Of a stretch of 35,021 nt of DNA, positions 1 to 35,021 are shown in pieces. Every line of letters starts with the position of its first letter. Positions within the stretch are counted from its first letter, which is position 1. The stretch is from Candidatus Omnitrophota bacterium. Lineage in GTDB: Bacteria; Omnitrophota; Gorgyraeia; Duberdicusellales; 4484-171. The notes beneath the pieces were generated by a model, which ran no database searches, was not told the origin of the DNA, and saw only the letters and a program-made list of their open reading frames with translations. The DNA lies in NCBI GenBank assembly GCA_021735405.1, contig JAIPHC010000004.1, forward strand, positions 1-35,021, written 5' to 3'. A program made the translations under genes and the position numbers.

Positions 1-1136
1 TTGAATTTTTAAAAGAAATTATTTGGTGCGGTTTCAGCTGGGCAAATTTAGGCTATTCTCAATTTAATAATCTTTATTTAATTCAGATTGCCGATATCGG
101 CGGCGTAAAATTAATTAGTTTTGTTATAGTATTGGTAAATTTTTTGATTTGGGAAATGATAATTTCCTATAAGAAAAAAATAGAGAAAACAAAAATTTTA
201 AAAAAGCTGATTTTTCTTGTGCTAATATTTACGGCATTGGGGTCTTACTCATTATTCCGTTTTAAAAACACCGAAGCAAAAGAAAAAATAAATGTTACTT
301 TAATACAGCCTAATATTTTAGATAAACAACTTATGGGGCCGGAGGATAAAAATGAGGTTTTAAATAGATTATTGGTTATGGCAAAAAAAGCTCCGGAAGA
401 TAATTTAGTGATATTTCCCGAAGCGGCCTGGCCTTATCTTTTAAACAAAGAAAATACTCAACTAATCGGTAATTTTGTAAGCAGCAGCAAAAGAAATATT
501 CTTATCGGCGCCATAACTAAAAAAGAAAAAAGGCATTATAATTCTGCTTTATTTTTTAATAGAAGGGGAAGCTTAATCAAAATCTACGATAAAATAAAAT
601 TAGTCCCCTTTGGTGAATATGTTCCTTTAAGAAAATACTTAAAGTTTATCGAGGTTCTAAATAGCATCGGCGATATTACTCCCGGCGATCACGGAGAAAG
701 TTTTTCTTATCAAGGTAAAGATTTTTCTCTTCTTATTTGTTTCGAAGACGTGTTTCCTGATTATGTAGCAAAAGCGGCGGAAAATAAAGATTTTTTGGTA
801 AACATCACCGATGATAGCTGGTTTTATGGAGAGCCTGAAGCAAGCCAGCATTTATCGATTATGGTTTTAAGGGCGGTAGAAAACAGAATACCTATAATCA
901 GGGCGGCAAATAGCGGAATCAGCGGCTGGGTGTCTTTTCAAGGGGATATAACCAAACTAAGAAGAAATAAAAGAAGTTTATTTATTAGAGCCAAAGATGA
1001 CTTTGAGGTTTTAATTAACAGAGAAAGAAGTTTTTACAATAAAAGAAAAGGATGGTTTGTTTTGCTTTCTTTTCTTTTATTAATAGTTGTATTTTTTAAA
1101 GATAAGCTTAACTTTAAGATTAAACGAAAGGGTTGA
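1..1136 (+). CDS. lnt: Apolipoprotein N-acyltransferase, 5'-truncated by the window edge (open frame continues upstream of the ORF-track start at 132)
   Basis: Frame 3 is open from position 3 (EFLKEIIWCGFSWANLGYSQFNNLYLIQIADIGG...), typical Lnt sequence. Nitrilase-fold catalytic motifs VIFPEAAWP (Glu), KLVPFGEYVP (Lys) and LLICFEDVFPD (Cys). Confidence 0.9.
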   Translation, partial: EFLKEIIWCGFSWANLGYSQFNNLYLIQIADIGGVKLISFVIVLVNFLIWEMIISYKKKIEKTKILKKLIFLVLIFTALGSYSLFRFKNTEAKEKINVTLIQPNILDKQLMGPEDKNEVLNRLLVMAKKAPEDNLVIFPEAAWPYLLNKENTQLIGNFVSSSKRNILIGAITKKEKRHYNSALFFNRRGSLIKIYDKIKLVPFGEYVPLRKYLKFIEVLNSIGDITPGDHGESFSYQGKDFSLLICFEDVFPDYVAKAAENKDFLVNITDDSWFYGEPEASQHLSIMVLRAVENRIPIIRAANSGISGWVSFQGDITKLRRNKRSLFIRAKDDFEVLINRERSFYNKRKGWFVLLSFLLLIVVFFKDKLNFKIKRKG

Positions 1137-1151
1137 TTTAAGATAAACCTT

Positions 1152-1160
1152 TGCTATAAT
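1152..1160 (+). promoter_or_regulatory. Extended -10 promoter for the acyltransferase gene (TGC-TATAAT; upstream TTGATT at 1133-1138, 16-bp spacer)
   Basis: TTGATT 1133-1138, TATAAT 1155-1160, TG motif at 1152-1153; the ATG follows only 9 nt after the -10. Confidence 0.5.
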
Positions 1161-1169
1161 TTAGCTTCA

Positions 1170-2111
1170 ATGGATAAAAAAGAAAAAAAGAAGCTGTTGA
1201 GAAGAAAAGTTGGCCTCTATTTTATCAAAACTTTTACTTTTTTGGCCGGGGTGGCGCCGCTTAAATTAAATCTTTTCTTAGGTAAAATTTTAGGGTCCTT
1301 AGCTTATTTGGTTTTGTCACGCCATCGAAAAATTGCTTTAAATAGCCTTTCGATAGCCTTTCCCGGCTATTCTTTGAGTAAGAGAAAAAGAATTGCCAAA
1401 CAGTTTTTTGTCTTTATTGCTGAAGGCGGTTTTGAACTTATCTATTACCTTAACAACGTAAAAAAAATCCATAAGTTTGTAAAAATTGACGGCAAAGATT
1501 ACCTGGATAAAGCCTTAGCCAAAGGCAGGGGGGTGATTTTAATTACGGCTCACTATGGAAACTTTCCTTTGATGAGCCTGCGTCTTGCAGCCGAAGGTTA
1601 TCCGGTAAATCTTGTAGCCAGGCCGATGCGGGATAAATACGCAGAAGCGCATTTTCATAAATTAAGAACAGATGCCGGAGTAAAAAGCATATCTGTTTAT
1701 CCGCGCAGAGCCTGTGTGGCCGGAATAATTAACGCTTTAGCTAGAAATGAAATAGTGATAATTCTAATGGATCAAAATTTCGGTACCGGCGGAGTCTGGG
1801 TAAAGTTTTTTGATAAATTAGCCGCAACTCCAACCGGGCCGATAATTTTGTCTTTGCGAACCAAAGCGGCTCTAGTTCCTTCCTATATATATAGGCTAAA
1901 AGAAAAAGAACATTGTTTAAGGGTGTGCCCTGAAAAAAAATTAGTTTTAGGCAAGGATAAAAATGAAACAATATTAATCAACGCGGCTGAATTTACTAAA
2001 ATTATCGAAGGTTGGATAAAGGAAAGGCCGGGGCATTGGAGCTGGGTCCACCGGCGCTGGAAATCACGTCCGCCAAAGAACGTAGACGGCAATAAAGTAT
2101 TTAATAAATAA
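1170..2111 (+). CDS. Lysophospholipid/lipid A biosynthesis acyltransferase (LpxL/HtrB family)
   Basis: 313 aa; N-terminal hydrophobic segment, ITAHYGNFPLMSLRLA (HX4-type acyltransferase motif), VARPMRD, WVHRRWKSRP C-terminus typical of HtrB/LpxL. Confidence 0.87.
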   Translation: MDKKEKKKLLRRKVGLYFIKTFTFLAGVAPLKLNLFLGKILGSLAYLVLSRHRKIALNSLSIAFPGYSLSKRKRIAKQFFVFIAEGGFELIYYLNNVKKIHKFVKIDGKDYLDKALAKGRGVILITAHYGNFPLMSLRLAAEGYPVNLVARPMRDKYAEAHFHKLRTDAGVKSISVYPRRACVAGIINALARNEIVIILMDQNFGTGGVWVKFFDKLAATPTGPIILSLRTKAALVPSYIYRLKEKEHCLRVCPEKKLVLGKDKNETILINAAEFTKIIEGWIKERPGHWSWVHRRWKSRPPKNVDGNKVFNK

Positions 2112-2136
2112 TTAAATCTCCATTGTTATTTAGGTG

Positions 2137-2164
2137 TTGTAAACGTTTTCTTTTTTGGTAAAAT
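2137..2164 (+). promoter_or_regulatory. Predicted promoter (TTGTAA-16-TAAAAT) with an embedded LacI/cre-like operator TTGTAAACGTTTTCT (2137-2151)
   Basis: Operator-like near-palindrome with central CG; overlaps the -35 and spacer. Every fixed position of the classical CcpA cre consensus WTGNAANCGNWNNCW is matched. Confidence 0.45.
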
Positions 2165-2212
2165 AAAGAAGGTACATCTAACATTTATAATATATAAACA
2201 ATAAAATAAGCA

Positions 2213-4855
2213 ATGAAAAAAATTCTATTTTTTCTAATCATCTTTTTTGCCCTTCCTTTAGTTTTTGCGGCTTCTGCAGACAGTTATTTGGTAGGAATCG
2301 GCGAGGAGTTTTTAAACCAAGGCCGGCTTCGGCAGGCAAAAATTGAATTTCAAAAGGCTCTCCAGGCTAATCCCCAAAACGAAAAAGCAAAAAATTACCT
2401 AAAGCAATTGCGCCAAACAGCGGTTAAAAGGGCTCTGGATGAATACTCGCCACAGCAATTGGCTTCCCAAGAAGAGAATTACCGGGAAGAAGCGGAAAGC
2501 TATGCTTCCAGGCCAGCTTCTGACAAGAATAAGAAGAAAAAGTCTAACTTTTCTTTAAAGGGGGATTACCAATTAAGTTTTGGCGTTGAATCAGGCGAAA
2601 CTATTTGGAAAAGAGCTAATGCTGATTTAAATGAAGAAAATTGGCGTATTCTTGACGACGACGCTTACAACCGCCGGGAAAACACCTTTGATCCGGCAGT
2701 TTTTAGCCGATTGTCGTTTCAGCTGGATTACCCCCAAGAGCAGGGATGGAGTTTTCACAGCAATTTTGATATTAGCCCTTGGAGTTTTATCGGGAAAACA
2801 AATAAAATAACCGTTGACGGCGTAGGCGGAGACAGCGCAGATGTGCAGTTTCTGTATTGGTCCAATAGCCGTTATACTGTAAACCAATCGGTAAATAGCA
2901 ATTTGAATGCGGATTCGTTTAATTTGCCGGAGATAAAAGTTGTTGACGGCAAGACTCACCCGGTAGCTATTACCAGTATGTGGGGCAATATTTTTAATAT
3001 CCCCGCGCTGGAAATCAAACGTGATTTTTGGCCGCTTAGGGAATTGAGTTTCAGCTATAACGGTGATCCCCTTAGCCTTAAGGTTTTTCCGGCCGCTTTA
3101 GAGAGCGAAGATTATATTTCGGATGACCCGCTTAAAATTACCGGAAACAGGACTTATTGGGAAGAATCTCAATGGATAGTAAATTGGGAGCCGGGAAATT
3201 TTAACTCCGGCGCGGCGCCGGCCGGATACCATAAGGGAAGTTTTGACGATGCTTTAGCCTATTATACCCGGGATTCCTACGGAAATCGCCTTACCGCTTT
3301 ACGCGGTTTTTCCCTTAATTATGATTTAGAAGGCGCAAATATTGATTTTACCGCAGCTTCTCCTAAAGAGCTATGGCAGGATTATGATAGTTTTAATACC
3401 TGGTCGTCTGCTTTGCGGGCAAAATATTTGAATTTAGATAATATTGTTTTAGGGTTTACCTACGGCGGAAAGTTCGGTTATAATCAAAGGTCTTTAGATC
3501 TTTCCAACAATGTATTTGGCTTGGACGCAAATATCGGCCTCGGAACCAACAGCGAACTTTTGCTTGAAGGGCTTACTTCTTATACTGAAACCGACAGGAC
3601 TTCAGACTATGAAACCGAAAAACACGGCAACGCTTTTCACCTTAGTTTAGTGAATTCTTCCGGCCCGGTTTTTAGGAAAAATTATTTTGGCGTAAACCCT
3701 CGCAAGAATGAATCTTTTTATAAACTTAGGCTGTCTTTGACCCATATGGACCAAGGCTTTGAAAGCGCTTTAGCCAGTTACCGCCAGACCAGAGATGATG
3801 AATATTGGTCAAGGCATATTACTTTCCGCAAGCCTTTTCAGTCTTACCGGAGGGCGGGGCTGTACGGCCCTTCATTGGCTTGGGATGATATTAAACCTTT
3901 TAGGATTGGAGACGGCATCGATTACGGCAGAGACGTGATTAGCCTGCGGGTTGAATGGGAAAATCTTTTTGATGACAGGTTAGACGCATTATTCGATGTC
4001 CGCAATGTCCACGATGTAGATGGTAAATTTATCGAAAATGTAGCCAGGCTGGAAGGCCAATTCGATTTAACTGATAAACTCACCACAAAATTTTTAGGCA
4101 TTTATCAAAAGATGCCGGATACAATCGAAGGCATTGATCCTTTTGTTTTCGATCCTCAAACCGGAGACTACTACAACAACGACCAAGTAGAAGACGGTAA
4201 AGACCCTTCTTTAAAGACGGTCGGCTTGGGCGCTAATTATGATTTCTTTAAGTGGCTTAATTTAAACTTTACCTGGGAACGTTCCAATGACGTAACTTTA
4301 GCTTATGACAATTTTCCCCGGAGTATTTTAAATAATGTAGATTGGTGGACCACCGTTACCAGTGAAGGAAAAACTTTCTGGGAAGAAGTCCATCAACTTT
4401 ATAACAACCAGTATTTTCCTTTACCCCCTTATCCTTATTTTGATATTTTTAAAGTAGGCTTAGGCTTTAGGCCCACAGACAAAGTTAATATTTATCTGGA
4501 TTATACCCGGAATGAATACAACTGGGCTCAAATTATCGATGAGAATATGAACCATATCGGAATTTCTACAAGTTATCTTCCTACCGAAAAAATAAGTTTT
4601 TATCTCAGGTATGTATATTCGAGAGCTAATGATTTATCTGAATTGAATGAAGATTCACGAGTAGTAAAACGTACTCATCATACAGTTTTTTCTGAAGTAA
4701 GGTTTAGGTTAGAAGAAACTAGTGAGTTGATTGCTCAGTACGGGGTGGGGAATTCAGGCGGAATTTTAGAATCGACTTATACTCCCTTTGGGGGAGGAGT
4801 ACCGACTTTAGATACTCAACATATTTTTAGAGTTTATTACAGAAAAAAGTTTTAA
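2213..4855 (+). CDS. Secreted outer-membrane beta-barrel-type protein with N-terminal TPR repeat
   Basis: 880 aa; signal peptide MKKILFFLIIFFALPLVFA, TPR-like GEEFLNQGRLRQAKIEFQKALQANPQNEKAKNYL, then long alternating aromatic beta-strand-like sequence ending in a C-terminal Phe (FRVYYRKKF), typical of an OMP beta-signal. Confidence 0.7.
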   Translation: MKKILFFLIIFFALPLVFAASADSYLVGIGEEFLNQGRLRQAKIEFQKALQANPQNEKAKNYLKQLRQTAVKRALDEYSPQQLASQEENYREEAESYASRPASDKNKKKKSNFSLKGDYQLSFGVESGETIWKRANADLNEENWRILDDDAYNRRENTFDPAVFSRLSFQLDYPQEQGWSFHSNFDISPWSFIGKTNKITVDGVGGDSADVQFLYWSNSRYTVNQSVNSNLNADSFNLPEIKVVDGKTHPVAITSMWGNIFNIPALEIKRDFWPLRELSFSYNGDPLSLKVFPAALESEDYISDDPLKITGNRTYWEESQWIVNWEPGNFNSGAAPAGYHKGSFDDALAYYTRDSYGNRLTALRGFSLNYDLEGANIDFTAASPKELWQDYDSFNTWSSALRAKYLNLDNIVLGFTYGGKFGYNQRSLDLSNNVFGLDANIGLGTNSELLLEGLTSYTETDRTSDYETEKHGNAFHLSLVNSSGPVFRKNYFGVNPRKNESFYKLRLSLTHMDQGFESALASYRQTRDDEYWSRHITFRKPFQSYRRAGLYGPSLAWDDIKPFRIGDGIDYGRDVISLRVEWENLFDDRLDALFDVRNVHDVDGKFIENVARLEGQFDLTDKLTTKFLGIYQKMPDTIEGIDPFVFDPQTGDYYNNDQVEDGKDPSLKTVGLGANYDFFKWLNLNFTWERSNDVTLAYDNFPRSILNNVDWWTTVTSEGKTFWEEVHQLYNNQYFPLPPYPYFDIFKVGLGFRPTDKVNIYLDYTRNEYNWAQIIDENMNHIGISTSYLPTEKISFYLRYVYSRANDLSELNEDSRVVKRTHHTVFSEVRFRLEETSELIAQYGVGNSGGILESTYTPFGGGVPTLDTQHIFRVYYRKKF

Positions 4856-4883
4856 TATTTCATAAATTATTATAACAATTTTC

Positions 4884-4912
4884 TTTACAGAAATAAACGC
4901 TGATGCTATAAT
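4884..4912 (+). promoter_or_regulatory. Promoter TTTACA-17-TATAAT with extended -10 (TGC-TATAAT)
   Basis: TTTACA 4884-4889, TATAAT 4907-4912, 17-bp spacer, TG at 4904-4905. Confidence 0.55.
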
Positions 4913-4951
4913 TAAAAAAATAGCAAAACGATAAAAAAAGGGGAGGCTTTA

Positions 4952-6115
4952 ATGGATAAAGCAAAAATCGTTCCTATAGTTTTATTGATTATTATTTTGG
5001 GAGTTGGGTTTGTAGCTTATAATTTTTATGTACAGAATATACAAATAAAACAAAACAACCAGGAATTAGAAAGTCTTAATAATTCTTTGCAGGAAGAAAA
5101 AAATGTTTTAGAGCAAAGGAATCAAAGAAGCCGGGAAAAAAATAGAGAGTTAAACGAAAGGCTTAGTTCTATAAACAAAGAGCTTTCCCGGATTGAAGAA
5201 GAAAATAACGAGCTAGAAAGCAGGTACCGCCAGGTGGCCCGGGAAAGAGACCAGTTAGCCGATAAACTTAAAGAAAGGCCGAAAGAGGTTCAGGTTAAAG
5301 AAGCGCCTAAGGTTACCAAGGCAGAAAGAAGCGATGATTATTGGGCAGATTTTATCCAGAAAAAAGCTGAGTTAGAAGCTAAGGTCGACGAGCTTCAGAA
5401 GAAAGTTCTCAATACCCAAAGCGAGCTCGCAAAGATAAAGAGAGAAAATGAAGAGATGTCTTTAGAGCTGGATAAATACGAACAAAAAAGCGAAGAATTA
5501 AAACAGAAAATTGAGAATAAACAAAGAGCCTTACGGGTTATAAGCATGGATTTGGTAGCCGAGCGCGAAGAAAGGGGCCAGGCGGTAGAAGAAGTTAAAA
5601 AATTAAGAAATAAAAATTCCAGTTTAAAAAGGGAATTAATAGTTATAAATAGGCAGAAAGGTAAATTGCAGGACAGGCTTAAAGAAACTCTAGAGAAGAA
5701 AAATATGCTGGAAGAAAAACTAGTTAACGCCGAAAGCATTTTACGCGAAAAAAGTTTAGATTTTAAAGATTTGCAAACTGATTTAACCCAGACTATAAAA
5801 GAAGGTAAAAAGGCAACTGCCGGCGAGTCTAGCTCGGTAGAGCTGCCTCCTATCGTGGTAAGTTCAGATTCTTCGATTGCAAGCGGGTTGAAGGGAGAAA
5901 TTATTGCGGTTAATTCTCCGGAGAGTTTTGTGGTTTTTGATTTAGGCGAAGCTTCGGGGGTAAGGCCAGGCGCTTTACTTAAGGTTATGAGGGGCAATCG
6001 TGAAATTGCAACCGTAGAGGTAATTGAAACCCGGAAAAATATATCCGCAGCAGACATAAAGGAAGTTGTGGGCGGTTTCAATATCCAGGAAGGGGATATT
6101 ATAATCAGTAGATAG
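4952..6115 (+). CDS. Membrane-anchored coiled-coil protein with C-terminal small beta domain
   Basis: 387 aa; N-terminal TM helix IVPIVLLIIILGVGFVAYNFYV, about 250 aa of heptad-rich coiled coil, C-terminal GEIIAVNSPESFVVFDLGEASGVRPGALLKVMRGN...IQEGDIIIS. SD GGGGAGG at 4940-4946. Confidence 0.7.
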   Translation: MDKAKIVPIVLLIIILGVGFVAYNFYVQNIQIKQNNQELESLNNSLQEEKNVLEQRNQRSREKNRELNERLSSINKELSRIEEENNELESRYRQVARERDQLADKLKERPKEVQVKEAPKVTKAERSDDYWADFIQKKAELEAKVDELQKKVLNTQSELAKIKRENEEMSLELDKYEQKSEELKQKIENKQRALRVISMDLVAEREERGQAVEEVKKLRNKNSSLKRELIVINRQKGKLQDRLKETLEKKNMLEEKLVNAESILREKSLDFKDLQTDLTQTIKEGKKATAGESSSVELPPIVVSSDSSIASGLKGEIIAVNSPESFVVFDLGEASGVRPGALLKVMRGNREIATVEVIETRKNISAADIKEVVGGFNIQEGDIIISR

Positions 6116-6121
6116 GTTTTT

Positions 6122-7120
6122 GTGTCTTCATCTAAAGTTACCATCAAAGAAGTAGCTAAAAGGGCCGGTGTTTCGATTGCCACTGTTTCCCGCTACATCA
6201 ACAAATCTCTCCATTTACGCGAAGAAAATCGTTCTAAAATCGAAAAAGCTATCAAGGAGCTTGATTACCGGCCTTTGGTTTATGCCCGCCGTTTAGCCGG
6301 AGGAAAGCTTAACACTTTTGGTTTAATCATTCCAGGCTATGAAGGTATATTTTATTCTTTTTACGCTTTAAAAATCATCAGAGAAGTGGCTGCGGCTTTG
6401 GACGAAAAAGAAATAGATATGCATCTTAATATTTACCGGGATAGAGATATTTTTAATTCGTCCTTGGTAGACGGGGTTATCATGGCAGATTTAATTTCCA
6501 ACAAAGATCAGCTTTTAAGGTTGAAAAAAGAAGGTGTCCCCGTTGTGGTAATAAACAGAAAGCTTTCCGATGAAAATATAAATTTTGTCGCAGTTGATAA
6601 CCATAAAGGCGCATATGAAGCTACCGAGTTTCTGATTAATCATGGACATAAAAAAATTGTTCATTTGGCCGGAGATACCGAGGTTCAATGCGCTCGCCAG
6701 AGAATAGACGGTTTTAAAGCAGCTTTAAAAAAGAATGGAATAAAAGAGAGGCCGAATTCTATTTGCTTAACGAATTTTTCCCGGGCTAAAGCCAGAGAGG
6801 AGCTTAATAAACTATTTTCTTCAAAAGAGTTTCCTACTGCTATTTTTTGCTGCAGTGATGAAGTGGCCAGTGAAGTTTTAAATTTTGCCGATGAAAATTC
6901 GATAGCAATTCCGGAACGGTTAAGCGTTATAGGCTTTGATGATAATCCTAACATTTCTTTCCAAAATATGATGTTAACTACTGTACGCCAGCCATTGGCC
7001 CAAATGGCTAAAGAAGCTGTTAAGATATTAAAACAAAATATCGATAAAGAAATATCCCCCCGGAAAGTTATTCTTGAGCCTAAGCTTGTTATTCGAGATA
7101 CAGTAGGCTTTCAAAAATAG
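6122..7120 (+). CDS. LacI/GalR-family transcriptional regulator
   Basis: 332 aa; N-terminal HTH VTIKEVAKRAGVSIATVSRYIN, hinge region YARRLAGGKLNTFGLIIP, periplasmic-binding-protein-like effector domain. GTG start. Confidence 0.93.
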   Translation: MSSSKVTIKEVAKRAGVSIATVSRYINKSLHLREENRSKIEKAIKELDYRPLVYARRLAGGKLNTFGLIIPGYEGIFYSFYALKIIREVAAALDEKEIDMHLNIYRDRDIFNSSLVDGVIMADLISNKDQLLRLKKEGVPVVVINRKLSDENINFVAVDNHKGAYEATEFLINHGHKKIVHLAGDTEVQCARQRIDGFKAALKKNGIKERPNSICLTNFSRAKAREELNKLFSSKEFPTAIFCCSDEVASEVLNFADENSIAIPERLSVIGFDDNPNISFQNMMLTTVRQPLAQMAKEAVKILKQNIDKEISPRKVILEPKLVIRDTVGFQK

Positions 7121-7149
7121 CTTAAAAAAAGGTTTTTTAAAAAAGATAT

Positions 7150-7197
7150 TTTCTATATGTTGTATAGTTTTTGCTAAAAATACACAATATTTGGTAT
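7150..7197 (+). promoter_or_regulatory. Tandem NrdR-box-like operators (7150-7165 TTTCTATATGTTGTAT; 7182-7197 ACACAATATTTGGTAT)
   Basis: Compared with the NrdR consensus ACACWATATATWGTGT: about 11/16 and 13/16 matches. Spaced 32 bp start to start (16 bp between boxes), the canonical tandem geometry, upstream of an RNR gene. Confidence 0.75.
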
Positions 7198-7202
7198 TTT
7201 TC

Positions 7203-7231
7203 TTGACACATTTTTATTTTTGTGATATAAA
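7203..7231 (+). promoter_or_regulatory. nrdJ promoter: TTGACA-17-TATAAA
   Basis: Exact TTGACA at 7203-7208 and TATAAA at 7226-7231 with 17-bp spacer. Confidence 0.7.
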
Positions 7232-7322
7232 GTTTTACCGTTTCAATCCATTCAACCAGGCAAAAAATCTTTAGTTCACTTAACAATATTTTTTAAATAA
7301 ATCAAACGTGGAGGAGGCAGTC

Positions 7323-10300
7323 ATGGATCAGAAGTTAGGTTTTTCTGAAAATGCTATCGTTGTCTTAAAGAGAAGATATTTGAGAAAAGATAACAAGGGC
7401 CGGATAGTTGAAAATCCTAAGCAGATGCTTGAACGTGTGGCTAAGGCTGTTGCGTCGGTTGAACAAAAATACGGAGTCAGCCGGGAAGAAGCCAGAGATG
7501 TAGAAAATGTTTTTTTTCAAGTTATGAAAAATTTAGAATTTATGCCTAATTCGCCTACTCTGATGAATGCGGGAAAAGAATTAGGGCAATTGTCTGCTTG
7601 TTTTGTCGTTCCGGTAGAGGATTCGATGGAGTCTATTTTTGACGCGATAAAATCGACTGCGCTTATTCATAAAACCGGCGGCGGCACCGGTTTTAGTTTT
7701 TCCCGGCTGCGCCCCCAAAGCAGTGTGGTAAAAACTACCGGAGGGGTGGCTTCAGGCCCGGTGTCTTTTATGAAAGTTTTTGATTCGGCGACGCAGGCGG
7801 TTAAGCAAGGCGGCACAAGGCGCGGCGCAAATATGGGAATTCTGCGGGTAGACCATCCTGATATTTTAAGTTTTATTGAATGTAAAGCTAACGACGGTGA
7901 TATATCTAATTTTAATATTTCAGTGGCAATCACCGACGACTTTATAGAAAAAGTTTTAGCCGGCCAAAAATATGATTTAATTAATCCTAAAAATAAAAAA
8001 GTGGTAGGAAGCCTGGACGCGGCCGAGGTGTTTAACCGGATAGCCGAATGCGCTTATAATAACGGAGAGCCGGGAATAGTATTTATAGATAAAATAAATA
8101 AAGATAATCCCACTCCAAACCTTGGGGAAGTCGAAAGCACCAACCCATGTGTTAGTGCAGATACCTTTGTATCTACAGAAAAGGGGCTTATGCGGATAAA
8201 AGATATCGCTAAAAAATATCCTAAAGGGGGGCTAAAGATTTTTGTAGATCAGTCTGTTTTAGATTTACAATATGGTGGCCTTGATGATAATGTGGCAGTT
8301 GAAACAAAAAGAAAGTGTAGTCTTTATGCCATTTCTAGGGCGTTTAAAACAGGAGTTAGAAATACTTATCGCATTACCACTGATTCGGGATATCAATTGA
8401 TAGCTACTCCCGATCACAAGATTATGACTAATCGTGGTTGGGTAGAAGTTAAAGATTTGAAAATAAACAAAGATATAATTTTTGTTCAACCTCAGGCAGG
8501 TGTATTTAATTCAGATTATCGTTTACCGTTTAAGGTAGAAAATACATATAAGGGGGAAAACGGCATTATTTATAAAACGAATTTACCTAATTGTTGGTCT
8601 AAAGAATTAAGCCAGGTTTTGGGTTATTTGATAGGTGACGGATGGTTGCGAGAAGGTGATAAAGATTGCCGGATTGGTCTTACTTTTGGAAAAAATGATA
8701 AAGAATTACTATTTTATTTTAAATCTGTGATGAATAATTTTTATGGGAAATCTATCCAAGAGATTAAGAGAGCAAATAAGGTTTGGCATCTTTCGTATCA
8801 TAGTAAATATTTTGTAGACTTTTTTAAAAAACTGGGCGTTGAACCTCAACTATCTGATAAAAAGAAAATTCCTAATAGTATTTTTACAGCTCCTAAAGAA
8901 ATAGTTATAGGGTTTCTTCAAGGTTTGTTTAGTGCCGATGGTACAGTAAGAGATAATTCTAAATCTAATAGCTCTTGGGTTGCTTTAAGCTCAAAAAGTA
9001 AAAGATTACTTTTGGATACTCAGTTATTGCTACTTCAGTTAAATATAAGAAGTAAAATTTTTGATCGTAGCAGACCACTTAGAAAAGGAATGTTTCCTTA
9101 TATAGATAAAAACGGAAAATTAAAATCATATCAATGTGACGGAAGATTGTATGAATTAGGAATATTCGGGGCGAGCCGAGAAAAATTTAGGAAATTTGTA
9201 GGTTTTTTAAATAGAAGTAAAATAGAAAAATTGGATAATGTACAATTTAAAAATTTCAGAAAAGAACGATTTATAGAAAAAATCAAAGAAGTTAAATTTA
9301 CTGGCAAAAAGGAAGTGTTTGATTTAACCGAGCCTTTTTCTCACTCTATGATTAATAATGGGTTAATAGTTCATCAATGCGGCGAACAACCTCTGCTTCC
9401 TTATGAAAGCTGTAACTTAGGCTCTATAAACCTGTATAAGATGCTTAAGAAAGACGGCCAGGGTTTTAAGGTCGATTGGGAGAAGCTTAAAAATATTGTC
9501 GGAATCAGCGTCCGGTTTTTAGATAATGTTATCGACGCTAACAAGTTTCCTTTGCCGCAAATTACTGAAAATACAAGAAAAACCAGAAAGGTCGGGTTAG
9601 GCATTATGGGATGGGCCACGATGCTTGGATTTTTAGAAATACCTTATGACAGCAAAGAAGCTATCGATTTAGCTAAAAAGTTGATGAGCTTTATCCAAAA
9701 AGAGGCTCAAAAAGTTTCTGTTGGATTAGCTAAAAAGAAAGGTGAATTCCCTACCTGGGAAGGCAGCCGGTGGCAGAAGGAAGGGGTAAGAATCAGGAAT
9801 GCCACTTTAACTACTATCGCTCCAACCGGAACGATAAGTATTATCAGCGGGCCTACTTCTTCGGGAATAGAACCTAATTTTTTCTTGTCCTATTTTCGTA
9901 ATGTTTTAGACGGGGAAAAATTGTTAGAGGTTGACCCCGCTTTTGAGTACTATGCGAAAAAGAAAGGATTTTATTCAAAAGAACTTATGAAAAAAATTGC
10001 ATCCGGTATGAGTATTCAAAAAATTGATGAAGTCCCGGATGAAGCTAAACGGATATTTAAAACGGCTATGGATATTTCTTCTTTTTGGCATATAAAAATG
10101 CAGGCCGCTTTTCAGGAATATACCGATAATGCTGTTTCTAAAACAATCAATCTTGCCTCTAGCGCCGAACTGGATGATGTAAAGGAGTCATACCTGCTGG
10201 CTTATAAGCTAAACTGCAAGGGGCTTACGGTCTATAGAGATGGGAGCAGGAGCGGGCAGGTTTTAACTATTAATAAAAAAGATGAAAAAGGAGAAAAAAA

Positions 10301-10883
10301 AGAACCGGGCCAGAAAAAGGAAGGATTTGTCCCTTATCCGAAACCTAGGCCGGAGGTGATTTTGGGTACGACAACTAAGGTTACCACAGGCTGCGGTAAT
10401 TTGTATATTACTCTCAATCAAGACGAAAACGGCCATTTTTTTGAAGTATTTACTCAAATGGGCAAAGCCGGCGGCTGCGCTGCTTCTCAGCTTGAAGCTG
10501 TGGGCCGGTTAGTTTCTCTTGCTTTGCGGGGAGGAATCGATATTAAAGTTATAGTGGAGCAGCTTAAAGGTATCAGGTGCCCTTCTCCTTCCTGGGATAA
10601 GGGGAAAAAGATATTTTCTTGTTCGGATGCTATTTCACGGGTGCTGGAGAAAAGGGCGGTAGACCAGAAAAGGAAAACTGAAGACGAAAAGAAAGAGGCA
10701 GATTTGCCTTCCCAGGAAGCCAGCTTGGTTGAATCGGGTAAAAGCAGCGAATCGGTGAAAAAAGAGATAAAATCAGCAGGGGTTTCGCATAATGTGGTGG
10801 GAGTTTGCCCGGACTGTGGTTTTGCCCTCCGGCATCAGGAAGGCTGCCTTCTTTGTGACGCTTGTGGTTATTCTAAATGTTAA
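7323..10883 (+). CDS. nrdJ: Adenosylcobalamin-dependent (class II) ribonucleoside-diphosphate reductase, interrupted in frame by an intein; start placed at ATG 7323
   Basis: MPNSPTLMNAG, GQLSACFVVPVEDSMESIFDA, TGGGTGFSFSRLRP, STNP[intein]CGEQPLLPYESCNLGSINL, TIAPTGTISIISG, C-terminal TSCPD-like domain and CPDCG...CDACGYSKC. SD GAGGAGG at 7311-7317 lies upstream of ATG 7323, so the ORF-track GTG at 7308 overlaps the RBS and is unlikely to be the start. Confidence 0.95.
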   Translation: MDQKLGFSENAIVVLKRRYLRKDNKGRIVENPKQMLERVAKAVASVEQKYGVSREEARDVENVFFQVMKNLEFMPNSPTLMNAGKELGQLSACFVVPVEDSMESIFDAIKSTALIHKTGGGTGFSFSRLRPQSSVVKTTGGVASGPVSFMKVFDSATQAVKQGGTRRGANMGILRVDHPDILSFIECKANDGDISNFNISVAITDDFIEKVLAGQKYDLINPKNKKVVGSLDAAEVFNRIAECAYNNGEPGIVFIDKINKDNPTPNLGEVESTNPCVSADTFVSTEKGLMRIKDIAKKYPKGGLKIFVDQSVLDLQYGGLDDNVAVETKRKCSLYAISRAFKTGVRNTYRITTDSGYQLIATPDHKIMTNRGWVEVKDLKINKDIIFVQPQAGVFNSDYRLPFKVENTYKGENGIIYKTNLPNCWSKELSQVLGYLIGDGWLREGDKDCRIGLTFGKNDKELLFYFKSVMNNFYGKSIQEIKRANKVWHLSYHSKYFVDFFKKLGVEPQLSDKKKIPNSIFTAPKEIVIGFLQGLFSADGTVRDNSKSNSSWVALSSKSKRLLLDTQLLLLQLNIRSKIFDRSRPLRKGMFPYIDKNGKLKSYQCDGRLYELGIFGASREKFRKFVGFLNRSKIEKLDNVQFKNFRKERFIEKIKEVKFTGKKEVFDLTEPFSHSMINNGLIVHQCGEQPLLPYESCNLGSINLYKMLKKDGQGFKVDWEKLKNIVGISVRFLDNVIDANKFPLPQITENTRKTRKVGLGIMGWATMLGFLEIPYDSKEAIDLAKKLMSFIQKEAQKVSVGLAKKKGEFPTWEGSRWQKEGVRIRNATLTTIAPTGTISIISGPTSSGIEPNFFLSYFRNVLDGEKLLEVDPAFEYYAKKKGFYSKELMKKIASGMSIQKIDEVPDEAKRIFKTAMDISSFWHIKMQAAFQEYTDNAVSKTINLASSAELDDVKESYLLAYKLNCKGLTVYRDGSRSGQVLTINKKDEKGEKKEPGQKKEGFVPYPKPRPEVILGTTTKVTTGCGNLYITLNQDENGHFFEVFTQMGKAGGCAASQLEAVGRLVSLALRGGIDIKVIVEQLKGIRCPSPSWDKGKKIFSCSDAISRVLEKRAVDQKRKTEDEKKEADLPSQEASLVESGKSSESVKKEIKSAGVSHNVVGVCPDCGFALRHQEGCLLCDACGYSKC
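8148..9377 (+). mobile_element. Intein with LAGLIDADG homing endonuclease, 410 aa, within NrdJ
   Basis: Starts with Cys (CVSADTFVSTEKGLMRIKDI), block B GYQLIATPDHKIM (TxxH), LAGLIDADG motifs LGYLIGDGW and LQGLFSADGT, block F/G EVFDLTEPFSHSMINNGLIVHQ followed by +1 Cys. Removal restores an uninterrupted NPCGEQ RNR motif. Confidence 0.95.
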
Positions 10884-10907
10884 TTAACAATAAGTGGTAT
10901 TTGTAAC

Positions 10908-10954
10908 ATAACCCTGTTGAATACTGGATACAATTATTCAACAGGGTTATTTTT
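10908..10954 (+). terminator. Rho-independent terminator between nrdJ and the DNA polymerase III delta' gene
   Basis: Perfect 16-bp inverted repeat ATAACCCTGTTGAATA (10908-10923) / TATTCAACAGGGTTAT (10935-10950), 11-nt loop, followed by TTTT. Confidence 0.8.
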
Positions 10955-10958
10955 CGAT

Positions 10959-11726
10959 ATGAAACCGGAAGAAAAGATTATCAGTTATTTTAGCGCTTTA
11001 AAGCAGAAAAAAATAATAGGGCCGTCTTATATCTTTATAGGTGAAAATCTTTCGCTTATCGGACGGTTGTTAAAAATAATAAATTGTCAGGAAACGAGTA
11101 AGTATTGCGGCCAGTGCTGGAGCTGCAAAAGGCTCGATGACTTTAAGCACCCGGACCTATTGGTTGTTGAGCCGGAAGGAGTAAGCATAAAGATCAACCA
11201 AATAAGGCAAGCCATTCGGTTTTTATCCAGGAGTAGTTATCTTGCGCCTAAAAAAATTTTGCTGGTTAAAGACGCTCAAAAATTAACCGCCGAAGCCGCT
11301 AATCTTTTTTTAAAAACTTTAGAAGAACCGCCTAACAATTCTTTTATCGGCCTTATTTGCCCTAAATTAGAGGATATATTGCCTACGATTATTTCTCGTT
11401 GCCGAAAGATATATTTGCCTTATCTTGAAAATAAGGCTATTAAATCCGAAGATGATGTCGAGGCTATATTAAGAAGTGGTTATTTTGGCTCGCAAAAGAG
11501 AAAAGATTTTTCTTTATTTTTAGAGAGTCTTATTATATTATTACATAAACGCCTAAAGAGCAAAATAAGTTATGCCGGCCAGCCAGGAAGCGGTTTTTTG
11601 TCGAGCTTAGATTTTAAGGAGACAATAACTGCTTTAGAGAATTTATTTAAAATTTATCAGGCTTCTGGGACGGTTAATATAAATTTAGCTATAAATTTAA
11701 TTAAAATGGGGTTGAAATGCAGTTAG
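10959..11726 (+). CDS. holB: DNA polymerase III delta' subunit-like (clamp-loader); start placed at ATG 10959
   Basis: Zn-type CGQCWSCKRLDDFKHPDL, IKINQIRQAIRFLSRSSYLAPKKILLVKDAQKLTAEAANLFLKTLEEPPNNSFIGLI, SRCRKIYLP. The upstream start at 10917 falls inside the terminator hairpin. Confidence 0.85.
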   Translation: MKPEEKIISYFSALKQKKIIGPSYIFIGENLSLIGRLLKIINCQETSKYCGQCWSCKRLDDFKHPDLLVVEPEGVSIKINQIRQAIRFLSRSSYLAPKKILLVKDAQKLTAEAANLFLKTLEEPPNNSFIGLICPKLEDILPTIISRCRKIYLPYLENKAIKSEDDVEAILRSGYFGSQKRKDFSLFLESLIILLHKRLKSKISYAGQPGSGFLSSLDFKETITALENLFKIYQASGTVNINLAINLIKMGLKCS

Positions 11727-12496
11727 TATTGGTAAGGTTAAGAGAAGCAGGGCAGTTGACTACTTATAAGTCAGATTTGTCTATAAAAGTTCATGATTAT
11801 GTTGTGGTAGAAGCCGATAGAGGCAAAGATTATGGAGAAGTGCTTGAAATAAATGAAGTAGAACAGTTCTTTCCCGCCAAAAAGGCTAATAGTTACAAAA
11901 ATGTTATCAGAAAAATGTTAGAGCAGGATAAAAAGATACTTACGGTGAACCAAAAAGAAGCGCAAGACGCTATGAAGCTTTGCCAGCGAAAAATAAAAGA
12001 CTATAATCTAGCTATGAAATTAGTAGATACAGAGTATTCTTTCGATAAGAAAAAACTTATTTTTTATTTTATTTCCGAGAAAAGAGTTGATTTTCGCGAG
12101 CTGGTTAAAGAGCTGGCAAAAGTATTTAAAGTAAGGATTGAGATGCGCCAGATTGGCGCACGGGACGAAGCCAAATTATTTGGTGGGTTTGGCCCGTGCG
12201 GGCAGCAACTTTGCTGCTGCCGTTTTTTGAAAAATTTTGAACCGGTTACTATGAAAATGGCAAAACTTCAAAAACTTCCTTTAGGTTCGGGAAAAATTTC
12301 TGGTATATGCGGAAGGTTAATGTGTTGTTTATCTTATGAACATAAAATTTATAAAAGCTTATCTAAAAATCTACCCAAAGAAGGGCAGCGAATTACCACC
12401 AAGCAGGGCAAAGGGAAGGTAATTTCGGTCAATGTCTTAAAAAGAATTGTTTATCTCGAGACAGAAGATAACAGAATAGAGAAAGCGCAATTTTAA
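11717..12496 (+). CDS. ricT: PSP1-domain protein, RicT/YaaT family
   Basis: GARDEAKLFGGFGPCGQQLCCCRFLKNFEPVTMKMAK...GKISGICGRLMCCLSYE, diagnostic cysteine-rich RicT/PSP1 motifs. Confidence 0.9.
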   Translation: MQLVLVRLREAGQLTTYKSDLSIKVHDYVVVEADRGKDYGEVLEINEVEQFFPAKKANSYKNVIRKMLEQDKKILTVNQKEAQDAMKLCQRKIKDYNLAMKLVDTEYSFDKKKLIFYFISEKRVDFRELVKELAKVFKVRIEMRQIGARDEAKLFGGFGPCGQQLCCCRFLKNFEPVTMKMAKLQKLPLGSGKISGICGRLMCCLSYEHKIYKSLSKNLPKEGQRITTKQGKGKVISVNVLKRIVYLETEDNRIEKAQF

Positions 12497-12499
12497 GAA

Positions 12500-14053
12500 A
12501 TGAAAAAATTTTATTTAACTTCGCCTATCTATTACGTAAACGCTAATCCTCATATTGGCCATGCTTATACAAATATTATTTGTGACTGCCTGGCGCGTTT
12601 TAGGAGAATTAAAGGCGAAAACGTATTTTTTCTCACCGGCACCGATGAGCATGGTGAAAAAATCCAAAAAGCGGCTAAAGCAGAAGGTGTTAGTATTGAT
12701 AATTTTATCGATAACAAGGTAGATGTTTTCAAGCGCTTGTGGCCAAAGCTTAATGTAGCCTATGACTTTTTTATCCGTACTAGCTGGCAGCAGCATTGTG
12801 AAGTGGTTAGAAAAGTTATAGAAAAGCTTTATGAAAAAGGAGATATTTATAAATCGAAATACAGCGCTTTTTATTGTATTGGTTGTGAAACTTTCTGGAC
12901 TAACTTACAGCTTATCGATAACGGTAAATGCCCTGAATGCCGGCGGCAAACAGAAAAAATAGAAGAAGAAAACTATTTTTTTAAATTGTCTAAATACCAA
13001 CGTTGGTTCAAAGAGTACCTAGAGGAAAATCCTGAATTTATCCGGCCTAAAATTCGTTACAATGAAGTAAAAAAGTTTTTAGACGGCCATCCTTTGACCG
13101 ACCTCTGTATATCCCGGCCGAAAAAAAGAATTTCCTGGGGGATAGATTTGCCTATAGATAAAAATTATGTCGTTTATGTGTGGTTTGATGCTTTAATCAA
13201 TTATATCAGCGGGATAGGTTATGGAACCGACCAAAAGAGATTTAATACATTTTGGCCGGCAGATATACATTTTATCGGAAAAGATATTTTAAGGCATCAT
13301 GCAATTTTTTGGCCGATTATGCTAAAAGCCTTGAGCCTGGAAATTCCCGGATGTATTTTTGCCCACGGGTGGTGGAAGATAAAAGAAGAAAAAATTTCTA
13401 AATCAAGAGGCAATATAGTAAATCCTTTTGGCCTAATCAAGCAATTAAGCAAGCTTTTAGGCACTGATGACGGCCTGTCAGCCGATGCATTCAGATATTT
13501 TTTAATGCGGGAAATCCCGGTAGGGGCAGATGGTAATTTTTCTTTAGAAATTTTAATCGACCGTATTAACTCTGACCTTGCTAACGATTTAGGCAATCTT
13601 ATCTACCGCAGTATTAATATGGTTCAGAAATATAATAACGGAAGGGTTGATTTTCCCGGAGGAGCTATGCCTTCTGAATTCAAGCAAAGCATTCTTAATT
13701 TAGAAAAAAATTATGATGATTTTATGTCTGAAGGCCTGTTTTCCAAAGCCTTAGACAGCCTTTTTGAGTTTATTGGAATCATTAATAAATATATCGAAAC
13801 CACTAAGCCTTGGAATTTAAAAAAAGAGAAAAAAGAAAAAGAGTTGCTTTCTTTTCTTTACGCTCTCTGTGAAGGAATTCGGATTATTTCAATTTACCTT
13901 TATCCAATTATGCCAAAGACTTCTTTTTCGATTCAAAAACAGCTGGGGGTAAAGGATGTTTCTTTTTCTGGCAAAAAACTTAAATGGGGCAGTGAAAGCC
14001 GATTTTTAATAAAAAAAGAAAAGCCGCTTTTTCCTAGAGTCGATGTTAGTTGA
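12500..14053 (+). CDS. metG: Methionyl-tRNA synthetase
   Basis: YLTSPIYYVNANPHIGHAYTNI (HIGH), FLTGTDEHGEKI, zinc CIGC...CPEC, KISKSRGN (KMSKS). Confidence 0.96.
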   Translation: MKKFYLTSPIYYVNANPHIGHAYTNIICDCLARFRRIKGENVFFLTGTDEHGEKIQKAAKAEGVSIDNFIDNKVDVFKRLWPKLNVAYDFFIRTSWQQHCEVVRKVIEKLYEKGDIYKSKYSAFYCIGCETFWTNLQLIDNGKCPECRRQTEKIEEENYFFKLSKYQRWFKEYLEENPEFIRPKIRYNEVKKFLDGHPLTDLCISRPKKRISWGIDLPIDKNYVVYVWFDALINYISGIGYGTDQKRFNTFWPADIHFIGKDILRHHAIFWPIMLKALSLEIPGCIFAHGWWKIKEEKISKSRGNIVNPFGLIKQLSKLLGTDDGLSADAFRYFLMREIPVGADGNFSLEILIDRINSDLANDLGNLIYRSINMVQKYNNGRVDFPGGAMPSEFKQSILNLEKNYDDFMSEGLFSKALDSLFEFIGIINKYIETTKPWNLKKEKKEKELLSFLYALCEGIRIISIYLYPIMPKTSFSIQKQLGVKDVSFSGKKLKWGSESRFLIKKEKPLFPRVDVS

Positions 14054-14828
14054 TGCGCATTGTCATTTTAATTCATTACCAGAAAATATTACCGGGAAAG
14101 TTGCCGATTGGTTTACTGCTGCCGGCAATAAAATCATCGATTCGAGTATAGATTTAGAAACCAGCCGGAATTCTTTCCAGTTTTCAAAAAGGCACTCTTT
14201 TGTATACAATTCTTTAGGCTTTCATCCTTTTTACTATAACGATTTTTCTTTTGAAATTTATCAAGAATATAAAAATATTCTAAAAAGAAACAATAAAGTT
14301 GTTGCTTTAGGAGAAATTGGCTTGGATTACAAGGCAAAGATGCCGCTTGCGGGCCAGGAGGAAATATTGAAAAAATGGCTGAATCTGGCAAAAGAAAATG
14401 ATTTGACTGTATTGATTCATCATCGCCTGGATAGAAGTAATTGGTATAGCCGCAAATATCCCAAGCAGCCGAGGATTTTAGCTGTTTTAGATAATTATTT
14501 CTCTGACTATCGGAATGTAGTGTTTCATTGTTTCTCTTATTCTCCCGCTTTCCTAAAGCAGGTGGTAGGCAGGGGAGGGTTTGTTTCTTTTTCGCTTAAT
14601 TTGCTAAGGGGGGATAAGGAGATTATAAAATCCTTAAAAGAGTGCCCGCTGGAAAATCTGCTTTTAGAGACAGATTCTCCTTATATGAGGGTTAAAGGTA
14701 AATCTTCCAGCCCTTTAGATATCAGGTCGGTTTATTCTTATGCTTCAGAAGCCAAAAATATTTCCAGTAAAGACCTTGAGGATAAAGTTTTAGTTAATAT
14801 AGAAAAAGTTTTTAAAAAGATGAGGTAA
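14043..14828 (+). CDS. tatD: TatD family hydrolase/DNase
   Basis: MLVDAHCHFNSLP, ALGEIGLDY, IHHR, FHCFSYS, LLLETDSPYM. Confidence 0.9.
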   Translation: MLVDAHCHFNSLPENITGKVADWFTAAGNKIIDSSIDLETSRNSFQFSKRHSFVYNSLGFHPFYYNDFSFEIYQEYKNILKRNNKVVALGEIGLDYKAKMPLAGQEEILKKWLNLAKENDLTVLIHHRLDRSNWYSRKYPKQPRILAVLDNYFSDYRNVVFHCFSYSPAFLKQVVGRGGFVSFSLNLLRGDKEIIKSLKECPLENLLLETDSPYMRVKGKSSSPLDIRSVYSYASEAKNISSKDLEDKVLVNIEKVFKKMR

Positions 14829-14830
14829 AA

Positions 14831-15865
14831 ATGAAATCAATAAAATTTAAAAATAAAAAATTATTCTATCTTGACCAGACAAAACTTCCCGGCCAAGAAG
14901 TTTGGAAAAGTTGTAAAACTATAAAATCAGGCTGGAAAGCAATAAAAGAACTTCGAGTTCGAGGAGCACCGTTAATTGGTGTTTTTGCGGCATATTCTAT
15001 TTGCGTTCACCTAGATAAGTGTTCTGACAAGAAAGCAATTTTTTTTAATCAATTTAAAAAAGCACTTGATTATCTTAAATCAGCCCGGCCTACCGCAGTA
15101 AATTTATTTTGGGCTTTGGATAGGTTAGATAAGGCTGTTTCTGAAAATAAAGATAAAACTGTTAAACAGATTAAAGAAATAATTATAAAAGAAGCCAAGC
15201 TTATACATCGAGAAGATATTTCAACCTGTGAAAAGCTGGCAGATTTTGGCGCAGCTTTAATAAAAAATAACGAAAATATTTTGACTCATTGTAATACAGG
15301 ATTCTTAGCTACTTCGGGCCAAGGAACTGCTTTAGGGGTAATTTTTAAAACAAAACAACAGGGAAAAAATCCAACAGTTTATATCGATGAAACCCGCCCC
15401 CTTCTTCAGGGAGCGCGTTTAACAGCTTGGGAATTAAGCAAAAAAAAGATAAAATCATTTTTGATTACCGACAACAGCGCCGCGTTTTTAATGCAAAATA
15501 AAATGATAGATAGTATTATTGTCGGCGCCGATAGGATTGCTGCGTCCGGAGATACAGCCAATAAAATCGGTACTTATAATTTAGCTGTTTTGGCTGATTA
15601 TCATAATATTCCTTTTTATGTCGCGGCGCCCCAAAGCACCTTTGATTTAAGCTTACAAAAAGGAGAAGATATAGTCATTGAAAAAAGAGACGGAGTGGAA
15701 GTAAAAAAAGTTTTAGGCGGAGATTTTATTTGCCCGGCTGAAACAAAAGCTCTTAATTTTGCTTTTGATCTCACTCCTTCCGGATTGATAACAGCTATTA
15801 TAACCGATAAGGGAGTAATCTATCCGCCTTATAAAAAAAATATTAAAAGATTAATTAAATGGTAA
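14831..15865 (+). CDS. mtnA: S-methyl-5-thioribose-1-phosphate isomerase (eIF2B alpha-like)
   Basis: RGAPLIGVFAAY, ILTHCNTGFLATSGQGTALGVI, DETRPLLQGARLTAWEL, IVGADRIAASGDTANKIGTYNLAVLADYHNIPFYVAAPQSTFD. Confidence 0.93.
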   Translation: MKSIKFKNKKLFYLDQTKLPGQEVWKSCKTIKSGWKAIKELRVRGAPLIGVFAAYSICVHLDKCSDKKAIFFNQFKKALDYLKSARPTAVNLFWALDRLDKAVSENKDKTVKQIKEIIIKEAKLIHREDISTCEKLADFGAALIKNNENILTHCNTGFLATSGQGTALGVIFKTKQQGKNPTVYIDETRPLLQGARLTAWELSKKKIKSFLITDNSAAFLMQNKMIDSIIVGADRIAASGDTANKIGTYNLAVLADYHNIPFYVAAPQSTFDLSLQKGEDIVIEKRDGVEVKKVLGGDFICPAETKALNFAFDLTPSGLITAIITDKGVIYPPYKKNIKRLIKW

Positions 15866-16302
15866 TAATTTCAGAATCTGTTTCTCAGACAAAAAAAATA
15901 GGCGGGAAGTTTTCCAAGTTTTTAGAAAGGCAGGATATAGTATTGCTAAAAGGGCAGCTAGGCGCAGGCAAGACTACATTTGTTAAAGGGGTGCTAGAGG
16001 GATTAGGTTATAAAAAGTTAGTTTTAAGCCCTTCGTTTACTTTGGTTAGAAGCTATAAAACCGGTACAATATTGGTTAATCATATAGATTTATACCGGCT
16101 CAGTAAGAAAAACCTTAATTCTATAGATATCGAGGAATATTTATACAATAAAGATAGTATTTCGATTATTGAATGGGGTAAAAAAATAGAACCTTATTTA
16201 GAAAAATATTTTATAGTTGATTTTTCGTTTGTGAATATGGAAAAAAGAAAACTATCGATTTCTCAAAAGGGTTATAAGAGAAACTTAAAAATAGAATTAT
16301 GA
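15859..16302 (+). CDS. tsaE: tRNA threonylcarbamoyladenosine biosynthesis ATPase TsaE
   Basis: GQLGAGKTTFVKGVLEGLG Walker A; SPSFTLVRSY; HIDLYRL; IIEWGKKIEPYL. Confidence 0.93.
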   Translation: MVIISESVSQTKKIGGKFSKFLERQDIVLLKGQLGAGKTTFVKGVLEGLGYKKLVLSPSFTLVRSYKTGTILVNHIDLYRLSKKNLNSIDIEEYLYNKDSISIIEWGKKIEPYLEKYFIVDFSFVNMEKRKLSISQKGYKRNLKIEL

Positions 16303-16958
16303 ATATATTAGCGCTGGATTGTTCTTCAAAGAAGTTATCTTATAGTATTGTAAAAAATGACGGCCTCATTTATCAATATGACCGGGTTGTTGATAGAGGG
16401 GCGTCTTTTTTTATCGTTAAATTAGAAAAAACCCTTAAAAATCTATCGATGCAGATAAGAGATTTTGATCTTTTTGCAATAGGTTCCGGCCCGGGCTCTT
16501 TTACCGGCCTGCGTGTTTCTTTTAGCATAGTTAAAGCCTTTGCTTTGGCAGCTAAAAAACCTGTATTTTGGCAAAATAGTTTTTTTGCTTGCGCCTATCC
16601 TTTTTGGCGGAAGGAAGGTAAAGTCGCCGTTGTCGCCGATGCTAAAAAAAATCTTGTTTATGCCGGTTTCTTTGTTTCCAGCAAAAGGGGTTTAAGGCAA
16701 AAATCTGGGCCTAAGCTGATGAAACTAAAAGATTGTTTGGAAAAAGGAAAAGATTATTTATTCATAACTTATGATTCTCATTTACGTAAAGAGGCTAAAG
16801 CAATAAAGAAAGATATTAGGTTTTATCAAAAAAATATATACCCGCGGGCTAAATACTTTATTGATAATAATAATTTTGATAGAATGAGTTATGATTTAAA
16901 AAAATTAAAACCGTTATACCTGCATTCGATGGATTGCCAGGTAAGAAAAGGTAGGTAA
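16299..16958 (+). CDS. tsaB: tRNA threonylcarbamoyladenosine biosynthesis protein TsaB
   Basis: NILALDCSSKKLSYSIV, FAIGSGPGSFTGLRVSFSIVKAFALA. Confidence 0.92.
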   Translation: MNILALDCSSKKLSYSIVKNDGLIYQYDRVVDRGASFFIVKLEKTLKNLSMQIRDFDLFAIGSGPGSFTGLRVSFSIVKAFALAAKKPVFWQNSFFACAYPFWRKEGKVAVVADAKKNLVYAGFFVSSKRGLRQKSGPKLMKLKDCLEKGKDYLFITYDSHLRKEAKAIKKDIRFYQKNIYPRAKYFIDNNNFDRMSYDLKKLKPLYLHSMDCQVRKGR

Positions 16959-16960
16959 AT

Positions 16961-18079
16961 ATGCGGCGCCAGGTTTGGGTCAATATCGATTTAGAAGCGC
17001 TTTCTGCTAATGTTAGAAAAATTAAAAGTATCGTAGGCAGTTCCGTAAAGATTCTGGCTGTTTTAAAGCAGTCTGCATATGGCCACGGGATTATTCCCGT
17101 AGCCCGGAAGCTTTATGAGGAAGGTGTTGATGTTTTTGGCGTAGGCAGTATCGGTGAAGCCATACAGCTTAGAGAAGACGGCTACCAGGGCCAGATAATC
17201 TTGCTTAGTATAGTTTCTAAAGGGCTGGCATCTTTTTTTATCCGCTTTGGCATAACTCCGACTGTTGTGGATTTAAGCTTTGCTCGGGAATTAGACCGTC
17301 AAGCTAAAAAAATCAAAAGGGTTATTCCCGTTCATATAAAAGTAGATACCGGGATGGGCCGGCTGGGCTTTTATCCGGATCAAATATATCCTTTTTTAGA
17401 AAAAATAAAAAAATTCTCCTCGCTTTCTTTAGAAGGCCTCTACACACATTTTCCCGTAGCCGATACTAATTCTAACTTTACTAACCGGCAGTTAAATATT
17501 TTTCAAAAATTAATTAAAGATTTAAAAAGACAGAATATAAGCTTTAACTATTATCATAGCGCAAATAGTTTGGGGGTGATTAACTATCCAAATTCTTATT
17601 TAAATATGGTTAGGCCGGGGCTTATCCTTTATGGCATTAAACCGTCTGCCGATTCAGGGCTGGAATTAAAACCGGTTTTAAGTTTTAAGGCAAGAATAAT
17701 TTTTATTAAGGAGATATCTCCCGGAAAAACTGTAGGTTATGGTTCAGAATTCGTGGCAAAAAAACATACAAGAATTGCAACAGTTTCTGTGGGTTATGCT
17801 GATGGGTATCCTTGGGCTTTATCAAATTGCGCTAAAGTATTAATTAAAGGGAAGGTGTTTAACATTGCCGGCCGGGTCTGTATGGATCATATTATGATTG
17901 ATTTAGGCCAAGATAAAGGAATTAAAAAAGGAGATATCGTTACTTTGATTGGTAAAGGCCAAGATAGAGATATAAAAGCCGAAGATTTAGCTGCTTGGGC
18001 TCAAACTATCCCCTATGAAATCGTAACCCGTATATCCAGAGAAATACCCCGCCATTATTCAGCCAAGTCAACGAATTAA
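16961..18079 (+). CDS. alr: Alanine racemase
   Basis: VNIDLEALSANVRKIKS, AVLKQSAYGHG (PLP-Lys region), HIKVDTGMGRLGF, VSVGYADGYPWALSN, GRVCMDHIMIDLG. Confidence 0.95.
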   Translation: MRRQVWVNIDLEALSANVRKIKSIVGSSVKILAVLKQSAYGHGIIPVARKLYEEGVDVFGVGSIGEAIQLREDGYQGQIILLSIVSKGLASFFIRFGITPTVVDLSFARELDRQAKKIKRVIPVHIKVDTGMGRLGFYPDQIYPFLEKIKKFSSLSLEGLYTHFPVADTNSNFTNRQLNIFQKLIKDLKRQNISFNYYHSANSLGVINYPNSYLNMVRPGLILYGIKPSADSGLELKPVLSFKARIIFIKEISPGKTVGYGSEFVAKKHTRIATVSVGYADGYPWALSNCAKVLIKGKVFNIAGRVCMDHIMIDLGQDKGIKKGDIVTLIGKGQDRDIKAEDLAAWAQTIPYEIVTRISREIPRHYSAKSTN

Positions 18080-19153
18080 AAATAAGCCGGTTATTCCTAT
18101 GCTCAGGAAAAAAAGCGGCGCTAGCCAGGCGGAGAAGACAGGGAGGATCATTCCCGACTTGCCTAAAGCAATACTGATTGAATCAGTTAAAGAATAAACA
18201 AGTGAAAAAATCAATCCGATTCCCACGGCTGCAAAAGCAGCCTTTCTTTTTTTTATCTCCAGGGCAATCGGCAGAGAGCCGATAATTAAGAATAAGTGGG
18301 AAAACGGGGAAGCTATTTTTTTATAGAAATCAATTTTTAGATTTTTAAGAAGTTTTCCTCTGGTAATATTTTCCAGGTCATCAATTTGTTCTTTTAGCTT
18401 TTTGAGCGGGGAAAATTGGATAAACATGCTTTTTTCAAATACAAGCTCATTTGGTTTTTTTGATAAAGTAATAGGTTTTTTTTCTATAATCAGAGGGGTT
18501 TTCCTTTGTTCCCTACTGCTTTCGAGATTGGTTTCTACTATATTGTAGCCTATCCATTTTCCTTCTTGATATTTTATCGATTTACAATGAATTTTTTCTA
18601 AAAGCTTTCCTTCGTTAGTTTGTTTAAAAATTATCACATTTTTTAGTTTTTTTTCTTGCGGGAGAAAAACTTCGATAAAAAAAAGGGAATTTCCTGAGCT
18701 AAAGGCCAGGTTTCTTATTTCCGATTTTTTACTTTCTTTTTCAATGTATCGGGTTTTTATTTTTTGCATTTGTGTCTGCGACCTTATGAGCATCTTTTCT
18801 TGCAGGAAGAAAACAAAGCAAGATATAAAGAGAGCCAGGAAAATAGCCGGATAAGCCATCCTTAAGGTGCTTATACCGGAGGCGCGGATACTTATTAATT
18901 CATTGTTTTTGGCTAGATTACTGTAGGTATAGAGTGAACTCATTAAAAGGGCCAGCGGGCTTACTCTTAAAACTATCAGCGGCAGGTAAAAAAGATAGTA
19001 TTTGGCAACGATAATTAAAGAGGGTTTATTTTGTAATATATCAGAAAGAGTAGAAAACAGGTCTATTAAGATGTGCAGGCCGGTAAATAAAAAAAGGATG
19101 AATAAGTAAGAAAGTGTAATATTTCTTAAGATATATTTATCTAAAATTCGCAT
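18068..19153 (-). CDS. LptF/LptG-family LPS export permease (YjgP/YjgQ)
   Basis: 361 aa; MRILDKYILRNITLSYLFILFLFTGLHILIDLF, 6-TM-type topology, ASPFSHLFLIIGSLPIALE. Confidence 0.88.
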   Translation of the reverse strand: MRILDKYILRNITLSYLFILFLFTGLHILIDLFSTLSDILQNKPSLIIVAKYYLFYLPLIVLRVSPLALLMSSLYTYSNLAKNNELISIRASGISTLRMAYPAIFLALFISCFVFFLQEKMLIRSQTQMQKIKTRYIEKESKKSEIRNLAFSSGNSLFFIEVFLPQEKKLKNVIIFKQTNEGKLLEKIHCKSIKYQEGKWIGYNIVETNLESSREQRKTPLIIEKKPITLSKKPNELVFEKSMFIQFSPLKKLKEQIDDLENITRGKLLKNLKIDFYKKIASPFSHLFLIIGSLPIALEIKKRKAAFAAVGIGLIFSLVYSLTDSISIALGKSGMILPVFSAWLAPLFFLSIGITGLFLIR

Positions 19154-20246
19154 ATTTGTAAAAAAGGAAAATACCTGCCAGCGTTACCACTATATTCGGC
19201 AGCCACATAGCCAAGAGAGGCGGCAGGATATGATATTCGGTTAAGGTTTCACCAAGAAGGAAAAACAGATAATAAATACCCGCGGTTGAAGCTGCTACTA
19301 TGAAATTTATTGATTTTTCTCTGTGCTTTATTATCATCGAAACTCCAAACCCTAAGATAACGAATGCAAGCGGAGCAAAAGAAAAGCTTACTCTTCGATG
19401 AAATTCCGATAAAAACTCGAAAGGAATTTCTGCTTTCTTATTGTCGGGAATTTTTTTCCGGAGGGTATTTATCTTTTTTTGCAGTTCTTCTAAACGCATG
19501 TCTTTAGGTTTTTTTTTAATTATTGTTTCTTTATCTTTTTGAATCGGCAGATCCATAAAAAAACGTTTAAAATTAAGCCGGTAGGGCCCGGTTGCGCTGC
19601 TGGTATCGGCGATATCCCGGAAACCCTGCTCAAGTTTTATTTTTAGGATATTTTTATCCACGATAAATTTACCTCTTTTTGCGAAGGTTATCTCAGTTAT
19701 ATCTTCGTCTTTGTTTGTTTTATAGATGTAGATATTCTTTAGATTTTGATTATTTTTATCGGTAACATAGAGAATATGATCTTTAAACTCATCTAAAAAG
19801 ACTCCGGGCTCTATAAGCGCCGGCAGATTTTTCGAATAAGTAGTTTTTAATTGAGTATGGTAACGAAAATGGGTATCGGGGATAACTCTGCTTTTTAAAA
19901 AAAGCAGAAAAAGCGAAAAGATAAAACCAATCAACAAAAACATGGAAAAAACTTTAATCAGCGATATTCCCGAACTTTGGATGGCCACTAATTCATTGTC
20001 GGCTATCAGCCTTCCTATAGTTAAAAGTATCGCAAATAAAAAAGCAAGAGGGATGGTGTATTCTGAGATTCTCGGGGCGATGAAATAAAATATTTTAAAT
20101 GCGGATAAGGCCGGTATGCCTTTTCGTATTATCATATCGGATATTTTATACAAGCTGCCGCCCAAGAAGAATATATTTATTATTAAAAACGAAAATGTAA
20201 AGACAGTTAAAAATTCTTTTAAAATATAGGTACGTAATATTCGCAT
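19137..20246 (-). CDS. LptF/LptG-family LPS export permease (YjgP/YjgQ)
   Basis: 369 aa; MRILRTYILKEFLTVFTFSF, LAFLFAILLTIGRLIADNELVAIQSSGIS, FHRRVSFSFAPLAFVILGFGVSM. Confidence 0.88.
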   Translation of the reverse strand: MRILRTYILKEFLTVFTFSFLIINIFFLGGSLYKISDMIIRKGIPALSAFKIFYFIAPRISEYTIPLAFLFAILLTIGRLIADNELVAIQSSGISLIKVFSMFLLIGFIFSLFLLFLKSRVIPDTHFRYHTQLKTTYSKNLPALIEPGVFLDEFKDHILYVTDKNNQNLKNIYIYKTNKDEDITEITFAKRGKFIVDKNILKIKLEQGFRDIADTSSATGPYRLNFKRFFMDLPIQKDKETIIKKKPKDMRLEELQKKINTLRKKIPDNKKAEIPFEFLSEFHRRVSFSFAPLAFVILGFGVSMIIKHREKSINFIVAASTAGIYYLFFLLGETLTEYHILPPLLAMWLPNIVVTLAGIFLFYKYANFR

Positions 20247-20264
20247 TTTTTTGCCGTTTCTTGG

Positions 20265-20921
20265 TTATTTAGCTAAAGTGATCCCATAAATTTTATTTGC
20301 GCCTTTTTCCCATAAAGCTTTTCCACAGGCTAAAATTGTAGCGCCGGTTGTAAAAACGTCGTCAACTAAGAGTATATTTGCTCCTTTAACGTTATCTTTA
20401 GCTGTAAATTTTCCATAGACATTTTCTTTTCGTTTTTCTAAAGAAAGCTTGGTTTGGGAATTTCTAATATATTTTGAACTTATTATATCATCTTTTAAAG
20501 GTAATTGAAAATAGTTTGCTAATTGTTTGGCTAACAGCTTTGATTGGTTGTAGCCCCTTACCTTTATTTTGTAAGGGTGAATAGGGACAGAAGTTATAAA
20601 ATCATAGTTTAGAGGCTTAAAACCTATTTTATCTAATTGTTCGATCATTAACTTTGCAAGCGCGGCGGCCAAATAATCATAATGGCTGTATTTAAAAAGA
20701 TGGATTAAAGTTTTGATAGCGCCTCGGTAGCTGTAACTGCTGATTATTTTAAGATTATTTTGGTTTATCTTTATTTGGCTGTAGCAGCCGGGAGGGGCAA
20801 GAAACTTTATTTGTTTTTGACAGCTTTGGCAAAGGCAGCCCCCAGCTATTTTTGCTTTACAGTTTAGGCAGGTTAAGGGGAAAAAGAGGTTTTTTGCAGT
20901 TATTATCCATCTTTTCAACAT
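20265..20921 (-). CDS. comF: ComF-family phosphoribosyltransferase
   Basis: N-terminal zinc CLNCKAKIAGGCLCQSCQ, FKYSHYDYLAAALAKLM, VPIHPYKIKVRGYNQSKLLAKQLA, ILLVDDVFTTGATI PRPP motif. Confidence 0.9.
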   Translation of the reverse strand: MLKRWIITAKNLFFPLTCLNCKAKIAGGCLCQSCQKQIKFLAPPGCYSQIKINQNNLKIISSYSYRGAIKTLIHLFKYSHYDYLAAALAKLMIEQLDKIGFKPLNYDFITSVPIHPYKIKVRGYNQSKLLAKQLANYFQLPLKDDIISSKYIRNSQTKLSLEKRKENVYGKFTAKDNVKGANILLVDDVFTTGATILACGKALWEKGANKIYGITLAK

Positions 20922-21050
20922 AGAATTATTGTAATTTCTTCTTTTATTTATACAAGGAAAAATTAATAATCTATATTTCTTAACTCTTTTTTTCTAATTA
21001 TTCTATAGTATAATAGTTATTAAGCAATAAATATCGATAAATAACCGTTT

Positions 21051-23051
21051 ATGTTTGTAACTATTATTTTAATTTTGTTTTATTGGTTTATTCTGTCCCT
21101 TTTATCTTTGCTTATAGGCGGTAACGGTTATCTTCAGGCATTTTTCCCTCTTGATTCCAGAGAGCTTATCTTTCGTTTTGTTAGCATCTTTTTTATCTTG
21201 TTGGGTAATTTATATTTATTATCCAAGCTGGGCAAAGACAGGAAAAAAGAGGCGATAAAAAAAGAAGACAATGAATTAAAGCAATATCTTCCCGAAATAA
21301 GGCCAAAAAAAGATATTAACCTCACCGGCCAAAGTTTTATCTACAAGGTTGCCAATTCTATGTTAAAAGTATCCTTTAGCGGGATTTCTCTGGCAACGTT
21401 TGCCAAGCTGGCTTTGGCCTTGATTGTTTCGGAAAAACATTTTATAAATTGTGTTGGCGCGGTATTTTTTTCTGCCGGAAACCAGCCTAATTTTCTTACA
21501 CTCAAAGCTTCCTACAACATGCCTTTTCCCCTGCCGAAAGAATGTAAGAATGTCAGTTTTCAAAAATGCATTTGCGGAGAGGCCGCTCAAAAGAAAACTA
21601 TCCAATTTTCAGAAAATCATAAGAATTGTCCTTTTTTTTCAGAGAAAAAATTTTTTAAGGGCCATAACCATTACTGTGTTCCTCTAATAAACCAGGGAAA
21701 CTTGCTGGGGGTAGTTAATCTTATTTTGGCCCCGGGAAGCAAAAGGACAAAAGAGTCCGATCGATACCTTATGGATGTAGCCAACGCTATGGCTTTAGGA
21801 ATTGAACATAAACAGGAAATGGGCCAAACTACCGAAATAAATAAGTGCCTTTCCGAACTTACCGGCCAGCCCCATGAGAATATTAAAAAGCTGCTCCACT
21901 TATACGGAGAAGTTTCAGAAAGTTCTTGCGCATTTTACAAAAGGCATAACCCTAAAACCGGTATTTTAACTTCATTGGCTCAATACAGGCCTCCTCGTTA
22001 TTACGATGACCAGGAGGCAGAGGATTCTATCGGCCAAGATATCATAAATAGCCGGAAACCGCTTATGGTTATAAGGGGTTTAACTGAAACTAAATATATA
22101 AAGAAAGATCTAAACATTATCCGCAATGATTTTATTACTTGTGTTGGTTCGGTAGTCAAGCTCAGAGAAGAGCCTATAGGGGCTGTTTATGCTTTTTACC
22201 AACTAGATTTTATTCCAGGCAGGAAGAGCCAGGAGCATTTAAAGATGATTGCTTCGGCTATAGGCAGGGAAGAGGAGCGTATCTATGAAAATAAAGTTTT
22301 AAAAGAAGCTTATTCAAAATTAAAAAAAGCTCAAAACAGCCTGGTTCAATCCGAAAAACTTGCCGCTTTAGGAAGATTTGCTTCTGGTATAGCCCACGAG
22401 GTAAAAAATCCTTTAGGGGTTATTCTGGGAGGTGTGGAATTTCTCCAGAAAAAAATTGTTAATCCAGACAAGAGTATAGTGATGGCTTTGGAAAAGGTAA
22501 AGGATTCTACTTTGCGGGCTAATAAAATAGTGCAGAATTTACTTACCTTTTCCAAACCTTCAGCAAGAAAACATGAAGTTATTGATTTAAGAAAGTTAAT
22601 CGAAGAAACCCTTTCTTTGCTTGGCTATAAAGTTTCACTTGTAAATATAAAAATAATCAATGAAGTTAAGCATTTTTCCCAGGGAGTAGTCGGGGATAAA
22701 AATCAGATTCAACAAGTTTTATTTAATCTATTCCTGAATGCTATAGAAGCTATGCCGAAAGGGGGCAAGCTTAAGATCAGGGCTCATAAGGTTTCCGGGC
22801 CCAAGGGGCATAAAGAGAAAAACAGCTGTGTAGTTGAGATAGCAGATACAGGCGAAGGCATTCCGGAACAAAATCTAGCTAAAATATTCGAACCCTTTTT
22901 TACTACCAAAAGAGACAGCAAGGGGACCGGTTTAGGGCTTGCTATGTGCAAGATGATAGTTGAAAACAATCAAGGGAAGCTGGCGATTAAGAGTAAACTC
23001 GATAAAGGGACTACGGCGGAGATATTTTTGCCGTTAAATACCCAAGATTGA
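21051..23051 (+). CDS. GAF-domain sensor histidine kinase
   Basis: N-terminal TM helices, two GAF-like regions, HisKA ALGRFASGIAHEVKNPLGVILGGVEFL, HATPase NQIQQVLFNLFLNAIEAMPKGG, ADTGEGIPEQNLAKIFEPFFTTKRDSKGTGLGLAM. Confidence 0.93.
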   Translation: MFVTIILILFYWFILSLLSLLIGGNGYLQAFFPLDSRELIFRFVSIFFILLGNLYLLSKLGKDRKKEAIKKEDNELKQYLPEIRPKKDINLTGQSFIYKVANSMLKVSFSGISLATFAKLALALIVSEKHFINCVGAVFFSAGNQPNFLTLKASYNMPFPLPKECKNVSFQKCICGEAAQKKTIQFSENHKNCPFFSEKKFFKGHNHYCVPLINQGNLLGVVNLILAPGSKRTKESDRYLMDVANAMALGIEHKQEMGQTTEINKCLSELTGQPHENIKKLLHLYGEVSESSCAFYKRHNPKTGILTSLAQYRPPRYYDDQEAEDSIGQDIINSRKPLMVIRGLTETKYIKKDLNIIRNDFITCVGSVVKLREEPIGAVYAFYQLDFIPGRKSQEHLKMIASAIGREEERIYENKVLKEAYSKLKKAQNSLVQSEKLAALGRFASGIAHEVKNPLGVILGGVEFLQKKIVNPDKSIVMALEKVKDSTLRANKIVQNLLTFSKPSARKHEVIDLRKLIEETLSLLGYKVSLVNIKIINEVKHFSQGVVGDKNQIQQVLFNLFLNAIEAMPKGGKLKIRAHKVSGPKGHKEKNSCVVEIADTGEGIPEQNLAKIFEPFFTTKRDSKGTGLGLAMCKMIVENNQGKLAIKSKLDKGTTAEIFLPLNTQD

Positions 23052-23098
23052 TATTTTAGCCGAAAGGCTGCTATTTGAAAAAGAGAGGGAGGTAAGCG

Positions 23099-23482
23099 AT
23101 GAAGGATAAAAAAAAGAAGATATTGGTAGTAGATGATGAGGAGGATTTAACTTATTTTTTAAAAGCTAACCTTGAAATAGAAGAGGACTATGAGGTGTTT
23201 ACCGTAACCAGGGCAAAAGATGTTTTTAAATCTGTCCTTAAACATAAACCTGACTTAATAATTTTAGATATAATGATGCCGCAGGTTGACGGAATTGAGA
23301 TTTTAAAAAACATTAAAAATTCAAAAAAGACTTTGGATATTCCGGTGATTATGTTAAGCGCAAAGATTGACGATGCTACGAAAATAAAAGCGGCCAAGCT
23401 CTATGATGAATGTTATATTACAAAACCGGTTCAAATAGAGGAGCTAAAAGAAAAAATTAAAGAAGTCTTTTTGCATTATTAG
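23099..23482 (+). CDS. Stand-alone CheY-like response regulator receiver
   Basis: 127 aa; KILVVDDEEDLTYFL, DLIILDIMMPQVDGIEIL, VIMLSAK, ITKPVQIEEL; SD GGGAGG upstream. Confidence 0.94.
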   Translation: MKDKKKKILVVDDEEDLTYFLKANLEIEEDYEVFTVTRAKDVFKSVLKHKPDLIILDIMMPQVDGIEILKNIKNSKKTLDIPVIMLSAKIDDATKIKAAKLYDECYITKPVQIEELKEKIKEVFLHY

Positions 23483-23486
23483 TTAT

Positions 23487-24140
23487 ATGAATAAGGTTTT
23501 TGAGATTGTATCCGAGGACCAGTATTTTTTGGTTTTAAATAAAATAGCCAGGATAGTAGTTCAGCCCAGCCCAAAAAAAGAAAAACGTACCTTGACTTCT
23601 TTGTTGGAAAAGCACCTGAAAGAAAAAATATATATCTGCCATCGTTTAGATAAAAATACCCAAGGTTTAATTATTTATGCTAAAAGCAAACAAATTCATA
23701 AAAATATTACCGGCCAGTTCCGGAAAAGAGAGGTTAAAAAGAAATACCTGGCATTGACAGAAGGTAATTTTAAGAAAAATAAAGGGGTATTTAAGGGCCT
23801 GATTCTTGATAAAGAGGGCAGGAAATTTAAGGAAAAACCGAAAAAAAGCGAAACTTCATATAAGGTCCTAAAAAGATGCAAAGGTTTTGATTTCATAGAG
23901 CTTATTCCTAAAACCGGAAGAACTAATCAAATACGGATTCATTTGGCGCAAGCCGGGCATCCCATTCTCGGGGAGAAAAAATATGCTTTCCGGCGTGATT
24001 TTATGATAAAATTTAACAAATTAGCTCTTTGCGCTTATTGGCTTAAGTTGAGGCACCCGGTAAGCAGCCAGCAGATTATGGTAAAGATAGGTGTGCCCGA
24101 ATATATGAAAAATTTTATAGAAAAAGGGAGGCGATTATGA
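23487..24140 (+). CDS. RluA-family pseudouridine synthase
   Basis: ICHRLDKNTQGLIIYAKS catalytic motif; KTGRTNQIRIHLAQAGHPILGEKKY. Confidence 0.92.
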   Translation: MNKVFEIVSEDQYFLVLNKIARIVVQPSPKKEKRTLTSLLEKHLKEKIYICHRLDKNTQGLIIYAKSKQIHKNITGQFRKREVKKKYLALTEGNFKKNKGVFKGLILDKEGRKFKEKPKKSETSYKVLKRCKGFDFIELIPKTGRTNQIRIHLAQAGHPILGEKKYAFRRDFMIKFNKLALCAYWLKLRHPVSSQQIMVKIGVPEYMKNFIEKGRRL

Positions 24141-24322
24141 TTTTAGGGATTATGTTTCTTTTGGCAGGCATATTAATTGCGGTTTATCCGCCTTTATTGT
24201 CTTTAATTATCGCAGCAATGTTAATTGTTTTAGGGATTATTTCTATTTATATCGGATATCAGTTAAAAAGGATGAATCGGAAATCCGGCGACCCCTTTAT
24301 AGATTTTTTCTTCAGATTTTAA
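24137..24322 (+). CDS. Small two-helix membrane protein
   Basis: 61 aa; MILGIMFLLAGILIAVYPPLLSLIIAAMLIVLGIISIYIGYQL; 4-nt overlap with the upstream gene supports translational coupling. Confidence 0.6.
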   Translation: MILGIMFLLAGILIAVYPPLLSLIIAAMLIVLGIISIYIGYQLKRMNRKSGDPFIDFFFRF

Positions 24323-24336
24323 AATTTGGCAGTTAG

Positions 24337-24738
24337 ATGAAGTTTAAAATAATAAATGAAACTAAGCAAATAGATTTAGTTAATTCTGCCCAGGTTGCTT
24401 CCGGATTTTTTTTACGCTTGTTGGGTTTGATGTTTAAGAAGAAAATAGGGCCGGAGCAAGCCCTTATATTTTATCGAGCCCCTTCGATACATACTTTTTT
24501 TATGCGTTTTCCTATTGATATTATATTTTTAGATCAAGAAATGAAAGTTAAAAGGTTAATTCAGGGTCTAAAACCTTGGCGGTTTGTTGTCTGCCGGGGA
24601 GCGCAGATTACTATTGAGTTGCCTCCAGCCAAAATTAGTCAAGTTAAAGCTCAAATAGGCGACAAAATCGAAATAACACCCCAATCCCCAACCTCACAAA
24701 ATAAGGGGACGTTTCCCTCGTTTATAAGCTCTTGTTAG
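24337..24738 (+). CDS. DUF192 family protein
   Basis: ASGFFLRLLGLMFKKKIGPEQALIFYRAPSIHTFFMRFPIDIIFLDQEMKVKRLIQGLKPWRFVVCRGAQITIELPP; the tail after GDKIEI appears to be read-through into a repeat-like element. Confidence 0.85.
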   Translation: MKFKIINETKQIDLVNSAQVASGFFLRLLGLMFKKKIGPEQALIFYRAPSIHTFFMRFPIDIIFLDQEMKVKRLIQGLKPWRFVVCRGAQITIELPPAKISQVKAQIGDKIEITPQSPTSQNKGTFPSFISSC

Positions 24739-24782
24739 CCAATGGCTTATAGACTGGCATTTTCCGCTCGCAATGAGGTTGG
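24688..24782. repeat. Palindromic REP/MITE-like intergenic element candidate
   Basis: Outer 9-bp perfect inverted repeat CCAACCTCA (24688-24696)/TGAGGTTGG (24774-24782); inner 7-bp TATAAGC (24723-24729)/GCTTATA (24745-24751); GGGGACGTTTCCC near-palindrome inside. Confidence 0.5.
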
Positions 24783-24806
24783 AACCTTCAATTAACCTAA
24801 TTTATA

Positions 24807-24835
24807 TTGACTGCTTAGGGTTTTTCGTTTATTAT
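24807..24835 (+). promoter_or_regulatory. argC promoter: TTGACT-17-TATTAT
   Basis: TTGACT 24807-24812, TATTAT 24830-24835, 17-bp spacer, first gene of the arg/lys cluster. Confidence 0.5.
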
Positions 24836-24879
24836 ATTTTTTTGCAACTTTATTAGTGTTAAATTTAAAGAGGTCGATT

Positions 24880-25899
24880 ATGATTAAGGTAGGTGTTTTA
24901 GGAGCGACAGGTTTTACCGGGGAAAAACTGGTGGATATTTTATTATCTCACCCAGAGGTAGAACTTTCTTACTTAGGGTCAAGAACTAAAAATAAGATAC
25001 TTTATTCAGACATTTTTCCCAAGTTTTATAAAAAAATTTCAATAAAATGCGAGCCTATTGATATCAAAAAGGCAGCCGGTATTTGCGATCTTTTGTTTTT
25101 ATCTTTACCGCATACTATTTCAATGCAGTTTGCCCCCAAAATTTTAAAAAAAGGTAAAAAAGTGATTGATCTTTCGGCTGATTATCGTTTCAAAAAGGCC
25201 CAACTTTATGAAAAATTATATAAAAAAAAGCATCAAGATAAACAAAATTTAAAAAAAGCCGTCTATGGCTTGCCGGAGTTATTTAAAGACAAGGTTAAAA
25301 AAGCTCAACTACTAGCCAATCCAGGCTGCTACCCGACCTCGATTATACTCGCTTTGTACCCTTTGTTGTCGGAAAAACTGGTTACAGGTAAGGTTGTAAT
25401 CGATTCTAAGTCAGCAATCAGCGGTTCCGGGCGCAAAGCTGTGATAGAGCATTATTATTCTAATCTGGCTAATAATTTTTGGGCTTATAAGCCGTTTGTT
25501 CATCAGCATCAGCCTGAGTTTGCTGAAGTTTTAAAAGATAAGATAAGCGGTTCTTTAACTTTTTCTTTTCTTCCCCAAGTAGCTAGTTTTGAAGCAGGAA
25601 TTTATTCTACTCTTCATCTTTCTTTTGCGAAAAAGGTGAGTAAGGAGAAATTAAATAAAATTTATAATAAATATTACCGGCAGAGCCCTTTTGTCCGAAT
25701 TAATGATAAAATTCCTAAAATAAAGGATGTGGTGGGGACAAATTTTTGTGATATAGGTTTCGCTGTGGATGAGAAGGGTTTTGAAGCGGTAGTAATTTCG
25801 TCTATCGATAATTTAATTAAAGGAGCCGCGGGCCAGGCAATTCAAAACATGAACTTAATGCTTGGCTTCAAAGAGACTACGGGGCTTCTTTCTTTGTAA
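24880..25899 (+). CDS. argC: N-acetyl-gamma-glutamyl-phosphate reductase; start placed at ATG 24880
   Basis: MIKVGVLGATGFTGEKLVDILLSHPEVEL, ANPGCYPTSIILALYPL, SAISGSGRKA; SD AAAGAGG precedes 24880. Confidence 0.95.
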   Translation: MIKVGVLGATGFTGEKLVDILLSHPEVELSYLGSRTKNKILYSDIFPKFYKKISIKCEPIDIKKAAGICDLLFLSLPHTISMQFAPKILKKGKKVIDLSADYRFKKAQLYEKLYKKKHQDKQNLKKAVYGLPELFKDKVKKAQLLANPGCYPTSIILALYPLLSEKLVTGKVVIDSKSAISGSGRKAVIEHYYSNLANNFWAYKPFVHQHQPEFAEVLKDKISGSLTFSFLPQVASFEAGIYSTLHLSFAKKVSKEKLNKIYNKYYRQSPFVRINDKIPKIKDVVGTNFCDIGFAVDEKGFEAVVISSIDNLIKGAAGQAIQNMNLMLGFKETTGLLSL

Positions 25900-25917
25900 G
25901 GAGAACCCATCAAGATA

Positions 25918-27021
25918 ATGAAATACTACAAACTTCCACAAGGCTTTTTAGCCGCAGGGGTAAGCTGCGGAATTAAAAAAAATGGCTACGACTTGGGTTT
26001 AATTTTGTTTAAACAGCCTTATCGGGCTATTGGATTTTTTACAACTAATTGTAATGTTTCTTATTCTGTTTCTTTGTCAAAAAAGAACATTAAAAACCCT
26101 GTTTCTGCTATTTTGGTAAATAGCGGCAATGCCAATTGTTTTTCGCATAAAGAAGGTTACCGGGATACAGAGGAGATAACAAAAAAACTTGCTGAGCGGT
26201 TAGAAGTGGGAGAGGAAAAGATTCTTTTTGCCTCAACCGGGATTATCGGGAAAAAATTAATGAAAAAAAATATTATAAAAAACATTCCAAAGCTTATAAA
26301 AAACTTAGAAGACAATTCAAATAAATTTTCAAAAAGTATTTTGACAACAGATACCCACCCTAAGGTTATTTCTAAAACCATAAATTTTAGTAAAAAAAAG
26401 GTTACTATTACAGGGGTGGCTAAAGGCTCTGGGATGATAAAACCTAATTTAGCTACAATGTTAGCCTTTGTTTTAACTGATGCTGATATTAATTTAGGCA
26501 TTTTAAAAAAACAGGCAAAAGAGTCGGTAGAAAAAAGCTTCAATGCGATAAATATCGATGCAGCAGAAAGTACTAATGATTCTTTGTTTGTGGCATCAAG
26601 CAAGAAAGTTTCTTTATCTAAACAAGAGCAAAAAAAGTTTTTTATTGCATTTCAAAAAATCATGGTTGACCTTGCAAGGCTTATAGTTAAAGATGCAGAA
26701 GGAGCAACCAAGTTTGTACAGCTTGATATACGGGGCGCCAAAAGCAAGAAGGAAGCTAAAATGATAGCTGAAAAAATATCAGGTTACATTTTATTTAAGT
26801 GCGCTCTTTACGGGAATAATCCTAATGTAGGAAGAATCGTTGCGGTGCTGGGCCAAGCTCAAATTAAGCTAAACGAAAAAGATTTAAAGATAAAATTTGG
26901 TTCTTTAACCAAAAAAGATGTTAATATTATAGTAGATTTAAATAGGGGAAAGTGCAATTGGCGAATTTACACTTGTGACCTTAGCCCTGAATATGTAAAA
27001 ATAAACGCCAAATACAATTAA
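25918..27021 (+). CDS. argJ: Glutamate N-acetyltransferase/ornithine acetyltransferase
   Basis: LVNSGNANCF, GKGSG-type GVAKGSGMIKPNLATMLAFVLTDADI (autocleavage Ala-Thr), NAINIDAAESTNDS-type motif, ALYGNNPNVGRIVAVLGQA. Confidence 0.95.
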   Translation: MKYYKLPQGFLAAGVSCGIKKNGYDLGLILFKQPYRAIGFFTTNCNVSYSVSLSKKNIKNPVSAILVNSGNANCFSHKEGYRDTEEITKKLAERLEVGEEKILFASTGIIGKKLMKKNIIKNIPKLIKNLEDNSNKFSKSILTTDTHPKVISKTINFSKKKVTITGVAKGSGMIKPNLATMLAFVLTDADINLGILKKQAKESVEKSFNAINIDAAESTNDSLFVASSKKVSLSKQEQKKFFIAFQKIMVDLARLIVKDAEGATKFVQLDIRGAKSKKEAKMIAEKISGYILFKCALYGNNPNVGRIVAVLGQAQIKLNEKDLKIKFGSLTKKDVNIIVDLNRGKCNWRIYTCDLSPEYVKINAKYN

Positions 27022-27039
27022 CCTAATTTAAAAATGGCT

Positions 27040-27065
27040 AAAGTAAACATTTTTTTGTGTACTTT
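27040..27065. promoter_or_regulatory. 26-bp imperfect palindrome in argJ-argB spacer
   Basis: AAAGTAAACA-TTTTTT-TGTGTACTTT; arms match at 9/10 positions. Confidence 0.4.
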
Positions 27066-27106
27066 GTAAAACATAATTATATCTGGATTTTGTGTAATCT
27101 GTGATT

Positions 27107-27955
27107 ATGAAAGAAGCAATAAAAAAAGCAGACATTTTGATTGAAGCTTTGCCGTATATAAAAAAGTTTCATAAAAAGATTTTTGTTATAAAGTATGGCG
27201 GTTCCATTTTAGGCGAAGAGAGGGTGCGCAGTTCTGTGCTTGAGGATATAGCTTTTTTGAAATTTGCGGGTATCCGCCCGGTAGTTGTTCACGGAGGAGG
27301 CCCTAATATAACCGAAAAGTTAAAAGAATCCGGTATTGAAACAGATTTTTTTCAAGGGATGAGAGTTACCGATAAAAAGACTTTAGAAGTGGTGGAAGAG
27401 GAATTGAATAGTTTAAATAGTTTGATAGCTAACGAGATAGAGACACATTCGGTTAAAGCAAAGAAATTTAGAAGAAAAGACGCGATACTTCAGGTGGAGA
27501 AGAAAAAAGCGGACATTGATTTGGGTTATGTGGGTAATATTATCGACTTTGATAAAAAGAAGCTGGAAAAAGTTGTAGCAGGCAGTATTCCCGTAATTTG
27601 TCCAATGGGTGTTTCTAAGGAAGGAGAGGCTTTTAATATCAATGCCGATGAAGCGGCTTATTTTTTAGCTTCAAGGCTTTCTGCGGAAAAACTTGTAATC
27701 TTAACCGATGTTCCCGGAGTAATGCGGGATTCCAGAAATAAGAATTCTTTGATTTCAACAATTAACTTATCTCAGGCCGAAGATCTTATCAAAAATCAAA
27801 TAGTATCTGAAGGGATGGTTCCGAAAATCAGAGCTGCGGCTTCCGCGCTTAAATCCGGAGTGAAAAAGGCCCATATTGTCGATGCAAAAATATCCCATGC
27901 ATTATTGCTCGAAATATTTACCAAACAAGGTATATGTACAGAGATAGTTAAGTGA
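27107..27955 (+). CDS. argB: Acetylglutamate kinase; start placed at ATG 27107
   Basis: KIFVIKYGGSIL, PVVVHGGGPNITEKL, GMRVTDKKTLEVV, NINADEAAYFLA, LTDVPGVM. Confidence 0.95.
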   Translation: MKEAIKKADILIEALPYIKKFHKKIFVIKYGGSILGEERVRSSVLEDIAFLKFAGIRPVVVHGGGPNITEKLKESGIETDFFQGMRVTDKKTLEVVEEELNSLNSLIANEIETHSVKAKKFRRKDAILQVEKKKADIDLGYVGNIIDFDKKKLEKVVAGSIPVICPMGVSKEGEAFNINADEAAYFLASRLSAEKLVILTDVPGVMRDSRNKNSLISTINLSQAEDLIKNQIVSEGMVPKIRAAASALKSGVKKAHIVDAKISHALLLEIFTKQGICTEIVK

Positions 27956-27959
27956 TTAC

Positions 27960-28009
27960 CACAGAGAACAGAGAACGCAAGTAATAGCAAGATTTACAGA
28001 GAACGCAGA
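27960..28009. repeat. Degenerate CACAGAGAAC(GCA) tandem repeat tract
   Basis: ACAGAGAACGCA occurs at 27968-27979 and 27996-28007, with an additional CACAGAGAAC at 27960-27969. Confidence 0.6.
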
Positions 28010-28045
28010 TAGAGAGAAAATAAAGAATAAATACAAAGAAATCTG

Positions 28046-29215
28046 ATGGATGTAAAAAGCTTATACAAAAAGTACAGTTTAAATACCTATAGCCGCCAGG
28101 GGCCGGTTTTTGTCAAAGGTAAAGGCAGCTGGCTGGAGGATCAAGAAGGCAATAGGTATTTGGATTTATTTCCCGGATGGGGTGTATCTATCTTGGGGCA
28201 TTGCCACCGGCGGTTGAATAAGGTTATTAACAGCCAGGCAAAAAAACTTTTGCATTTACCAAATAATTTATTTTCTTCAGAACAAGCGTTGCTGGCTGAA
28301 AAAATCAGCCAACTTAGTTTTAGTTCGAAACTGTTTTTTGCTAATTCGGGAGCAGAGGCGGTTGAGGCGGCGATTAAATTTTCCCGTCTCTGGCGGCCGG
28401 GCGCTAGCCAGATAGTAGTTATGAAAAATTCTTTCCATGGCAGGACTTTTGGGGCGCTCTCGGCAACGGGGCAAAAAAAATACAAGCAAAACTTTAAACC
28501 GTTGCTGCCCGGATTTAAAGAGGCAAGGTTTAATGATTTCGGCCATCTAAAAAGCAAAGTTAATTCGAAAACATCAGCTATAATTTTGGAGTTAATCCAA
28601 GGGGAAGGCGGGGTTAATATAGCCAAAAAGGATTATATAGAAAAAATAGCAAGGTTTTGCCGGAAGAAAAAAATATTGCTGATTATCGATGAAGTTCAAA
28701 CCGGGATGGGCCGGACCGGTAAGCTGTTTTGTTGCCAGCATTATAATTTGACGCCTGATATTTTAATTCTGTCTAAAGGTTTAGGGGCAGGCGTTCCTAT
28801 TTCGGCTGTAGTTGTGAAAAAAAGAATCGCTGATATAATAAAGCCCGGCATGCATGCTTCTACTTTCGGCGGTTCGCCTTTTGTAACCAGAGTTGCCAGT
28901 GAAGTTTTTGATATTATAAAAGAAGAAAAGATTCTAAACAATGTAAGAAAACAAGGAATTCATTTGAGAAAATCACTCTTAAAGTTAAAAGATAAAATTT
29001 CTTCAATAAAAAAAATAAAAGGAATGGCGCTTATGCAGGCTATCGAATGCAGCCGGCCGACTATCCCGATTTTTAAAACAGCGTTAGAGAAAGGCCTGAT
29101 TGTAAATTCAACTCAAGAGAATATTTTAAGGATTATGCCGGCTTTAAACGTTACTAAAGCCGAAATTGATAAGGGAATTGATATTCTAGAAGGTGTTTTT
29201 AAGTTATATGAGTAA
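28046..29215 (+). CDS. argD: Acetylornithine aminotransferase
   Basis: YLDLFPGWGVSILGH, FFANSGAEAVEAAIKFSR, SFHGRTFGALSATGQ, LIIDEVQTGMGRTGKLF, LSKGLGAGVPISAVV, TFGGSPFV. Confidence 0.94.
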   Translation: MDVKSLYKKYSLNTYSRQGPVFVKGKGSWLEDQEGNRYLDLFPGWGVSILGHCHRRLNKVINSQAKKLLHLPNNLFSSEQALLAEKISQLSFSSKLFFANSGAEAVEAAIKFSRLWRPGASQIVVMKNSFHGRTFGALSATGQKKYKQNFKPLLPGFKEARFNDFGHLKSKVNSKTSAIILELIQGEGGVNIAKKDYIEKIARFCRKKKILLIIDEVQTGMGRTGKLFCCQHYNLTPDILILSKGLGAGVPISAVVVKKRIADIIKPGMHASTFGGSPFVTRVASEVFDIIKEEKILNNVRKQGIHLRKSLLKLKDKISSIKKIKGMALMQAIECSRPTIPIFKTALEKGLIVNSTQENILRIMPALNVTKAEIDKGIDILEGVFKLYE

Positions 29216-30128
29216 AAAAAATTTTATCACTTTAAAGGATTTTAGTAAACATCAGCTCTTGGATTTAGTCAACTTAGCTCAGGAGATAAAAAGTTACCCT
29301 CAGGATTTTAGCAGTTTTTTGTCGGGCAGGCACGTAGGGCTGTTATTTCAAAAACCGTCTTTACGGACTAAAACTTCATTTTATTTAGGAGCCCAGCAGT
29401 TAGGCGCCGGCGCTATCTATTATGACCCGGAAGAAATCCGCCTCGGCCAGCGAGAGGAAATTCGCGATGTTTCCCGGACGCTTTCTCAATATTTAGATAT
29501 AGCAGTATTGCGTACTTTTTTCCATAAGGATATCTTGGAATTTGTTCGATTTTCTTCAATTCCGGTAGTAAACGGGTTAACGGATTCATCGCATCCTTCT
29601 CAAATTATAGCTGATTTGCTTACTTTAAAAGAATTAAAAGGAAATATCGAAGAAATTAATGTTGCCTACATTGGAGACATGAATAATGTTTGTAGTTCTT
29701 TGATGAACGCTTTTTCAATATTAGGGGGGAATCTAAGGATAGCCGCTCCCCGGCAATGTTTTTTAGATCAAGAAATTATTAGTCAAATGGAAGCTAAATT
29801 TAGCGAAAGCGGGGGTTCTTTAGTCGTTAGCAGTTCTCCCGAAGAGGCAGCGGAAGGAGCCGATGTTCTTTACACCGACGTTTGGGCTTCGATGGGCAAG
29901 GAGAAAGAGATAAAGCAGAGAGAGAAGATCTTTAAAAAATTCCAAATTAATGATACAATCGTAAAAAAGGCAAAAAGCGATAATATTGTTATGCATTGCC
30001 TTCCGGCTCATCGCAACCAGGAAATTTCTGATTCAGTTTTTGAAGGAGATAATTCGGTGGTGTTTTTACAAGCTGCCAATCGTTTACACGCAGCTAAAGC
30101 CATTTTAGTGTTTATTTGGGACAAATGA
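29208..30128 (+). CDS. argF: Ornithine carbamoyltransferase; start placed at ATG 29208 overlapping the argD stop
   Basis: KPSLRTKTSFYLG (STRTR variant), GLTDSSHPSQIIADLLT (HPCQ variant), DVWASMGKE (SMG loop), MHCLPAHRNQEI. Confidence 0.9.
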   Translation: MSKKNFITLKDFSKHQLLDLVNLAQEIKSYPQDFSSFLSGRHVGLLFQKPSLRTKTSFYLGAQQLGAGAIYYDPEEIRLGQREEIRDVSRTLSQYLDIAVLRTFFHKDILEFVRFSSIPVVNGLTDSSHPSQIIADLLTLKELKGNIEEINVAYIGDMNNVCSSLMNAFSILGGNLRIAAPRQCFLDQEIISQMEAKFSESGGSLVVSSSPEEAAEGADVLYTDVWASMGKEKEIKQREKIFKKFQINDTIVKKAKSDNIVMHCLPAHRNQEISDSVFEGDNSVVFLQAANRLHAAKAILVFIWDK

Positions 30129-31303
30129 AAAAACAAAAATTAATTTTAGCGTATTCCGGAGGCCTAGATACCTCGTGTTGCCTTAATTGGCTAAAAAACA
30201 AAGGCTTTGAAATTATTTGTTTTTCGGCTAATTTAGGCAGTGAATTTTCGCCTAAGGAGTTAAGAGCCAAGGCTAAAAAAAGCGGAGCTTCCAAAATCTA
30301 TGTTAAAGATTTAAGAAAAGAGTTTTCCCAAAATTATATCTTACCGTCCCTTAAAGCAGGCGCCTTATATCAGAATAAATATTTACTCAGCACCGCTTTA
30401 GGCCGGCCTTTAATCGCAAAATATTTAGTTGATATTGCCAAATCCGAAAATGCTGGCTACGTTGCTCATGGTTGCAGCGCAAAAGGTAATGACCAAATAA
30501 GGTTAGAATTAGCAATTAAATCTCTTGCTCCGGATTTAAAAATTATAGCGCCTTTACGTAATTGGGAGCTAAGATCCCGGGAAGAGGAGATTGATTATGC
30601 CAAAAAGAATAACCTGCCAATAGATTCGACCAAAAACAAAATTTTCAGTATTGATAAAAACATTTGGGGAGTAAGTATCGAAGCGGGGTTATTGGAAGAT
30701 TTAAATAACCGGGTTCCGGAAGAGGCTTATATTTTAACTAAATCAGTTCATGCCGCCCCGAAAAAGCCTGAAAGAGTCGAGATTGAATTTCAAAAAGGCA
30801 AACCGGTAAAAATAAATAAAAAAACTGCCACCTTAACTAATATTATCGAAAAATTAAATAAAATTGGAGGGCGGCATTCGATCGGCCGTACCGATTTAAT
30901 CGAAGATAGAGTGGTAGGGATAAAATCCAGAGAGATCTATGAAGCTCCGGCGGCTTGGATTCTCTATAAAGCTTTGAGAGAAATAGAAGAGTTGGCATTT
31001 GGCAAAGAAATGCTGGAATTTAAAAAAATTGTTTCAGCTTATTACGCCGATCTCGCTTATCGCGGGTTGTGGTTTTATGAATTAAAAAATTCTTTGGATG
31101 CTTTTATAAATAAAACCTCAGACAAGCTAAGCGGTAAGATTGAACTGGAATTATACAAGGGCAACATTGTTACTTTAAAAAGAAGTTCCCGCTATTGTTT
31201 ATATGAAAAAAATTTAGCTACTTATGGGAAAAAAGACCTGTTTTGCAGGGATTGGGCAGAAGGGTTTATAAATATATTGGGAATTCCGTTTAAAAAGAGG
31301 TAA
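30125..31303 (+). CDS. argG: Argininosuccinate synthase; start placed at ATG 30125
   Basis: KLILAYSGGLDTSCCLNWL (SGGLDTS), AHGCSAKGNDQIRLE, GGRHSIGRTDLIEDRVVGIKSREIYEAPAAWIL. Confidence 0.95.
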   Translation: MKKQKLILAYSGGLDTSCCLNWLKNKGFEIICFSANLGSEFSPKELRAKAKKSGASKIYVKDLRKEFSQNYILPSLKAGALYQNKYLLSTALGRPLIAKYLVDIAKSENAGYVAHGCSAKGNDQIRLELAIKSLAPDLKIIAPLRNWELRSREEEIDYAKKNNLPIDSTKNKIFSIDKNIWGVSIEAGLLEDLNNRVPEEAYILTKSVHAAPKKPERVEIEFQKGKPVKINKKTATLTNIIEKLNKIGGRHSIGRTDLIEDRVVGIKSREIYEAPAAWILYKALREIEELAFGKEMLEFKKIVSAYYADLAYRGLWFYELKNSLDAFINKTSDKLSGKIELELYKGNIVTLKRSSRYCLYEKNLATYGKKDLFCRDWAEGFINILGIPFKKR

Positions 31304-31310
31304 ATAAGAG

Positions 31311-32699
31311 ATGAGTAAACAGATGTGGGGAGGAAGATTTAAAAAAAAGATAAATCAGAATTTTTTCCGTTTTCAAAAATCAATCGGTATCGATTGGAAA
31401 TTGGCTGAATATGATATTTATCATTCAATTATCCATACTGTTGCGCTTCAGGAAGCTAATATTTTAACAAAAAAAGAAGCTAAAAAGTTAACGGATGGTT
31501 TAACCGAAATTTTTAAAGAAGTGCAAGGCGGCGAGTTTAAGCCGGACAGTAGTTCCGAAGATATCCATACCGATATTCAGAATCGGATGGAAGAGAAAGT
31601 GGGAGATCTGGCTCAAAAATTACATACTTTACGGTCTCGTAACGACCAGGTTGTTTTTGACCAGAAGTGGTATTGCTATAAAGAGGGAATATATATATTA
31701 AGCCTGTTGAATGTGGTTTTATCGTCTTTGAATTATTTAGGCAACAGGTACCGCGATGTTAACCTTCCCGGCTATACTCATACTCAACGGGCTCAAATCA
31801 TTTCTTTTCTGGATTATACCGGGGCGTTTTTTTGCATGTTTGAAAGAGACTTTGAACGGCTGGATAATTTTGTGAAAAAATCTTCAATTTATATTGGTTC
31901 CGGCGCTCTAGCCGGAAGCGCTATTCCTAAATCTGCTTATTCGGAAGGAATAAAAAAATTTTTAAAAAAGGTCAAACCCGATATAAAAATAGGCAAATCT
32001 AAAACAGTCAAAAATTCTTTAGACAATGTTGCCAGCCGGGACTTTGTTATCGAGTTTTTAAATATTTTATCTATTTTGCAGATGCATTTATCCCGCCTAG
32101 CTGAAGATTTTATTCTGTATTCAACTAAAGAATTTGATTTTTTTGATTTACCGGAAGAGTTTTGCACCGGTTCATCTTTAATGCCGCATAAAAAGAATCC
32201 TGATTTTTTAGAATTAGTTAGAGGCAGCAGCGGGAAGATTTACGGAAATTTAGTATCGATTTTAACTACCATGAAAGGGCTCCCTTTAACTTATAACCGG
32301 GATATGCAGTTAGATAAAGAACCCTTATTTTCATCTACCGAAACAATTGAAAATGAATTAAGTGTTATGTGCGATTTTTTAAAGGGAATTAAGGTTAAAA
32401 GAAGCCAGGTTGCCAGGGCTTTAGAAGACCAGGAATTGTATGCAACCGAACTTGTTGAGTTTTTGGTCAACAAAGGCGTTGCTTTTAAAGCTGCTCATGA
32501 TACAATAGGCAAATTAATAAGATATTCGCAGGATAAAAATATAAAAGTAAAAGAGATGAAAGATGATGATTTAGCCGCTTTTCATAAAGAATTGACTGCT
32601 AAGGCGGTAAAAAAGATAATGACTCCCGAATATGCTATAGCGTCAAAAAAATCTTTGCCGAAAAAAAAGCGCACTTCTTCCAAAAAACCTAAAGGATAA
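31311..32699 (+). CDS. argH: Argininosuccinate lyase
   Basis: MWGGRFKK, SSEDIHTDIQNRMEEKVGDLAQKLHTLRSRNDQV, PGYTHTQRAQ, TGSSLMPHKKNPD. Lys-rich C-terminal tail. Confidence 0.96.
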   Translation: MSKQMWGGRFKKKINQNFFRFQKSIGIDWKLAEYDIYHSIIHTVALQEANILTKKEAKKLTDGLTEIFKEVQGGEFKPDSSSEDIHTDIQNRMEEKVGDLAQKLHTLRSRNDQVVFDQKWYCYKEGIYILSLLNVVLSSLNYLGNRYRDVNLPGYTHTQRAQIISFLDYTGAFFCMFERDFERLDNFVKKSSIYIGSGALAGSAIPKSAYSEGIKKFLKKVKPDIKIGKSKTVKNSLDNVASRDFVIEFLNILSILQMHLSRLAEDFILYSTKEFDFFDLPEEFCTGSSLMPHKKNPDFLELVRGSSGKIYGNLVSILTTMKGLPLTYNRDMQLDKEPLFSSTETIENELSVMCDFLKGIKVKRSQVARALEDQELYATELVEFLVNKGVAFKAAHDTIGKLIRYSQDKNIKVKEMKDDDLAAFHKELTAKAVKKIMTPEYAIASKKSLPKKKRTSSKKPKG

Positions 32700-32786
32700 A
32701 GGGAAAAGGAAAAAAGATAAAAAAATCGAAAAGCATTTATATATTTTACTTGAACCTTGAACCTTTAACCTTGAACCTTTATCCTT
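32692..32786. repeat. Long-range inverted repeat enclosing a TTGAACC heptamer tandem repeat
   Basis: AAGGATAAAGG (32692-32702) is the perfect complement of CCTTTATCCTT (32776-32786); between them TTGAACC TTGAACC TTTAACC TTGAACC TTTATCC (32750-32784). Confidence 0.6.
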
Positions 32787-32805
32787 AAAACCAGTTAACT
32801 AACGT

Positions 32806-34056
32806 ATGGATTATTTTAAGTTTAGAAATAGTACTTTATACTGTGAAGGGATTCAGGTAAAAAAGCTTGCTAAAAAATATGGCACACCCCTTTTTGTCTA
32901 CAGTCAAAAGGCCATATTAGAACATTTCTTCAAGTTAAGAGAAGCTTTCAGCCAGCTAAAGCCTTTAATTTGTTATTCGGTAAAGGCTAATTCAAATCTT
33001 TCTATTTTAAAGCTTTTAGTCAAAGCCGGAGCCGGGCTGGACATAGTCTCCGGCGGTGAGCTTTACCGAGCTAAAAAAATAAATTGCCCTTCTGAAAAGA
33101 TTGTTTATGCTTCTGTGGGAAAAACCGAAGAAGAGATTAAGGCGGCGGTAAGAGAAGGGATTTTTATGTTTAATGTTGAGTCAAGAAGCGAGCTTGAACG
33201 GATAGAAAAAATAGCTAAAAAAACAGGCAAGAGGGTAAAAATATCTTTAAGGCTCAATCCTGACGTAGAGTCAAAAACTCACAAGTATATCACAACCGGC
33301 AGAAAAGAAACTAAATTCGGCGTTGATAAAAAAACCGCCAAAGAAATTATTTCTAATGCCGGCCGGTATAAAAATGTTATTATCGCCGGAATTCATCTCC
33401 ATATCGGCTCACAAATCACCGAAAGTTCTCCTTTTGTTTCAGCTCTTTTAAAGACCAAGAAATTCCTTGATGAAATTCCTGAAAATAAAAATTTACAATT
33501 TTTAAATATCGGAGGTGGATTGGGAATTGTTTATAATCAAGAGAAGCCTCAGACTGCCAAGACTTTTGCTAAAAACATACTTCCCCTGCTTAAGGCTATC
33601 GGTTTAAAATTGATACTTGAGCCGGGCAGGTTTATTACCGGAAACGCAGGGATTTTAGTTACCAGAGCTTTATATAATAAAGAAAGCTATAACAAAAGAT
33701 TTGTTGTTGTTGATGCCGCAATGAATGATTTCTTCAGGCCTTCTTTATATAACGCTTATCATAAAATAATGCCTTTGGATAAGAAAGTAAATAAAGCTTT
33801 AGGGAAAAATAAATTAGCCGATATAGTAGGGCCGGTTTGTGAAAGCGGGGATTTTTTGGGCAAGAATAGAAAAATTACAATATCTGAGGGTAATTATTTA
33901 GCTGTTTTTGGAGCGGGAGCCTATGGTTTTTCGATGAGTTCCAATTATAATTCCCGGCCCAGGGCCCCGGAAGTTTTGGTTAAAGGCAAGCGGTCTTATC
34001 AAATAAGAAAGAGAGAGAGCTATCAGGACTTAATTAAGCAGGAAAGGATTATTTAA
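32806..34056 (+). CDS. lysA: Diaminopimelate decarboxylase
   Basis: YGTPLFVYSQKAI, CYSVKANSNLSILKLLV, GAGLDIVSGGEL, HIHIGSQI-type HLHIGSQI, EPGRFITGNAG, GPVCESGDFLG, GAYGFSMSSNYNSRPR. Confidence 0.95.
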   Translation: MDYFKFRNSTLYCEGIQVKKLAKKYGTPLFVYSQKAILEHFFKLREAFSQLKPLICYSVKANSNLSILKLLVKAGAGLDIVSGGELYRAKKINCPSEKIVYASVGKTEEEIKAAVREGIFMFNVESRSELERIEKIAKKTGKRVKISLRLNPDVESKTHKYITTGRKETKFGVDKKTAKEIISNAGRYKNVIIAGIHLHIGSQITESSPFVSALLKTKKFLDEIPENKNLQFLNIGGGLGIVYNQEKPQTAKTFAKNILPLLKAIGLKLILEPGRFITGNAGILVTRALYNKESYNKRFVVVDAAMNDFFRPSLYNAYHKIMPLDKKVNKALGKNKLADIVGPVCESGDFLGKNRKITISEGNYLAVFGAGAYGFSMSSNYNSRPRAPEVLVKGKRSYQIRKRESYQDLIKQERII

Positions 34057-34069
34057 ATATAAAAAATAT

Positions 34070-34948
34070 ATGAAAGAAATAGATTTTTTTAAACTTCAGG
34101 CTTCGGGTAATGATTTTATTCTTGTTGATAAGGGGAAATTTTTAAAGAATAAAAACAAAAATTATTTTTCTGATTTTGCTAAAAGGTACTGCCCGCGAAA
34201 AATTGGAGCAGGCGCTGACGGGCTGCTTATAGTTGAAGCTGCAAAGAAAGATAAATTTAAAATGAGAATTTTTAACGCAGACGGCTCGGAAGCCCGGATG
34301 TGCGGCAATGGAGCTCGTTGCGCATCTTTATGGTCTTTTTATTTTTCCCGGCGCGCCCCCTTATCTTCTCAAAGGGCAAAACTTGACACCAAAGCCGGAG
34401 TTGTCGAAACAGAACTTATAGACAAGATAAAAAGCGGTAAAAATTTTGTTTCAGCCAGATTAAAGATAAAAACCACTAAACCTTACGGTTTAAAAGAGAA
34501 TATACCGCTTAAGGTTATGGGGCGAAAAATTAAAGTCAATTTTATAAATACCGGCGTTCCCCATGCGGTAATATTTGTAGAGGGTTTGGATAAGCTTGAT
34601 TTAGAAAAAATTGGCCCGGCAATAAGGTTTCATCGGCAATTTCAGCCGCAAGGAGCCAATGTTGATTTTGTTGAACAGCTGGCCGGCGATAAAATTAAAA
34701 TTAGGACTTATGAACGAGGGGTTGAAGCTGAAACTTTAGCTTGCGGCACAGGCGCTGTTGCTTCAGCTATCTTATTTTCTCTAAAAAAAGAGAGTAGAAA
34801 AAACAATGCCCTTAAAAGGATTAAGGTAGAAACAAAAGGCGGCGAAGTTTTAAAGGTTAATTTTAGGTTAACCAAAAAACAGGCCGAGGATTTATGGCTT
34901 GAGGGCAAAGCTCATTGTATTTATCAAGGGAAACTCGCAGCTGGTTAA
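34070..34948 (+). CDS. dapF: Diaminopimelate epimerase
   Basis: KLQASGNDFILVD, FNADGSEARMCGNGARC, NTGVPHAVIFV, YERGVEAETLACGTGAVASA. Confidence 0.95.
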   Translation: MKEIDFFKLQASGNDFILVDKGKFLKNKNKNYFSDFAKRYCPRKIGAGADGLLIVEAAKKDKFKMRIFNADGSEARMCGNGARCASLWSFYFSRRAPLSSQRAKLDTKAGVVETELIDKIKSGKNFVSARLKIKTTKPYGLKENIPLKVMGRKIKVNFINTGVPHAVIFVEGLDKLDLEKIGPAIRFHRQFQPQGANVDFVEQLAGDKIKIRTYERGVEAETLACGTGAVASAILFSLKKESRKNNALKRIKVETKGGEVLKVNFRLTKKQAEDLWLEGKAHCIYQGKLAAG

Positions 34949-34970
34949 TCTTTCGCTAATGACCAGTTGC
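34937..34970 (+). other. Stem-loop overlapping the dapF stop codon, between dapF and dapA
   Basis: GCAGCTGGT (34937-34945) pairs with ACCAGTTGC (34962-34970), 9 bp including one G-U wobble; no U-tract follows. Confidence 0.4.
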
Positions 34971-34989
34971 TATTAAAGGGAGGATATTT

Positions 34990-35021
34990 ATGTTGCAAGG
35001 AAGTATGGTGGCGTTGGTCAC
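34990..35021 (+). CDS. dapA: 4-hydroxy-tetrahydrodipicolinate synthase, 5' end only (truncated by the window)
   Basis: MLQGSMVALVT... N-terminus matches the DapA pattern (M-x-x-G-S-x-V-A-L-V-T-P); strong SD AGGGAGG upstream; located after dapF. Confidence 0.75.
   Translation, partial: MLQGSMVALV

Follow-up and report, generated by a model that had tools for sequence, protein, structure and literature searches.

The nrdJ gene of this Omnitrophota genome very probably carries a mobile intein of class 1 that includes a LAGLIDADG homing endonuclease, as judged from sequence, at a widespread allele site of class II ribonucleotide reductases (RNRs), NP/C, where the slash, here and below, marks a splice junction. 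The window analyzed is a 35,021-nucleotide stretch of DNA from a Candidatus Omnitrophota bacterium. The intein is real, its site was already known, and it is mostly ordinary apart from its C-terminal Gln. That it interrupts the predicted radical cysteine is a consequence of the invariance and essentiality of the site, not evidence of regulation.

The intein and its host enzyme

The nrdJ open reading frame runs from an ATG at 7323 to 10883 and encodes 1186 amino acids (aa) with no internal stop. Its extein flanks match the NrdJ models PRK08665 (1155.6 bits; cut-off, 961) and TIGR02504 (718.6; cut-off, 400), and because these family profiles score above their cut-offs, the host is identified as the class II, adenosylcobalamin-dependent RNR NrdJ. 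Residues 276-685 match Pfam Intein_splicing (1.7e-16 when alone) and LAGLIDADG_3 (8e-20), as well as NCBIfam intein_Nterm (3e-12). The preliminary description had placed an intein at 8148-9377 and a spliced product of 776 aa. Relatives with an empty site, three of the four other genomes of the genus among them, fix exactly these boundaries, and the length follows (1186 - 410 = 776). The features are as follows.

7323..8147, + strand: N-extein of NrdJ, 275 aa, ending in ...VESTNP (NrdJ family models, 1xje alignment)
8148..9377, + strand: intein, 410 aa, Cys1 to Gln410, residues 276-685 (Pfam, NCBIfam and PDB matches, empty-site relatives, predicted Hint and LAGLIDADG fold)
8148..8186, + strand: splicing block A with the nucleophile Cys1 (8148-8150), shared by all 126 inteins aligned at the site
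8388..8429, + strand: splicing block B (TxxH) with Thr87 (8406-8408) and His90 (8415-8417), both present in 126 of 126
8619..8642, + strand: LAGLIDADG motif 1 with acidic Asp164 (Asp in 120 of 126)
8913..8942, + strand: LAGLIDADG motif 2 with acidic Asp264 (Asp in 118 of 126)
9312..9356, + strand: splicing block F with Asp392 at F:4 (in 119 of 126) and His399, which is kept in the window intein
9357..9377, + strand: splicing block G, NGLIVHQ, with penultimate His409 and an atypical C-terminal Gln410 (direct reading, relatives)
9378..9380, + strand: host Cys, the +1 splicing nucleophile and predicted thiyl-radical Cys (1xje alignment; NXCXE motif, PMC9669993)
9378..10883, + strand: C-extein of NrdJ, 501 aa plus stop, with a TSCPD domain and a C-terminal Cys-rich tail (open reading frame, family models)

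The window intein has the sequence features of class 1: Cys1, TxxH, an Asp at F:4 (Asp392, not the Cys of class 3), a penultimate His, Gln410 as an accepted variant, and Cys at +1. Both LAGLIDADG aspartates (D164 and D264) are kept. An AlphaFold model of the intein built with 22 homologues has a pLDDT of 90.9 and a pTM of 0.90, and the top PDB matches of the predicted fold are endonuclease-bearing inteins, namely, 7qsu (E=1e-22) and PI-PfuI, 1dq3 (E=1e-18), the latter presumably the RNR intein of P. furiosus.

The insertion separates NP from C in the finger-loop sequence NPCGE (NP/CGE), and joining NP to CGE gives the NPCXE loop seen in empty alleles and in 1xje. The junction Cys had been proposed, by homology, to be the radical cysteine. 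This assignment is upheld: when aligned to Thermotoga maritima NrdJ (PDB 1xje), the junction Cys falls on residue 322, the Cys of the NPCGE sequence in that enzyme. An NXCXE sequence around the catalytic Cys is common to class O, I, and II RNRs, the finger-loop Cys is the thiyl-radical site, and NPCXE occurs in 3,175 of 3,347 class II sequences (PMC9669993). The related proposal that the enzyme is inactive before splicing also stands, as an unspliced chain cannot form an intact finger loop.

Occupancy of the site and related systems

A survey of the site does not support the view that the placement of the intein is special. Hundreds of genomes, as well as phages, have an intein there, and congeners with nearly the same NrdJ hold different ones. 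In a study of native intein sites, the mean distance to active-site residues was 8.3 A, while other C/S/T sites averaged 21.1 A, and blocking of the host was argued to select for splicing (PMC3359363). Given this published trend and a site that is much used, the placement is expected.

Within the genus, represented by five genomes in our set, all three states of the allele are found. Besides the window genome, three genomes have an exactly empty site, and one (G004) has an intein of another lineage. The NrdJ flanks of the window and of G004 (L006) are 97.1% identical over 380 aa, while their inteins, at the identical position, are 32% identical. The best explanation is two independent invasions in one genus, or replacement. 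The site is empty in many relatives. The intein nearest to that of the window is 57% identical to it, and in its lineage, intein identity stays at about 50 to 57% across bacterial and archaeal hosts whose own identity drops from 72% to 46%, a pattern that movement of inteins between hosts would produce.

A search of 384 genomes of the phylum, with six aligned inteins as the query, found site-specific relatives in 27. Three more Omnitrophota inteins (L059, L060, and L061), which fall outside that count, occupy the sequence SNP/CSEY in another RNR variant, where the insertion again falls at the radical Cys of NXCXE. A scan of genome_contigs (GTDB genomes) gave 373 confirmed relatives, and the best 80 of these 373 include Omnitrophota, Bacillota, Actinomycetota, Chloroflexota, Heimdallarchaeota, Woesearchaeota, and others. 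The alignment-based scan of viral_contigs found 96 confirmed stretches; a viral_contigs scan with the single window-intein protein found no relative.

Several known systems resemble this one. The Pyrococcus-type RIR1 (NrdJ) model PRK08332 aligns with the window protein in one unbroken extein-intein-extein match (query 122-996 to model 701-1577), which places its intein at the same NP/C site, although its host is archaeal and the model, at 1684 positions, has room for more than one intein. Inteins in Thermoanaerobacterium and Tepidanaerobacter NrdJ (L064, L065, L071, and L103) share the site and a VHQ end and are about 50% identical to the window intein, but their hosts are Bacillota. The bnrdE intein of phage SPbeta (NC_001884; SNL/CVTGE...VTGN/CSE) sits at the equivalent NXCXE Cys, yet it differs in its class Ib host and in its Gly-Asn end, and its identity to the window intein is about 24%; it is annotated as putative and, as cited in PMC3653736, was published in 1998. 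Like the window intein, the CIV RNR and P. abyssi Pol II inteins are Gln-ending members of class 1, and they splice (PMC4031507). Finally, the Aquifex aeolicus R2 intein is likewise an RNR intein that splits catalytic residues, although these are metal ligands of the R2 subunit instead of the radical Cys (PMC8772380).

Terminal residues of inteins at the RNR site

The window intein ends in GLIVHQ/C, with His-Gln instead of the usual His-Asn, a feature absent from the preliminary description. Gln, Asp, and Glu endings remain within class 1 (PMC4031507), and Gln-ending inteins are able to splice, slowly in the case of Pol II and well in the case of CIV RNR (PMC4031507; PMC8175363). Conserved Gln-ending relatives occur in several phyla.

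To place this ending in context, 162 inteins at the site, repeats included, were extracted. The last residue is N in 42, D in 22, and Q in 14 of the unique genome_contigs rows, and N in 32, Q in 6, G in 3, and D in 1 of the unique viral rows, counts that reflect the search patterns and should not be read as natural frequencies. On a tree of 126 inteins, for which the last eight residues were left out, a minimum of 16 changes in the terminal residue is needed, compared with 40 to 49 in shuffles. The terminal residue is heritable but labile at the RNR site.

The ending covaries with the assisting histidines. None of the 24 Asp-ending or 3 Gly-ending inteins has a block-F His or a penultimate His, while the block-F His is kept in 20 of 23 Gln-ending inteins; the Gln form in the window has both. 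A tie between the Asp ending and loss of the block-F His is suggestive, given the few independent contrasts (4.8 with and 0 against, of 7; median p of 0.06). The 24 unique Asp-ending inteins (L003, L004, L035-L037, L041, L043, L070, L076-L084, and others) end in SLD/C, SVD/C, or SRD/C. The Chy intein reportedly has an Asp end too.

Three diverged inteins on viral contigs (L172:574-1674, L182:4558-5640, and L186:2395-3483) end in Gly at the same NP/C site, with the junction YVSRG/CGEQ or IVSRG/CGEQ and an Asp at the expected position of the block-F His. Compared with the first of the three, the identities are 39 to 49%, and Cys1, TxxH, and the F:4 Asp are retained, so the Gly does not stem from a single error. 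Our literature search for inteins with a C-terminal Gly found no report on point. In other phage inteins at the site (L181, L188, L192, L198, L207, and L213, on viral contigs), F:4 is a Cys (VYCFTEP or similar), as in class 3, yet Cys1 is kept.

Because the Asp and Gly forms lack both assisting histidines, their release may not need His-assisted amide cyclization, and Gly cannot cyclize at all, which places that step in doubt for Gly-ending inteins. We tentatively suggest that C-terminal release chemistry at the RNR site could have switched many times, that release in the Asp and Gly forms may bypass His-assisted amide cyclization, and that the Gln form of the window may be one step in this history; we consider this possible, though not the likelier outcome.

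Persistence of the intein and the question of a splicing switch

The intact residues of the intein point to a conventional course of splicing, in which Cys1 would attack the carbonyl of Pro-1, the acyl group would pass to host Cys+1, cyclization of Gln410 would free the intein, and an S-N shift would restore an ordinary NPCGE loop. The endonuclease would presumably cut intein-free nrdJ across a highly conserved run of codons, leading to copying of the intein. Imprecise loss of the intein would kill the enzyme, and failed splicing would be selected against. On this mechanism, the intein would persist at the site because the site is invariant and essential.

A Pro at -1 is often unfavorable for splicing. 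Together with the slow splicing of the Gln-ending Pol II inteins (PMC4031507, PMC8175363), this residue suggests that splicing in the window could be slow or incomplete.

The preliminary description further proposed that dNTP supply is tied to protein splicing. In a conditional switch of this kind, splicing would be restrained under some redox or temperature state. The proposal draws on the interrupted finger loop, since a precursor of this kind must be inactive, and on published cases: conditional splicing is known for DnaB (PMC6195587), and Gln-ending Pol II inteins need heat and disulfide reduction (PMC8175363). It also draws on the standing of NrdJ in the cell. Searches of the genome turned up neither a class I small-subunit gene nor one for a class III RNR, so NrdJ may be, and probably is, its only RNR; as the assembly is 77% complete, another RNR might be absent from it.

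Comparison within the genus weighs against such control. Three congeners lack the intein, and in the fourth an unrelated one interrupts a near-identical NrdJ, so any regulation by splicing has not been kept along with the gene. Position -3 is not a Cys, and the internal cysteines are not conserved: C57, C149, and C330 are rare, and C174, found in 33 of 62 near relatives, belongs to the endonuclease part. Among the aligned inteins at the site, we found no conserved regulatory Cys or other sensor residue. A redox switch acting through extra cysteines is rejected, because such cysteines are not conserved in this alignment.

Two putative NrdR boxes are found upstream of nrdJ.

7150..7165, + strand: putative NrdR box 1 (TTTCTATATGTTGTAT), 3 mismatches to an NrdR-box-like pattern, weak alone
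7182..7197, + strand: putative NrdR box 2 (ACACAATATTTGGTAT), 1 mismatch to the pattern

The boxes are 32 bp apart. Matches to the pattern across the whole window were as numerous by chance in 16 of 100 shuffles, and so the case for the boxes rests on their position and on relatives, several of which have paired NrdR-like boxes before nrdJ, with the same or a similar box 2 whether or not an intein is present. The genome also has an ATP-cone (NrdR-type) gene of 163 aa, the size of NrdR. A sigma-70 scan of 7100-7330 gave no site at threshold. The putative boxes would serve nrdJ with or without the intein. Considering this, the loss or exchange of the intein in congeners, and the lack of a sensor residue among the aligned inteins, we do not uphold the proposed coupling of dNTP supply to splicing, and a conditional switch is highly unlikely.

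Two further readings are less probable still. One is that the intein has decayed and no longer splices, leaving nrdJ as a pseudogene or yielding only cleaved halves, as the atypical C-terminal Gln and the Pro at -1 might indicate. Nevertheless, the frame is fully open, every catalytic residue is kept, the host NrdJ shares 97% identity over 380 aa with its counterpart in a congener and is the probable sole RNR, and several phyla have conserved relatives with a Gln end. Least probable of all is that the intein aids maturation of its host. This idea has a precedent in another RNR subunit, the Aquifex R2 protein, where an intein between metal ligands is reported to raise iron loading (PMC8772380). 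An intein is absent from most relatives, however. Moreover, the finger loop of class II NrdJ is not known to hold a metal site that would need loading. A mobile intein that persists at an invariant and essential site remains the preferred reading.

Nothing in this finding demonstrates that splicing controls dNTP supply. Instead, one genus with empty, occupied, and differently occupied alleles offers a clean case of intein persistence at catalytic residues, and the Asn, Gln, Asp, and Gly endings at one host junction provide a natural series on how the last intein bond breaks.
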